Below the pieces are notes generated by a model, which worked only from the letters and a program-made list of their open reading frames with translations, did no database searches and was not told where the DNA came from. 64,000 nt of DNA from Streptococcus marmotae (lineage in GTDB: Bacteria > Bacillota > Bacilli > Lactobacillales > Streptococcaceae), in the NCBI RefSeq assembly GCF_001623565.1, contig NZ_CP015196.1, positions 186,001 through 250,000 on the forward strand, written 5' to 3'. The position numbers and the translations under genes were made by a program. Below, piece by piece: positions 1 through 64,000 of the stretch. How positions within the stretch are numbered: position 1 is the first letter of the stretch; each line of letters opens with the position of its first letter.

Positions 1-211
1 GACCAGACACAGATTTGGGCAACTCATAGATATAGGTATTGTCTTTTAAAGGAATTTTGACAATTCCTAATTCCTTAATATCTCGTGAAACCGTTGCCTG
101 TGTAGCTCGAATTCCCGAATCCTTCAAATGTTCTACAATTTCTTCTTGCGTTCCAATCTCAAAATCCGTCACAAATTTTCTAATTTTCTCTAGGCGTTCT
201 TTTTTTCTCAT
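1..211 (-). CDS. argR: Arginine repressor ArgR, N-terminal part (cut by window edge)
   Basis: About 70 N-terminal residues are present, starting MRKKERLEKIRKF; the C-terminal arginine-binding half lies outside the window. The visible part is the ArgR winged-helix DNA-binding domain, with the recognition segment ATQATVSRDIKELG. ArgR family proteins repress arginine biosynthesis or activate catabolism when arginine is bound. The start codon lies inside the 3' end of tlyA, so the two genes overlap by about 32 bp and are probably co-transcribed. This tlyA-argR linkage is common in Gram-positive bacteria. Which of several streptococcal ArgR paralogues this is cannot be told. Confidence 0.85.
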   Translation of the reverse strand, partial: MRKKERLEKIRKFVTDFEIGTQEEIVEHLKDSGIRATQATVSRDIKELGIVKIPLKDNTYIYELPKSVSG

Positions 212-1019
212 CTATCAATTCCTTATGTGCTTGTTCTACAATGGTTTCAATCACGGAAAACACCTGATTGACAGCTGGGCTTTCCTTTTTCAAATGGGCT
301 AAAAATTCCACATTTCCATGACCGCCTTGAATCGGTGAAAAATCAAGAGCTTTGACTGAAAAACCAAACTCTACGGCGGACTTTGTCACCTTGTCCAAGA
401 CCATACGATGAACGGTCTTGTCCTTGATAATTCCGTTTTTCCCAATCTGTTCTCGTCCCGCCTCAAATTGCGGCTTAATCAAAGCAACAACGTCACCCTC
501 ATCCGCTAAAATCGTTGCCAAAGCTGGTAAAATCAGACTGAGTGAGATAAAACTGACATCAATACTCGCAAATTGGGGTGTTTTTTCAAAATCATTAGCG
601 GTTGCATAGCGGAAATTAAACTGCTCCATGCTAACAACTCGCTCATCTTGTCGGATTTTCCAAGCCAATTGATTGGTTCCAACATCCACAGCATAGACCA
701 GGCTAGCACCACTTTGCAACATGACGTCAGTAAATCCGCCAGTTGAAGCTCCGATGTCAAGGGTCGTTTTATCCACAACCGATAAGCCAAATACCTGCAA
801 GGCTTTCTCCAACTTGAGTCCGCCACGGCTAACGTATTTCAGCTTCTCCCCTTTTAACTTTAACTCGGTGCTGTCATCAATCTTTTCACCTGGCTTATCA
901 TAGCGTTCCCCATTTACAACAGAGATGACTAAGCCTGCCATGACACCGCGTTTGGCTTGCTCTCGTGTATCAAAAAGCCCCTGTTTATAAGCCAATACAT
1001 CTACTCTTTCCTTAGCCAT
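180..1019 (-). CDS. tlyA: TlyA family rRNA (cytidine-2'-O)-methyltransferase
   Basis: The protein has 279 residues. An S4 RNA-binding domain occupies roughly residues 4-60, followed by an FtsJ/RrmJ-like SAM-dependent methyltransferase. The SAM-binding motif LDIGASTGGFTDVML and a later ALIKPQFEAGRE segment with the family lysine are visible. TlyA proteins 2'-O-methylate cytidines in 16S and 23S rRNA in mycobacteria; the older 'hemolysin' label is historical. The gene overlaps ispA upstream by 8 bp and argR downstream, and closes the xseA-xseB-ispA-tlyA-argR run. Family membership is firm, but the exact rRNA target here is inferred. Confidence 0.9.
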   Translation of the reverse strand: MAKERVDVLAYKQGLFDTREQAKRGVMAGLVISVVNGERYDKPGEKIDDSTELKLKGEKLKYVSRGGLKLEKALQVFGLSVVDKTTLDIGASTGGFTDVMLQSGASLVYAVDVGTNQLAWKIRQDERVVSMEQFNFRYATANDFEKTPQFASIDVSFISLSLILPALATILADEGDVVALIKPQFEAGREQIGKNGIIKDKTVHRMVLDKVTKSAVEFGFSVKALDFSPIQGGHGNVEFLAHLKKESPAVNQVFSVIETIVEQAHKELIDEKKRTPREN

Positions 1020-1887
1020 GTAATCGTAAACTTTCTACTATCTTTCGAATCTTTTCTGCCTGAAAGCTGGTTTTCTTCTCCAAGTCTTGCAGGCATTCTT
1101 CTACCTTGTCCAAGCTCATCTCTAAGAAATCCTTTGCTTCTTCTAAACCAAGAAGGGCTGGATAGGTTGCTTTATCTGCTACAAGATCCTTGTTGGGGGT
1201 TTTGCCCAGTTCTTCAAAACTAGCCGTCACATCTAAAATATCATCCCGCACCTGAAAAGCAAGTCCAAGCCATTCCCCTGTTTCTTGTAAGAGAGATTTT
1301 AGTTGACTATCTGCTTCCAGCATCACCCCTGTAGCTACAAAGGGATAGGCGAGGAGTTTTCCCGTCTTATGGGCATGAATCGCTTGCAATTCTGCAAGAT
1401 TTAACTGCCGTTTCTCTCCTTCCATATCAAGGACTTGTCCACCAACCATGCCAAAGGTTCCAGCTGCCTTAGACAAGGCCGCAATCAGTTCTATCCGAAT
1501 CTGACTAGGTAGCTCTGCCATTGCCACCAAAGCATAAGCGTCCAAAAAGAGGCTATCTCCAGCTAAAATGGCCATGTCCTCCCCAAATTTTTTGTGGCTC
1601 GTCAAGCGCCCTCTGCGATAATCGTCATTATCCATAGCTGGTAAATCATCGTGAATTAAGCTCCCTGTATGGATCATCTCAAGGGCAGCAGCCACCTGCA
1701 CATGGGCATCGGTCAGCCTAATCCCAAATCCCTCTAGCAACTCCAAGAGCAATAGAGGACGCAGACGCTTGCCACCTGCCTGAACGGAGTAAAGAATGGT
1801 TTCTACTAACTGAGGGGCGACTGGCTTTGTAGCATAAAAGTCCAAGATAACCTGCTCAAGCCACTTTAATTGTTCCACTTGCTTCAT
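1012..1887 (-). CDS. ispA: Farnesyl/geranyl diphosphate synthase
   Basis: The 291-residue all-alpha prenyltransferase condenses isopentenyl diphosphate with allylic diphosphates, giving precursors for undecaprenyl phosphate. The first aspartate-rich motif DDLPAMD is at residues 80-86 and the second, DDILD, at 215-219; both bind Mg-diphosphate. The [10 protein letters not shown] segment lies near residue 150. Length and motif spacing are normal for short-chain polyprenyl synthases of the IspA group. The start overlaps the xseB stop by 4 bp, indicating translational coupling. Product chain length (C15 or C20) cannot be fixed from sequence alone. Confidence 0.93.
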
Positions 1888-2096
1888 TCCATATCCGTTT
1901 CTGTTCCGTCTGCTTGCATGACCTTCACCAAGGTCTTTTCTGCTTGTTGGAGTGTTTCTTGCAGTTCTTTGGAGAGTTTCATCCCTTTTTGAAATTCAGC
2001 AATCGCATCCTCCAGTGCCACATCTCCACTTTCCAAACGTGTGACAATCTGCTCCAAATCTGCCAAATTTTCCTCAAATTTCTTTTGTTTTGACAT
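1884..2096 (-). CDS. xseB: Exodeoxyribonuclease VII small subunit
   Basis: This 70-residue helical protein carries the family signature [19 protein letters not shown] followed by a long amphipathic helix. XseB binds the large subunit XseA to form exonuclease VII, which degrades single-stranded DNA from both ends in repair. The gene overlaps the 3' end of xseA by 23 bp and the start of ispA by 4 bp, so it is tightly coupled to both. Length is typical. Confidence 0.95.
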
Positions 2097-3414
2097 CCTT
2101 TACCTCAACTTCTAAGTGACCATCTCGTAGCTGAATCGTCACATTTTCCTCTTTTTTCACTTTATGAACACTATCAATGACTCGACCATTCTGCTCTAGC
2201 AGTGCGTAACCTCGTGCCACAATCCGACTGGTATCCAGCAGTAACAGACTGTTTGCCAAGCGCTTAACGTCTGAGACTTTCTGATCATAGATGACAGCCG
2301 TGTTGCTCCGTAACAATCGTTTCTGCTGGACTAATTTTTCCTGATAGAGGGCAATTTTCTGAGCTGGCGAGCATGCAAGCAAGCGCTGAGTTAATACTTG
2401 ACTCTGCTTTTCCCCTCTATTTTTATAGTCGAACATCGATTGTCGCATGCGCAATTGTAACTGATCTAATTTTTGTAAGTAGGCATCATACAGCCGTTCT
2501 GGCTGTCGAAATATCACTGAGTGAACTAATTTCTCTAACCGCTCACGATGATAGACCAACCGATTTCCCATAGCTTTACTCATCCGATTTTCCTGCTGTT
2601 TGAGATGAGATAACAGATCCAATTTGGTTACAGGTGTTGCCAATTCCGCTGCTGCTGTTGGGGTTGCTGCACGCCTATCTGCTACAAAATCTGCCAAGGT
2701 TGTATCTGTTTCATGGCCCACACTTGAGATAATCGGAATTCGTGATTCAAAAATGGCTCGGACAACTTCTTCTTCATTAAAAGCCCACAAATCCTCAATA
2801 GAACCCCCTCCACGCCCAATAATCAGAACGTCAAGGTCATCTCGCTCATTCGCCCTACGGATATTTTGAGCAATCTCGATCGCTGCACCATCTCCCTGCA
2901 CCTTGGTGGGATATAAGACGATCTCGCGACCTGGGAAACGCCGGCTAACCGTCGTAATAATATCTCGAATGACTGCTCCACTAGGACTGGTCACCACTCC
3001 AATTTTTCTTGCAAATTGCGGAATGGCTTGCTTGAATTTGTCTTGAAAAAGCCCCTCGTCCCCCAATTTCTTTTTTAATTGCTCAAACTGAATAGCAAGA
3101 GCACCAATTCCGTCTGGTTCAGCCTTTTCGATGATAATGGAGTAACTACCACTCGGCTCATACAACTGAACCCGGCCAACGACATTAATCTTCATGCCTT
3201 CTTCTAACTCAAATCCTAGCGATTTATAAACACCTGCCCAAACAGTTGCCTGAATCACTGCCTTTTCATCCTTCAGCGAAAAATACTGGTGACTCGGTCG
3301 CTTACGAAAATTAGACACCTGCCCCGTCAAATAAACCCGCTCTAAATACGGATCTCGGTCAAACTTCAACTTCAAATACTTGGTCAACGATGACACCGAC
3401 AAATAATCTGGCAT
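2074..3414 (-). CDS. xseA: Exodeoxyribonuclease VII large subunit
   Basis: The 446-residue catalytic subunit begins with an OB-fold (about residues 5-100, including [18 protein letters not shown]). The exonuclease VII core follows, with [32 protein letters not shown] and [20 protein letters not shown] coiled-coil region that binds XseB forms the C-terminal third. The ribosome binding site AAAGGAG lies 5 bases before the ATG. The leader abuts the first unit of the 3430-4390 repeat array, so any xseA transcript started further upstream would carry the complement of those repeats. Confidence 0.95.
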
Positions 3415-3419
3415 AAAAC

Positions 3420-4395
3420 TCCTTTCACTAAGATATGAGAGCGTTTAAAGCGCACAGTGAAAATAGGAAATCTGACGAAGAGTTCGTAAACTCTAGGAAG
3501 ATTTATCTTTTTCACCTAGTGCTTAGCTCGAATTCAATTAAACAAGATATGAGGGCGTTAAAAAAGCGAATGAAAATTAGGAAACATGACGAAGAAGCAG
3601 AACTTCTAGGAATGTTTATCTATTTTCCGAGCTTTTAGCCCGAATTCAATTAAACAAGATATGAGGGCGTTAAAAAAGCGAATGAAAATTAGGAAACATG
3701 ACGAAGAAGCAGAACTTCTAGGAATGTTTATCTATTTTCCGAGCTTTTAGCCCGAATTCAATTCACTAAGATACGAGAGCGTCAAACAACTCCTAGACAA
3801 AATAGGAAATCGAAGCAGGTTGTCTTGCAACCAATGAGATTTATCTTTTTGCCAGCGAGTTGTAGCCCGAATTCAATTAAACAAGATATGAGGGCGTTAA
3901 AAATACACAGTGTACCCTTAGGGCATCCGTATCTGTAAAGCGAGCAAGCTCATAACAGCTACGGAAAAATTAGAAAACATGACGAAGAGTTAGCAAACTC
4001 TAGGAAGATTTATCTTTTTCACCCAGTGCTTAGCTCGAATTCAATTAAACAAAATACGAGGGCGTCAAACAACTCCTAGACAAAATAGGAAATCGAAGCG
4101 GTTGTCTTGCAACCAATGAGATTTATCTTTTTGTCAGCGAGTTGTAGCCCGAATTCAATTCAACAAGATATGAGGGCATTTAAAGCGCACAGTGTACCCT
4201 TAGGGCATCCGTATCTATAAAACGAGCAAGCTCGCAACAGCTACGAAAAAATTAGGAAATCTGACGAAGAGTTAGCAAACTCTAGGAAGATTTATCCCTA
4301 AAGGGAGGCAAGATTGTAACTAGCTAAAGTTAGAATAGCCATGTCTCTTTTTTACACCATGCTTAATCCATATTCAGCACAACAAGATGCAAACT
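3420..4395. repeat. Tandem array of structured repeat units of about 112-117 bp (seven copies plus a degenerate end)
   Basis: The start marker AAGATATGAG (or a close variant) recurs at about 3430, 3544, 3656, 3768, 3885, 4051 and 4165. Each unit ends with GAATTCAATT. Units 2 and 3 (3544-3767) look identical. Units 5 and 7 carry an extra insertion of about 54 bp that has its own inverted repeats. Each unit can fold into a long hairpin with an outer stem, a middle stem (AAATCT/AGATTT or AAACAT/ATGTTT) and an apical stem (GAGTT/AACTC, AGAAG/CTTCT or GGTTG/CAACC). The stems differ between copies by paired changes. The array lies between the divergent xseA and pncB. No convincing gene lies inside it; a 67-codon open frame at 3435-3638 is composed of repeat sequence. 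Confidence 0.85.
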
Positions 4396-4399
4396 TTTT

Positions 4400-4705
4400 T
4401 GTATTTTCCGTTCTTTATTATACCAAAAAGGACGTGAAAAGACTAGAATTGGGACGATTCTGTTTCATTTTGTCTGTCACTATTTCGTGTGACACAAAAA
4501 ACAACTAGCCGTCTTGACTAGTTGTTTTCGGAGATTATGAAAAATATTTAGGATTACAGACAGTATACCCCATATACACTCTCTTGGCATCCGTCTTAGG
4601 GCTGATTTCAATTGTTCACTATCCTCTTACTCATAGCTACTACTACCTCGTTAAAATGAAACAGGTAGCTTGTTCCTATTACTACTGAGAATTTAATAGA
4701 CTCGT
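4400..4705. other. Intergenic stretch without recognised gene
   Basis: This AT-rich stretch lies between the two repeat arrays. It contains an inverted pair around 4495-4526 (AAAACAACTAG ... CTAGTTGTTTT), which would act as a bidirectional terminator. No open frame with a ribosome binding site was found. Confidence 0.5.
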
Positions 4706-4930
4706 GAAAAACAGTCCACTGGACCTAACTCGCGCTCTGGTTTCTTGGCTCGTAAAAAAACAGTCCACTTCAACTGGCCTCGCTCTTCCGTTTCTAGGCA
4801 AGGGAAAAACTGTCCGCAGGACGTTACTCGCTAGCCTATTTCTAAACTCGTGAAAAAACAGTCCACTTCAACTGGCCTCGCTCTTCTGTTTCTAGGCGAG
4901 GGAAAAACAGTCCGCAGGACTGTTTTTTAT
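4705..4930. repeat. Five tandem 49-bp hairpin repeats upstream of pncB
   Basis: The hairpin core CAGTCC (once CTGTCC) occurs at 4712, 4761, 4810, 4859 and 4908, exactly 49 bp apart each time. Each core is preceded by an A-rich run and CTCG(T)GAAAA- or GGGAAAA-like sequence. Alternate copies resemble each other most (CAGTCCACTTCAACTGGCC against CAGTCCGCAGGAC). The last copy forms a perfect terminator-like hairpin next to the pncB promoter. The spacers are not unique sequence, so this is not a CRISPR array. Confidence 0.8.
4904..4927 (+). terminator. Terminator-like hairpin in last 49-bp repeat
   Basis: AAACAGTCC-gca-GGACTGTTT is followed by a run of T. It would stop transcription coming from the array just before the pncB -10 box. 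Confidence 0.6.
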
Positions 4931-4938
4931 GCTATACT
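4930..4938 (+). promoter_or_regulatory. Extended -10 promoter of pncB
   Basis: TGC-TATACT is an extended -10 box 22 bp before the pncB ATG. No good -35 box is seen, because its place is taken by the T-run of the preceding hairpin. Ribosome binding site AGGAGGAG follows. Confidence 0.55.
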
Positions 4939-4960
4939 ATAGTGACAGGAGGAGAATAAG

Positions 4961-6427
4961 ATGAACATTTATTCTGACGATAGTTTGACCCTGCATACGG
5001 ATTTGTATCAAATCAATATGATGCAGGTGTATTTTAAGGAAAAAATTCACCAGAAAAAAGCTGTTTTTGAATTGTATTTTAGGAATAATCCCTTCAAGAG
5101 TGGCTATGCTGTATTTGCAGGTTTGGAGCGGATTGTTGATTATCTCAAGGACTTGCATTTTTCAGAGAGTGATATAACTTACCTGCGTTCGTTAGGCTAC
5201 GACGAAGATTTTTTGAGCTATTTAGCAGATTTCAAATTAGAGTTGACTGTTCGGTCTGCCAAAGAAGGGGATTTGGTCTTTGCCAATGAACCCTTGGTGC
5301 AAGTCGAAGGTCCCTTAGCCCAATGCCAATTGGTAGAAACAGCTTTGCTCAACATTGTCAACTTTCAAACCTTGATTGCCAGCAAGGCTGCGCGCATCCG
5401 CTCGGTTATTGGAGATGACGAGCCCTTGATGGAGTTTGGCACGAGACGTGCCCAAGAAATGGATGCTGCTATCTGGGGCACACGCGCGGCAGTGATTGGT
5501 GGGGCTAATGCTACCAGCAATGTTCGGGCTGGGAAACGCTTTGGAATTCCTGTGTTAGGAACGCATGCCCATGCCTTGGTGCAAGTTTATGGCAATGATT
5601 ATGAGGCCTTTAAGGCCTATGCCAAGACTCATAAGAATTGTGTTTTTCTAGTGGATACTTATGACACTTTTAAACTAGGTGTCCCAGCTGCCATTCGGGT
5701 TGCTCGTGAAATGGGCGATAAGATTAACTTCCTTGGTGTTCGGATTGATTCGGGAGATATTGCCTATATTTCTAAGAAAGTCCGTCAACAGTTGGATGAT
5801 GCAGGTTTCCCTGATGCAAAAATTTATGCTTCCAATGATTTGGATGAGCATACCATTCTCAATTTGAAAATGCAAAAGGCAAAAATTGATGTCTGGGGCG
5901 TTGGGACCAAATTAATTACAGCCTTTGACCAACCAGCTCTAGGAGCCGTTTATAAGATTGTGGCGATTGAAGATGAGAACAGTGGAATGCGTAACACCAT
6001 CAAGCTGTCCAACAATGCTGAAAAAGTTTCGACACCAGGTAAAAAACAAGTGTGGCGGATTACCAGTTGTGAAAAAGGCAAATCTGAAGGAGACTATATT
6101 ACTTATGCAGGTGTAGATGTCTCTCAAATGAAGGAATTGGAAATGTTCCATCCAACCTATACCTATATAAAAAAGACCGTCCGTAATTTTGAGGCGGTGC
6201 CACTCTTGGTAGATATTTTTGACCAAGGAAGGCTGGTGTATGAGTTGCCTGATTTGATGGATATTCATGCGTATGCACGTAAGGAATTTGAGAAATTATG
6301 GGATGAGTATAAGCGTGTGTTAAATCCACAGCACTATCCAGTGGACTTAGCACGAGACGTTTGGCAAGATAAGATGGATTTGATTGACCAAATGCGGCAA
6401 AAAGCCTATCAAGGAGGCCAAGAATGA
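4961..6427 (+). CDS. pncB: Nicotinate phosphoribosyltransferase
   Basis: The 488-residue enzyme converts nicotinate and PRPP to nicotinate mononucleotide in the NAD salvage pathway. The family core [20 protein letters not shown] is followed by GTHAHALVQ, whose histidine is the one phosphorylated during ATP-coupled turnover. [15 protein letters not shown] is the phosphate-binding segment. The start has a strong GGAGGAG site. The stop overlaps nadE by 4 bp (ATGA), so both NAD steps are made together. The length fits the longer Gram-positive form. Confidence 0.95.
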
Positions 6428-7248
6428 GCCTACAAGAAACAATTATCAAGCAATTAGGCGTCAAGCCCACCATCAATCCGCAAGAAGAAATCCGTAAATC
6501 AATTGATTTTTTAAAGGATTACCTCAAAAAACACTCGTTTTTAAAGAGCTATGTTTTGGGGATTTCTGGTGGTCAAGATTCCACGCTCGCTGGCCGATTG
6601 GCTCAGCTTGCAATGGAGGAAATGCGAGCAGAGACGGGAGATGAACGTTATCAATTCATCGCTGTCCGTCTTCCATACGGCATTCAAGCAGATGAGGACG
6701 ATGCCCAAGCAGCTCTCTCCTTTATCAAACCTGATGTGGGCCTTGTTGTGAATATCAAAGAAAGTGTTGATGCGATGACAACAGCCGTTCAAGCGACAGA
6801 GAGCACCGTATCTGACTTTCATAAAGGAAATATCAAGGCCCGCAGTCGCATGATTGCCCAATATGCCCTGGCAGGAAGTTACCAGGGTGCTGTAATTGGA
6901 ACAGACCATGCCGCTGAAAATATTACTGGTTTCTTCACCAAATTTGGTGATGGGGGTGCAGATATCCTCCCACTTTTCCGTCTCAATAAACGCCAAGGAA
7001 GAGCCCTCTTGGCAGAACTTGGAGCCGACCGCTCCCTCTACGAAAAAATTCCCATAGCGGATTTGGAAGAAGAAAGACCTGGATTGACAGATGAAGTAGC
7101 ACTTGGAGTGACCTACGATAAGATTGACGACTACCTAGAAGGTAAAGTAATTGAGCCAGAAGCCCAAGCCATCATCGAGAATTGGTGGAAAAAAACAGAG
7201 CACAAACGCCATCTTCCCATTACTATTTTCGATGATTTTTGGAAATAA
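6424..7248 (+). CDS. nadE: Ammonia-dependent NAD+ synthetase
   Basis: The 274-residue protein amidates deamido-NAD to NAD using ammonia and ATP. The PP-loop [15 protein letters not shown] lies near residues 44-58. [19 protein letters not shown], the NAD-adenylate-binding part, and the C-terminal [12 protein letters not shown] loop are present. There is no glutaminase domain, so it is the short ammonia-dependent type. It is translationally coupled to pncB. No strong terminator follows; instead a 30-base inverted repeat (7326-7355) lies downstream. Confidence 0.95.
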
Positions 7249-7600
7249 GTTAAAGCAAGGAGAACTCAATCGTGATTTCGTAGAAATCGATTTTGTTAAT
7301 TTCGCTTTCTCATTTCTTGGCTCAAGTATTAACAGTCCACTGGACTTGTTAATACCCCACAGGTTGACTAGCTTCCACAATTGAGAATTGTGGAAGGCTG
7401 GAAATAGAATGTGCACAGCTCGCTCCTTGCAATTGAGAATTGTGAAAGATTGGAAATAGGGCTAGTTCGCTAGGCTCTTCTACTAGAATGTTGCTTTATC
7501 AACGTTTTATACTCTTCAAAAATACTGATGTTAGGGATTTTTGTCCAGCCTCTTGCTTTTTATGTTATGATAAAAGAAACTATTTTATAGGAGGTTCACT
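7249..7600. repeat. Intergenic region with scattered hairpin repeats
   Basis: The inverted repeats here are GTATTAACAGTCC...GGACTTGTTAATAC (7326-7355), TTCCACAATT-gag-AATTGTGGAA (7373-7395) and a diverged copy at 7429-7445. The last two are each followed by GGCTGGAAATAG or GATTGGAAATAG, the linker also seen in the 55-bp repeats at 16358-16647. A fragment like the end of the MITE family (TATACTCTTCAAAAAT) is at 7508. A possible promoter for the following lipoprotein is TTGTCC-19-TATGAT (7541-7571), which is weak. Confidence 0.6.
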
Positions 7601-8404
7601 ATGAAAAAACACTATTCTCTGCTATCGTTTTTACTGGGATCAATCCTTTTCCTAGTAGCCTGTCAAGCAACCCCAACTAACAGTAAGTCATCCAGCCAAC
7701 ACTCTTCAGTAGCTACAACTTCTTCGAAGTCTACAAGCTCTTCCAGTCTGTCAAGTACTACGTCTACTAGTTCGATCTCAACAAATAAAGAAACAACGAA
7801 ACAGGAAAAAGAAGAGAACCGTTCTCGTCAATCTGAATCTACCATTGCTAAAAAACACCTTCTACAAGTCACACCACAGATTCAGCAAGTTTCAAACTAT
7901 TGCGCTCCAACAACTGTTAGCATGATGCTAGCCTCCCGTGGGATACAAGTTGACCAGTTCCAATTAGCTACAGAAATGGGAACCGCCGAACCTTTCGGAA
8001 CGCATAACCGAGACGCAATTCGAATTCTCAATCGACATCTATTTGGATACGAAACTCCTGCCGAAAAACAAGCAGGATATCGCTTAGAAACCGTGACTAC
8101 CTTCACTAGTGATTCTGAAGATATGAAAAAATTCAAAGACCGAGTACGAACAAATATAAAAGATGGATACCCTTTGTACTATACCTTTGATAGCTCCAAA
8201 GTCTATCCCGGAAAGCCGGGAGAACACAATGTCATCGGTATCGGTTACTTAGAGACTGCCGATGGTCAAGACATCTCTTTACTATACTACCTTGATCCTT
8301 CTCCAAACGTCCAAGACGCCGTATATGGAGGACTTAAGGTTATTACTCCTGAAGAACTCTTGTCCGCAATGCTTACTTGCGAGGAACCAAACTATGGGTG
8401 GTAG
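7601..8404 (+). CDS. Lipoprotein with C39-like cysteine peptidase domain
   Basis: The 267-residue protein starts with a lipoprotein signal; the lipobox LVAC places the lipidated cysteine at residue 21. A Ser/Thr-rich, low-complexity linker runs to about residue 85. The rest resembles the Peptidase_C39_2 (papain-like) family: Gln-containing QQVSNYCAPTTVSMML with candidate nucleophile C101, histidine H209 in GEHNVIGIGY, and aspartate D232 in YYLDPSP. It is therefore likely a surface-anchored cysteine protease or amidase; the substrate is unknown. RBS is AGGAGG, 8 bases before ATG. It has its own terminator (8417-8460), so it is monocistronic. Confidence 0.75.
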   Translation: MKKHYSLLSFLLGSILFLVACQATPTNSKSSSQHSSVATTSSKSTSSSSLSSTTSTSSISTNKETTKQEKEENRSRQSESTIAKKHLLQVTPQIQQVSNYCAPTTVSMMLASRGIQVDQFQLATEMGTAEPFGTHNRDAIRILNRHLFGYETPAEKQAGYRLETVTTFTSDSEDMKKFKDRVRTNIKDGYPLYYTFDSSKVYPGKPGEHNVIGIGYLETADGQDISLLYYLDPSPNVQDAVYGGLKVITPEELLSAMLTCEEPNYGW

Positions 8405-8416
8405 TCATCCACTTCT

Positions 8417-8460
8417 AATAAGAGAAGTCAGATTTTTTCTCTGGCCTCTCTTATTTTATT
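8417..8460 (+). terminator. Terminator of the C39-like lipoprotein gene
   Basis: AATAAGAGA ... TCTCTTATT is followed by TTATT, starting 13 bp after the stop. Confidence 0.65.
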
Positions 8461-8745
8461 GTTCTACTCATAAAAATCAAAGTTAGCTTCTTTTACTACT
8501 GTCTTAAATACTTCAGACATCAACTCCTATTTTTTATTACTGTTCATCTCATTTACTGAGAAACATCCTATTTGATTTACTTAGTCTACTCTATTTTTAT
8601 AGTAAAAAAATAACTAGTTATAGATAAACTAGCTATTTTTAACATTAAATGAATTTCAGCTATTATTAGCACGAAATGCATCAACTAAGGACTAAAAATA
8701 GTAGGGCTCAACCAAATTTTCTTCTTTTACTCTTTTGGTCTACGC
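8461..8745. other. Intergenic stretch upstream of pepC
   Basis: It is AT-rich, with no credible gene. It holds a second hairpin at 8604-8641 (AAATAACTAGTT ... AACTAGCTATTTTT), which could be a terminator in either direction. Confidence 0.5.
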
Positions 8746-8773
8746 TTGAAGATTTTCAAAAAAGGTCTATAAT
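8746..8773 (+). promoter_or_regulatory. pepC promoter
   Basis: TTGAAG-16-TATAAT lies 27 bp before the pepC start, with AAAGGAG between. Confidence 0.65.
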
Positions 8774-8799
8774 AGGTCTTAATAGAAAAGGAGAATCTT

Positions 8800-10137
8800 A
8801 TGAATTCATTACATCAATCATTAACCGATCGATTTTTTGCTGATTACGAAGCCAATCAGCACTTTGCAGCTACGGAAAATGCAGTAACCCACAATGGTAT
8901 CTATGCTTCTCTTGAAAAACGCAGCAGCAGTGTCGAAAATACCCCTGTTTTTTCCATTGATTTAACCAAAGACAAGGTCAGCAACCAAAAGGCTTCCGGT
9001 CGCTGCTGGATGTTTGCCGCTCTCAATACCTTCCGCCACAAAATGATCGCTGGTTTCCAATTGGAAGATTTTGAACTCTCTCAAGCCCATACCTTCTTTT
9101 GGGATAAATATGAGAAATCCAACTGGTTTTTAGAACAAATTTTAGCGACAGCTGATCAAGCATTAACCAGCCGCAAGGTCAAATTCCTCTTAGATGTTCC
9201 TCAACAAGACGGTGGTCAATGGGACATGGTCGTATCTCTCTTTGAAAAATACGGAGTTGTGCCAAAATCAGTCTATCCAGAATCCATCTCTTCCAGCAAC
9301 AGCCGTGAACTCAATGCTGTCCTCAATAAATTGCTACGCCAGGATGCCCAAATTTTACGTGATTTGGTGACAGCAGGCCAAACTCAAGAAGCTATTCAGA
9401 CAAAAAAAGAAGAACTCTTGCAAGAAATCTTTAACTTTCTTGCCATGTCGCTTGGCTTACCACCTCGTACCTTTGATTTTGCCTACCGAGATAAGGACAA
9501 TCACTACCATAGCGAAACAGGCTTAACTCCGCAGGAATTTTACAAAAAATATGTGGATATTCAACTGGATGATTACGTCTCCATCATCAACGCACCGACT
9601 GCTGACAAACCGTATGGCAAGTCTTATACCGTTGAAATGCTCGGAAACGTAGTGGGCAGCCGACCTGTACGCTATCTTAACGTGGAAATGGATCGCTTGA
9701 AATCCCTTGCTATTGCTCAAATGCAGGCTGGTGAAACGGTCTGGTTTGGGTCTGATGTCGCTCAATCTAGCAATCGTAAGACAGGTGTCATGGCAAATGG
9801 CATGTATGATTTTGCTTCTAGTATGAAAATTGACCTCCACCAAGATAAGGCTGGTCGTCTTGACTACGGTGAAAGTCTGATGACTCACGCAATGGTCTTA
9901 ACGGGTGTCGATCTTGATGAAAATGGCCAATCCATTAAATGGAAGGTTGAAAATTCTTGGGGAGACAAGGTTGGCGATAAGGGATATTTTGTTGCAAGCG
10001 ATAGCTGGATGGACGAATATACCTATCAAATCGTTGTCCGCAAAGAATTCTTAACAGAGGCAGAGCTTGCAGCCTACAATGCAGAGCCAATTGTTCTTGC
10101 ACCATGGGATCCAATGGGAGCATTGGCTAGCAAATAA
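8800..10137 (+). CDS. pepC: Aminopeptidase C (bleomycin hydrolase family)
   Basis: The 445-residue cytoplasmic papain-fold aminopeptidase (C1B family) takes part in peptide use. The catalytic triad is visible: C69 in ASGRCWMFAALN, H363 in LMTHAMVLTG and N385 in VENSWGD. Homologues form hexamers whose C-terminus blocks the active-site cleft; the C-terminal DPMGALASK segment fits. The gene has its own promoter and a terminator at 10199-10230, so it stands alone. Length is normal. Confidence 0.96.
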   Translation: MNSLHQSLTDRFFADYEANQHFAATENAVTHNGIYASLEKRSSSVENTPVFSIDLTKDKVSNQKASGRCWMFAALNTFRHKMIAGFQLEDFELSQAHTFFWDKYEKSNWFLEQILATADQALTSRKVKFLLDVPQQDGGQWDMVVSLFEKYGVVPKSVYPESISSSNSRELNAVLNKLLRQDAQILRDLVTAGQTQEAIQTKKEELLQEIFNFLAMSLGLPPRTFDFAYRDKDNHYHSETGLTPQEFYKKYVDIQLDDYVSIINAPTADKPYGKSYTVEMLGNVVGSRPVRYLNVEMDRLKSLAIAQMQAGETVWFGSDVAQSSNRKTGVMANGMYDFASSMKIDLHQDKAGRLDYGESLMTHAMVLTGVDLDENGQSIKWKVENSWGDKVGDKGYFVASDSWMDEYTYQIVVRKEFLTEAELAAYNAEPIVLAPWDPMGALASK

Positions 10138-10198
10138 GCAAACGTAAATCACTACAAAACGCTGAGAACGTGAATAAAACTCTTCAAATATTAAAAAC

Positions 10199-10230
10199 GA
10201 GGCTGGACACTTTTGTCTTAGCCTCTTTTT
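10199..10230 (+). terminator. pepC terminator
   Basis: GAGGCT-ggacacttttgtctt-AGCCTC is followed by TTTTT. Confidence 0.75.
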
Positions 10231-10392
10231 ATATAATCTATTTCGAGCTACTTTTATCTCCTAATGCTCGAATGGCAAGAATTTTACTTCTTCTAAGCCG
10301 ATACTCTATAAAAATCATGAGAATGATTGCCTTGATTTAAAATGCGTCCGTTATTTCTTTTTGGTTTATCAAGCCCCTTTTTAGAAAAAAAG

Positions 10393-10908
10393 CTATTTTT
10401 TTGTAAAGGCTTTCTTCCACATACGGTAGGTCAAATAGGCCAGTAGGCCTCCTAAGGTATTCGTCCACAAATCATCTACTTCAAAGACGCGTCCCGCATC
10501 AAAGAGGAGATCTAGCAATATTTGGGTACACTCGATGAACAAGCTGATACAAAAGCTATAACAGATGACCGCTCGAAGGCTCTGCCATTTCTTAAACAGA
10601 AAAACAAAGGCCAAGACAAGGGGATAGAGTAGAAAAATATTAGTCAGATTTTGTAGTAAAACCAGCCACCAATCAGCCAGACTGTCCAGCTTATCAGCAT
10701 TCACAAAACTGTTAAAGGGAATTGGCAAAATATAGAGTCGACCAATTTGGACGATGCCTGGCGTAGAAAACATCTTGTACTGAGGGTAAATATTTTGTGG
10801 CAGAAAGCACATGCAACAGATTGCAAGAGCATAAATCCGTGCTAAGAACAAGGTGGTTTTTCGACCAAGCGGAGTCAATTCTCCATCCTTTTGGAAGACT
10901 TGTTTCAT
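10393..10908 (-). CDS. VanZ-like membrane protein
   Basis: The 171-residue protein has about four hydrophobic segments and a VanZ-like C-terminal half (ALIFEC-type core visible as [12 protein letters not shown], then [17 protein letters not shown]). VanZ itself gives teicoplanin resistance by an unknown route; most chromosomal VanZ-like proteins have no known function. The start overlaps the rlmN stop by 4 bp, a linkage seen in other streptococci. Residues 1-20 are charged and cytoplasmic, followed by the first membrane span. Confidence 0.8.
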
Positions 10909-12017
10909 GCCTGAATGCCTGCCTTTGCCTTAGCTGCAGCAATACGGGCGCGGGCCGATTCACGATCCTTCTTCATCGTATTGGAACGCAGCTGACCGCA
11001 GGCTGCATCAATATCGGTACCATGTTCCTGACGGACAACGCAGTTGACACCATTTTTCTTAAGGCAATCATAAAAAGCAGCTACTCTTTCTGGCGTAGAA
11101 CGGCTGTACTGGTCATGCTCGCTGACAGGATTATAGGGAATCAAGTTAACATAGGACAACTTGCGAATATTTTTAGTCAAATCAGCTAGTTCCTGAGCTT
11201 GTTCCACACCGTCATTGACTTCATTCAACATGATGTATTCAAATGTCACACGACGATTGGTTGTCTCGATATAATCTTCGATTGCTTCAAACAAGACTTC
11301 AATCGGAAACTTACGATTAATCCGCATGATACTAGAACGAATGTCATTATTCGGTGCGTGGAGCGAAACAGCTAGGTTGACCTGTACCCCTTCACGGGCA
11401 AATTCACGGATCTTCGGTGCTAATCCAGAGGTAGACACTGTAATATGACGGGCTCCAATTGCCATTCCCTTATCATCATTCACCGTCCGTAAGAAGGTGA
11501 GGACATTGTCATAGTTATCAAATGGCTCACCAATCCCCATCACAACAATATGACTGACACGTTCTCCCTGATTGCGCTCATCAAAATATTTCTGAACCAG
11601 CATAATCTGTGCCATGATTTCTCCACTTGTCAAATCACGCTGCTTGCGAATCAAACCAGAGGCACAGAAAGTACAGCCAATATTACAACCAACCTGAGTC
11701 GTCACACAGACAGATAGCCCATAGTGTTGACGCATTAAAACAGTCTCAATCAACATACCATCAGGTAATTCAAACAGATACTTGACTGTTCCATCTTTTG
11801 ATTCTTGCACAATCCGCTGCTTAAGAGGATTCACAACAAATTGCTCATTGAGCTTCGTTATTAACTCCTTAGATAGATTGGTCATTTCTTCAAAGGTCTG
11901 GACACGTTTACGATACAGCCATTCCCAAATCTGTGTAGCACGAAATTTCTTTTCGTCCTGTGCTAAAACCCAGTCTATCAAATCAGTGCGGCTAAGGCTA
12001 TAAATTGATTGTTTCAT
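10905..12017 (-). CDS. rlmN: 23S rRNA (adenine2503-C2)-methyltransferase RlmN
   Basis: The 370-residue radical-SAM enzyme methylates C2 of A2503 in 23S rRNA and of A37 in some tRNAs. The iron-sulfur cluster motif is C111-x3-C115-x2-C118 in [11 protein letters not shown]340 (IDAACGQLR) is the second methyl-carrying cysteine. [15 protein letters not shown] is also typical. There is no downstream second copy, so this is RlmN and not a plasmid Cfr. It lies 7 bp after the YutD-like gene and is probably co-transcribed. Confidence 0.95.
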
Positions 12018-12024
12018 ACGTCTC

Positions 12025-12591
12025 CTACTTTTGGCGAATCACAAAACCACGTTTGGCTTCTTGTGATTCACCGTGATTCTTTTTCTTGCTTTGTTTCTTG
12101 CTACGTTCAGGCTTCTGCTGCTTTTGTATACGTGGAGTATTTTTCTCATTTTTTTCTTTGACAGTAAATGAGCGCTGGTTCTTACGATTGCTCCGACTGC
12201 GGCGCTTGCGGTTAGGCCGTTCTTCCATTTCTACCGCTAATTCCTGCGGCTGATTATTCCCTAAAACAAAATAGGCGCAGCCAAAATTACAAAATTCTGT
12301 CAAATAATCATCTAATCGACTAATTTTTATATCTGATTTTACAGCCTTGTCATCCTTATAAAAGCCTTTCAAGCGGAGCTGTTCATTGCCCCAATCTCCC
12401 ACAATGTAATCAAATTTCAACATAATAGGGGAAAATCGCTGACCAAAAGCTGTCTGATCAAAGGCTTCACGGTAGTCTTCCAAGAGGTCTAGCTCAATAC
12501 TTTCTGCAACAACCTTATCTCCAACACGGGCAAAACTAGGTCCAGGAAATTTATTATAATTATATAATTCTGGTGCAATTTCTTTTTTCAT
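12025..12591 (-). CDS. YutD family protein
   Basis: The chosen start is the ATG at 12591, because AGGAGG lies 6 bases upstream; an in-frame ATG 36 bp earlier has no such site. The 188-residue protein has a YutD (DUF1027) N-terminal domain of about 110 residues, with [35 protein letters not shown] strongly basic C-terminal tail ([26 protein letters not shown]) follows. The function is unknown. The basic tail suggests nucleic-acid contact, and the partner rlmN suggests ribosome biology; both are inference. Confidence 0.75.
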
Positions 12592-12721
12592 CACGCCTCC
12601 TTTTCTCTTTCTTACTAACCTTACCATTATACCACGATTGTAGAAATTTTTGATAGGCTAGTGGTAAATAAGAGAAATTTCAGAACATTCTCATATTCTC
12701 TGAACTACTAACAAAAAGAGC

Positions 12722-13771
12722 CTATTGGCCCTTTGTTTTTTTCAGATAATCAATCGCTTCCTGGACATTGGTCACTGGAACAACCTGAATAGTCAATTTA
12801 TCTCTTTTCACAGCTTCCATTGCTTCTTCATAGTTCGTTTTAGCATCTGGTTTTTGTTTTAAGATTTCAGGATCAACAGGATTATTGGGAGCAAAGAAGA
12901 TACTTGCCCCAGCTTTTGCAGCAGACAAGACCTTCTTATCCGCTCCACCAATATCACCGACAGAACCGTCTTGCTCAATCGTTCCAGTACCTGCAATTAC
13001 TCGTCCGTCTCGCAAATCAGGATCAGCTAACTGTGTGTAAATGGCAAGCGTAAACATTAAACCTGCACTCGGACCACCGATATTACCAGTTTGGAAATCA
13101 ATCTTTTCACTACTTTTAACCTCGGTATGGTCAACTAGGCCAATTCCAATGCCATTTTTCCCGTTTTCGAGTCTAATAATTTTTCCTTTGGCGGTCAATT
13201 CCTTACCAGAACTGAGATAACCAACCTCAACATCGCTGCCTAATGTTAAACCACTGACATAGTCAATGAGTTCAGGCGAACTCTTAAAGGTCTTGCCATT
13301 CACACTCACAACGGTGTCTGCAATATTCAAAATCTGCTTAAAAGTCGAATCATCCGTCACATTGAGGACATAGACCCCAAAGAACTCCAAAGAAGTGTCT
13401 TTCTTAGCTAGTTTTAAACCTTGATATTTCGCCATATTTTGGGAAGTTTCCATATAGAATTGATTAATCCGGTAAAACTCTTCGCTATTTGCGCCTCCTG
13501 CCAATTCTTTCTTGGGAATGATGTCCGAATGGGAATCAAGAGCAGCAAACAAGAGCTGAACAGCAGTAGCAGGTTTGACTTGGATGTAGACAAAATTATA
13601 GGAGCCGGGTTTGTCATCTTTTTTCCCAGCCACGGTCAAGACACTTCGAATATCAGAAGCTCCACCCGGACTTTCGACATAGTAGGGAAGGGGAAGAAAA
13701 CAGCTACCCATAAAAGGACAGTCGAGAGAACTATCGAGAGAATCAGAAGTAATTTTTTATTTTTTTTCATT
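12722..13771 (-). pseudogene. sepM: SepM/YlbL-type Lon-fold PDZ serine protease, apparent single-base frameshift near the N-terminus
   Basis: The expected membrane anchor begins at the ATG at 13771 ([18 protein letters not shown], then LLWVAVFF). The rest of the protein, from LPLPYYVESPGG, is in another frame. The two meet near 13690-13700 in a T/C-rich run, as if one base were missing. Downstream the protein is complete: PDZ domain, then Lon-type protease domain with the serine in GGPSAGLMF and the lysine in IGGADKKVLSA. In S. mutans, SepM trims the competence pheromone. The gene overlaps coaD by 15 bp. If the deletion is real, the anchor is lost and the protease probably inactive; a sequencing error is the main alternative. 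Confidence 0.75.
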
Positions 13772-14245
13772 CTTTTGTAATTCCTTACTAATTATTTCTG
13801 GCACATACGGACGGATGTCTTGGTGGAACTGCAACAATTCCCTGACCTGACTAGATGAAACAAACTTGTATTCTGGCTTGGCCAAGAGATAAATCGTTTC
13901 TAGTTGAGGAGCCAACTCACGATTATAAAAATCAAAACTAGATTCGTATTCCAAATCCATCCCATTGCGCAAGCCACGTACTAAATAACTCGCACCAATT
14001 TCTCTTGCCACATCCACCACCAATTTCTCTTGTGCAACCAAGACCTGAACTGTTGGCATATCTGCTACTACTTCTTCAATCAAGCGTTTTCGCTCTGAAC
14101 TAGCAAGCAGACCTTCTTTATGCGGATTAACAAACACACCTACATACAGGACATCAAATAGCTGGCTAGCCCGTTTAATCACGTCCAGATGTCCATTTGT
14201 CAGTGGGTCAAATGACCCTGTAAAAAGTCCAATTTTATCTGACAT
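13757..14245 (-). CDS. coaD: Phosphopantetheine adenylyltransferase
   Basis: The 162-residue nucleotidyltransferase makes dephospho-CoA from phosphopantetheine and ATP, the penultimate CoA step. Visible motifs are [17 protein letters not shown] (the TxGH-type nucleotide site) and the C-terminal [13 protein letters not shown] loop. It overlaps rsmD upstream by 11 bp and the protease gene downstream. The rsmD-coaD-sepM order is usual in streptococci. Confidence 0.95.
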
Positions 14246-14774
14246 AGACTGTTACCTTACTAATTCCATATCTTTTTTCTTTCCAGACTCCCAAGTCAGC
14301 AATTTCTTCTGGTAGCTCAACCTGCTTATCCGTTTCACAGACGACCATGACCTCTTCTGCCAGTAAATTTTTCTGACATAAGGCTGTAACGGTTTCTACA
14401 ATTGTTTCCTTCGCGTAAGGAGGATCTAAAAAAACGACATCAAAGGGACCTTGCACCACTTGTAAGGCTTGCTGGGCTTCCATTTTCAATAATTGAAACT
14501 TCTCAGCTTCCTTAGTCATCTGAATATTCTCTGCGATGATGAGTTGCGCTTGCCGGTCTCGTTCCACCAATACAGCTTGATCCATTCCACGCGAAATAGC
14601 CTCAATGGACAAGCCTCCGCTTCCTGCAAACAAATCTAAAACACGACCTCCGTCAAAATAGGGACCAATCATATTAAACATCGCACCACGCACCTTGTCC
14701 GAAGTCGGACGTGTCGTCTGACCTGGCAAGGTTTTAAGCGGTCTACCACCATAATTTCCAGAAATAATTCTCAT
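14235..14774 (-). CDS. rsmD: 16S rRNA (guanine966-N2)-methyltransferase RsmD
   Basis: The ATG at 14774 is chosen because the family begins [13 protein letters not shown]; the earlier in-frame ATG at 14822 has no ribosome site. The protein has 179 residues. The SAM site is [18 protein letters not shown] and the catalytic motif is VFLDPPYAK (the DPPY of N2-guanine methylases). The start has no clear Shine-Dalgarno sequence; an extended -10 box ends only 7 bp before the ATG, so the mRNA may be leaderless. Confidence 0.92.
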
Positions 14775-14781
14775 AGTTCTT

Positions 14782-14790
14782 ATTATAGCA
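14782..14790 (-). promoter_or_regulatory. Extended -10 box of rsmD, very close to the start codon
   Basis: TGC-TATAAT on the minus strand ends 7 bases before the ATG. A normal start point would fall on or next to the A of the ATG. Confidence 0.5.
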
Positions 14791-15031
14791 TAACTGCTAG
14801 CAATCTGAGCTGTAAAAAACATCTACACCACGACAGACGCATGAAGAAAATCATTCGTTGAAAAAGTTGTGAAAACAGCAAAACGCCTACTTTGACAACC
14901 TTATTTTAAAAAAATTCGAAGGATTTTCGAGAAATTCTCTAGTTTTTCATCCTTTAATACTACATGAAAGTTTCTCTTTCGGCAATTACAGGTCTGGTTT
15001 TTCAATATTTCAGAATAAAAAATCATATTTT

Positions 15032-15245
15032 ATACTCGTCAAAAATCAAAGTCTGATGTCGTTACCTCACCTTGCTTCAACAGTCCGGGGGACTGTTGAA
15101 GGTTGGAAATAAGGATTATGTCATAATCCTCAGCTAACATTAGTCAGAACTAGTGGCACAGTGGAGACGAGCCAAGCTCGTTCGATTTTCAGCCTTCCAT
15201 AATTCTCGATTGTGGAATAATCAGATTTTGATTTTTATAGAGTAT
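15032..15245. mobile_element. MITE-like element, about 214 bp, long form
   Basis: The ends are imperfect inverted repeats (ATACTCGTCAAAAATCAAAG against ATACTCTATAAAAATCAAAA) flanked by TA. The same ends bound a 104-bp element at 48201-48304. The interior holds a CAACAGTCC-ggg-GGACTGTTG hairpin (15076-15100 region), the linker AAGGTTGGAAATAA, a second hairpin AGGATTATG/CATAATCCT, and TTCCATAATT/GATTGTGGAA. It resembles the pneumococcal RUP class of TA-targeting elements thought to be moved by an IS630-type transposase; that link is inference. It has no coding capacity. Confidence 0.6.
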
Positions 15246-15350
15246 TAGAAATAATTTGGAAAAATTTTCTTCATGCGTCTGTCGTGCATCTACACAACTT
15301 TAATAAGTAAGCAAAAAGAGCAGTCTTGCTCTCTTTCAACGATATTCAGT

Positions 15351-15734
15351 TTAGTTTGTTTTCACTTTTCCATCCCAGCTATTTAAACCATAGCTCAGAA
15401 TGTAAATATCATTAAATCCTTGCTTTTTCAAATAGAGAGCTGCTTGTGTCACAAATTGTCCACGGTCATTTTCATACAGCAAAACTGGCTTGTCTTTACG
15501 AAGGGCAGCAAGGCTTTGCTTTAATTGCTGATAAGGAATATTACGTGCTCCCATGATATGTTTTTTGCGGTATTCTGTTGGCTCACGTAAATCAATCAGT
15601 TGCCCACTATAGATTTTCTGTGCAAACTCATAATTTTCAACGACCTTGGCTGCTCGACGTAAGCGCCAATAATTGAAGCCCATCCACGCTCCTAATACAG
15701 CTACAAACAATAGTAATACATAAAGTGTTGACAT
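15351..15734 (-). CDS. Membrane-anchored rhodanese-like protein without catalytic cysteine
   Basis: The 127-residue protein has one N-terminal membrane span (about residues 4-22) followed by a rhodanese fold: LIDLREPTEYRKKHIMGARNIPY and a C-terminal GFNDIYILSYGLNSW. Active rhodaneses carry a cysteine at the loop that here reads LLYENDRGQF, so sulfurtransferase activity is unlikely. It is the second gene after yqgQ, 4 bp apart. The pair is common in lactic acid bacteria. The function is unknown. Confidence 0.82.
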   Translation of the reverse strand: MSTLYVLLLFVAVLGAWMGFNYWRLRRAAKVVENYEFAQKIYSGQLIDLREPTEYRKKHIMGARNIPYQQLKQSLAALRKDKPVLLYENDRGQFVTQAALYLKKQGFNDIYILSYGLNSWDGKVKTN

Positions 15735-15737
15735 TTC

Positions 15738-15950
15738 CTACTCCTTTTTCCCTTGATAGTTTAATTCCAAACGATGTTCCCGTCTTAAGACCAATTCAGC
15801 CTCCATGTACTCCACTCGGTCAAGCAATCCAGCCTCATAAATCCGCTGCAGTTCAATTTGCATCATCTCAATATCATACAAGCGATTTCCCATGTAAATG
15901 ATGATTCCAAATTGCTTTAATAACTGTTGCACATCATAAAGTTTCTCCAT
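15738..15950 (-). CDS. YqgQ family small protein
   Basis: The 70-residue protein MEKLYDVQQLLKQFGIIIYM... matches the YqgQ (DUF910) family, small helical proteins next to glucokinase or rhodanese genes in Firmicutes. The start at 15950 is chosen by family agreement; an ATG 27 bp upstream would add MVNFCYTFS. There is no Shine-Dalgarno site. A TTGCAA-17-TACACT promoter ends 6 bp before this ATG, which suggests a leaderless mRNA. The function is unknown. Confidence 0.8.
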   Translation of the reverse strand: MEKLYDVQQLLKQFGIIIYMGNRLYDIEMMQIELQRIYEAGLLDRVEYMEAELVLRREHRLELNYQGKKE

Positions 15951-15956
15951 AGAAAA

Positions 15957-15985
15957 AGTGTAGCAAAAGTTGACCAATATTGCAA
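15957..15985 (-). promoter_or_regulatory. yqgQ promoter placing the start point at the ATG
   Basis: TTGCAA-17-TACACT with an extended TGC lies on the minus strand. It is the best-formed promoter in this stretch and ends 6 bases before the chosen start. Confidence 0.5.
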
Positions 15986-16003
15986 TTGAAAAGAAGAAAC
16001 GGA

Positions 16004-16183
16004 TTATCGCTCTTCTTTCTTAAAGCGAATATAGGCTCTGACTATTATATACAGCCGATGACCTACCATAATGAGCAATATCCACCATAACACTTGCTGA
16101 ATAATGGCATATCCTGTTGGGAACAATCGAGCCAGCAAGGCAAAACCAGCCAAATAAGCTAATAAAATTATCAGATTTCTCAT
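16004..16183 (-). CDS. Small membrane protein of 59 residues
   Basis: The ATG at 16183 has a good GGAGG site 7 bases upstream. The 59-residue product starts MRNLIILLAYLAGFALLARL. It has two hydrophobic segments (about residues 3-20 and 26-45) and a basic end, YIRFKKEER. It is predicted to sit in the membrane as a hairpin. I do not recognise a family. It lies just upstream of yqgQ on the same strand, but yqgQ appears to have its own promoter. Confidence 0.65.
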   Translation of the reverse strand: MRNLIILLAYLAGFALLARLFPTGYAIIQQVLWWILLIMVGHRLYIIVRAYIRFKKEER

Positions 16184-16357
16184 TACAATCCTCCAAACTC
16201 CTAGTAAGCAAACTACGAAAACGCATTCCTAACTAAAATCATAACACATATTCCTTAAAAAAACAAGTTTGCCCAGTTTGTTCAACACCTATTGAAAACT
16301 ATGCCATGTCAGATGTAGGGGAAAGCAAGAACTGCTAACACCATTGTAAAATCCATT

Positions 16358-16647
16358 TGTAACAGCCTCCTAGATTTTACTGACAGAACGTTTCTCACTA
16401 TCCCAACTTGTAGCAGTCCCTCGGATTATAAGGTTAAAAGCAAAGCTTCTTTTATTTCCAACCTCCAATAAGATCAAGGCTACATTGATAGAACCTACAG
16501 TTCTTTTATTTCCAGCTTGTAGCAGTCTACTAGACTGCATAGACAGAACTTACAGTTCCGTTATTTTCAACTTCTAACAATCCACTGAACTGCATAGACA
16601 GAACCTACGGTTCCGTTATTTCCAACTTGTAGCAGTCTACTAGACTG
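16358..16647. repeat. Tandem array of 55-bp two-hairpin units
   Basis: The hairpin core CAGTCTACTAGACTG or a variant occurs at 16413, about 16468, 16523, 16578 and 16633, exactly 55 bp apart. A more diverged copy is near 16360. On the minus strand each unit reads hairpin A (CAGTC...GACTG), linker CTACAAGTTGGAAATAA, then hairpin B (GAACC-gta-GGTTC, GAACT-gta-AGTTC, or AGAAGC-ttt-GCTTTT). The stems vary in a paired way while the linker is conserved. The last unit overlaps the stop codon of the response regulator gene, so the array forms its 3' untranslated region. Confidence 0.8.
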
Positions 16648-17247
16648 CTACAACCACCCATTTTCTTTGGCGGTGTTGGCGGCTTCGGTGCGGTTTTCGG
16701 CACCTAATTTGCTGAGGATAGTGGTCATGTAGTTGCGAATGGTTCCGTTTGACAGATACATTTGGTCGGCAATTTCTTTGTTGGATAGGCCTTGTGCGAC
16801 TTTTTGGAGTAGGATTTGTTCCTGTTTAGTCAGGGGATTTTTCATAGTGAAAAAGCTCTCCATTAACTCTGGCGAGTACTCTTTTTGTCCTTGGAGTACG
16901 CGTTCAATGGTTCGCATCAACTCAGCAATGCTGCGTTCTTTCAGTACATAGGCATCCACATCTGCTCGAATTGCACGTTCAAAATAGCCTGGCCGTTTAA
17001 AGGTCGTCACCATAATCACTTTTAAGCTCGGCAGCTCCTCTTTTGCCCATTCAAGGACATCGAGCCCCGTCATCTCAGGCATCTCAATGTCTAAAATGGA
17101 GACATCGATTTTTTCCTTTTGTAAAATAGCTTGCGCTTCTAAGCCATTTCTCGCTGGAAATACTTGGGCTACACCGTCCTGTAATTCCAAGAGCTGACAG
17201 AGAGCGTCCCGCAACATGCTTTGGTCTTCAGCGACTAAAATGTTCAT
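16648..17247 (-). CDS. NarL/LuxR-type response regulator
   Basis: The 199-residue protein has a receiver domain (residues 1-120; phosphoacceptor D53 in [12 protein letters not shown]; acidic pocket AEDQ at 6-9; K105-region VLKERS). A LuxR-type helix-turn-helix follows (about 135-199; [20 protein letters not shown]). It is the cognate partner of the kinase upstream, which it overlaps by 20 bp. By context it probably controls the linked ABC exporter, as in YvfTU/YvfRS-type systems of Bacillus; the signal is unknown. Confidence 0.9.
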
Positions 17248-18334
17248 CTTTGTCTCCTTTCGGAATCTCTAGCTGAATTTGTGTCGGCTGTTTGCTAGAA
17301 ATGATTTCCATCCTGCCTTGATAGCGAATGAACCGATCACGAATGGAATGCAATTCCTCACCCGTCACCTGCTCAAATCCAATCCCGTTATCTTCTACTA
17401 AAACTCGCACCCAGCCGTCTTTTTCACTCAACTGAATGCGGCAACTACTTGCCTGACTGTGCTTGATAAGGTTATTCCCCAATTCACGCAGGGCCATGGT
17501 CAAAGCGGTTTCTTGTTCTCGACCGATTGCTATTTCTTCTTTCTCGATGGTCAAGGCAATCCCTGCCAGCTCAAGCATATTTCCTAAAATCTGCAACTCT
17601 TCTTCAAGACTGTGTACTTTTACGGCTTGGACAATCTCTCTGACTTCCTGCATCGAATTTTTGGCAATATCCCGCAAATCCTGTATTTCTTTTTGTGCCT
17701 TTTCATAGGCTCCATGCTCCATAAGAGTTAGGGCTAACTCACTCTTGACACTCAACATGGCAAAGACATGCCCCAAGGTATCGTGTAAATCTTGCCCAAT
17801 CCGATTGCGTTCATTTTCCGCTAAAAGCAGGTTGATAGAGGCATTTTTTGCTGTTAATTCCTGTTCAATCTTTGTTTGCTTGATGATCTGCCTCATGGCA
17901 TACAACATCCCTAGGCAGACCATATCCATAATTAAGAGAAAAATTTGTGTGGCAACATCTGTATCAGCCAGAACAGGGTAGAGGGTGGCGAGGAATACAA
18001 GATAAAAGCTTATATAGCGAAACCCTATCAGCTTATCGTCCCCAAAACGCCAGACCAAAATATTCGATAGGAAAAAATTGAACATAGAAATATTGGGGCT
18101 TCCATTAAAGGTAACGAAAACCACATAAAAGCAGAGATAGAGCCAAAAGAGGTTGACTACTAGCGGATGTTCCATCATCACAATACCAAGATAAGCAACA
18201 ATAAACAAAATCGTCAACCAAAAGATATAAAATGGATAGCCACCGCTTAGCGAATAATAAAAGGGAAAAACCAAGTACAGCAAGGATACATAGTACATGA
18301 TATGGATTTGTTTGAACTTATGCAGTAATCTCAC
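17228..18334 (-). CDS. Sensor histidine kinase (HisKA_3 / DesK-like)
   Basis: The 368-residue protein has about five or six membrane spans in residues 12-145 with no large external sensor domain. The dimerisation helix carries phosphorylated H184 in [13 protein letters not shown]. The ATPase domain has the N-box [11 protein letters not shown] and the G-box [10 protein letters not shown]. Intramembrane-sensing kinases next to ABC exporters often respond to membrane stress or peptides; that role is inference here. It starts 2 bp after the permease gene ends. Confidence 0.9.
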
Positions 18335-18335
18335 C

Positions 18336-19064
18336 TTATCTCACTTCCTGTTTCTTTTTTAGCACTAGGGTTATGCCTGTTATTATTATAGTATACAATA
18401 AGACCATTAGTAAAGAGGTGACTTGCAGATGATGGTCGTTGATATAGCGGAGAACCAGTTGATTTGCATAGTAAGATGGGGTAAAATGAGCTACCGACTG
18501 CATCCAGTCAGGAAGAGCTTCATAGGGCAGCCAACTACCACCAAAAATCGCCAACACAAAATACAAGAGATTGGCAACAACAGACAACGTTTGCCGATTT
18601 TTAAAGAGTGTCAAGGCAAGCCCAATCGCCAAATAAACCATGCTGGTTGCAAGCAATAAGAGGGAAGACACCAGCCACTGTTCCGTTGTCATTCTTACAT
18701 CTCGAAAAATTGCCCCAACTGCAAAATTGACCATAATCGAGATGACAAACGAAACAAAAACGTTTAGCACTTTGGCAAGGTAATACTGGGAAAGGGGGAC
18801 GGGAGAATGCTGAATCTGCAAAAGCCAGCGACTCTGTTTATCTGTATCAAGCATGGATGGAAAAGCATAGAGCCCAAAACTGCTCATACTAAAAGCCGTC
18901 ATCGTCAGCAAATAATTTCTCGTCAACGCTGCTGCATTTTCATAGGATGAGTCAAACATAGAAGAAAACAAGAGGAAAAAGAGGACAGGCATGCCAATTC
19001 CCATAATAAATCCAAAGGCATTTCGCTTGGTTAAGAGGTATTCAATTCTTAATAGAGCTTTCAT
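18336..19064 (-). CDS. ABC-2 type transporter permease
   Basis: The 242-residue membrane protein has six predicted spans and an ABC-2 architecture (MKALLRIEYLLTKRNAFGF at the N-terminus, then FPSMLDTDKQSRWLLQIQHSPVP). It starts one base into the stop of the ATP-binding gene. With that subunit it forms a probable exporter, either of an antimicrobial peptide, lipid or drug, or acting as a self-protection pump. The substrate cannot be read from the sequence. Confidence 0.88.
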   Translation of the reverse strand: MKALLRIEYLLTKRNAFGFIMGIGMPVLFFLLFSSMFDSSYENAAALTRNYLLTMTAFSMSSFGLYAFPSMLDTDKQSRWLLQIQHSPVPLSQYYLAKVLNVFVSFVISIMVNFAVGAIFRDVRMTTEQWLVSSLLLLATSMVYLAIGLALTLFKNRQTLSVVANLLYFVLAIFGGSWLPYEALPDWMQSVAHFTPSYYANQLVLRYINDHHLQVTSLLMVLLYTIIITGITLVLKKKQEVR

Positions 19065-19945
19065 TATGCTTCCTCCTTGGTCGTATCAAACAGGGTATTG
19101 AGTAGGGTTTTATTGGTCATTTCAATCTCCATGATTGGGCAGTTGACTTCCTGTAACGCTTGCCAGACTACATCTGCTTCCTTGGTCATAAAACGGAGAC
19201 GATCATGACTTTCTTCCATGCCATAGGTATTCTCCCACGATTCCACCACCGCTCGATACTCTTTTGGAATAGTGAATTGCTTTTCCCGCTCTTCAGAGCG
19301 CATTTTAAAAGGAGTCGTATCCCGCAAAAGCTGTCCTTGGTGTAAAACTAAAATACGGTCTGCTGTATGCTCGACTTCTTCGATATAATGGGAAGAATAC
19401 ACAATGGTCACACCCTTTTCTTTTAAGTCACGGATAATTTCCCAGAAACGCTGGCGGGTTGATGTATCCATAGCCGTTGTCGGCTCATCTAAAAAGAGAA
19501 TGGACGGACGACCAATTAAGACCAATACAAAGGACAATAAACGCTTTTGACCGCCAGATAATTTCTCAGCTAGCTGCTGTTTCTGCTCAGGAGAAAAACG
19601 CAACAGGGCATCAATTTCCTGATTCGACAAGGAATTGGGGTAAATTGCTTGAAAAAAGGCTATCAATTCGCTGACCCTGAGGTCGCTAGGAACAGCATTT
19701 TCCTGTGGCAAAATACCGACTACTTTTTTCAAAACTGAATCCGTAACTGGACTCCCCTGAATACGAATACTACCACTTGTCACAAACCAATCTCCCAATA
19801 AGCAAGATAGCAATGTCGTCTTTCCAGCACCGTTTGGCCCAATAAGAGCAACACACTCACCTTCTCCAATCTCAAAGGAAATATCTCGCAAAACCTGCTT
19901 TCCCTTTATCGTTTTTGACATGTTTTTGACTTCAATCATGCTCAT
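19064..19945 (-). CDS. ABC transporter ATP-binding protein
   Basis: The 293-residue ATPase has Walker A GPNGAGKTTLLSCL (near residue 36), the signature LSGGQKRLLSFV, and Walker B ILFLDEPTTAMD. A C-terminal extension of about 80 residues with a DUF4162-like character follows, as in drug or bacteriocin exporters. RBS GGAGG is 6 bases upstream of the ATG. It is the first gene of the four-gene exporter/kinase/regulator operon running down to 16648. Confidence 0.92.
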   Translation of the reverse strand: MSMIEVKNMSKTIKGKQVLRDISFEIGEGECVALIGPNGAGKTTLLSCLLGDWFVTSGSIRIQGSPVTDSVLKKVVGILPQENAVPSDLRVSELIAFFQAIYPNSLSNQEIDALLRFSPEQKQQLAEKLSGGQKRLLSFVLVLIGRPSILFLDEPTTAMDTSTRQRFWEIIRDLKEKGVTIVYSSHYIEEVEHTADRILVLHQGQLLRDTTPFKMRSEEREKQFTIPKEYRAVVESWENTYGMEESHDRLRFMTKEADVVWQALQEVNCPIMEIEMTNKTLLNTLFDTTKEEA

Positions 19946-20013
19946 TTCTGACCTCCTTTTGTAACTTGACTCATTTTCACTATAACAGCTTTTGCCTAAA
20001 TTTTAAAAAAGAA

Positions 20014-21042
20014 TTACTGATTTTCAATTGGTGCATGCCAGCTCGCTAAATACGAAAGTAGGCGACGGTCACTATCTTCTCCCGCTTCTCGGTTAGCTTT
20101 TTCCGTTCCTCCCATCTTCATATACATTCCACCTGCATCTGCTACGCCATTTCCAACAAATATATGCCCTGCTTCTGGATAAAGGTGCACCATCGTCTTA
20201 TCTGGTCGGCGAGCCTTTATCTCCTCCACCATCTTGCCACTTTCCCACACTTGATCATCCCCTCCTGCAAATAACACGATATCTGCTTTAGCTTTCTCAA
20301 TTGGAATCCGTTTCATTGCTCGCTCTTCATCCATATCAACTGCTGCCTGATACAATTTCAAGTAAGAGATAGGTGATTTGGTCACGAAATCCCAAAACAA
20401 AGCAAGAGAACCTGCCTTAGTCATATCAACGTAGGGAATCGGTTTTCCTGCTTGTGACCAAGATGACGAAATATTTTGAAAATCCAATCCTGCAAAGACA
20501 TAGCCTGAGGGCGCATAAGCCACCACATGATCAATCGAATCATATAAAGAAGCCAGAAGAAGACTATACTCTGCTCCTTTTGAAGCCCCAATCAAGGTAA
20601 TAGGTCCTGACTCTCCTAAATCTTTACGGATATAGTTTTCCATTTCTTCATAATACTCAACTGGTACGTCGACCAAGGTTTCCTGCTGATTGGGCATACC
20701 AAAGAAGAACAAGGCTAAGACCCTATAGCCGTTTTGGGCTAACATTACAGCTCTTTCATAGGCTGGACTTCCTTCTGAGCCACCAAATGTGACGATGACA
20801 CCCTCATGCTTGCGAAGTTTCGGTTTCAAGGAAAAGCCATTGAGATAGTTTCCTTCAATATGCTCGACCGTGACCCCCTCAATAGTCGTATTATACAGGG
20901 AAATATCTTGGGGATTGCTATAATGAGATAGACTTCCGATTTCCTCTTGTTGATACTGTCGGTCGTTCCACATTCGTAGTCCAACGATACTCAGAATCCC
21001 TGTGAGAACAACGACAACCAATCCTAGCAAAAAACGTTTCAT
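20014..21042 (-). CDS. Alpha/beta hydrolase, BAAT/acyl-CoA thioester hydrolase-like
   Basis: The 342-residue protein has an N-terminal membrane anchor or signal (residues 3-22), then an alpha/beta-hydrolase domain. The nucleophile elbow is GASKGAEYS, the acid probably lies in VLFAGGDDQVW, and the histidine is in PEAGHIFVG. This set matches the BAAT C-terminal family, which in bacteria includes esterases of unknown substrate. The AAAGGAGG ribosome site lies inside the last codons of the small gene upstream, so translation of the two is likely coupled. Confidence 0.78.
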   Translation of the reverse strand: MKRFLLGLVVVVLTGILSIVGLRMWNDRQYQQEEIGSLSHYSNPQDISLYNTTIEGVTVEHIEGNYLNGFSLKPKLRKHEGVIVTFGGSEGSPAYERAVMLAQNGYRVLALFFFGMPNQQETLVDVPVEYYEEMENYIRKDLGESGPITLIGASKGAEYSLLLASLYDSIDHVVAYAPSGYVFAGLDFQNISSSWSQAGKPIPYVDMTKAGSLALFWDFVTKSPISYLKLYQAAVDMDEERAMKRIPIEKAKADIVLFAGGDDQVWESGKMVEEIKARRPDKTMVHLYPEAGHIFVGNGVADAGGMYMKMGGTEKANREAGEDSDRRLLSYLASWHAPIENQ

Positions 21043-21046
21043 TTAC

Positions 21047-21223
21047 TTATCCTCCTTTTGTAATTTCATGAGTTTCTTGAACAGCTAACTCATCTGATCG
21101 AATATATAAACAACAGGCATAGACTTCCCACGGAAAACCTCCTTCAAACTGTCGCCCTACAAAGTGATAGGTAGCAACTCCTGCAAGGGTTAGGACAATG
21201 ACTTTTACAATCCACTGTTTCAT
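21047..21223 (-). CDS. Small membrane protein of 58 residues
   Basis: The ATG at 21223 has AAGGAG 7 bases upstream. The 58-residue product starts MKQWIVKVIVLTLAGVATYH and has one membrane span (residues 4-22). An extracellular-looking tail with two adjacent cysteines (VYACCLYIR) follows. Its final codons, TKGG and stop, form the GGAGG site of the downstream hydrolase, whose ATG begins 5 bp later. No known family is recognised. The coupling suggests the two products act together. Confidence 0.65.
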   Translation of the reverse strand: MKQWIVKVIVLTLAGVATYHFVGRQFEGGFPWEVYACCLYIRSDELAVQETHEITKGG

Positions 21224-21408
21224 GATACGCTCCTTTTCTTTTTATTACTAGTATACTCCTTCTCCTTTTTCTCACTAGATAGATTTGTCATGGAAAAATG
21301 TGACAAATGTCATATGATAGCAAATAAAATCCTCACTGACTTTTAAGTTTGCCTTGTTCAGTGGAAAACGTCTAGCTATACTATCCATTTCTCCTAAAAA
21401 AGACATAG

Positions 21409-21437
21409 AAAAAAGGCTGGTTCCCCAACCTTTTTCA
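21409..21437 (-). terminator. dpr terminator
   Basis: On the minus strand AAGGTTGG-ggaa-CCAGCC is followed by TTTTTT, about 20 bp after the dpr stop. Confidence 0.75.
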
Positions 21438-21457
21438 GACTTTGATTGTTGTCGCTA

Positions 21458-21973
21458 TTACAAACCTGGCGCTTGTCCTAACTCTGCTTGCAGCATCCAA
21501 ATATGTTTTTCAAGGCTAGCTTTTGCACCGTTGAAAATGTCGTTTGTCACATCATCTCCTTCTGTATCCGTCACATCTAGTCCTTTTTGAAAAAGTCCGA
21601 CAAGGTAACGGAAAACTTCTACAACACGTCCCAATTGTGCTTCCATAGCCAAGCTATAATCACCTGGTACTTCTTTTAACTGGCTATTATCGCTAAATTC
21701 TTTCAAGGTAGAAAATGGTGCTCCACCCAAGGTAATCAAGCGCTCGCTCATCTCATCAAGATAGCTATCCAATTCTTCCATGTACTCATCCATTTTTGGA
21801 TGCCATACAAGGAAGCCACGTCCACGCATATACCAATGTACTTGGTGCAAGATAGAGTGAGCAACTGACAAATCAGCAACTGCTTGGTTTAACAGTGCCT
21901 TTGTTTCTGGTTCTGCTTGAGGTTTTGCAAAGCTCGCAATTTCAGCTGGAGATTGGTAAAATGGATTCATCAT
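21458..21973 (-). CDS. dpr: Dps-like peroxide resistance ferritin Dpr
   Basis: The 171-residue dodecameric mini-ferritin stores iron and protects DNA from peroxide. The ferroxidase ligands lie in [32 protein letters not shown] (shown here only as family landmark positions, about residues 43-75). The N-terminus [14 protein letters not shown] is the streptococcal form. ATG follows a weak AGAAGGTATGACCTTATGA leader. A perfect PerR-type operator stands 21-43 bp before the start, so peroxide control is very likely. It is monocistronic, with its own terminator. Confidence 0.93.
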
Positions 21974-21993
21974 AAGGTCATACCTTCTTTCTC

Positions 21994-22016
21994 TTATTTA
22001 TAATCATTATAAATAA
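21994..22016. promoter_or_regulatory. PerR operator upstream of dpr
   Basis: The core TTATAATCATTATAA (21998-22012) equals the PerR box consensus. It is extended by TTAT and TAAATAA arms to a perfect 11+1+11 palindrome. It lies between dpr and the divergent phosphatase gene. Confidence 0.85.
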
Positions 22017-22141
22017 AGAAAAAGGAAATTGCAAGCTTTTAAGACTTTATGAGAAAAGTTCCACGATTCACAGAAAATAATAGCAGGCAACTTGTGACAA
22101 AATAAGATATAATAGAAATCAATAAAACAAAGGAGAAACCT

Positions 22142-22561
22142 ATGAAAACAATCGTCTTCGTCTGTCTTGGCAATATTTGCCGTAGCCCAATGGCTGAATT
22201 TGTCATGAAAAATCTCACAGATCAACTGATTATTGAAAGTCGTGCAACTTCTTCATGGGAACATGGCAATCCGATTCACAGAGGAACACAAGCTATCTTT
22301 CAGCAGTACCACATTCCCTACAATCCTCAAAAAAAATCCCAGCAAATCACACTAGAAACAGCTGAAAAAGCTGATTATATCATCGGAATGGATAGCCAAA
22401 ATATCGCCGATTTAAAGAAAATGTTACCAGAGCGATTGCATACGAAAATTCATCCTTTTGCTACAGAAAGTGTGCCTGACCCTTGGTACACAGGAGATTT
22501 CGAAGAAACCTATCAGATGGTAACAGAAGGCTGTGCTACTTGGAAGGATCGTCTCTTATAG
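22142..22561 (+). CDS. Low-molecular-weight protein-tyrosine phosphatase
   Basis: The 139-residue enzyme has the signature loop C8-LGNIC-R14-S15 near the N-terminus and the general-acid aspartate D113 in PDPWYTGD. These phosphatases remove phosphate from tyrosine, for example from capsule kinases or secreted targets. RBS AAAGGAG and a TATAAT box at 22108-22113 precede it. It starts a plus-strand run with the MORN protein and the acyltransferase, although a separate promoter intervenes. Confidence 0.92.
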   Translation: MKTIVFVCLGNICRSPMAEFVMKNLTDQLIIESRATSSWEHGNPIHRGTQAIFQQYHIPYNPQKKSQQITLETAEKADYIIGMDSQNIADLKKMLPERLHTKIHPFATESVPDPWYTGDFEETYQMVTEGCATWKDRLL

Positions 22562-22584
22562 GCGATTTTTTAATGAACTCTTTT

Positions 22585-22613
22585 TTGCCAGAAAGTCTAA
22601 AAAATGATAGAAT
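22585..22613 (+). promoter_or_regulatory. Promoter of the MORN-acyltransferase pair
   Basis: TTGCCA-17-TAGAAT with an extended TGA is a well-formed sigma-A promoter 27 bp before the start. Confidence 0.65.
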
Positions 22614-22640
22614 GAAAGAACTACAAGAAAGAGGAAATAC

Positions 22641-23069
22641 ATGAATCGGTTACTACATTATCTCCAAACAATAGACCTAAAAGATACCAAATCCTATCTC
22701 ACCAGATCCACAATCGAAAAAGGCGGCGTTCTTTTGATTCTTCTGTGTGCTCTGTCCGTCTTTTTAGGTAGGATTCCCATCAAGCAAGCAATCAGCCTTG
22801 ACAATGGAAAGATGACCTACCATGGCACCGTAGTCGCAAGTAAAATGTCTGGCAAAGGCACCCTAACCTTCGAAAACGGAGACAAATATGAGGGACAATT
22901 CAAAAATGGCATTTTTAACGGCAAGGGGACCTTTACCTCTGCTGCTGGCTGGAGCTACGAAGGGGAGTTCAAAAATGGCATTGCAGAGGGTCAAGGCAAA
23001 CTAACAACTGAATCAAAGGTTGTCTACGAAGGAACATTCAAGCAAGGAATTTATCAAAATGCGAATTAA
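22641..23069 (+). CDS. MORN-repeat membrane protein
   Basis: The 142-residue protein has a cytoplasmic N-terminus, one membrane span (about residues 28-44) and then at least three MORN repeats outside: GKGTLTFENGDKYEGQFKNG, GKGTFTSAAGWSYEGEFKNG and GQGKLTTESKVVYEGTFKQG. MORN repeats form flat beta hairpins that bind lipids or proteins. It overlaps the acyltransferase by 11 bp, so the two are coupled. A role in placing or regulating the acyltransferase is inference. Confidence 0.85.
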   Translation: MNRLLHYLQTIDLKDTKSYLTRSTIEKGGVLLILLCALSVFLGRIPIKQAISLDNGKMTYHGTVVASKMSGKGTLTFENGDKYEGQFKNGIFNGKGTFTSAAGWSYEGEFKNGIAEGQGKLTTESKVVYEGTFKQGIYQNAN

Positions 23070-24861
23070 ATGGTTTTCAACAATCCGAGTGATGGGTATG
23101 CTCTTTGTTTTACTCTATCACTTTTATATCTCCTTTTTCCCTGGCGGGTTTGTCGGTGTAGATCTCTTTTTTACCCTATCAGGTTATCTGACAACAGCCC
23201 TATTTTTAGATGAATACGCTAAACATCAAACAATCGATTTTAAAGGTTTTTTCCAGCGACGCTTTTACCGGATTTTCCCGCCAGTTGTCTTTACCCTTCT
23301 GATCACAACACCGCTTGCTTTACTCGTTCGCAGTGATTTTATTGCTGGAATTGGGCGCCAACTGATGGCAGCCTTAGGTTTCATGACCAATTTCTTTGAA
23401 ATCTTAGCTGGTGGTTCCTATGAAAATCAATTCACCCCCCACCTCTTTCTCCACACTTGGAGTCTAGCTATCGAGGTACAGTTTTATCTGCTGTGGGCTT
23501 TCATTATCTGGGGAATGACACGATTTGCTAAAACCATTGGACATCTAAGAGGGATGGTCTTTCTAGCATCTAGTTTCCTCTTTTTGATTAGCTTTCTTGC
23601 CATGTTTGTTTCGAGTTTTTTTGTCACTAGTTTCTCAACTATTTACTTCGCAACATGGACCCATATCTTCCCCTTCTTTCTGGGGAGTATCCTAGCTAGT
23701 TTGACAGGACTCAACACACTGACTCGCCCATTTGAAAGAGTGATGGCCAGCTGGGACTTGAAGCGGTCACTGTCTGTCATCGCAGGTGGTTTGGTCGTGG
23801 AATTGCTACTCCTTGTCTTTTTAACATTCGACAGTATCTGGACGTATCTAGTTGGATTTCTCCTTTCCAGTCTAGCCACAGCTACCATGATTTATGGCGC
23901 TCGAGTCTTGCATGAAAAGACGGAGCAAATCAAGGAGCCGGCTGTCTTGCTCTTCCTCTCCAATATTTCCTATGGAGTCTACCTCTTTCACTGGCCATTC
24001 TACATTATTTTTTCACAGCTGCTTCCTCATGTGTTAGCAGTCGTATTGACCCTCTTGTTTTCAATTATTTTCGCAACCTTGTCCTTCTATCTTCTTGAAC
24101 CCTATCTAGCTGGAAGGAAAGGAAAATTGCTGGGGCTCGAAATCGATCTCAATCCGTACACAAAATGGATCTGGGCAACTGGCGGTATCTTGACACTCAC
24201 TGCTCTTGGCATCAGCCTTTTTGCGCCACGATTAGGAAATTTTGAACGCGAATCTCTCGTAAATAATCTCTATCAAGCTGAACGCCAACTGATTTCTACT
24301 CGTTCTGCAGCTGAAAATGCACAAGCAACTGACTATAATGTGGAAAAAGGAATCACCATCATCGGCGACTCTGTCAGCGTTCGAGCTAGCGAAGGCATCC
24401 AATCTCTGTTGCCAAATGCTCAACTAGACGGGGCCGTTAGTCGAAACCTATCTGAAGCAGACAAGTTAGTTCAGCTCTATCAAAACAGCCATTCCTTAAA
24501 AGAAAATGTCGTTATTGCTTTAGGAACGAATACAAGTGAAAACTATCAGGAGCTGCTTGATGAACTCGTGGAGCGTTTTCCAAAAGGGCACAGGCTGATC
24601 TTTGTCACACCGTATGATGGGAATAATGCTTCTGGCCAAGCTCTTGCCTATCAAATCGGACAGTACGAACGCCAACTAGCAGAGAAATATGACTACATCG
24701 GTATTGCAGACTGGTACAAGGTTGCTAAAGAAAATCCGCATATTTGGACAAATACCGACCTTGTCCACTTTAATCTAGCAACAGATGGCGCAACACTTTT
24801 TGCCCAAACTATCCAATCGGCGGTAGAAAAGGCCGAGCAACAGCCTGTAAGAACAAAATAA
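23059..24861 (+). CDS. OatA-like membrane O-acyltransferase with SGNH domain
   Basis: The ATG at 23059 (MRIKWFSTIRVMGMLF) is chosen because AAGGAA lies upstream and the family starts in this way; the frame opens 39 bp earlier. The 600-residue protein has an acyltransferase-3 domain of about ten spans (LLYHFYISFFPGGFVGVDLFF; LHTWSLAIEVQFYL) and an extracellular SGNH-hydrolase-like domain. The latter has GDSVSVRASEG as block I and DLVHF as the catalytic Asp-His. This is the layout of OatA, which O-acetylates peptidoglycan MurNAc and gives lysozyme resistance. Wall teichoic or capsule acetylation are alternatives. Confidence 0.85.
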   Translation: MRIKWFSTIRVMGMLFVLLYHFYISFFPGGFVGVDLFFTLSGYLTTALFLDEYAKHQTIDFKGFFQRRFYRIFPPVVFTLLITTPLALLVRSDFIAGIGRQLMAALGFMTNFFEILAGGSYENQFTPHLFLHTWSLAIEVQFYLLWAFIIWGMTRFAKTIGHLRGMVFLASSFLFLISFLAMFVSSFFVTSFSTIYFATWTHIFPFFLGSILASLTGLNTLTRPFERVMASWDLKRSLSVIAGGLVVELLLLVFLTFDSIWTYLVGFLLSSLATATMIYGARVLHEKTEQIKEPAVLLFLSNISYGVYLFHWPFYIIFSQLLPHVLAVVLTLLFSIIFATLSFYLLEPYLAGRKGKLLGLEIDLNPYTKWIWATGGILTLTALGISLFAPRLGNFERESLVNNLYQAERQLISTRSAAENAQATDYNVEKGITIIGDSVSVRASEGIQSLLPNAQLDGAVSRNLSEADKLVQLYQNSHSLKENVVIALGTNTSENYQELLDELVERFPKGHRLIFVTPYDGNNASGQALAYQIGQYERQLAEKYDYIGIADWYKVAKENPHIWTNTDLVHFNLATDGATLFAQTIQSAVEKAEQQPVRTK

Positions 24862-24881
24862 CACTACTATCTACAATATAG

Positions 24882-24914
24882 GAAGGCTTGGAATTTTTCC
24901 TTGCCTTCTTTTTC
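24882..24914 (+). terminator. Terminator of the acyltransferase gene
   Basis: GAAGGC-ttggaatttttcctt-GCCTTC is followed by TTTTT. Confidence 0.75.
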
Positions 24915-25207
24915 TGAATAATAATAGCTATTTACTTTAAAAAATAGCTATTTATTTTTTGATATAAAATGGAGTAGGCGAAGTGAATCATTTGAGACGC
25001 TTTTTCAGTAAATAAGATGAACAATAATAAAAACTAGATAGTTTCCGAAGCATCTAATAAAGTCGCAAAAAAGGAGGAGCTAGGGGTTTATTTACCATGG
25101 GCTGAACAAACTCAGAACAACTGCAAATAGAAAAAGTTCCAGAGTCAATCAAGACTTTGGAACTTTTTCTATACACCTTGTTATTGTATGCTGACTTTAA
25201 AATATAT
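24915..25207. other. Intergenic stretch between convergent acyltransferase and adhesin genes
   Basis: No credible gene is present. It contains a second strong hairpin (25131-25169; AAAAAGTTCC...GGAACTTTTT) that works as a terminator on both strands and probably ends the adhesin transcript. Confidence 0.55.
25131..25169. terminator. Bidirectional terminator
   Basis: AAAAAGTTCC-AGAGTC ... GACTTT-GGAACTTTTT has T-runs on both strands. Confidence 0.7.
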
Positions 25208-25292
25208 AAAGAGCAATGAGGAAAGTACCGACCTCCCTATCGTTAGATTTTGGTCTAACTTTTTGGGTCGGTACAAAACCACATCGCTCTTT
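25208..25292. repeat. Long nested hairpin element after the adhesin gene
   Basis: The outer arms are AAAGAGC/GCTCTTT, the middle arms GTACCGACC/GGTCGGTAC (perfect), and an inner stem is GTTAGA/TCTAAC around CCAAAA on the minus strand. The total is about 85 bases. There is no T-run of terminator type. It could be an RNA 3' structure or a remnant end of a mobile element. Confidence 0.6.
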
Positions 25293-25319
25293 TACTGACT
25301 TCTACATCATAGATTGTTA

Positions 25320-28300
25320 TTAATCTTCTACAATCTCATCTTCTTTTTTCTTACGTTTGAATGCCACTAAAGCTGCTAGAGCACTTAGTCCTCCAAGAAG
25401 ACCAACTTTATCTGCTTCCGTACCTGTCTGAGGTAGTTTAGCAGCCAATGATTCAATCGACTCAGATTTAGTCGCAGAAGCAGAGGTCGTTGTCGACACT
25501 GATTCTGATTGACTTTCTGACGGCTGTTCACTCATGGATTCTAGGTGATTGAATGACATACTTGCACTTGTTGACGCGGATGCACTTGCACTCATTGACG
25601 CCGAAGTACTTGCTGAAACGCTCTCGCTCGTACTCAACGATTGACTTGCTGAAACGCTCTCACTTGTGCTCAACGATTGACTTGCTGACACACTTTCGCT
25701 CGTGCTCAACGATTGACTCGCTGAGACACTCTCGCTCGTACTTAGTGATTGACTCGCTGACACACTTTCACTTGTGCTCAATGATTGACTTGCTGAGACA
25801 CTCTCGCTCGTGCTCAACGATTGACTTGCAGATACACTCTCGCTCGTACTCAACGATTGACTTGCTGAGACACTTTCGCTCGTACTTAGTGATTGGCTTG
25901 CTGAGACGCTTGCGCTCGTACTTAGTGACTGGCTTGCTGAAACGCTCTCACTTGTACTCAACGATTGACTTGCTGAGACGCTTTCACTTGTGCTGAGGGA
26001 TTGACTCGCTGACACACTTTCACTTGTGCTCAATGATTGACTTGCTGAGACACTCTCGCTCGTGCTCAACGATTGACTTGCAGATACACTCTCGCTCGTA
26101 CTCAACGACTGACTTGCAGATACACTTTCGCTCGTACTTAGTGATTGACTTGCTGAAACGCTCTCACTTGTACTCAACGATTGACTTGCTGAGACGCTTG
26201 CGCTCGTGCTCAACGATTGACTTGCAGATACACTTTCGCTCGTACTTAGTGATTGACTTGCTGAGACACTTTCGCTCGTACTCAACGACTGACTCGCAGA
26301 TACACTTTCACTTGTGCTCAACGACTGACTCGCAGATACACTTTCACTCGTGCTCAACGATTGACTTGCAGATACACTCTCGCTCGTACTTAGTGATTGA
26401 CTTGCTGAGACGCTTTCACTTGTGCTGAGGGATTGACTCGCTGACACACTTTCACTTGTGCTCAATGATTGACTTGCTGAGACGCTCTCACTTGTACTCA
26501 ACGACTGACTTGCAGAATACACTCTCGCTCGTACTTAGTGATTGACTTGCTGAAACGCTCTCACTTGTACTCAACGATTGACTTGCTGAGACGCTTTCAC
26601 TTGTGCTGAGGGATTGACTCGCTGACACACTTTCACTTGTGCTCAATGATTGACTTGCTGAGACACTCTCGCTCGTGCTCAACGATTGACTTGCAGATAC
26701 ACTCTCGCTCGTACTCAACGATTGACTTGCTGAGACACTTTCGCTCGTACTTAGTGATTGGCTTGCTGAGACGCTTGCGCTCGTACTTAGTGACTGGCTT
26801 GCTGAAACGCTCTCACTTGTACTCAACGATTGACTTGCTGAGACGCTTTCACTTGTGCTGAGGGATTGACTCGCTGACACACTTTCACTTGTGCTCAATG
26901 ATTGACTTGCTGAGACACTCTCGCTCGTGCTCAACGATTGACTTGCAGATACACTCTCGCTCGTACTCAACGATTGACTTGCTGAGACACTTTCGCTCGT
27001 ACTTAGTGATTGGCTTGCTGAGACGCTTGCGCTCGTACTTAGTGACTGGCTTGCTGAGACACTTTCGCTTGTGCTGAGGGATTGACTCGCTGACACGCTT
27101 TCACTTGTGCTCAACGACTGACTTGCTGAGACACTTTCGCTCGTACTTAGTGATTGGCTTGCTGAGACGCTCTCACTTGTGCTCAACGACTGACTAGCAG
27201 ACACGCTTGCGCTCGTGCTCAACGATTGACTTGCTGAAACGCTCTCGCTCGTACTCAACGACTGACTTGCTGAGACACTCTCGCTCGTACTTAGTGATTG
27301 GCTAGCTGAGACGCTCTCACTTGTGCTCAACGACTGACTAGCAGACACGCTTGCGCTCGTACTTAGTGATTGGCTTGCAGATACACTCTCGCTTGTACTG
27401 AGGGATTGACTTGCTGACACACTCGCGCTCGTACTTAGTGATTGGCTAGCTGAGACGCTTGCACTTGTGCTCAACGATTGACTTGCAGAGACGCTTGCGC
27501 TCGTGCTCAATGATTGACTTACAGATACACTCTCGCTCGTACTTAGTGATTGACTTGCTGAGACGCTCTCACTTGTGCTCAACGATTGACTTGCTGACAC
27601 ACTCGCGCTCGTACTTAGTGATTGGCTTGCTGAGACACTTTCACTCGTACTTAGTGATTGACTTGCTGAGACGCTCTCACTTGTGCTGAGGGATTGACTT
27701 GCTGACACACTCGCGCTCGTACTTAGTGATTGGCTTGCTGAGACACTTTCACTCGTACTTAGTGATTGACTTGCTGAGACGCTCTCACTTGTGCTCAACG
27801 ACTGACTAACTGAGACGCTCTCACTTGTGCTCAACGATTGACTAGCAGACACGCTTGCGCTCGTGCTCAACGATTGACTTGCTGAGACACTTTCGCTCGT
27901 ACTTAGTGATTGACTAGCAGAGACACTCTCGCTCGTACTTAGTGATTGGCTTGCTGACACACTCGCTCGTACTTAGTGATTGGCTTGCAGATACACTCTC
28001 GCTTGTGCTGAGGGATTGACTTGCTGAGACGCTCTCACTTGTGCTCAACGACTGACTAGCAGAGACGCTCTCACTTGTGCTCAACGATTGACTTGCTGAG
28101 ACACTCTCGCTCGTACTTAGTGATTGGCTTGCTGACACACTTTCACTCGTACTTAGTGATTGGCTTGCTGAGACGCTCTCACTTGTGCTCAACGATTGAC
28201 TCGCTGAGACGCTCTCACTTGTGCTCAACGACTGACTAGCAGAGACGCTCTCACTTGTGCTCAACGATTGACTTGCTGAGACACTCTCGCTCGTACTTAG

Positions 28301-31300
28301 TGATTGGCTTGCTGACACACTTTCACTCGTACTTAGTGATTGGCTTGCTGAGACGCTCTCACTTGTACTCAACGACTGACTCGCAGATACACTCTCGCTC
28401 GTACTTAGTGATTGGCTAGCTGACACACTCGCGCTCGTACTCAACGATTGACTTGCTGACACACTCGCGCTCGTACTTAGTGATTGGCTAGCTGAGACGC
28501 TTTCACTCGTACTTAGTGATTGACTTGCTGAGACGCTTGCGCTCGTACTTAGTGACTGACTTGCTGAGACGCTCTCACTTGTGCTGAGGGATTGACTTGC
28601 AGACACACTTTCACTCGTGCTCAACGATTGGCTGGCTGAGACACTCTCGCTCGTGCTCAACGATTGACTTGCTGACACACTCGCGCTCGTACTTAGTGAT
28701 TGACTTGCTGAGACGCTCTCACTTGTACTCAACGACTGACTTGCTGAAACGCTCTCACTTGTGCTCAACGACTGACTCGCAGATACACTTTCACTCGTGC
28801 TCAACGATTGACTTGCTGACACGCTTGCACTTGTGCTCAACGACTGACTTGCTGACACACTCGCGCTCGTACTCAACGATTGACTTGCTGACACACTCGC
28901 GCTCGTACTTAGTGATTGGCTAGCTGAGACGCTTGCACTTGTGCTCAACGACTGACTAGCAGATACACTTTCGCTCGTACTTAGTGACTGACTTGCTGAT
29001 ACACTCGCGCTCGTACTCAACGATTGACTTGCTGAAACACTCGCGCTCGTACTTAGTGATTGGCTAGCTGAGACGCTTGCACTTGTGCTCAACGACTGAC
29101 TAGCTGAGACGCTTGCACTCGTGCTCAACGATTGGCTGGCTGAAACGCTCTCACTTGTGCTCAACGATTGACTCGCTGACACACTCTCGCTCGTACTTAG
29201 TGACTGGCTTGCTGACACGCTCTCGCTCGTACTCAACGACTGACTAGCTGAGACGCTCTCGCTTGTGCTGAGGGATTGACTTGCTGATACACTCTCGCTC
29301 GTACTTAGTGACTGGCTTGCTGAGACACTTTCACTCGTACTTAGTGACTGACTTGCTGACACGCTCTCACTTGTGCTGAGGGATTGACTTGCTGATACAC
29401 TTTCGCTCGTACTCAACGACTGACTCGCAGATACACTTTCACTCGTGCTCAACGATTGGCTAGCTGACACGCTCTCACTTGTGCTCAACGACTGACTTGC
29501 TGACACGCTTGCACTTGTGCTCAACGATTGACTAGCTGACACGCTTGCACTTGTGCTCAACGACTGACTAGCTGACACGCTCTCACTTGTGCTCAACGAC
29601 TGACTAGCAGATACACTTTCGCTCGTACTTAGTGACTGGCTTGCTGAGACACTTTCACTCGTGCTCAACGATTGGCTTGCTGAGACACTTTCGCTTGTGC
29701 TCAACGATTGACTCGCAGATACACTTTCACTCGTACTTAGTGACTGACTTGCTGAGACGCTCTCACTTGTGCTGAGGGATTGACTTGCAGATACACTTTC
29801 GCTCGTACTCAACGATTGACTTGCTGACACACTCGCGCTCGTACTTAGTGATTGGCTAGCTGAGACGCTTGCACTTGTGCTCAACGACTGACTAGCAGAT
29901 ACACTTTCGCTCGTACTTAGTGACTGGCTTGCTGAGACACTTTCACTCGTGCTCAACGATTGGCTTGCTGAGACACTTTCGCTTGTGCTCAACGATTGAC
30001 TCGCAGATACACTTTCACTCGTACTTAGTGACTGACTTGCTGAGACGCTCTCACTTGTGCTGAGGGATTGACTTGCAGATACACTTTCGCTCGTACTCAA
30101 CGATTGACTTGCTGACACACTCGCGCTCGTACTTAGTGATTGGCTAGCTGAGACGCTTGCACTTGTGCTCAACGACTGACTAGCAGATACACTTTCGCTC
30201 GTACTTAGTGACTGGCTTGCTGAGACACTTTCACTCGTGCTCAACGATTGGCTTGCTGAGACGCTTGCACTTGTGCTCAACGACTGACTCGCAGATACAC
30301 TCTCGCTCGTACTTAGTGATTGGCTAGCTGACACACTCGCGCTCGTACTCAACGACTGACTTGCAGATACACTCGCGCTCGTACTTAGTGATTGGCTAGC
30401 TGAGACGCTTGCACTTGTGCTCAACGACTGACTTGCAGATACACTTTCGCTAGTACTTAGTGATTGACTAGCTGACACACTCGCGCTCGTACTTAGTGAT
30501 TGGCTAGCTGAAACACTTTCGCTCGTGCTCAACGATTGACTTGCTGAAACACTCTCGCTCGTACTCAACGATTGACTTGCTGACACACTCGCGCTCGTAC
30601 TTAGTGATTGGCTAGCTGAGACGCTTGCACTTGTGCTCAACGACTGACTAGCAGATACACTTTCGCTCGTACTTAGTGATTGACTAGCTGACACACTCGC
30701 GCTCGTACTTAGTGATTGGCTAGCTGAAACACTTTCGCTCGTGCTCAACGATTGACTGGCTGAAACACTCTCGCTCGTACTCAACGATTGACTGGCTGAC
30801 ACACTCGCGCTCGTACTTAGTGATTGGCTTGCTGAGACGCTTGCACTTGTGCTCAACGACTGACTAGCAGATACACTTTCGCTCGTACTCAACGATTGAC
30901 TTGCTGACACACTCGCGCTCGTACTTAGTGATTGGCTAGCTGAGACGCTCTCGCTCGTACTCAACGATTGACTTGCTGAGACACTTTCGCTCGTACTCAA
31001 CGATTGACTGGCTGACACGCTTGCACTTGTGCTCAACGACTGACTTGCTGAGACACTTTCGCTCGTACTCAACGATTGACTAGCTGACACGCTTTCACTT
31101 GTGCTCAACGACTGACTTGCTGAAACACTCTCGCTCGTACTCAACGATTGACTGGCTGACACACTCGCGCTCGTACTTAGTGATTGGCTTGCTGAGACGC
31201 TTGCACTTGTGCTCAACGACTGACTAGCAGATACACTTTCGCTCGTACTCAACGATTGACTTGCTGACACACTCGCGCTCGTACTTAGTGATTGGCTTGC

Positions 31301-33799
31301 TGAGACGCTTGCACTTGTGCTCAACGACTGACTAGCAGATACACTTTCGCTAGTACTTAGTGATTGACTTGCTGAAACGCTCTCGCTCGTGCTCAACGAC
31401 TGACTCGCAGACACGCTCTCACTTGTACTCAACGATTGACTTGCTGAAACGCTCTCACTTGTGCTGAGAGATTGACTAGCAGAGACGCTCTCACTTGTGC
31501 TCAACGACTGACTAGCAGACACGCTTGCGCTCGTGCTCAACGATTGACTTGCTGAGACACTTTCGCTCGTACTTAGTGATTGGCTTGCTGAGACGCTTTC
31601 ACTTGTGCTCAACGATTGACTAGTAGAGACGCTCTCGCTCGTGCTCAACAATTGGCTAGCTGACACGCTTGCGCTCGTACTGATGGACTGACTCGTAGCA
31701 ACACTCTCACTGAGCTTAGCGCTTGTACTCAAGGATTCACTCGTGGCAAGTGATTCACTCACACTATTATAACGGTCATAGTAAGAATACGTTACAGTGG
31801 TAATCCCTTCTCTATACGTTAACGTATTTCCAGCAGTATGGCCAGTAGCTGTTGCAATATTTGACCGTTTCAGCTCATAGCGTGGACCATAATCAACACC
31901 TTTGATAACAATCCTATCTGTCAACTCTACATCATTAGTTAAATCACGAGTCTCACCAGCAGGACCAGAGAAGTATTTATCAGCGCGGATTTCAGCTCCC
32001 GTCGCATCATTGACAAACTTCACTTGGATTAAGGCTCCACCAGCCGTATAATTAAAGGATTCTAATTTAAATTGTTGTAAATTATAAGCACTACCTGTAG
32101 AGGCAAACAAGTTCAAGGCAAGCTGCTCTTCACCAGCCCTGTCGCCTGTCGTTCTACGACTTAAATTTAACCAATCTTGGATGTTTTTTACAAATGTTTG
32201 GCCATCATAGGTCACTGTCAATTGCTTGGTTTGACCGTTGTAAGAAACTCTATAATCTTTAAACGTTCCATCCAATCGATTATTTAAAACTTCTGTATCT
32301 CGTTGCAGGGTAATAACCTTACCATTTGCATCTGACTGGGTAAAGGCACCAAAAGCATTTTGAGTAGCATTTTTGCGGGTTGCGCTAAATCTTGGATCTG
32401 CACTTGCATAGTTCGTTGAGTTTGGGGTACTTGTATTATGGTAGGTATCTAGCTTAAAACCAAATGAATATTTTAAGTTTGTTCCACCCATACCAAGGCT
32501 CGCTCCAGCACCATTTCGAGTGGCTGTACCATTTCCAAGTTCCCCAACTCGTCCAGTTGAGAATACGGCAGCAATCCCGTCTCCCCCTGTATGAGTCCCA
32601 TAGACTCCATCATAGCTATCCCCTAGGTTGATTTTCCCAACAAGGCTGAAACTCTCATCCATGGAAATCTTGGTATTCAAGGTATAGGCACCTGCCTGAC
32701 TTCCGGCAGCATCTGTCAATGTTACTGTCCCATCTGGCATGAGGCGAGCATTCCCATACGTTGAGAAATAACCATCTTGGTTACTCTGATCAACACGGAG
32801 CATTACTTTCCTATTTTCGTAAGTCGCATTTGCTAGGTTAACCGGCGTATAATCGGCGCTTGAAGTAGCACGATCTGTACCTGCATCCACTGAACGGAAG
32901 GTTCCTAGTGAGCGACGACTTCTAGTCCGCGGTGTATCTGCTGTTGCGGTAGCTGTAGTTGTCTCTGTGACTGCTGCATTTGTCGCATTTACAGCCGCTA
33001 TAGAAGTTGTAGCTGCAATCGCCTCCGATACAGTCTTCGGTGCTTCTACTGCTGCAACTGAAAAATGAGACTTTGGAGCAAGGGTAGTTTCTGAAACCTC
33101 TGACATTGAAGAGGCAGTTGAATTTGCTGCTTCATCCGTTGCAACTGATTCGCTTGTCGGACTGATTGATTCCGATTGTGCTACTGGTTCTGAAGTACTG
33201 GTTGATGTTGAAGCACTGGTTGTCGTCGAAACGCTCTCACTGGTCGAAACTGACTCACTAGCTGAAAGCGAAGTAGAGGTCGATGTCGAAACAGAGGTAC
33301 TTTCAGATACCGATCCGCTTGTCGATGCAGAGATACTCACTGATTCGCTTGTGGAAAGAGAGGCTGTATCACTTGTTACAAGGGACTCTGTATCTGAGCT
33401 AGGAACAGGCTCCAACTCAGAAGTGGAAGTTGCCTCCTCTTCTCTAGATAGGACAACTGTATCCTTGCCTGCAACGATACCTTCTGTTTGTTCTGGTAAT
33501 TCTTTCTCTACTTGAGGTGTTTCTTCAGCATAGGCATGCGTTTGTGTTAATAACGCCCCTCCCCCGACGGCTCCAAGAGTAACCAGCGCCTTCAAATAAG
33601 CTGAAGCATTTGACTCAATACTATCTGTACTATCAATGTCTGCAACGACTTGTTCTGCAGCATTCTTGCTCCCCAAGACACGTAGCAAACCTAGTTGCGA
33701 CATAACCGTTCGCACCCAGTTTTTACCGGATTTGTGTAATTTGACACGACTCTTACGGTCAATCTCATCAAATTCACGATTGAACTTTTTGCGGTTCAT
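25320..33799 (-). CDS. Serine-rich repeat surface adhesin, LPQTG-anchored, frame broken twice in the repeats
   Basis: The start is the ATG at 33799 ([12 protein letters not shown]), 8 bases after AAAAGGA; an ATG 9 bp earlier lies inside that site. Parts in order: KxYKxGKxW-type signal (KLHKSGKNW) of accessory Sec substrates; short serine-rich region; L-type-lectin-like domain (about 32030-32900; [12 protein letters not shown]); MucBP-like segment; about 170 copies of [11 protein letters not shown](E/A); LPQTG, membrane span, charged tail. Such proteins are glycosylated adhesins. The frame shifts near 27963-27969 (two bases short) and 26516 (one base extra), so the literal reading gives an unanchored protein of about 1960 residues. 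Assembly or sequencing error is a real alternative. No secA2/secY2 or glycosyltransferase gene is in the window. Confidence 0.85.
25590..31710 (-). repeat. 36-bp coding tandem repeat, about 170 copies
   Basis: Each 36-bp unit encodes 12 residues with serine at every second place. The unit varies mainly at one codon (Glu or Ala) and at synonymous sites. Higher-order copies exist: a 288-bp block (8 units) starting at 29602, 29889 and 30177, and a 252-bp block (7 units) at 25779-26030 repeated at 26644-26895. These show recent recombination within the array. Confidence 0.9.
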
Positions 33800-33848
33800 A
33801 AATTCCATCCTTTTAGATTAATTAATTTTTTTCAAAATTATTTCTATC

Positions 33849-33876
33849 ATTATAGCAGATTCTATTTAAAATTCAA
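33849..33876 (-). promoter_or_regulatory. Promoter of the adhesin gene
   Basis: On the minus strand TTGAAT-16-TATAAT with an extended TGC lies about 50 bp before the start codon. Confidence 0.7.
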
Positions 33877-33879
33877 AAG

Positions 33880-34046
33880 GATTTATTGCTGAAAATGTTT
33901 TCAAATCAACGTTTTCAGCACCCCTGGGGGTGTTTTCTAAAAAATAATGACAAACACAGCGGCCTACTAACTCTAAAAAGATCATTTATTACAAAAAAGA
34001 GGGGAAATACCTGATTTCGCAGAAATCACCTTCCTCTCTTTTTCTA
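33880..34046. other. Intergenic hairpins upstream of the adhesin promoter
   Basis: There are three inverted repeats: GCTGAAAA...TTTTCAGC (33889-33920), CACCCC-tg-GGGGTG (33921-33934) and a terminator-like hairpin at 33993-34044 (AAAAAAGAG...CTCTTTTT with inner TGATTTC/GAAATCA). The first two lie just before the promoter and could bind a regulator. No gene is present up to 34222. Confidence 0.5.
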
Positions 34047-34190
34047 GTTTTATCTACTGGATGATCCCTTGTCGTACTTAATGTTCCAGATAGTATACTC
34101 AATGGAAAAGCAGTCCATCGAACTTCCTCAAGACCTTATATTTTATAACAATAAATAGCTCTAGACAAAATAGCTACTTTTGAAATTAAA

Positions 34191-34217
34191 TGAGGCTGGA
34201 CATATCGCCAGCCTTTT
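34191..34217 (-). terminator. Possible terminator of the PAP2 gene
   Basis: GGCTGG...CCAGCC lies 10 bp after the stop. The T-run on the minus strand is poor. Confidence 0.35.
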
Positions 34218-34222
34218 GTCAT

Positions 34223-34873
34223 TTATTTCTGTCTTCCTTGAAATCTCCATATAAACCGTAATTGGTCATAAAATGGAAATAAGATTTGTAAGAGGGTGAC
34301 GGCTACTAACCAGCCACCAATAATATCCGTTGGATAATGAACACCGACATAAATTCGTGATATTCCAACCAAACTAGCAAGGAGAATCAAGCCTCCCTGC
34401 GCTAGTCGCTTCAAGATTGGCTGCTTGAGACGTTGCTGAATGAGAATCACCAAGACACCAGCTATCATCAAGGTCGATGCTGCATGCCAACTTGGAAAGG
34501 AATACCCAATTGTATCAATCAGCCATTCAATGCTCGGTCTTGGGCGTTGGTAGACATATTTCAGGGCTGTCGATAGGACTCCCATCACCGCAAAACTAGC
34601 AAGAACAAAATAGCTTTCCACTTTCCATTTCTTCTTATAACAAAAGAAGGCAAGGAGCAAACTAATTGGTAGCAAGACCGTTACATTACCTAGCAAGGTA
34701 ACCGTGGTCCAAAACCGAGTAGCAAGCGCTGGGAAATCCCCACGCAGAGCTGTTTGAATGCTCCTATCAAAGCCCACCAATTGTTGAGGATAAAATTTCA
34801 CACCATATCCTAGAATAACAAATAAAAGAGCCGTAAAAGAAGCATTTCGAAAGTATAATGATTTATTTTTCAT
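34223..34873 (-). CDS. PAP2 family membrane phosphatase
   Basis: The 216-residue protein has about six spans. The three phosphatase motifs are KYVYQRPRPS (KxxxxxxRP), SFPSWHAAS (PSGH with Trp for Gly) and SRIYVGVHYPTDIIGG (SRxxxxxHxxxD). It probably dephosphorylates undecaprenyl diphosphate or another lipid phosphate at the outer membrane face. It follows the riboflavin transporter gene by 21 bp, so it is likely on the same riboswitch-controlled transcript. Confidence 0.88.
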   Translation of the reverse strand: MKNKSLYFRNASFTALLFVILGYGVKFYPQQLVGFDRSIQTALRGDFPALATRFWTTVTLLGNVTVLLPISLLLAFFCYKKKWKVESYFVLASFAVMGVLSTALKYVYQRPRPSIEWLIDTIGYSFPSWHAASTLMIAGVLVILIQQRLKQPILKRLAQGGLILLASLVGISRIYVGVHYPTDIIGGWLVAVTLLQILFPFYDQLRFIWRFQGRQK

Positions 34874-34894
34874 ACAAGAATGAGGTTCTTATTT

Positions 34895-35452
34895 CTATCC
34901 TTTTCTTAAAATCGGTTGGCTAGCACGATGCACCAGATAAAACAGCACCGAAAAGAGCAGGCCTTGCAAAAGATTAAACGGCAACACCATTCCAACTAGG
35001 TAATTGCGGACACCGATTATCTCACGAATATCAAAATTTGCAAATGCAGCATAGGCCGGAATGGCGTAGATATAATTCAAAACGAGCATGGCAAGTGTCA
35101 AGCCGACACTGCCAACAATCGTTGCGAGTACATACTGCTGAATCGTTTGTTTTTTGCTCCAAATCGCATAGAAAGCAAGCAGAAATACAGCAAGAGCAAC
35201 AATATTCATCGGCAAACCAATTATTGTTGACGGACCGCTATTATTGAACAAGAACTTAAGAACTGTCCGTATCAACAAAATGGTAAAAGCAGACCCTAAA
35301 TCTAAGGCCAACATTCCAATCAAAATCGGAATAATGGAAAAGTCAATTTCCAAGAAACTCGCGGACGGAATCAAGGGAAATTTTAGGTACATAAGCAGAA
35401 AAGAAACTGCTGAGAGAATGGCAATCAAAGCCATTTTACGTGTATGTGTCAT
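34895..35452 (-). CDS. ribU: Riboflavin ECF transporter substrate-binding subunit RibU
   Basis: The 185-residue protein has six hydrophobic segments, and KMALIAILSAVSFLLMYL at the start is typical of ECF S components. FPLIPSASFLEIDFSIIP and NSGPSTIIGLPMN belong to the riboflavin type. S components bind the vitamin and share a common ATPase module encoded elsewhere. The assignment is strengthened by the FMN riboswitch in its leader. RBS GGAGGAAGAAG precedes the ATG. Confidence 0.92.
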   Translation of the reverse strand: MTHTRKMALIAILSAVSFLLMYLKFPLIPSASFLEIDFSIIPILIGMLALDLGSAFTILLIRTVLKFLFNNSGPSTIIGLPMNIVALAVFLLAFYAIWSKKQTIQQYVLATIVGSVGLTLAMLVLNYIYAIPAYAAFANFDIREIIGVRNYLVGMVLPFNLLQGLLFSVLFYLVHRASQPILRKG

Positions 35453-35572
35453 CTTCTTCCTCCAATTTTTAACAAATTAGAGAAGTGGGAAAGCAATCCT
35501 TTGCACCTATCAAAAGCAGCAGAAAGCATATATTAGCCTTCCTCGCCTTGTCAGCTACAAATCAATTGTTCT

Positions 35573-35681
35573 CCGTCTTCTCCCATCCAGACTATACTGT
35601 CGGTTGTGGAATTTCACCACATCGGCTTTCGCTCGCGGACTATCACCGCCGGTAGGGAATTGCACCCTGCCCCGAAGACTG
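35573..35681 (-). promoter_or_regulatory. FMN riboswitch (RFN element)
   Basis: The minus strand reads GTCTTC-closing stem (35575-35580 with 35674-35679), GGGGCAGGGTG, CCGGCGGTGATAGTCC, GCGAGCGAAAGC and CTGGATGGGAGAAG, all conserved RFN landmarks in order. It lies about 120 bp before ribU. Part of the 3' closing strand (GAGAAG) can pair with CTTCTC near the ribU ribosome site, so control of translation or early termination is possible. FMN should turn the gene off. Confidence 0.95.
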
Positions 35682-35831
35682 TTCCTCACCAACTATCAAC
35701 AGGTAGACTTCTCACTCCACTTGGCGTATCCCCCACTCCAAACCTAGAAAAGAGGAAACTAAAGGCCATGCTGATTAATAGCTGACGAGTACTAGCTAGT
35801 GAATACCTCCACTAGCTACCTTCCATGATAC

Positions 35832-35857
35832 CAAAAAAGACTTGCCAAGGCAAGTCT
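35832..35857 (-). terminator. trmL terminator
   Basis: On the minus strand AGACTTGCC-tt-GGCAAGTCT is followed by TTTTT. Confidence 0.85.
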
Positions 35858-35887
35858 CTGCTCTACACAGCTCCTGATTCTATCATC

Positions 35888-36430
35888 CTATTTCAGCTTG
35901 TCTACCTCATATTGGTGGACCAAGTCCAAGCCTGCAAATGCCTGTTGGCGCAAGGCCTCGTAGATAATCATACAGACGGTATTCGACACGTTCAGACTAC
36001 GGACGTGCTCATCGTTCATGGGAATCCGAAGTGCTTTTTCAGGGTGCTTTCTCATAAAGTCCTCTGGCAATCCCTTGTCCTCACGACCAAAGATAAAATA
36101 ATGGTCAGCATGATCATTATAGATCTCATCGGAATAGGTCTTTTCAGCAAACTTAGAAATCAAATGCACCTTGCCATTTCCTAGCTGAGCCATAAACTCT
36201 TCCAAACTATCATAAAATCGGACATCTAGTTTATCCCAGTAGTCCAAACCAGCTCGCTTCATTTTCCGGTCATCAATCGGAAAGCCCATTGGCTTGATAA
36301 TGTGTAAGGGGCTGTTTGTCGCTGCACAGGTTCTGGCAATATTACCTGTATTTTGCGGAATTTGTGGTTCAAACAGGACCACATGATTGCGTGGGTGCAC
36401 TTCTTGATAAGATAATTCTTCAATATTCAT
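35888..36430 (-). CDS. trmL: tRNA (cytidine/uridine-34-2'-O)-methyltransferase TrmL
   Basis: The 180-residue SPOUT-fold enzyme methylates the wobble base of tRNA-Leu. [20 protein letters not shown] is motif 1, [12 protein letters not shown] motif 2, and [20 protein letters not shown] the knotted SAM-binding motif 3. It is slightly longer than E. coli TrmL. It ends in a strong terminator. The 247-bp gap upstream separates it from yidD. Confidence 0.93.
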
Positions 36431-36677
36431 CGATTTTCCTCGTACTCTTTTAGGTCCTTATCAGCATCTCATTGCAAAAAAATAGCCACACTGCTCGGAG
36501 TCAGGCTCAGCAAACAGCATGGTGAATGATGATTTCATTCACTTAAATCACAACAGGTTTGATTTAAATCAATGAAAATCTTGTTCTTATTATAACGCAA
36601 GCAAGGTAAGTCGTCAAGCGATATGATTGAAAATCCTTGATTTTTTCACTTGTTTCTCATTACTTTCATGATACAGC

Positions 36678-36920
36678 TTATTCATCGGTCTGCTGACGCT
36701 TTAAGCTAAAGGTATCTGGTACAGGATCCTTGCCTCCTTCGACAAAAGGATGACACCGCAAAATACGTGCCATTCCCATTATCAACCCTTTAATTCCATG
36801 CTTTTGGAGTGCCTCTATCATATAGCTAGAGCAGGTTGGTTGATAGCGACAACTAGGCGGAAACAAGGGCGAGATAAATCGTTGATAGACGCGTACCAAA
36901 CCAATCAAGATACGAATCAT
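36678..36920 (-). CDS. yidD: Membrane protein insertion efficiency factor YidD
   Basis: The 80-residue protein has the invariant family core [20 protein letters not shown], with cysteines at the inner-membrane face, and [13 protein letters not shown]. YidD helps YidC-dependent membrane insertion. It overlaps rluB by 4 bp. The amphipathic N-terminus [13 protein letters not shown] would bind the membrane surface. Confidence 0.95.
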
Positions 36921-37648
36921 GACTTCTGCTTCTTCGTCACAGCAAGGGTATGGAGTTTGCTGATATCTTTCTTATTCAATTTACGAGATTCTCCTGGACG
37001 AAGACCAGTCAAATCAAGATTTCCAAAGCGAGTCCGAGAAAGTTTATCTACCTGCAAACCAACTGCCTCAAACATTTTCTTAACTTGGTGATTGCGCCCT
37101 TCATGAATGGTCAATTCAACGACTGATCGATTTTTAACCGGATCTACTTTCAAAATCGTGTAAACAGCCGGTTTGGTTTTCTTGCCATCAATCACCACTC
37201 CACGAGTCAAGGGACGTAGGACTTCTTTATTGGCAATTCCTTTGACACGCGCCACATAGACCTTGTCAATCTCATTCCGAGGGTGAATCATTTCGTCTGT
37301 GAAATCACCATCATTGGTCAAAATCAACACGCCAGATGTATCCCAATCTAAGCGACCAACAGGGTAAATCCGCTCTGATACATGTGGCAACAAATCAATA
37401 ACCGTCTTTCTCCCCTTGTCATCTGACACGCTGGAAATCACACCACGCGGTTTATTAAGGAGATAATAAACTTTTTCTTCATTATAAATCGGTTGTCCTT
37501 CTACTTCGACCTTATCGCCAGATTTAATCGTGGTTCCAAGCTCACGCACTACTTGACCGTTGACCGTCACCAAGCCTTGCTTGATCAACTCTTCTGCCTT
37601 TCTACGACTAGCTACACCAGCGTGTGCAATGTATTTATTGATTCTCAT
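36917..37648 (-). CDS. rluB: 23S rRNA pseudouridine synthase RluB-like
   Basis: The 243-residue enzyme has an S4 domain (residues 1-48) and a RsuA-type catalytic domain with D101 in [25 protein letters not shown] and [15 protein letters not shown] are further family motifs. RluB/RluE-class enzymes modify 23S rRNA near position 2605. It overlaps scpB by 14 bp, as in Bacillus scpA-scpB-rluB. Confidence 0.93.
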
Positions 37649-38210
37649 CTTCTTTTATCTCTTTTCTTTCTACGAACAATTCGCTTTCTTCATCGACCAA
37701 AACAAGCTCTGACACATCAGGCAATTCATCCAAATGGTTAATCCCCATGTAATCAAGGAAATAATCGGTTGTAATGTATAAGTTCGGACGACCCAGCACT
37801 TCCTTTTTCCCATTCTCCCGAATCAAGTCAAAGGCCTGCAACTTACTAATAGCTCCGCTCGAATTGACACCACGAATATCATCGACTTCAATCCTCGTAA
37901 TTGGCTGTTTATAGGCAATAATCGATAGGGTTTCAAGTAAGGCTCGTGACATGGACTGATTGATTGGCGTTTTAGCATAAATCCGCAACAGCTCTGCATA
38001 ATTTTTTTTGGTCACTAATTTATAGCGATTGGAAGATTCTAATATTGCCAATCCTGACTGAGTATCGTTTTGGTATTTCTCCCTTAATTTTTCAATTTGC
38101 TGTATCACAGCAGACGGCTGCAAATCAAGCATTTCTGCTATATTGCGTACCGTTAAGCCTTCTTCTCCTGCTACAAATAAAAGGACTTCAATCTCGGCTA
38201 ATCGACTCAT
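37635..38210 (-). CDS. scpB: Segregation and condensation protein B
   Basis: The 191-residue winged-helix protein ([56 protein letters not shown]) is a kite subunit of the SMC-ScpAB condensin. The ATG at 38210 is preferred because AAGGAG lies 5 bases upstream; a GTG two codons earlier falls inside that site. It overlaps scpA by about 23 bp. Confidence 0.94.
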
Positions 38211-38913
38211 CTTCACTCCTTATCACGTAAATCTCTCCAAAATTTTCGGTTTGCTCCATGGTAATTTCCTTACTTTTCACCATTTCTAGCGTGGCCAAAA
38301 AGAGCGTAATGACTTGATTCATGTCACGACTCTCAACAAATAATTGTCGCAGTGCCACACGCTTTTCCCTTTGAAGATAGCTCCGAACCTGCTCCATCAT
38401 GTCTTCGATTTTATATTCATCACGAGCAATGGTTGTGTGACTTGTCCGCAGTTCTTCCTGCTTTTCTGCCATCACCTTAGAAAAAGCGAGAAAAATATCA
38501 ATCACCGACTTATCCTGGGCCAATGTAACATCATCATAGACCAATTCCAATTTTGGTTTGGAGAAATAATGGGCACGTTCCTCATGTTGTTCCTTTAATT
38601 TCTCACTGAGTGCCTTAAAGGTCCGATATTCTTCCAATTGCGAGAGCAATTCTTGCTCAGGATCTTCGATAACTTCTTCTTGATCGACCATTTTTGGCAA
38701 GAGTCTACGACTCTTTATGAGCATGAGTTGACTAGCCATCACCATATATTCCCCAGCAATTTCCAGGCGCATAGCCTGCAAGGTTGCAATATAGGCAAGA
38801 TATTGCTCAATAACTTCGGTAATGGGAACCTCATAAATATCCATCTGGTACTTGGACACCAAATGAAGGAGCAAATCGAGGGGACCTTCAAAATCTTTTA
38901 GTTTAATATCCAT
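38188..38913 (-). CDS. scpA: Segregation and condensation protein A
   Basis: The 241-residue kleisin bridges the SMC heads and binds ScpB. The N-terminal [19 protein letters not shown] is the hallmark. [18 protein letters not shown] and a C-terminal winged helix follow. It overlaps the XerD-like gene by 11 bp. Together with scpB it drives chromosome segregation. Confidence 0.95.
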
Positions 38914-39640
38914 GTTTGTATTTTTCCAGACTGACTGTTGTTTTCAAGCCCAAGTGTTTGGCAACAGCAGCCACATCCTTTCCAGCCTCCAACTGACTAA
39001 GAATAAACTGTTCCCGCAGTTTCTGAGCCGTCCATTCTGACTTCCCTTGTTCTTCTAAGAATTCTGATAAGCGGTTAAAAAACCATTGACGAGAATAACT
39101 GGCACCTTTTTTATCAAACAAGTAGGCTCCTTCTCCCTCCTCCACATACGGAAGTAGTGCATTAGGTAGGGGCAGAATCCGCTTTTGACCAGCCTTCACA
39201 ATCGTCAACACCTGAAAGGAAACATCTATATCTGCTCGTTTAATGGTTGCTAACTCACTGGGAAGCAAGCCTAAACAGGCAATCAAGAGGGCAATCCGCT
39301 GACCTTCTTTATACTGACTATCTCCCCATAAAAAAGACAAGTCTTCTAAGCTAGCAGTTGATGAACGTTGTTGCAGTTGCTGAGTTGTTTTCACCTTATA
39401 AAAGCGATCAACATGCCCATTTTCATATAAATAATATAAAAATTGATTCACCGCTGACAGTTTGCGTTTTTGTGCCGTTGGCTTTAGACTCTGTAAAAAG
39501 CCTTGATAGAAAGCTAGGGTCGTCGGACTAATGCCTCCTTGACAATAGGTATGAAATTGCTGCAAATCATAGAGATAGGCGGTTTTTGAGTTGTCCGATA
39601 GCTGTTTCGTCGCTAAAAAGGACTGAATATAGTCTGTCAT
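38903..39640 (-). CDS. XerD-like tyrosine recombinase homologue, active site degenerate
   Basis: The ATG at 39640 ([13 protein letters not shown]) is chosen because AAGGA lies 9 bases upstream; the frame opens 9 bp earlier. The 245-residue protein has a SAM-like N-domain and a recombinase-like C-domain. The first catalytic arginine (usually LRVSEL) is replaced in [10 protein letters not shown], and the HxxR box reads QKLREQF. A tyrosine is kept in LEKYKHGY. It is probably not a working recombinase. Streptococci use XerS for dimer resolution. It is coupled to the CBS gene upstream. Confidence 0.85.
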
Positions 39641-39645
39641 CTCCC

Positions 39646-40095
39646 TCATCCTTTTGACTGAAATGTAAAGTTATGCAAGAGGGCATTTACTGCCTTTAAA
39701 ATCGACTTGCGGGTGATAATTCCCAAGAATTTCTGATCTTCTCCCACAACTGGTAAAAAGGCTTGATCAATCAATTTTCGCATGACTTCTTCCAAGTGAT
39801 AATGGGCACCAACCGTTGCAACATCCCGTTTCACAATTAGAGCAATATCCATCTCCAACTCTTCATCCGTCAATTCATTTTCCGTCTGGTATGTGACAAT
39901 TTCGCGCAAGCCAATCGTCCCAACAAAGCGATTTTCCTCTGTCACAACTGGCACACGAGAATAGGTCATATGGCTGAGCAAGAGCTTTGCATGGTTCACA
40001 TTGTGCGTATCAATAATCACAGCTAGTTTATTAGCCGGCGTCAAAAACGTTTCTTCCTGTGCAAGGAGAAAGGTTTCAAATTCACGTGTAATCAT
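39646..40095 (-). CDS. cbpB: CBS-pair protein, likely c-di-AMP-binding CbpB
   Basis: The 149-residue protein consists of two CBS motifs (about residues 18-70 and 85-140; YSRVPVVTEENRFVGTIGL and AFLPVVGEDQKFLGIITRK). Its size and layout match DarB/CbpB of Firmicutes, which bind cyclic di-AMP and signal to the Rel stringent enzyme; the match is by architecture only. It overlaps the phosphoesterase gene by 4 bp. Confidence 0.8.
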   Translation of the reverse strand: MITREFETFLLAQEETFLTPANKLAVIIDTHNVNHAKLLLSHMTYSRVPVVTEENRFVGTIGLREIVTYQTENELTDEELEMDIALIVKRDVATVGAHYHLEEVMRKLIDQAFLPVVGEDQKFLGIITRKSILKAVNALLHNFTFQSKG

Positions 40096-40622
40096 CTTGG
40101 AATATCCTTTGTTAATGGCGCATAGACTTGGTGGTCGCGATTGTAATACTCAATATGAATATGATCCTCAAAAATCGTTAAAATCGCATAAAGACATTCG
40201 CTAATCATACCACGAGGTTGACGAATGGAGCCTGGATTGACAAAGAGGGTCTTGCCACGAACGGTCGCATCTGGAACATGCAAATGGCCATACAAACAAA
40301 TATCCGCACCTACTTCTTCTGCCCAATAATCCAGGCGCATCCAAGTAAAGTTAATCCCATACAAATGACCATGGGTTTGGGCAATCGTCACATCGCCTAA
40401 TGTGGTCACCAACCGATCTGGATAGGCCCTATCATAGTCACAATTGCCACCCACAACCTGAATCCCGTCCCACAGAGGATCCTTCGCCTCTAGTTCAGAA
40501 TCCCCATTATGAAAGAGGGCATCCACCTGACCCATGTAGCGTTTTTTTACTTCTTCCACAATCGCACGATCGCCATGCGAATCACTCATCACTACGCATG
40601 TATAGTATTTTTCTCTTGCCAT
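40092..40622 (-). CDS. YfcE/MJ0936-type metallophosphoesterase
   Basis: The 176-residue calcineurin-like phosphoesterase shows the five metal-binding motifs: [27 protein letters not shown] and YGHLHVP. Relatives hydrolyse phosphodiesters in vitro; the cellular substrate is unknown. The start overlaps the end of rdgB by 31 bp, a linkage conserved in streptococci. Confidence 0.9.
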
Positions 40623-41581
40623 ACTGGAAATACCTCCAATAACTTTTCTAATGCCTGTGCACGGTGAGACTGCGCATTTTTTTCTTCAATAGTCATCTGG
40701 GCTGCTGTACGCCCTGTTTCACCTACAAGAAAGAGGGGATCGTAGCCAAAACCATTTTCTCCTTGTGGAACCGTGGCAATATAGCCGTCCCAATCTGCTT
40801 CAACAACTAGACTATCTACATCTGGTGCCGCAACAACCAAAGTACAATGGAATTGGGCTGACCGATCTTTGACGTCAAAGACCATAGCTAGCTCATGGAG
40901 CAGTTTGGCATTATTTCGTGCATCCGTCGCATCCTGACCTGAAAAACGTGCTGACCAGACCCCCGGTAAACCACCTAGCTTATCAACTTTGAGTCCTGAA
41001 TCATCAGCCAATACCATTTTCCCTGTCAAATTGGCAATTGTTTCTGCTTTTAAGCGTGCATTTTCTTCAAACGTCATCCCTGTTTCTGCTACATCTGGAA
41101 GGTCTGGATAGGCATTTAGATTTTCCACCTTATAGCCCAATTTTTCAAAGAACTGACGAAATTCAGCCGTCTTCCCCTCATTTTTGGTCGCAATTAAAAT
41201 CGTATCACCAAAAGCCGTTGGCACATCTGCCTGACCGAAAAAGCTATCTGAAGAAATGCCTTCTTGTGGTAGATGAATATCTATAATCTGCTGGCCTTCC
41301 ATAACAAGAATAGCTCCCTTGTGTTGCACAACAGACAAGTCCCGCCCATATTTTTCCTGAATCATCTGAATAAGGAATTTTAAAAAAGAAAAGCTAGATG
41401 TCATCTTCACTACATGAACCTGTAAGCCTTCTACAGACAATTGCTCCATGAGCTGATAAAACCGCATCCGCACAGTATCAAACTTCTCATCGTCACCAAA
41501 AACAGTTAGGTAGGTAAAGTCATCCCATGTGCCAATATACCAATCATTGGCATCCTTGTATTCGTATATTTTTTCTGTCAT
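40592..41581 (-). CDS. rdgB: Non-canonical purine NTP pyrophosphatase RdgB with extra N-terminal domain
   Basis: The ATG at 41581 ([19 protein letters not shown]) is chosen because the neighbouring paralogue begins the same way. The 329-residue protein has an N-terminal domain of about 125 residues of unknown function. The Ham1/RdgB domain follows: [31 protein letters not shown] and [11 protein letters not shown]. The enzyme removes dITP and XTP from the pool. Family members without the extension are about 200 residues. The extension is duplicated as a separate gene just upstream. Confidence 0.93.
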
Positions 41582-41623
41582 CGTTTCTAAACTCCACTTC
41601 TTTCCAGTCGAAAGCACTATCTG

Positions 41624-42010
41624 TTACGATTTACGCCAAAACTCTTCTAACTCTATTCCTCCCTTAGGCAGATGAATATAGAGCAAACGGCCTTCTTCTA
41701 TTACCAAAACTGCACCTTGGTGTTCGACTACTTCAAGATGACGCTCGGTATTGTCGTTGATGATGTCGATGATGAAGGAAAAAATGCGAAAATCGGAACT
41801 TTTTTTCACAATCGTCACCGCAAAACCGCTCGGCCCATTTTCAAATTCCCAATGCGCAGAATAATCTGCATTGAGCTGTTCAAACAAGCGACTGAGAAAA
41901 AAGTATTCATCATTGCTCTCATTACCCAAGCCTGAGATAGTATTCAACCCTTTCCAACTTCCAACATACCAATCGTGGTCGTCCTTGTATTCGTAAATCT
42001 TTTCTGTCAT
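41624..42010 (-). CDS. Stand-alone paralogue of the RdgB N-terminal domain
   Basis: The 128-residue protein starts [19 protein letters not shown], nearly the same as the N-terminus of the downstream RdgB. It ends with [29 protein letters not shown], matching [24 protein letters not shown] in that protein. It has no pyrophosphatase domain. The pair therefore arose by tandem duplication of the N-terminal domain or by an abortive copy of the whole gene. It overlaps murI by 4 bp. The function is unknown. Confidence 0.85.
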
Positions 42011-42801
42011 AGGCTCACATGCTCCACCTGTATATCTTTTCCGAGCCAGTTCTCTGCTATTTCCCGAAAGGCAGCTGGACTAGCTGTTGTATAAAAGAAA
42101 TGCTGCGGTTGCTCTGCAGTTCTGCTGTGGTTGATTTCAAAATAATTGAGTAAGACAGAAATATCCCGCGCACATTCCGCACCGCTATCAATCAGGGTCA
42201 CATCCTGCCCCAAGACATTTTGGATAATCGGACGAAGCAAGGGATAGTGGGTACAGCCTAAGACAACTGTATCCACGCTTCCCTTGAGGGAACGCAGGGT
42301 TTCATACACCACTTTCTTTGCTAAACTTGACTGATAATTATTTGATTCTACCAAGGGAACAAATTTTGGACAAGCCAGACTCGTAACTTCCGTATCAGGT
42401 GATAAAGCCTGAATTTTTTCCCGATAGATATCCGATTGAATCGTCATAGCCGTGCCTAAGACACCAATCTTTCCTGACTTTGAAGCCTTGATAGCTGATG
42501 ACGCCCCAGGCAAAATCACACCGAGAACAGGAATGTCTAACTTGGCCTTGACTTCTTCCCAAGCAACTGCCGTTGCTGTATTACAGGCAAAGACAATCAT
42601 CTTGACATTTTTCGTTAATAAAAACTGAACCAATTCCCAGGTATATTCCCTAATTTGCTCAGCTGGACGTGGCCCGTAAGGAGCTCTTGCCGAATCACCG
42701 ATATAGACAATTTCTTCATGTGGAAGCTGACGCATCAACTCACGCACAACCGTCAAACCACCTACACCGGAATCTAAAAATCCAATTGGTCGATTATCCA
42801 T
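42007..42801 (-). CDS. murI: Glutamate racemase
   Basis: The 264-residue enzyme makes D-glutamate for peptidoglycan. The catalytic cysteines are C73 in FACNTATA and C183 in [26 protein letters not shown] is the N-terminal signature. It is the first gene of the run that continues through the RdgB paralogue, rdgB and the phosphoesterase to the scp genes. Confidence 0.96.
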
Positions 42802-43011
42802 ACTTTTTCCTTATTGGGTGTGATTATTCCTCTTCTTTTAAAGATAACCCTCTACTATCGTTTCCTCTCTTCAAGCACATAAGCCTTCTATTTTTACACT
42901 ACGAAAATAGTTGTTTCTGACGACTACTTGGCTACAGTAAGAGAGAAACTAAGCTCACATCCTATTGTTGATGTTGGGTTGACTCCTAAGGTGAGCAGCA
43001 CATACTAACTA

Positions 43012-43076
43012 AAAAACGGGAGAGTGAGGACAGTCGATGTTTCCGATATTTCGACTGGTGTCCCACTTCCCCCACT
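43012..43076 (-). terminator. Terminator after yneF
   Basis: A long hairpin has arms GGGACACCAGTCGA and TCGACTG-TCC with outer GGGAAGT/ACTCTCCC. On the minus strand it is followed by GTTTTTT. Confidence 0.7.
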
Positions 43077-43079
43077 TGA

Positions 43080-43316
43080 TTATTTTTTCTTTGTTGCAAT
43101 TTTTTGTTGGCTCTTGATTTGGCGAAGCACTTGTTGTACTTTTGCTTCACTTGGTTTTTGACCCATTTGGCTCATCATCGCGCGAAGAGCATTTTCATCC
43201 AAGATTGGCTTATCTGCGATATAATTTTCAACCTGCTTACGTGAAAGATAAATTCCCAGAGCAACACCACCAGCAAAAGCTACGATAATCAATACAATTG
43301 CAAGACCTAAATTCAT
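43080..43316 (-). CDS. YneF family (UPF0154) membrane protein
   Basis: The 78-residue protein has one N-terminal span (LAIVLIIVAFAGGVALGIYL) and the family core PILDENALRAMMSQMGQKPSE. Homologues are widespread in Firmicutes without a known function. It has its own terminator and stands alone. Confidence 0.9.
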   Translation of the reverse strand: MNLGLAIVLIIVAFAGGVALGIYLSRKQVENYIADKPILDENALRAMMSQMGQKPSEAKVQQVLRQIKSQQKIATKKK

Positions 43317-43388
43317 GTCTATCTCCTATTTCTAAATTACAAAATCATTTCTCCCTATTATACCAAATTTACGGGGAAATTCCAAGAC

Positions 43389-44636
43389 TTACCTGTCAAA
43401 ATCAAAGCCGTATAGGGTTGCAAAATAATCTTCTGGTTTTTCTGCTCGGCGAATCATCCTGGCCTGTCCATCTTCTTGCAACAGAATTTCTGCCGAACGC
43501 AGGCGACCATTGTAATTGTAGCCCATCGAAAAACCATGCGCACCTGCATCATGAATAATCAAGGTATCTCCGACCTCTGCCTGAGCTAATTCCCGCTGAA
43601 CCGCAAATTTATCATTGTTTTCACATAGGGATCCAACTACATCTACCACCTCAATCGGCGCATCGGGACGGCTGATATTGGTAATATGGTGATAGGCTCC
43701 GTAAAAGGCTGGCCGCATAAGATTGGCTGCTGACGCATCGACACCAACATAAGTACGATAGGTTTCCTTGCGGTGAAGAACCTTGGTGACCAAATGACCA
43801 TGTGGGGCTAACATAAAGCGACCTAGCTCTGTATAAATTTTCACCTCACCCATACCAGCAGGTATCAAAACCTCTTCGTAGACCTGACGCACTCCTTCCC
43901 CAATCACTGCAATATCATTGGCTTCTTGCTCAGGGCGATAATTGACACCGATTCCACCAGACAGATTGATAAAGTCAAGGGTTACACCAGTTTCCTCCCG
44001 GATTTCAAGCGCCAGTTCAAATAATTGTCTCGCTAAGGTTGGATAGTACTCATTCGTCACCGTATTAGAAGCTAGAAAGGCATGAAGACCGAATTCCTTA
44101 ACCCCAAGCTCTTTCAATTCACGATAACCTTGCAGCAATTGCTCCTTGGTCATGCCAAATTTTGATTCTTCTGGATGATCCATGATGTCTGTTCCCAATG
44201 AAAATATCCCACCAGGATTGTACCGGAGGCAAACCACTTCTGGAATCCCTGCGACCTCTTTCAAAAACGCAATATGCTCGTAGGCATCCAAGTTGATAAT
44301 GGCACCGACTTCTCGCGCATAGATAAATTCTGAACCTTGAGTGTCATTTGATGTGAACATGATGTCCTCAAAGCCGAGCTTTTCACTCATCATTACTTCC
44401 ACATCTGTCGCACAATCCACTCCACAGCCTTCTTCTTGCAAGATTTTTAAAATAGCAGGTGTCGGAGTCGCCTTGACGGCAAAATATTCCTTAAATCCCT
44501 TGTTCCAAGCAAAGGCAGCATTCAAGGCCCGCGCTTTTTCACGGATTCCCTTCTCATCATAGAGATGAAAAGGAGTTGGAAATACTGCTGTAATCTCTTC
44601 TAGCGCTTCTTTACTGATAAACGGTACTTTTGTCAT
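43389..44636 (-). CDS. lysA: Diaminopimelate decarboxylase
   Basis: The 415-residue PLP enzyme of the alanine-racemase fold converts meso-diaminopimelate to lysine. K55 in YFAVKATPTP is the PLP lysine. HAFLASNTVTNEYY, FINLSGGIGVNY and VGSLCENNDKFAVQREL, which holds the active-site cysteine, are visible. Lysine is needed for the streptococcal peptidoglycan cross-link. It is monocistronic by spacing. Confidence 0.94.
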   Translation of the reverse strand: MTKVPFISKEALEEITAVFPTPFHLYDEKGIREKARALNAAFAWNKGFKEYFAVKATPTPAILKILQEEGCGVDCATDVEVMMSEKLGFEDIMFTSNDTQGSEFIYAREVGAIINLDAYEHIAFLKEVAGIPEVVCLRYNPGGIFSLGTDIMDHPEESKFGMTKEQLLQGYRELKELGVKEFGLHAFLASNTVTNEYYPTLARQLFELALEIREETGVTLDFINLSGGIGVNYRPEQEANDIAVIGEGVRQVYEEVLIPAGMGEVKIYTELGRFMLAPHGHLVTKVLHRKETYRTYVGVDASAANLMRPAFYGAYHHITNISRPDAPIEVVDVVGSLCENNDKFAVQRELAQAEVGDTLIIHDAGAHGFSMGYNYNGRLRSAEILLQEDGQARMIRRAEKPEDYFATLYGFDFDR

Positions 44637-44675
44637 TCCTCTACCTCGTCAAATTTTTTACTATTATACCACAAA

Positions 44676-44712
44676 ATAAAAAGAAACTCACCAATATAAA
44701 TGAGTTTCTTTT
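44676..44712 (-). terminator. Terminator of the Bax-inhibitor gene
   Basis: On the minus strand AAGAAACTCA...TGAGTTTCTT is followed by TTTATTTT. Confidence 0.75.
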
Positions 44713-44716
44713 GAGA

Positions 44717-45412
44717 TTAATCTCTCGAACCAAGGATTCGAAGAAGATTCAAGAAGAGATTGACAAAATCCAGATAGAGGGACAAGGCCATCGAAACGAC
44801 CCAGCCTTGACCCACTTCACCATTGGTTTCTTCAAAAACATAGCGGATTCGTTGGTTATCATAGGCAATCAATCCTGAGAAAATCAGCACAGAAATGATA
44901 GAAATCACAAAGCTCATCCCAGAGCTAGCAAGGAAAAAATTCACCACACTAGCAATAATCACTCCTATCAAAGCTGCATAGAGAGCCTGTCCCATACCAG
45001 ATAGGTTTTTCTTAGTTGTCAGACCAAGAACCGCCATCGCTACAAACATCAAGGCGGCAGTTAGAAAGGCTGTTAAGACGGTTTCCCCTGTATAAGCTAG
45101 CAAAGCAACACTAAGTGTAAAACCATTCATCACCGAATAAGCTAGAAACATGGGTAAAGTCATGGGACTATTTTGAGCTGCCATACGAGAAGCCGCAAAG
45201 ACAAGGGCAAGCTCAGCTAGCATAATCAGCCAGATAGCAAATGACCCTCCTAATAATAAACGAAGTGTGAATCCTTGAAAAACTGTCAAGGATAGGTAGG
45301 CAACTAAAGCAGATAGTCCGATACCTGCTGCGACAAATCCGTAGATTTTTCCAAAGAAACGATTTAAAGCAGTCTGATCTACTTGATTGATAATAAACTG
45401 TTCTTGATTCAT
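44717..45412 (-). CDS. Bax inhibitor-1 / YccA family membrane protein
   Basis: The ATG at 45412 (MNQEQFIINQVDQTALNRFF) is chosen because GGAGG lies 7 bases upstream. The 231-residue protein has seven spans and the family C-terminal AYDNQRIRYVFEE and LYLDFVNLFLNLLRI. Bacterial relatives act as calcium leak channels (YetJ) or modulate FtsH (YccA); the role here is unknown. It follows the HD gene by 20 bp. Confidence 0.9.
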   Translation of the reverse strand: MNQEQFIINQVDQTALNRFFGKIYGFVAAGIGLSALVAYLSLTVFQGFTLRLLLGGSFAIWLIMLAELALVFAASRMAAQNSPMTLPMFLAYSVMNGFTLSVALLAYTGETVLTAFLTAALMFVAMAVLGLTTKKNLSGMGQALYAALIGVIIASVVNFFLASSGMSFVISIISVLIFSGLIAYDNQRIRYVFEETNGEVGQGWVVSMALSLYLDFVNLFLNLLRILGSRD

Positions 45413-45432
45413 TTTATCCTCCTCTATTTCAC

Positions 45433-45912
45433 TTAACGAATGGAAATATGCCGTTCTTTCCACATTTTTTGTAAGGGAAGTGTTGCTTCTCTTACTGCCC
45501 AATACTTATCTACACACGTCACAATCCAAGATTCCTTATAACGTGGTGGGGCAATGGTTGCACCAAACATATGCTTGACAATAATATCTTCTTCGACCTT
45601 GTTGAGCTTGGTCAGTTTTTGTGCATTGCGCTTCGCAATTCGCGGATGTACCCAAGCATGGCTTTTCCGAAATTTAGTTTCACGCCAATCATAATAGAAC
45701 AAATCATGCAAGAGAGCCCCTCGAGCCGTTGATTTTGCATCCCAGCCCAATTTTTTAGCAATCTTGTAGCTGGTATAGGACACATGAATGGAATGCTCCA
45801 AACGTGTCGAATAGTAATGATGAGGGATTGTAGCGAGCTTTTGTACCTTGGGCTTTTGGATTAAGTGTCCAACATAAGCCATGTACTCTTCATCTTCTGT
45901 ATATACTGTCAT
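45433..45912 (-). CDS. HD-domain phosphohydrolase
   Basis: The ATG at 45912 (MTVYTEDEEYMAYVGHLIQ) is preferred, with GAGGTG upstream. The 159-residue protein has HSIHVSYTSYKIAKKLG and ALLHDLFYYDW, the metal-binding H...HD...D pattern of HD hydrolases. It belongs to the YfbR/uncharacterised HD group with unknown substrate. Likely co-transcribed with the Bax-inhibitor gene. Confidence 0.85.
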   Translation of the reverse strand: MTVYTEDEEYMAYVGHLIQKPKVQKLATIPHHYYSTRLEHSIHVSYTSYKIAKKLGWDAKSTARGALLHDLFYYDWRETKFRKSHAWVHPRIAKRNAQKLTKLNKVEEDIIVKHMFGATIAPPRYKESWIVTCVDKYWAVREATLPLQKMWKERHISIR

Positions 45913-45958
45913 CACATCACCTCGTTTTTCCATTATACCACAGTTTACTCTTCCTAGC

Positions 45959-46699
45959 TTAAATAAAGCTAAAGAGTAAAATACCTGCTGCTACGGCAAC
46001 ATTTAGACTTTCTGCTTGACCAGGCATCTGAATGTGGACCAACTCGTCTGCCTGCTCTTCTACCAATCTTGAAATGCCTTGGCCTTCATTTCCCATAATG
46101 ATTGCAAACGAATCAGGTACCCGAATCGCTTTGTAATCCACAGAATGTGCAGATAAGGTTGTCGCTAAGATGCGTACTTTATTTGCTTTAAACTGGCCAA
46201 GAAGATCATCGATTGCCACACGATAAATCGGCAGATGGAAATGACTGCCCTGCATAGAACGTAGGGTTTTTAGGCTATAAATATCTGCAGACTTATCTGA
46301 GATAAAAACTGCATCATAGCCTGCAGCATCAGCTGTCCGAATCATAGTTCCGACATTTCCTGGATCCTGTACATCTTCTAAAACAAGGTATTTTCCTGTT
46401 AATTGTTTAGGAAAGAGAGGCTGTTTTAGAGCTACCTGAGCTACGATACCCTGTGGTGTTTGACTATCTGACAGGTCTTGTACTATCTCCGGACTGACAA
46501 CCGTTACCGGAATAGAACCTGTTACCTGATCTACATAATTTTCGAGTACAAACACTCGCTCAATCTCAGCATTTGCTTTACGTGCCTCTTCAAATAAATG
46601 CCAGCCCTCAATCAAGTAAGATTCTTTGCGGTATTTCTTCTGATGTAATTTTTTCGTTTCCTTTATCAAGCGATTAGACTTGGAGCGAATCACTTCCAT
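45959..46699 (-). CDS. TrmH family RNA 2'-O-methyltransferase
   Basis: The ATG at 46699 (MEVIRSKSNRLIKETKKLH) is chosen because TGGGGAA lies just upstream. The 246-residue SPOUT enzyme has an RNA-binding N-domain (YLIEGWHLFEEA) and the catalytic motifs VLEDVQDPGNVGTMIRTADA, IMGNEGQG and IQMPGQAESLNVAVAAGI. It is of the YsgA class acting on 23S rRNA; the exact target is not known. It is divergent from acyP. Confidence 0.9.
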   Translation of the reverse strand: MEVIRSKSNRLIKETKKLHQKKYRKESYLIEGWHLFEEARKANAEIERVFVLENYVDQVTGSIPVTVVSPEIVQDLSDSQTPQGIVAQVALKQPLFPKQLTGKYLVLEDVQDPGNVGTMIRTADAAGYDAVFISDKSADIYSLKTLRSMQGSHFHLPIYRVAIDDLLGQFKANKVRILATTLSAHSVDYKAIRVPDSFAIIMGNEGQGISRLVEEQADELVHIQMPGQAESLNVAVAAGILLFSFI

Positions 46700-46771
46700 A
46701 TTATTCCCCATTTTCTTTCATTATCATCAATGATATAATAAAGTGAAGGTCTTGTCAAAAAGGAGAAATGT

Positions 46772-47056
46772 ATGAAAAAAGTCAAAATGATTGCATCAGG
46801 TCGTGTACAAGGAGTTGGTTTCCGTTGGTCTGTCCAATTTCTTGCAGGAGAAATCGGAGATATCTATGGCCGAGTCTGGAATAATGATGACGGAACGGTC
46901 ACCATTCTTGCTCAATCAAGCGATACTGCTAAGCTCAGCCAATTTATCCATGAAATCCGAAAAGGTCCCTCTCGTATGGCAAAAGTAACCTATTTGGATG
47001 TCACCCTCGCTCATTTTGAAGACTTTAGCGATTTTCAGGTCAAACAGTGGTATTAG
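46772..47056 (+). CDS. Acylphosphatase
   Basis: The 94-residue protein hydrolyses acyl phosphates. The phosphate loop is GRVQGVGFRWSVQFLA with the catalytic arginine, and the catalytic asparagine lies in VWNNDDGTVTIL. RBS AAAGGAG is present. The next gene, yidC2, follows by 63 bp on the same strand, as in other streptococci. Confidence 0.94.
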   Translation: MKKVKMIASGRVQGVGFRWSVQFLAGEIGDIYGRVWNNDDGTVTILAQSSDTAKLSQFIHEIRKGPSRMAKVTYLDVTLAHFEDFSDFQVKQWY

Positions 47057-47119
47057 ACTTGTATATTTTCTCCAAAACAAGTAAAATAGAATGTATCATG
47101 TAAAAAAGGAAATGAGAAA

Positions 47120-48040
47120 GTGAAAACATCAAAACGTATTGTATTATCAGGATTTGTCCTATCCATGCTCTTCTTCCTATCGGGCTGTGTAAAGACCAAA
47201 AACGGTGTCCCAACTGGAGAAGGTTGGGTCTACAAATTCCTCGTTGAACCAATGGGCACTGTCATCAAGTTCTTTGCTGAAAATCAAGGCCTAGGATTTG
47301 GAGTTGCTATCATCGTCGTAACTATCTGTGTCCGCCTACTCATCTTACCACTTGGTATTTACCAATCGTGGAAAGCCACCTACCAATCTGAGAAAATGCA
47401 TTATCTCAAGCCTATCTTGGGTCCAATCCAAGAGCGAATGAAAAATGCAAGCTCACAAGAAGAACAGTTGGCTGCTCAACAAGAACTCTTTGCTACTCAG
47501 AAAGAATATGGGGTGAGCATGTTTGGTGGAATAGGCTGTCTACCACTCCTCATCCAAATGCCTTTCTTCTCAGCTCTGTTCTATGCTGCACGCTATACAG
47601 AAGGAATTGCGGATGCTAGTTTCATGGGAATCGCCCTTGGAAAGCCAAGTCTTATCCTTACTGTAGCAGCTGGAGTTCTCTACTACTTCCAATCACTTCT
47701 CATGCAGGTTGGTGTTGATGAAGAACAGAAGAAACAAATGAAATCAATGATGTGGATGAACCCAATCATGATTACATTCTTCTCATGGAGTTCTCCTGCC
47801 GGCGTCACTCTTTACTGGGTTGTCGGTGGATTTATCGGAATCCTTCAACAAGTGATTACCAACTTCTTCCTCAAACCAAAACTGCGCAGACAAATTGCAG
47901 AAGAATTTGAACAAAATCCTCCAAAACCACTTCACACAAGCACTCGTGTAAAAGATGTCACCCCAACAATGGATACAGCGATTACTACATCGTCTTCTAA
48001 AAAGAAAAATCGCAACGCTGGAAAGCAACGTTCGAGATAA
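47120..48040 (+). CDS. yidC: Membrane protein insertase YidC2 (OxaA)
   Basis: The start codon is GTG at 47120 after AAGGAAATGAGAAA. The 306-residue lipoprotein has a lipobox FLSGC (cysteine 23) and five spans. The conserved arginine of the groove is in VVTICVRLLILPLGIY. The long basic C-terminal tail ends KKKNRNAGKQRSR, typical of YidC2, which docks ribosomes for co-translational insertion. The terminator is at 48121-48175. Confidence 0.92.
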   Translation: MKTSKRIVLSGFVLSMLFFLSGCVKTKNGVPTGEGWVYKFLVEPMGTVIKFFAENQGLGFGVAIIVVTICVRLLILPLGIYQSWKATYQSEKMHYLKPILGPIQERMKNASSQEEQLAAQQELFATQKEYGVSMFGGIGCLPLLIQMPFFSALFYAARYTEGIADASFMGIALGKPSLILTVAAGVLYYFQSLLMQVGVDEEQKKQMKSMMWMNPIMITFFSWSSPAGVTLYWVVGGFIGILQQVITNFFLKPKLRRQIAEEFEQNPPKPLHTSTRVKDVTPTMDTAITTSSSKKKNRNAGKQRSR

Positions 48041-48120
48041 GAAAAACTCTATTTCTGAGTATGACGACCATATTCATCCGAGCCCACTGCAACAATCTTT
48101 TGATAAACGATAATGTGATA

Positions 48121-48175
48121 AAAACCAAATGATGTACTTTCTCAAAAGAGACGAAGTATCAATCATTTGGTTTTT
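48121..48175 (+). terminator. yidC2 terminator
   Basis: AAAACCAAATGAT...ATCATTTGGTTTTT also has an inner paired section. Confidence 0.8.
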
Positions 48176-48200
48176 AGGTTTCTATTCTCATTTTTGTGTT

Positions 48201-48304
48201 ATACTCGTCAAAAATCAAAGTCTGACGTCGTTAACTCACCTTGCTGAACTTCAGTTCTAGCTACGATTTCGTTGCCTAGTCAGATTTTGATTTTTATAGA
48301 GTAT
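48201..48304. mobile_element. MITE-like element, 104 bp, short form
   Basis: Its ends ATACTCGTCAAAAATCAAAG and (inverted) ATACTCTATAAAAATCAAAA match those of 15032-15245. It is bounded by TA. At 104 bp it is near the known size of pneumococcal RUP elements; family membership is inference. It lies between the yidC2 and greA ends. Confidence 0.65.
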
Positions 48305-48367
48305 TAGATTATTCGGTACATTTTCCATCAAACTGACTCTTTCAGCGACCTCTTATAATCGACACTC

Positions 48368-48850
48368 CTACTTTGCTTTTTCAACCTTCAAAATCTTAAT
48401 GTCATAGCTTCCGACCGGTGTTTGAACTGTCACAACATCGCCTGTTTTCTTGCCAATCAAAGCTTGACCAATTGGGCTTTCATTTGAGACTTTGTTGGCA
48501 AAAGCATCTGCTCCAGCAGCACCAACAATGGTGTAGACTTCCTCATCTGTTTCACCCACTTCTTGGACTGTAACCATTTTACCGATTGCAACTTCATCAG
48601 CTGCAACAGCATCGCTGTTAACAATCTCTGCATAGCGAATTTTCGTCTCAATCATCGAGATTTGCCCTTCGACAAAGGCTTGTTCGTCTTTTGCTGCTTC
48701 GTACTCGGAGTTTTCTGATAGGTCTCCGTATGAACGTGCAATCTTAATCCGTTCAACAATTTCAGGACGACGAACGAGTTTTAATTCTTCTAATTCTTTC
48801 TCCAATTTTTGTTTTTCTTCAAGTGTCATTGGATATGTTTTTTCTGCCAT
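48368..48850 (-). CDS. greA: Transcription elongation factor GreA
   Basis: The ATG at 48850 ([20 protein letters not shown]) is chosen because AAAAGGAAG lies upstream and the family starts so; the frame opens 75 bp earlier. The 160-residue protein has an N-terminal coiled coil with the acidic tip [16 protein letters not shown] and a C-terminal FKBP-like domain ([18 protein letters not shown]). It rescues backtracked RNA polymerase. It follows mltG. Confidence 0.95.
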
Positions 48851-48930
48851 TTTCTGTTTCTTCCTTTTAAAATTCTTTGATGAAAACAAAATTATGCGGA
48901 AACCCACATAATTTTGTCCGAGCAAGTGCT

Positions 48931-50628
48931 CTAGTTGTTTAATTTACTATTGACATATTTCTCAACATTTTGCTCATGTTCTTCGCCTGTCTCTGCGAAA
49001 TACACGGTTCCAGTTGTGACATCTGCAACAAAGTAATAATAGTTGGTCTTATTTGGTGCAAAAGTTGCTTCAATCGCAGCCTGACTTGGACTGTCTACCG
49101 GACCAGGCATCAATCCTGTATTAGTATAAATATTATAAGGAGAATTGATGGTGGTGTCAATTGCTGCATCTTCTTTTAGCGTCGTTTTTTCACCCAGTTT
49201 GCCCATTGCATACAAGATAGCAATATTGGATTGCAACGGCATTCCAGTATTAAGGCGGTTGTAGAACACCCCTGCGATAGTTCGACGATCCGCATCGGTC
49301 GCTCCTTCTTTTTCAACGAGTGAAGCTAAGGTCAATAATTGATTGACATCCAATCCTTTTGCTGCTAACTGGTCATAATAGGGTTGCAAACGCTCATCCA
49401 TCGCAGCAATCATTAGTTCAACCAACCCTTCCATAGTAGTGTCTGGCTTGTAATCATACGTTGCTGGGAAAAGGTAACCTTCTAAACGATACGTTGCTCC
49501 ACTATCTGCAGCAGGCAAGGTAGACAGGAGTCTTGGATAGGCCGCTACCATCTTATTGATAAACTCTTCATTTTTTACCGTTGCCAAAAAGTCGTCTGCT
49601 GTAAATGGTGTCTTTTCATCCTTGCTATTCTTGTAGACATTTTTGGTCACAGCTTGCGCAATCTGATTGATTGTAGATCCTTCAACGACAAGGATTTTCC
49701 CAGAAATTGGGTCTTGCGCTGTCGCTGTACCACCTTCTTGCAAGATTTTAGCCAACTCATCAACACTCATTGACTGATTCAAATTGTAAAATCCACTTTG
49801 GAAATTATTATAGCTTTTTAGCTTTGCATAGTAGTTAAAGACTGTTGCATTTTTAATCAAGTTACTTCCTTCAAGGATACGAGCGATTTCTTTGGTTGAT
49901 GAACCTTCTGGAATCTCTACTTGGATATTTTCTGTCGCTTGTGCATTGACAGGTTCAAGACTTGATTTTAAATACAGATAGCCTGTCACAGCCGTCACAA
50001 CTAATAACAGTAAAACCAGTGAGACAACTACTTTTACAATGCGTTTGGCAATACTATCTTGCTTTCTACGCTGACGATGACGGCGACGCGTCGCTGCTTC
50101 CCTGTTTGTTGTCTGCTGTTTCGGAGTCGGGGTAATAATGGTATCCTCCAATTCTGCTCGTGGGGCTTCTGCTTTTTGAAGCCTATCTCTTATCGAATGT
50201 TTATGAATAGCCAACGTCTCAGTCAAATCGTCTGGTTCAGCAGAAGCCTCATCTAGTACAACAACAGCCGTTGCTACTGGAACCTCGTCAAAAGGTGTAC
50301 TCGAGTGCTGAGCCATTTCGCTTGCTTGCTCAGGAGAATCCTGAATCTCAGCAGGGACTACTTTTTCTGGTTCTTCCTGTTCAGTATCTCCTGAGAAACG
50401 CGTCACCAACGAACCAGATTCTTCATCGGCTACCAAGGGTAATTTGATGCTCACTCGTGGTTGTGTTGTCGCTTGCTCAGAATGACCTTCTGCTATATTC
50501 TCGTCTGTCGTCAAAGAACCTGTAGGTCTCTTTGAATCAGACTGACGTTTTATTTCTTCTAAGTCACGCAAAATCTTGTCTCGAAAACTAGATGACTGCG
50601 TGTCTTTTTCATGTGAATCGTTTGCCAC
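48931..50628 (-). CDS. mltG: Endolytic transglycosylase MltG
   Basis: The 565-residue protein has a long, acidic, disordered cytoplasmic N-terminus (about 185 residues), one span ([21 protein letters not shown]) and an external YceG domain. [13 protein letters not shown] and the catalytic glutamate in [20 protein letters not shown] are visible. The long cytoplasmic part is the streptococcal form. MltG cuts nascent peptidoglycan strands and works with elongation machinery. It is upstream of greA as is usual. Confidence 0.94.
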
Positions 50629-50701
50629 AATAAAGCTCCTTTCAAACGGTTACAAGACATTATATCCTAAAATAAAGACAAAAGCAAGCACTACAACGAT
50701 A

Positions 50702-51187
50702 TCATGGGCATTTCCAATACATATCATACCAGACAGCACCGCCAAACTGGGATTCGGATACCCCTAAATCTTCAAACTGGTACATATTGTAGTAAGAAAG
50801 CAGGTAGTCTTTGCAGGTTAGGCTAATACCTTCATAACCGCCCTGCACTGCAATCTCTTTGATAGCTGCGATTAAAAGCGTTCCTATTCCTTGGCCTTTA
50901 TAGCCTTCTGCGACCGAAAGGCTTACAATAGCTAGATGAGAACAGGGAGCGTCCACTTTTTTCTTCCGCTTAAATAAATCATCTGTCACAGTAGCATGTC
51001 CTGTTGGAAGTGTTAAGATATAACCTGCTACATTCCCGTCATCTTCCATAACAAGGCAGGTCATAGCCTCCTGTTCCAGATAAAACCCTAAGACCTCTTT
51101 TGCGATTTGTTCTTCTGGATTAAAATTAGCCTGTTCAATCTGATGAACCTGTTCCAGATCTGCTAATCGTACATGTCGAATTTGCAT
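50702..51187 (-). CDS. GNAT family N-acetyltransferase
   Basis: The ATG at 51187 (MQIRHVRLADLEQVHQIEQANF) is chosen because AAAGGAGAAGG lies upstream. The 161-residue protein has the acetyl-CoA loop VAEGYKGQGIGTLL, the GNAT motif A. The substrate is not known. The gene lies between murC and mltG, as in other streptococci. Confidence 0.88.
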   Translation of the reverse strand: MQIRHVRLADLEQVHQIEQANFNPEEQIAKEVLGFYLEQEAMTCLVMEDDGNVAGYILTLPTGHATVTDDLFKRKKKVDAPCSHLAIVSLSVAEGYKGQGIGTLLIAAIKEIAVQGGYEGISLTCKDYLLSYYNMYQFEDLGVSESQFGGAVWYDMYWKCP

Positions 51188-51250
51188 CCCTTCTCCTTTT
51201 CTACACAATACCTAAATGAAATCGTTTCCTTTCTACTCGTTAAGACGAAT

Positions 51251-51283
51251 AAAAAGGAAGAGGTTGAGCACTAAGTCTCAGCC
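51251..51283 (-). terminator. murC terminator
   Basis: On the minus strand GGGGCTGAG-acttagtg-CTCAACCTC is followed by TTCCTTTTT. Confidence 0.7.
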
Positions 51284-51291
51284 CCTATGTT

Positions 51292-52623
51292 TTATTGAAC
51301 GTTATTGGATAGATTGGATAATAGACGTTCAAATGAATATTCGTAAGACTGAATATCTCCTGCCCCCATAAAGACATAAACGGCATTGTCATGGTCTAAG
51401 AGTGGAGAAGTATTTTCAACTGTTACAACCCCACCTTTTTTGTTGATTTTAGCTGCCAAATCTTCTACTTTTACTTGGCCATTATCTGTTTCCCGGGCTG
51501 ACCCATAGATTGGCGCTAGGTAGACGGCATCTGCTTCACTTAAAGCAAGGGCAAATTCGTCCAACAAGGCAATGGTGCGTGTAAAGGTATGTGGCTGGAA
51601 AATAGCTACGATTTCTTTACTTGGGTATTTTTGACGAGCTGCATCAAGCGTTGCGACAATTTCTGTCGGATGATGAGCAAAATCATCAATAATCACGGTC
51701 TTATTAACAATCTTTTCTGTAAAGCGACGTTTTACTCCACCAAAGGTTTTCAGGTGTTCTGCCACCAAGTTCAAGTCAAATCCTGCTACAAATAGGTTCG
51801 CAATCACAGCTGTTGCATTCAAGACATTGTGGCGACCAAAGGTTGGAATTTGAAACTGTCCCAATTCTTGTCCGGCATGGCTCACCTTGAATTGTGATCC
51901 TGCCGTTGAGGGCTGTAAATCATAGGCTACAAAGTCATTGTCCTCATCGAAGCCATAGTAATAAATCGGTGCAGTCGCAGTAATACGACGGAGCTGCGCA
52001 TCCTCACCATACACAAACAAGCCTTTTTGTACTTGCTTTGCGTAATCATCAAAGGCCTGAAAGACATCCTCTAAACTGGTAAAGTAATCAGGGTGGTCAA
52101 AGTCAATGTTTGTAATGATACTGTATTCTGGATGATAGGGCATGAAATGGCGTTCGTATTCGTCTGACTCAAAAACAAAGTATTGAGCATTTTCTGAACC
52201 GCGACCAGTTCCATCTCCAATCAAATAACTGGTATCTGTGATATTACGCATCACATGTGCCAAGAGACCGGTTGTAGACGTTTTTCCATGCGCCCCTGCC
52301 ACTCCAAAGCTAGTAAAGTTCCGCATGAATTGGCCTAAAAATTCATGATAGCGTTTATAGGAGAACCCCTGTGCATCCGCATAAGCAATCTCTACATTAT
52401 TGTCTGGGCGAAAGGCATTTCCAGCAATAAGCTCAACATCTGTTGTGATATTGTCCTCGCTAAAGGGTAAAATCTCAATTCCTGCTTGCTCAAGACCACG
52501 TTGGGTAAAATAATACTTTTCTACATCACTTCCTTGAACCTGATGTCCCATTTGATGTAAGAGTAAAGCCAAGGCACTCATCCCCGAGCCTTTGATTCCA
52601 ATAAAATGATAGGTTTTTGTCAT
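51292..52623 (-). CDS. murC: UDP-N-acetylmuramate-L-alanine ligase
   Basis: The 443-residue Mur ligase adds L-Ala to UDP-MurNAc. The N-terminal Rossmann motif is [18 protein letters not shown]; the ATP loop is [28 protein letters not shown] and GAGDI are further MurC features. The start overlaps the upstream hypothetical gene by 4 bp. Essential for wall synthesis. Confidence 0.96.
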
Positions 52624-53273
52624 TCTAATCCTTCTTCCATGTGTGTTAGGTTTAGTTCTTGTGCTAATTGACGTTCACGATTGGCGATACGTTCTGGATA
52701 GTTGTAGACCTGACTTTTCTTTAAAAAGTCATACGAATTTTTAGCAATCGGTCGTTCTTGCCCTCTTTCTTCCTTTTTAAGCGGATAGACAACAGGCATG
52801 TCTGCTAAAATGTAGTCCGTCTGCCGTAACCGATTCGCCAAGGCTGTTAATTGGGGCACCTTTTTTTCAACCAAAGGAGCTGTTACCTGTTGTTTGGTTG
52901 GTGTAACAGGATGGGGCTTCTTTTCTTGGTGGAGATAAGAAGCTGATCGTTTTTTCTTCAAATCTTCACGGGCCATTTCACGCGCTAACTGACCTTGTGT
53001 TTTAACTGGTGCTTTTGAAACAGGCTTTTGATACCGCTCTTTACGAGAATAATGGCTCGGCTTCGCTTCAAATACCGGAGCTTCTATCCCACGCTCTACT
53101 CGATTCCTAGGAGCCGGCTGACCACTTGATTCTTGCCAAAAATCCCTTTCTTGATACGGCCCTCTAATGTTGCTAATGAGGTCTCCTTCATCGTACAATC
53201 TCATTTCAGGATTTTCCACCACTATGCGCTCATCGTCAGCTACTAGCGGAAATCTTGTCTGCATTCTTACCAT
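52620..53273 (-). CDS. Hypothetical basic protein between SNF2 helicase and murC
   Basis: This 217-residue protein was not recognised. It is hydrophilic, with no signal or membrane span. The central part (residues 60-130) is rich in Lys, Arg, Gln and Pro, and so probably disordered. The C-terminal end has [33 protein letters not shown], quoted here as positions about 180-213 with key residues YDFLKKS. It overlaps murC by 4 bp. The same gene order occurs in other streptococci. The coupling suggests a cell-wall or division role, which is inference. Confidence 0.7.
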
Positions 53274-53433
53274 AAGCTCTTCCTTTCAATCGATTATTAT
53301 ACCATACCTTCTAGTCTTTGACTATCTTTTTCCCTTTTTTGGTTGCAGGGCTCCCCCTGAAAATACTCCGTTTATCAAGGAGTTGCATTCCACAACGGTT
53401 GAAAATCCCATTCAGCGGTTCTCCTTCTCTTTT

Positions 53434-56400
53434 CTACTGGACTATTCCTAGAATTTCTCGGATATCGTCTACTGTCATGCTGGCCCGACTTTCATTACCG
53501 TCTAAGACAGTGGTTACGAGATTCTTCTTGCTTTCTTGTAGGGCCTGGATTTTTTCTTCGATTGTGCCACGTGTAATCAGGCGATAGCATTCCACTTTTT
53601 CAGTTTGCCCCATGCGGTGAGCGCGGCTAATCGCCTGAGCTTCGACAGCTGGATTCCACCATAGGTCCACTAAAATCACGCTATCTGCTCCTGTCAGATT
53701 CAGTCCGACACCACCTGCTTTGAGCGAAATAAGAAAGACATCACGACTGCCTGCATTAAAAGCTGTTGTCATTTCCTGACGTAGATGGGCTGGAGTTGAC
53801 CCCGTCAGCTTATAACTGGTCAAGCCAAGTTCCTCTACTTCCCTCTCAATCCTATCTAGCATATTCCTAAATTGTGAAAAAATCAAGACCCGGTGATTGC
53901 CTTCTTTGAGTTGACGGAGCAACTCTCTTAGGCTTTCGAGTTTGCCACTTTCTCCCTGATAATCATCCATAAAGAGACTTGGGGTATCACAGATTTGTCG
54001 AAGTCTGGTAATACCCGCTAGAATTTCGATTTTGTTTTGTTGAATCTCCTCATCGCTCGCACTGGCAATCCGATACTGCATTTGTTTGAGCTGGGCTAGA
54101 TAAACCACTTTCTGCTCATCGGTCAGCTCATTTAAGACCGTCATTTCGAGCAAGTCTGGCAGTTCAAGCAAGACATCTTCTTTTTTCCGTCTGAGGATAA
54201 ACGGCTTAATCAGGCGTGCCACTTCTACTGCTGAGAGTTTGGTAAATTCCATTCTTCCTGGCAATAGACCTGGTAAGACAATTTGAAAAATAGACCATAA
54301 TTCTGACAAATGATTCTCAATTGGTGTCCCTGATAGAGCAAAGCAATTGCCGACTTCAAAATTGTGCAACAACTGGGCAATCTTACTCTGGCTATTTTTC
54401 ATGACTTGCGCTTCGTCTAAGATGAGATAATCGTAGCGAGTCTCTTGATACCATTCGATATCTTGTCGGAAGGAATGGTAGCTCGTAATGACAATCTGAT
54501 GTCCGCCACGAATCTGCTCTTCTCGTTTTTCCTTAGTCCCATAGGCTACAGTAATATCTAAATCAGGTGCAAATGTCTGACACTCGCTCTGCCAATTATA
54601 GATAAGGCTTGAAGGAGCTAGGATGAGAACCTTGGAATCTTCCTCCAGATGGCTAGTTAAAAAAGCAATGGTCTGCAAGGTCTTTCCCAAGCCCATATCA
54701 TCAGCCAAAATTCCACCAAAACCATGGTAATCCAGCATAGACATCCATTTAACTCCTAATTGCTGATACTCCCGTAAGGAAGCATTTAGCTGCAATTCAG
54801 GTAGGGCAAACGATTCTGGATGGGCCAGATCATAGGCTAACTGCTGAAAGTCTTTTGAAAATTGAATCCCAGACTGATGTTCCCATACCTGCGATAACTG
54901 ATAAGAGGCAAAGCGATTTAGTTCTAAGTGTCCTGCTGATGTATGGCGAGCCCGTAATTCCTGCAAGGTTCGACTGATTTTTTTGGTTTCCTCATCAAAG
55001 ATGACGACTTTTCCAGTCTGACTAGTAAAATGTGTTGCATCTTCTAACAAGGCAGTCACTACTTGATCGATTTCGGCTTCTGCTATCCCAGCAAAATCAA
55101 AGGAAATATCCAGCAATGAACCACCTGTTGCTACTGTAATCTGCGGCTTCATCTCAATGAGACGATCCTCCAAGTCCTTTGATAAATGTACCTGACCCAA
55201 GGCCCTTAACTTGGCTACAGTCTGGCTGAAAAATCTGTACCATTCTTCTCCATTTAATCGCGGATGGCGAGCAGTAAAACGTCCGCTAAAACCAGCCTCT
55301 TGGATTGCTTTTTCTACCATTTCCAGATGTTGAAAATGATAAGAGAAGGGGAGGGACTGTAATTCTGTCAGCGTTCTGACCTTCCCTTGCTCAAATTCCA
55401 GAATCAACTGAAGCACAATCTCATCCTCATCTTGCAGGGATAATTCAAATGCTGGTTTAAAATCACGAATGATAAAGCGCTTAGGAGCTTTAACCTTCCC
55501 AACCAATTGTAATGCCAAGAGACTAAGAGCTAAGCGTTCCTGATCTTGAAAATCAAACTGGACTGATTTTATCCCTGTTTCATCAACTTGTACTCCTTTG
55601 AGAGAACTCAGAATCTGCTCTTGCTTGCGTTCAACCTGGTAGAGACAATTTTCCACTAAGAGATAGCGACCATTAAAGAGTTCTCTAAAAGGTCTTTCTA
55701 GAATCTGCAATTCAATCATATACTGATGCACCACAACTGTAAACTGGTAACATTCGGCTCTTTCATCAAAGGCCAGCAAATGCAGTTCAGAATAACTTGT
55801 CATATCGTGCTGAAATGCAAAGGATTCCAACTGCATAAAGAGGTCCAGTCCTTCTTCAAAACAGGCTAGCGGTAGGCGCAGATGGCGACCATAATGGACT
55901 AACATATCCAAATCACCCACTTTTTTATCCGGAATAAGTCGCCATAAAAACTCTAGTACATCTTGGCTTGCCGCATCAAACTGTTGAAAAACAAGAGGCT
56001 CATAGTAATTTTTACCAATTTGGTAGTATCCTCCCTTTTTTACAGCCTGTAAAAATGCTCCAATATCACGGATTACATAGCTCCGTTGATCCGGCAAACG
56101 TTCAATTTTCAAGCTCCAATCGATATTGGTATCAAAGAGGAGTAGTTGACCTTCTATGGCTAGACGATAGTGAACACCTCCCCCTTTATCCGAAGCTAGT
56201 AAATCATCTAAAAATAAGCCACCAAAATAGGTTCTGCGTACGGTTTCCTCATGTTCTACTTGGTCTGTTGAAAGTTGTTCTTCTAGGAGTTTTCCTTCAA
56301 TATCATTTTTTAAAAAATATTCGGCAGCTGCCAAGTGCTGACAGTAGCCCTTTTGCGAAAACAAGTGACAACTGCAAGAAAGATTCGTCTCATCTAGGGT

Positions 56401-56529
56401 ATAGCAAAAATCTTCTTCAGCAATTCGCAAAAAGAGTTGCCTATCTTCTACCTGTTTTACCTCTACTTGTCCCGTTTCATAGAGCAAGATTCCTTCTTGG
56501 CGAATCCGCCCCGGCATCAATCGACCCAT
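53434..56529 (-). CDS. SNF2-family helicase with SWIM zinc finger
   Basis: The 1031-residue protein starts with a SWIM finger ([15 protein letters not shown], about residues 52-66). A bacterial SNF2-associated region follows to about residue 570, then the ATPase core: Walker [15 protein letters not shown], motif II DEAQ, and the C-terminal helicase motifs [17 protein letters not shown] and HRMGQTEKV. Such proteins translocate on DNA or remodel RNA polymerase (RapA-like). The role in streptococci is unknown. It leads the gene group into murC. Confidence 0.92.
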
Positions 56530-56779
56530 ATAAACTCCTTTATCTTATCTCTTCATTATAGCACACTTTCCCAAATACATTAAAGGAGAGACTTTTCATT
56601 TTTCATCCGTATTCCGTTTCGTTTGCAAAAACCACAAAATAAACCGATAAAAAGAGGCTCTATAATATCTGTAGTGGGTACGCCCGCCACAGAGATTATG
56701 GAGCCTTTTTCAGTGTAGAAAAAAAGTTCCATATGACCTATAATGAAAAGCGACACAACTATCATTTAGAAAGACTCAT

Positions 56780-58088
56780 ATGGAACAACTAAATCTTATC
56801 ACAAATTTTCTCAAAATGAAAGACAAAAATATCACGATCACTAATGAATGCGACATGGGAACACACTTAGAACTCCACGGTCACTTGGATTACACAGCCC
56901 CTAAATGCCCTTCCTGCAAGGGACAAATGGCTAAGTACGACTTCCAGAAAGCCTCTAAAATCCCCTACTTAGAAACTGCTGGCTACCCGCTACTTATCCG
57001 CCTTCGAAAGCGTCGTTTCAAATGCAAGGAATGTGGGAAAATGGCGGTCGCTGAAACTCCTATTGTTAAGAAAAACCATCAAATCTCTGTCGCTGTCAAC
57101 CAGAAAATCGCACAATTACTCATCGAAAAGCAAGCAATGACACATATCGCACACAGACTCTCCATTTCAACATCTACAGTTATTCGAAAACTCAATGAGT
57201 TTAAGTTTGAAACGGATTGGGCTAAGCTTCCAGAAATCATGTCCTGGGATGAGTATGCCTTCAAGAAAGGGAAAATGAGCTTTATCGCTCAAGATTTTGA
57301 CACAAATAACATCATCGCTATCCTTGATGGAAGAACGCAAGCAACCATCCGAAATCACTTTCTGAGATACCCTAGACAGGTCAGAAACCGCGTTAAATTC
57401 ATCACTATGGACATGTTTAGCCCCTACTATAAATTGGCTAAACCCTTCGCCCTCCAATTTCTAAGCTCAGGCTGAAACAGTCTATTCCCAGACTGTTTCA
57501 CTCCCACATGCCAAAATCGTGCTTGATCGTTTCCACGTTGTGCAACATCTCAGCCGTGCTATGAACCGTGTCCGTACCCAAATCATGAATGCTTTTGACC
57601 GCAAATCGCATGAATACAAGACGCTCAAACGCTACTGGAAACTGGTACAACAAGATAGCCGTAAACTCAGTGACAAGCGGTTTTATCGCCCTACTTTTCG
57701 CATGCATTTGACCAATAAGGAAATCTTAGACAAGCTCCTATCCTACTCAGATGAGTTACGACAACATTATGAACTCTATCAACTTCTTTTATTCCATTTC
57801 CAAGAGAAAAACTCAGATCATTTCTTTGACCTAATTGAGCAAGAAATAGCCACTGTTAACCCTATTTTCCAGACGGTATTTAAGACGTTTCTAAAGGATA
57901 AGGACAAGGTTTTAAACGCCTTGGAATTGCCTTATTCCAACGCTAAATTGGAAGCTACCAATAATCTTATCAAAGTCATCAAGCGTAATGCCTTTGGATT
58001 TCGGAACTTTGAAAACTTCAAAAAGCGGATTTTGATTGCCATCAATATCAAAAAAGAGAAGACCAACTTGGTCCTCTCTAGATGTTAG
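56780..58088 (+). pseudogene. ISL3-family transposase, interrupted
   Basis: The first part (to 57475; 231 residues) has the zinc-ribbon region (CPSCKGQM ... CKECGKMA), a helix-turn-helix and the DDE-domain start (SWDEYAFKKGK; MDMFSPYYKLAK). The second part (57519-58088) begins with the DRFHVVQHLSRAMNR motif and holds the catalytic glutamate region SNAKLEATNNLIKVIKRNAFG. Between them an extra piece of about 55-60 bp contains GAAACAGTC...GACTGTTTC and a stop, breaking the frame. The transposase is probably inactive. Confidence 0.88.
57432..57512. repeat. Small hairpin insertion inside the transposase gene
   Basis: TGAAACAGTC-tattccca-GACTGTTTCA (57471-57502) lies in sequence with no counterpart expected between KLAK and the DRFHVV motif. 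The CAGTC...GACTG core equals that of the hairpin repeats at 4705-4930 and 16358-16647. Confidence 0.65.
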
Positions 58089-58121
58089 CTGACATCTACC
58101 CACTACAGTTGACAAAGAGCC

Positions 58122-58160
58122 TAAAAAGAACCGAGTTGGTCGCTAAATCAACTCGGTTTT
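58122..58160 (-). terminator. Terminator hit by the IS element
   Basis: On the minus strand AACCGAGTTG...CAACTCGGTT is followed by CTTTTTA, which is the duplicated target. Confidence 0.75.
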
Positions 58161-58178
58161 ATTCTATTGTAATCTCCA

Positions 58179-58514
58179 CTATTTCGTTTTTTGCTCTACG
58201 GCACGATAATAGCGTGTATCTTGAATTATTTTTTTCGAGTAGAGAACAATCACTTTCCCATAAAGGAACAAGAGAACGCTATACACTCCTGCAAGAAGGA
58301 GATAAATCCCTTCTATCTTTCCCAAAAGAGCCTTAAGCGTACTAGCAAGAAGAACCAGCAATAATAAAGCAAGGAGTAAAAGATACAGGTAAGCGAGTAA
58401 ACTCAGCCAATACCGCCATGAAAACGGTGCATAGGCAGCCGCATTGTAATTCAACCATTTTTTAGCATAGTGGACAAAGCCAGAACTGATTGTGAAAAAA
58501 ATCAAGTACTGCAA
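58179..58514 (-). CDS. Small membrane protein of unknown function
   Basis: The start is TTG at 58514, 8 bases after AAAGGAG. The 111-residue product has two or three strong spans (SLLAYLYLLLLALLLLVLLA; GIYLLLAGVYSVLLFLYG) and an N-terminal amphipathic part. I do not recognise a family. It follows der by 14 bp and likely shares its transcript, ending at the 58122-58160 hairpin. Confidence 0.65.
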   Translation of the reverse strand: MQYLIFFTISSGFVHYAKKWLNYNAAAYAPFSWRYWLSLLAYLYLLLLALLLLVLLASTLKALLGKIEGIYLLLAGVYSVLLFLYGKVIVLYSKKIIQDTRYYRAVEQKTK

Positions 58515-58528
58515 AAGTCTTCTCCTTT

Positions 58529-59839
58529 TTACTTGCGTTTACGAGCAATTAAATGAATGGGGGTGCCTTCAAAGACGAAGGCCTTGCGGATTTGATTTTC
58601 AAGGAAACGCAGGTAAGAGAAATGCATAAGTTCTTCCTCGTTAACAAAGATGACAAAGGTAGGTGGCTTGGTCGCCACTTGGGTCGCATAGAAAATCTTG
58701 AGGCGTTTGCCCTTGTCAGTAGGCGTTGGGTTGATGGCAATGGCATCCATGATGACATCATTCAAGACCGCAGACGGAATCCGTGTCTGCTGGCTTTCGC
58801 TAATCTGCTTAATCATGGCAGGCAATTTATGCAAACGTTGCTTGGTCAGAGCCGATACAAATATAATCGGTGCATAAGACAAATATTGGAATTGGTCCCT
58901 GATGTCTGCTTCCCAATTCTGCATAGTTTTATTGTCTTTTTCAAGGGTATCCCACTTATTGACAACGATGATAATCCCTTTTCCTGCTTCATGAGCAAAA
59001 CCAGCAATCCGCTTATCATACTCACGAATTCCTTCTTCAGCATTCAAGACCATGAGGACCACATCAGAACGGTCAATGGCACGCATAGCACGCATGACAG
59101 AGTATTTCTCTGTATTCTCATAGATTTTTCCAGATTTACGCATACCGGCTGTGTCAATCATGGTAAATTCTTGACCTTCGCTATCCGTAAAGATTGTATC
59201 AATCGCATCTCGAGTCGTACCTGCAACAGGACTCGCAATCACACGCTCTTCACCCAAAATAGCATTAATCAGACTAGATTTCCCAACATTTGGACGCCCA
59301 ATCAAGCTGAACTTGATCATATCTGGATTTTCTTCTTCAAGCTCTGCTGGAAGATTTTCCACAATGGCATCCAAGACATCACCTGTCCCAATTCCATGAA
59401 CCGATGATACTGGGTAAGGATCTCCTAAGCCCAAGGCATAGAAATCATAAATGTCGCTACGCATTTCAGGGTTATCGACCTTGTTCACTGCTAAAATAAC
59501 TGGTTTATTAGTCTTATAAAGGATTTTGGCAACATATTCATCCGCATCTGTCACACCTTCTTTTCCGGATACAACAAAGACGATGACATCTGCCTCACTC
59601 ATGGCAATTTCTGCCTGATGCTTGATTTGTTCCATAAAGGGTGCATCGACATCATCGATTCCCCCTGTGTCAATGATACTGAAATGACGGTTGAGCCATT
59701 CAGCCGTTGTATAAATGCGGTCACGAGTGACACCTTCCACATCTTCTACAATGGAAATGCGTTCACCAGCAATCCGATTAAATAAGGTTGATTTTCCAAC
59801 GTTGGGACGTCCCACGATGGCAATAGTTGGTAGAGCCAT
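58529..59839 (-). CDS. der: Ribosome-assembly GTPase Der (EngA)
   Basis: The 436-residue protein has two tandem GTPase domains and a KH-like C-domain. The P-loops are [14 protein letters not shown] and [14 protein letters not shown], with the G4 motifs NKVD and NKWD. It acts in 50S subunit maturation and is essential. It starts downstream of the dnaI-nitroreductase pair by 13 bp. Confidence 0.97.
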
Positions 59840-59852
59840 TGCTCCTCCTTTT

Positions 59853-60566
59853 CTATAGTAACTGTTTTTCTTTCAAAAGTGTTTTCGTGCTTGCTTGCTC
59901 TGCTTGACCAAACTGAGCGACCAGACGTTCCGACCAGGTTTCTTTCTGTCTAGCTCCTGCATAGTCTGATTGAACTTGATCATAAGCAAGAATCGTCTCT
60001 AGTCCCTGTTCCTTGTATTCTTCCTGAAAGACAATGGCATCATGAGGTAGACGCGGTTTAACAGGAAAATGCTGGTTTGGTTTTCCTAAAGCAATACAGA
60101 AAATAGGATAGGTGTAGTCTGGTAACTTAAAGAGAGCTGCTACCTCGCATGCTACATGGCGAATCATCCCAATAAATACACCTCCGTAGCCCAAACTTTC
60201 AGCTGCTAGGAGACTGTTTTGACCAGCTAATGCCGCATCAACCGATGAAATCAAAAGATTTTCTGGTCCTTTCGCATCGAAAGCGGATTGATGCAATTCA
60301 GCCGCCTTACTAGCACGATAATGATCTCCTACAAAGAGCAAAATCGTATCGGCCTGTAAAATCGCAGGCTGAGGAGTCAGAGCGTGAAGTGCTTCTTTTT
60401 TCTCGTTTGAACGCACAACAATAATGGAATACGACTGAAAATTCTTCCATGTCGAGGCTGCACGTCCTGCACTGATGATTGTTTGTAAATGCTCTTCTGA
60501 AATAGGCTCTTCTGTAAATCGACGAACAGAGCTATGGGATAACATCAAATCAATGGTCTCATTCAT
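59853..60566 (-). CDS. NfsA/NfrA-like flavin nitroreductase
   Basis: The 237-residue FMN-dependent oxidoreductase has the N-terminal [18 protein letters not shown] and [19 protein letters not shown] FMN site (seen as [16 protein letters not shown]). [12 protein letters not shown] and [18 protein letters not shown] are family motifs. It probably uses NADPH to reduce nitro compounds or quinones. It overlaps dnaI by 4 bp, a linkage with no obvious functional reason. Confidence 0.9.
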
Positions 60567-61462
60567 CTGCGGTTCACTCCTCCTAATTGCAATTCAGTTG
60601 CTAAAAATCGAATGCGTTCCATTACTCGCTTGGCCTGCCAGGTTTCATCACCTGATCGACCTGCTGCAAAATGACGCTCTAAATCTGAAAAAGAAAAATT
60701 CGAGGTGAAAAAGGTCGGTAAATTTTCCTGCATACGGTGTTGCAAGATGACCTGCAATACATCATCGCGCACCCACGAACTATGTTGCTCGGCACCAATG
60801 TCATCTAAAATCAATACTTGTGCCGTTTTAATGGTATCAATTTTCTCCTTGACCAACCCTTCGCCAATGGCATTTTTGATTTCCACAACAAAGGTTGGGT
60901 AATGAAGCATGGTAGTTGACATCTGGTGTGTCTTGGATAAGAGATTGGCTAAAAAGGCCATGAGATAACTCTTTCCAACCCCAAAATTGCCATAGAGGTA
61001 CAAGCCCTTATTGTCCTGACCTGCCTGTTTGACAAATTCAGTAATAGCTTTCATAACCTCAACCCGATTTTCGTCATTGAGGTCGACATCTGCAATCGTA
61101 ATATTTTTCAAACTAGCAGGGAGATTGATGAGCTGAATACGATTTTTAACCGCCTCTGCCTTGCGATATTCCACCAATTCTGGCGTTTCTAAATAAGAAA
61201 CATCTGCATAGCCTGCATTCATTACAAGAACAGGTTGGTAACCCACTGCAACATAGGAAGCATCTTTACGCAAAAACTTATTGCGCTCTGTTACATATTC
61301 AAAGAACTTTGAAATTGACCGTGTCACTACATCCTCTGATAACTGGTGCTGACGGATAAAATCAGCTACTTCCTCATCCTGAACAATCTCTTGATAGAGT
61401 TCTTGGTAGGATTTTCTCCCCGGTCCAACATCCTGTGGTACCTTGTCTTGAACAGCCTTCAT
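60563..61462 (-). CDS. dnaI: Helicase loader DnaI (primosomal protein)
   Basis: The 299-residue AAA+ protein has an N-terminal helicase-binding domain and a C-terminal ATPase: Walker A GNFGVGKSYLMAFL, Walker B VLILDDIGAE, sensor HRMQENLPTFFTSN. It loads the replicative helicase DnaC during initiation and restart. It follows dnaB directly, with the two genes adjacent. Confidence 0.95.
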   Translation of the reverse strand: MKAVQDKVPQDVGPGRKSYQELYQEIVQDEEVADFIRQHQLSEDVVTRSISKFFEYVTERNKFLRKDASYVAVGYQPVLVMNAGYADVSYLETPELVEYRKAEAVKNRIQLINLPASLKNITIADVDLNDENRVEVMKAITEFVKQAGQDNKGLYLYGNFGVGKSYLMAFLANLLSKTHQMSTTMLHYPTFVVEIKNAIGEGLVKEKIDTIKTAQVLILDDIGAEQHSSWVRDDVLQVILQHRMQENLPTFFTSNFSFSDLERHFAAGRSGDETWQAKRVMERIRFLATELQLGGVNRR

Positions 61463-62614
61463 CTATCCCTCTCCTTTCGTTTCCATGGCCTCTAATTCAC
61501 GGTAGAGTGCAGCCAGCTCTGCCTGTCCTTGCTCAGTCCGCTCGGTTTTCACTTCTTGCTTGCTCCATTCAGGCACATTGCTTTTTTTAGCAGGAGCATC
61601 CTGTTTCTTGCGACCCTGTCCCTTACTATCTCGTAAATGTTGGACAGCCTGTTCCGCACTCCTAATCTGCTTGTAGGAAAAATCATTCCCCAACTTTAAG
61701 GCATAGGCTTCCTGTAAATTGGCTGAGTCAATCTTGTTAAAGGTGTAGAGAACAATCACATTGATCACCTCATCCAGCAAGCCCAAATCGACCAATTGCT
61801 GCAAGCACTTACGCTCTGACATCGTTACTGTCGCATGACGTGTTTCTTTTAAGAGCGTTAAAAATTCAAGAGCAGTTTTTGCACGACTCTCTCGAACGAT
61901 AGCTTGTTCTTGCTTGGTCAAACCCGTCACAACAACAGGTTTTACCTCAGCCTTTTGCTCCATCCGGTTGACCCTAATCACCTGACCATTTGCAGTCTCT
62001 TTTGCAATAGTATAGGCCTGCATCCAATCCCAACCATTTTTTTCTGCCAAATGATACAAGGCAATAACATCATCTCTTTCATTTTGAAAACGCAACTGAT
62101 CACGTGCCATCATGGTTTTGAAAGCCTGTAAATCAAAACTTGGATTTTGGAAGGGTTTTAGGGGAATATCGCCCGTCATACTAAAGACATCTGAAAATGA
62201 TTTGGTTACTTCCGTGTCAGTTACTGGTTTAGACACAATGAGTTCCTCAACAGCTGGCTCACCAATTTTCTTAGCCAATAGGTTTTGATACAGGGGATTG
62301 TCAAGAAAATCTTCTTTGGCTAGCGGTTCTGCTAAGCGAAAAACATAGCTATCTCCCTTTTGATAAATGGCTAACAGTTGCATGGCTCCAAGAACATCTA
62401 GTGCCTGTTCTAAATGAGGAATTCCCATATTCACGTGATTCAGAATACGACTAAGTGGGTATTTACCTGCACCATGGTCATAGCTAGCCCACAAAAATTG
62501 ATAGACTGCCGCTGCTTCCAAGCCAATAATCGGTTGATAACAAAGAATAAAACTCAGCCAATTCGGACTCACCACATTTTTTCGGATGTAAGAATAGAGA
62601 TCATTTGGTTTCAT
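61463..62614 (-). CDS. dnaB: Replication initiation and membrane attachment protein DnaB
   Basis: The 383-residue protein is the Gram-positive DnaB of primosome assembly (not the E. coli helicase). It has DnaB/DnaD-type domains: an N-terminal winged helix (NDLYSYIRKNVVSPNWLSF) and a C-terminal DDBH2 region near LGNDFSYKQIRSAEQAVQHL. Working with DnaD and DnaI it brings the helicase to the origin. It follows nrdR by 8 bp. Confidence 0.93.
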   Translation of the reverse strand: MKPNDLYSYIRKNVVSPNWLSFILCYQPIIGLEAAAVYQFLWASYDHGAGKYPLSRILNHVNMGIPHLEQALDVLGAMQLLAIYQKGDSYVFRLAEPLAKEDFLDNPLYQNLLAKKIGEPAVEELIVSKPVTDTEVTKSFSDVFSMTGDIPLKPFQNPSFDLQAFKTMMARDQLRFQNERDDVIALYHLAEKNGWDWMQAYTIAKETANGQVIRVNRMEQKAEVKPVVVTGLTKQEQAIVRESRAKTALEFLTLLKETRHATVTMSERKCLQQLVDLGLLDEVINVIVLYTFNKIDSANLQEAYALKLGNDFSYKQIRSAEQAVQHLRDSKGQGRKKQDAPAKKSNVPEWSKQEVKTERTEQGQAELAALYRELEAMETKGEG

Positions 62615-62622
62615 GTTTTGTC

Positions 62623-63090
62623 CTATCTTCTAGCCTTACTACCCTTGGTAATTTGTTTGAGCAGGTTTTCCAGTTCACCGACATCCTTAAAGGAACGATA
62701 GACAGAAGCGAACCGAACATAGGTAATCTCGTCCAATTCGACCAATTCTTCCATGACCAGATTCCCAATCAAATCACTCTCAACTTCGCTATCACTATGG
62801 GCACGCACTCTTTGTTCAATTCGGCTGACGACTTCTTCAATTTCACTACTGGATACTGGGCGTTTTTGGGCAGAACGAATAATCCCGTTGAAAATTTTCT
62901 CACGGGAAAACTGTTCACGAGTTCCATCCTTCTTAACAACCACCAAGGTTTTTTCTTCTACTCGCTCATAGGTGGTAAAACGGTAACCACACTGCTCACA
63001 CTCTCTTCTGCGGCGAATGGTATTGCCATCTTCTGCCTGACGACTATCAACAACGCTGGATTTTATACTGGTACATTTCGGGCAACGCAT
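62623..63090 (-). CDS. nrdR: Transcriptional repressor NrdR
   Basis: The 155-residue regulator has a zinc ribbon (CPKC ... [12 protein letters not shown]) and an ATP-cone domain ([16 protein letters not shown]). It represses ribonucleotide-reductase genes when dATP is bound. It heads the nrdR-dnaB-dnaI run. RBS GGGAG; a TACAAT box lies about 30 bp before the start. Confidence 0.96.
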
Positions 63091-63144
63091 ACTACTTCTC
63101 CCATTCTATCATTATCACTTCATTGTATCATATTTCATAGGATA

Positions 63145-63176
63145 ATAAAAGTAGGGCAAGTTACGACTTGCTCTAC
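63145..63176 (-). terminator. Terminator after the AI-2E transporter gene
   Basis: On the minus strand AGTAGAGCAAGT-cgta-ACTTGCCCTACT is followed by TTTATT. Confidence 0.7.
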
Positions 63177-63201
63177 TGCTGATTTATTTTCTAACACTCA
63201 C

Positions 63202-64000
63202 TTACCCCTTTTGCTTAGCCGTTTGACCTTCAGTTTCTTTCGCTTCTAGCCTTGCATAGGTCCATTCTCTGACAAGACGGTAGATCACTGCAAAGATTGG
63301 CGTGAAAAAGACCATGCCCAGGAGTCCAAATAAATTTCCACCAATTAAGGCAGCTGCCAAAGTAAACAAGGTTGGCAAACCAACAGATTGCCCAACTACA
63401 CGAGGGTAGATAACATTTCCTTCAATTAACTGGATAATTTGGAACAATACAACAGACCATAAGGCTAACCAAGGATTTTGAACGGATACAAATAGGGCAC
63501 TAATAAGGCAGGCAGAAAGCGGACCAATATAAGGCACAAAAGATAAGACCCCCGACAAAATCCCTGCCATCCCAGCGTATGGAATGGAAAAGAGCGAATA
63601 ACTGACAAAAACGAGCAGACCGATAATCACCGCCTCAACAATCTGACTCATCAAAAAGCGATCATAGGTCTCTACAATGACTTCTCCGATGTAAGCAATT
63701 ACGCGAACAACTTTTTCTGGAAAAGCTGCTTGGAGTAACTTGACAGTCATATCTTGTAGCTGTTCCTTGCTACCCAGAATACTTAGAGTAAAAAAGAAAG
63801 CCATGATCAAGGTCAACACATTTGAAAAGATACCGGTCACATTATTGGCTAATCCTGTAAGAAAAGCTGTCGCAAAGCCTGACAACTTCGACCAGTCTGT
63901 AAACTGCGTGACATAGCTGTTCAGCTGACTTCCCAATTTACTTGATAGAAATCCACTGTCCTGCAAGGTACCAATCAGCTGTGGAATCGCTTGGTTGGTA
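63202..64000 (-). CDS. AI-2E family transporter, 5' end outside window
   Basis: The frame stays open to the window edge, so the N-terminus is missing. At least 265 residues are visible with several spans: VTGIFSNVLTLIMAFFFTLSIL, PYAGMAGILSGVLSFVPYIGPL and a C-terminal GGNLFGLLGMVFFTPIFAVIYRL. The PYIGP loop is the hallmark of this family (PF01594), which includes autoinducer-2 exporters and sodium/proton antiporters. The substrate here is not known. Confidence 0.9.
   Translation of the reverse strand, partial: TNQAIPQLIGTLQDSGFLSSKLGSQLNSYVTQFTDWSKLSGFATAFLTGLANNVTGIFSNVLTLIMAFFFTLSILGSKEQLQDMTVKLLQAAFPEKVVRVIAYIGEVIVETYDRFLMSQIVEAVIIGLLVFVSYSLFSIPYAGMAGILSGVLSFVPYIGPLSACLISALFVSVQNPWLALWSVVLFQIIQLIEGNVIYPRVVGQSVGLPTLFTLAAALIGGNLFGLLGMVFFTPIFAVIYRLVREWTYARLEAKETEGQTAKQKG

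Follow-up and report, generated by a model that had tools for sequence, protein, structure and literature searches.

Hairpin repeats arrayed in tandem upstream of xseA in Streptococcus marmotae raise the question of what keeps their arms complementary: a role as structured RNA in the leader of the gene, or the spread of the repeats as DNA. The first-pass annotation of the window (the whole 64,000-nucleotide stretch analysed) had described seven tandem units of about 115 bp and had proposed a structured RNA family. The array itself was borne out: on the plus strand, seven hairpin-forming units follow one another head to tail between 3430 and about 4377. They measure about 112-115 bp including spacing, with 4 nt between neighbours, and two are enlarged by inserts. 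Scores refer to a covariance model of the repeat, R1.

3430..3539, plus strand: unit 1; apical stem GAGTT/AACTC, middle stem AAATCT/AGATTT; 123.2 bits
3544..3651, plus strand: unit 2; AGAAG/CTTCT, AAACAT/ATGTTT; 107.7 bits
3656..3763, plus strand: unit 3, near-copy of unit 2; 107.7 bits
3768..3878, plus strand: unit 4; GGTTG/CAACC, outer stem ACAACTC/GAGTTGT; 82.9 bits
3883..4046, plus strand: unit 5; hybrid middle stem, boxB-like hairpin insert of about 54 nt at about 3913-3966
4051..4160, plus strand: unit 6, of the type of unit 4; 84.9 bits
4165..4377, plus strand: unit 7; boxB-like insert at about 4195-4248, boxD-like insert at about 4297-4344; partial match over 4165-4296
4384..4390, plus strand: AAGATGC, remnant of the 5' end of a further unit, assigned by eye from the sequence

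Units 1, 2, 3, 4 and 6 are plain hairpins of 108-111 nt each, and units 2 and 3 are 99% identical. The landmarks described as common to all seven units are broadly shared, with slight variants in unit 4 (AAGATACGAG) and unit 6 (AAAATACGAG). Six of the seven units end in GAATTCAATT; the exception is unit 7, which carries two inserts, the boxD-like one on the arm opposite to the boxB-like one, and a decayed 3' end that was assigned by eye. The plain units pair as described, with apical, middle and outer stems changing in pairs, and the hybrid nature of unit 5 was confirmed in the sequence (AAACAT in one arm of the middle stem, AGATTT in the other).

The array lies in the xseA leader

The array had been placed in the leaders of both xseA and pncB. 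The xseA part stood, since on the minus strand the array has a promoter-like site on its upstream side and the xseA Shine-Dalgarno sequence on its downstream side. The pncB part found no support: some 570 bp separate the end of the array from pncB, and the promoter-like site of xseA falls within that interval.

2074..3414, minus strand: xseA, exodeoxyribonuclease VII large subunit (TIGR00237, 2.1e-138)
3419..3425, minus strand: xseA Shine-Dalgarno AAAGGAG, between array and ATG, read from the sequence
4417..4425, minus strand: extended -10-like TGGTATAAT, probable xseA promoter, from TATAAT conservation upstream of xseA

Of the 30 genomes read, 26 have TATAAT no more than 260 nt upstream of xseA; the remaining four are three array carriers, where the site would be more distant, and one contig end. 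A consensus promoter scan of the window did not list TGGTATAAT at 4425-4417. The 5' end of unit 1 lies 4 nt from the antisense xseA Shine-Dalgarno sequence, and all seven units are predicted to fall within a leader of about 1 kb, where they can be transcribed as hairpins.

Other features were seen in the window. Between xseA and pncB, a sub-threshold match to csRNA (Cia-dependent small RNA) lies at 4498-4584 on the minus strand (38.6 bits against a cut-off of 57, E 0.0044). A second tandem repeat of 49/98 bp (AAAAACAGTCC...), unrelated to the first, lies just upstream of pncB at 4697-4913; its hairpins run into stretches of T and resemble terminators or attenuators stacked in series. At 25608-31681 a 36-bp repeat recurs about 169 times and perhaps encodes a long repeat-rich surface protein. 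Rfam matches above cut-off were an FMN riboswitch (35571-35683), a 23S-methyl RNA motif (36479-36578) and Srn266 (56656-56766, minus strand).

Arms of the hairpin change in concert

RNA folding gives one long hairpin for the plain units, whichever strand is used. Single-stranded DNA folding also gave long hairpins for units 1 and 6 (both strands) and units 2 and 4 (plus strand), with z from -2.25 to -3.95. We scored covariation in an alignment of 43 copies, drawn from the window and from 26 other loci, using a structure of 32 pairs set partly by eye; RNAalifold alone lacked the two outermost stems, which were added by eye. Paired cells made up 90.9% of the alignment against 75.9% after shuffling, and double-sided changes occurred at 23 of the 32 pairs. 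Double-sided cells numbered 204, compared with 61.9 in shuffled alignments, and none of 500 shuffles reached 204; sliding the partner by 1-3 columns gave at most 67. These counts strongly support selection on the hairpin, as the first-pass annotation had argued for either RNA or single-stranded DNA.

The stems reach the ends of the element and are interrupted by two conserved asymmetric internal loops, ATAGGA/TATC and GACGA/CTAGGA. These loops bear on an alternative to selection, in which template switching at quasi-palindromes copies one arm onto the other. Such a mutational process would yield strand-symmetric, nearly perfect Watson-Crick stems, as found here, but the two loops persist uncorrected, the first of them also outside Streptococcus, and the hybrid stem of unit 5 was likewise left unrepaired. 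We regard this origin of the paired changes as unlikely.

Pairing is kept probably at the DNA level

RNA helices tolerate G.U but not A.C, so that the ratio of the two mispairs reveals the strand under selection. The FMN riboswitch was too conserved to serve as a control (8 G.U and 2 A.C cells), and tmRNA was therefore taken. Variable pairs of 29 tmRNA sequences gave G.T:A.C ratios of 74:10 in sense and 9:35 in antisense. Put through the same pipeline, 118 thinned copies of the repeat gave 82:53 and 53:42 on the two strands, and 37 non-streptococcal copies gave 36:30 and 29:37. A model-fitted alignment of 118 distinct copies gave 56:53, summed over the listed pairs with four misregistered, invariant or wobble pairs excluded. 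In model R1 the register of stem P1 is off; the G.T/A.C counts exclude its pairs (10,103) and (14,100) or P1 as a whole. With P1 and the core dropped, 144 thinned copies gave 72:49, the remaining cells being 2617 Watson-Crick and 99 of other kinds. A helix finder neutral to strand, set to take whichever register has the most Watson-Crick pairs and to accept helices at three or more of five, could use 150 of the 173 thinned copies; the ratio was 16:12 in Streptococcus (1730 Watson-Crick, 52 other) and 2:3 outside it.

G.T and A.C mispairs are thus about equally rare, unlike in tmRNA, and the arms are therefore probably kept matching mainly at the DNA level. The proposal of a structured RNA family was accordingly not upheld by most counts. 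One cruder count dissents: a plain sequence-only alignment with 9 variable pairs gave 9:24, 9:33 and 5:2 by gene context, and the excess of A.C in two of the three groups would fit selection on minus-strand RNA. Splitting the copies by local mRNA strand gave 27:23 versus 12:3 (Fisher p=0.08), which hints that the mRNA strand matters. RNA-level selection after insertion is possible.

Both the dissenting count and the mRNA-strand hint speak for a cis-acting structured RNA, that is, leader hairpins with a host function that spread and were then kept for tuning translation or mRNA decay of the downstream gene. The scarcity of G.U-type pairs and the lack of a clear strand bias in most counts speak against it, as do the many copies that lie after stop codons, in arrays or inside an insertion sequence (IS) gene. 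On balance we consider this reading doubtful, though likelier than template switching.

The repeat is spread through Lactobacillales

The first-pass annotation had proposed a covariance-model search of streptococcal genomes, and R1 picks up the family widely, with covariation beyond chance in the 43 shuffled-tested copies above. In the genome of the window, R1 found at least 41 matches in 23 clusters among the best 150 of 1282 candidates scored. A blastn search with unit 1 matched 140 of 147 Streptococcus genomes. Across Lactobacillales, with nine candidates scored per genome and stricter filters, R1 matched 115 of 395 genomes: 68 of 71 from Streptococcus (three are listed without a match) and 47 of 324 from 13 other genera. 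Scores outside Streptococcus were modest, mostly 29-60 bits with one at 83; many of these matches formed tandem arrays with the same core. Twenty non-streptococcal genomes, picked from the positives and searched again, held 1 to 60 matches each. In a phylum-wide sample of 299 genomes (12 candidates scored each), 297 had no R1 match, and the two hits were from the own genus.

A scan with a named pattern returned at least 80 loci. R1 matched 75 of the 80 listed, from many species of Streptococcus (S. sanguinis, S. mitis and S. pneumoniae among them) and from Enterococcus and Alkalibacterium; among those 80, an Atopococcus locus, Enterococcus contigs L142 and L165, and L178 and L185 gave no match. 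Loci named S. suis also carry R1 matches. Over 1.9 kb, a locus from the record S. suis W153 shows 78% identity to the host genome.

The units resemble a named S. suis repeat

The first-pass annotation knew no name for the family and listed a match to a named repeat as grounds for refutation; such a match is probable. A search of Rfam at gathering and relaxed thresholds brought up a single, spurious match over the array, that of a miRNA model to unit 1 at 20.7 bits, where the cut-off is 90. A published description probably fits. According to Croucher et al. 2011 (PMC3049150), S. suis BOX-type repeats have boxA and boxC ends with boxB and boxD modules, RepSU1 being the smallest form. The same text states that the three repeats of the pneumococcus hardly occur in streptococci beyond S. 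mitis, that a related set occurs in S. suis, and that thorough de novo repeat searches in other species lay outside its scope. The window units resemble RepSU1 in their S. suis-like host, a smallest form of about 100 nt, modular boxB/boxD inserts and the character of an interspersed BOX type, and they are probably S. suis BOX A-C (RepSU1) repeats. Some points sit less well. With boxA and boxC of about 50 nt each, the 110-nt unit matches their sum, but the insert splits the unit about 30/80. In that description boxB is optional and boxD occurs only together with boxB; in the window, boxD is confined to unit 7, which also has boxB, and a crude core search found D without B at some loci, e.g. L006, L010 and L070. 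RepSU1 is described there from S. suis, and the parts consulted give no covariation test, strand test, target duplication or gene-edge polarity for it.

The pneumococcal BOX is likewise a modular hairpin repeat with paired ends, for which target duplications are reported (PMC3049150), but it differs in sequence. S. pneumoniae 19F (locus L200) carries an R1 unit upstream of dnaJ and a presumed BOX at the opposite end of the gene. R1 had no match at E<=1e-3 to this presumed BOX, and BOX was rejected as the identity of the units. By description the family can also be likened to ERIC/IRU of enterobacteria, a roughly 120-bp imperfect palindrome with internal inserts found in transcribed intergenic regions of many related genera; the two differ in sequence and in bacterial order.

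Within the literature searched, which leaves subscription journals and preprints outside its scope, S. suis repeats are named only in PMC3049150, and there is no report of a genus- or order-wide family or of a split-start arrangement in streptococci. On these searches, the breadth of the family, its covariation and near strand-symmetric pairing, the target duplication for the RepSU1 type, the gene-edge polarity and the split-start arrangement appear to be new.

Filled and empty sites suggest mobility

Pairs of filled and empty sites suggest that the unit moves. Genome G000 has two places where a unit interrupts an IS transposase gene. In G053, of which one of six matching copies was read, the homologous IS is unbroken and TTTC occurs once, whereas G000 reads TTTC-[3 nt+unit]-TTTC. 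At a second locus, in front of a gene whose start reads like AtpD, an extra G000 unit lies between two TTTAT, and G115 has TTTAT once. Two filled/empty pairs thus give target site duplications of 4-5 bp (TTTC and TTTA(T)) at a TTTN target, as in a miniature inverted-repeat transposable element (MITE). The unit ends pair with each other. Some copies carry hairpin modules as inserts, and G000 and G053 differ, as judged by eye, in the order but not in the types of units in their xseA arrays.

Mobile hairpins that are recognised as single strands by a strand-specific recombinase (HUH/REP-like or attC-like) would share the end-to-end hairpin, the conserved unpaired bases and the strong insertion polarity seen here. 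The target duplications in the two pairs are unexpected for such a mechanism, and the left flank of the units has no invariant tetranucleotide. We hold this explanation to be improbable. More likely, the array was built from a non-autonomous interspersed repeat of about 115 bp that resembles a MITE, is most probably of the S. suis BOX A-C (RepSU1) type and belongs to a family spread through Lactobacillales.

Units lie at gene edges and appear to split start signals

To describe landing sites we kept 141 of 186 arrays, after dropping duplicates, mixed-orientation arrays and those less than 300 bases from a locus end. The 5' (AAGATAC) end lies 0-6 nt from an opposite-strand ATG in 24 arrays (17%, against 1.7% of 2820 random noncoding points), 13-21 nt from one in 28 (20% against 2.0%), and 2-4 nt from a same-strand stop codon in 25 (18% against 0.7%). 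Only 13 of the 141 arrays have their 3' end within 60 nt of a gene edge. The 24 start-adjacent arrays are phylogenetically non-independent, nine of them being at dnaJ, and at two (L008, L191) the chosen ATG looks wrong. Best NCBIfam matches assign this class to eight genes (DnaJ, CarB, PrfA, UvrA, PurB, RsmA/KsgA, DeoD and ParC), the matches being fragments and several of them below the curated cut-off.

For 21 of the 24 start-adjacent arrays, a loose pattern search within 30 nt placed a Shine-Dalgarno complement past the distal hairpin end, and for none between unit and ATG; among the other arrays the former occurred in 5 of 117. By its unit-ATG distance xseA is a member of the 13-21 nt class, where the Shine-Dalgarno sequence lies between unit and ATG in 22 of 28. 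Upstream of purB (L058) and carB (L052), an extra GCCGTATTTGC segment, common to both leaders, lies between the Shine-Dalgarno sequence and the unit; it could pair with the end of the unit as an alternative hairpin.

We read the region upstream of dnaJ in 70 of 98 matched genomes. In 55 of them the ATG is preceded by a unit at a distance of 2-5 nt, always in the same orientation; 53 of these units are full-length matches at E<=1e-3, one (L374) is a short form and one (L355) matches at 4.3e-3. A Shine-Dalgarno-like site lies no more than 20 nt beyond the far end of the unit in 53 of the 55, directly adjacent in 24, and between unit and ATG in none. In the directly adjacent cases, folding out the hairpin would leave about 7 nt between Shine-Dalgarno and ATG. 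Among the 15 genomes without such a unit, L361, L373 and L375 have an ordinary Shine-Dalgarno before the ATG, as read by eye, and the others have different hairpins or insertions. Two leaders differ in form: the short hairpin of L374 (genome G018) has the family termini without the TAGGA core, and a reduced relative may be present in genomes that the model scored negative; L317 (G092) retains the last 10 nt or so of a unit before the ATG, behind other inserted sequence.

The dnaJ units fall into 12 clusters at a similarity ratio of 0.85. In 42 distinct units, stems P0, P2, outer P3, P4 and P5 hold 809 Watson-Crick, 9 G.T, 11 A.C and 8 other cells. Conservation of the fold in the dnaJ leader across species suggests a host role beyond parasitism. 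These dnaJ data, together with the displaced Shine-Dalgarno sites, also speak for the structured RNA reading.

mRNA structure between Shine-Dalgarno and AUG is known from phage T4, where split ribosome binding sites of genes 25 and 38 have their spacing shortened from 22 to 5 and from 27 to 11 nt (PMC3014915). Here, by sequence, a hairpin separates the two signals in the start-adjacent arrays and dnaJ units counted above. The T4 case concerns phage genes; the present one is a repeat of about 110 nt in at least eight chromosomal genes, known from its sequence. Tentatively, and with somewhat less than even confidence, we suggest that the family acts as a portable split ribosome-binding site, such that translation of dnaJ, carB, prfA, uvrA, purB, rsmA, deoD and parC would depend on a hairpin of about 110 nt folding out. 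Because the dnaJ arrangement was kept across much of Streptococcus while the hairpin sequence turned over, the selfish element may there have turned into a permanent switch of translation, possibly one sensitive to heat or RNase.

Discussion

We favour copies of a MITE-like, RepSU1-type repeat as the explanation of the array. This reading draws on the covariation, the RNA and DNA folds on both strands, the weak strand bias, the TTTN duplications, the copy number, the inserts, the unit order and the gene-edge polarity. Weighing against it are the small number of filled/empty pairs, the dissenting 9-pair count, the mRNA-strand hint, the uneven module split and the fold conservation at dnaJ. An enzyme acting in trans would recognise folded or paired DNA arms, and if it reads paired arms, only copies with matching arms would keep moving. 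Tandem arrays could arise from repeated insertion beside older copies and recombination between units. An inserted copy would be transcribed as a leader hairpin, and one placed between Shine-Dalgarno and start codon would, by folding, restore a working distance.

What had been scattered repeats thereby becomes one covarying family across Lactobacillales, and BOX-type repeats of the RepSU1 sort gain a defined hairpin, a target and an insertion polarity. The analysis also draws attention to conserved housekeeping genes in which a mobile-looking hairpin interrupts the start signal. Two questions become testable: what moves BOX-type repeats, and whether the ribosomes of these bacteria begin translation across a folded insert of about 110 nt.
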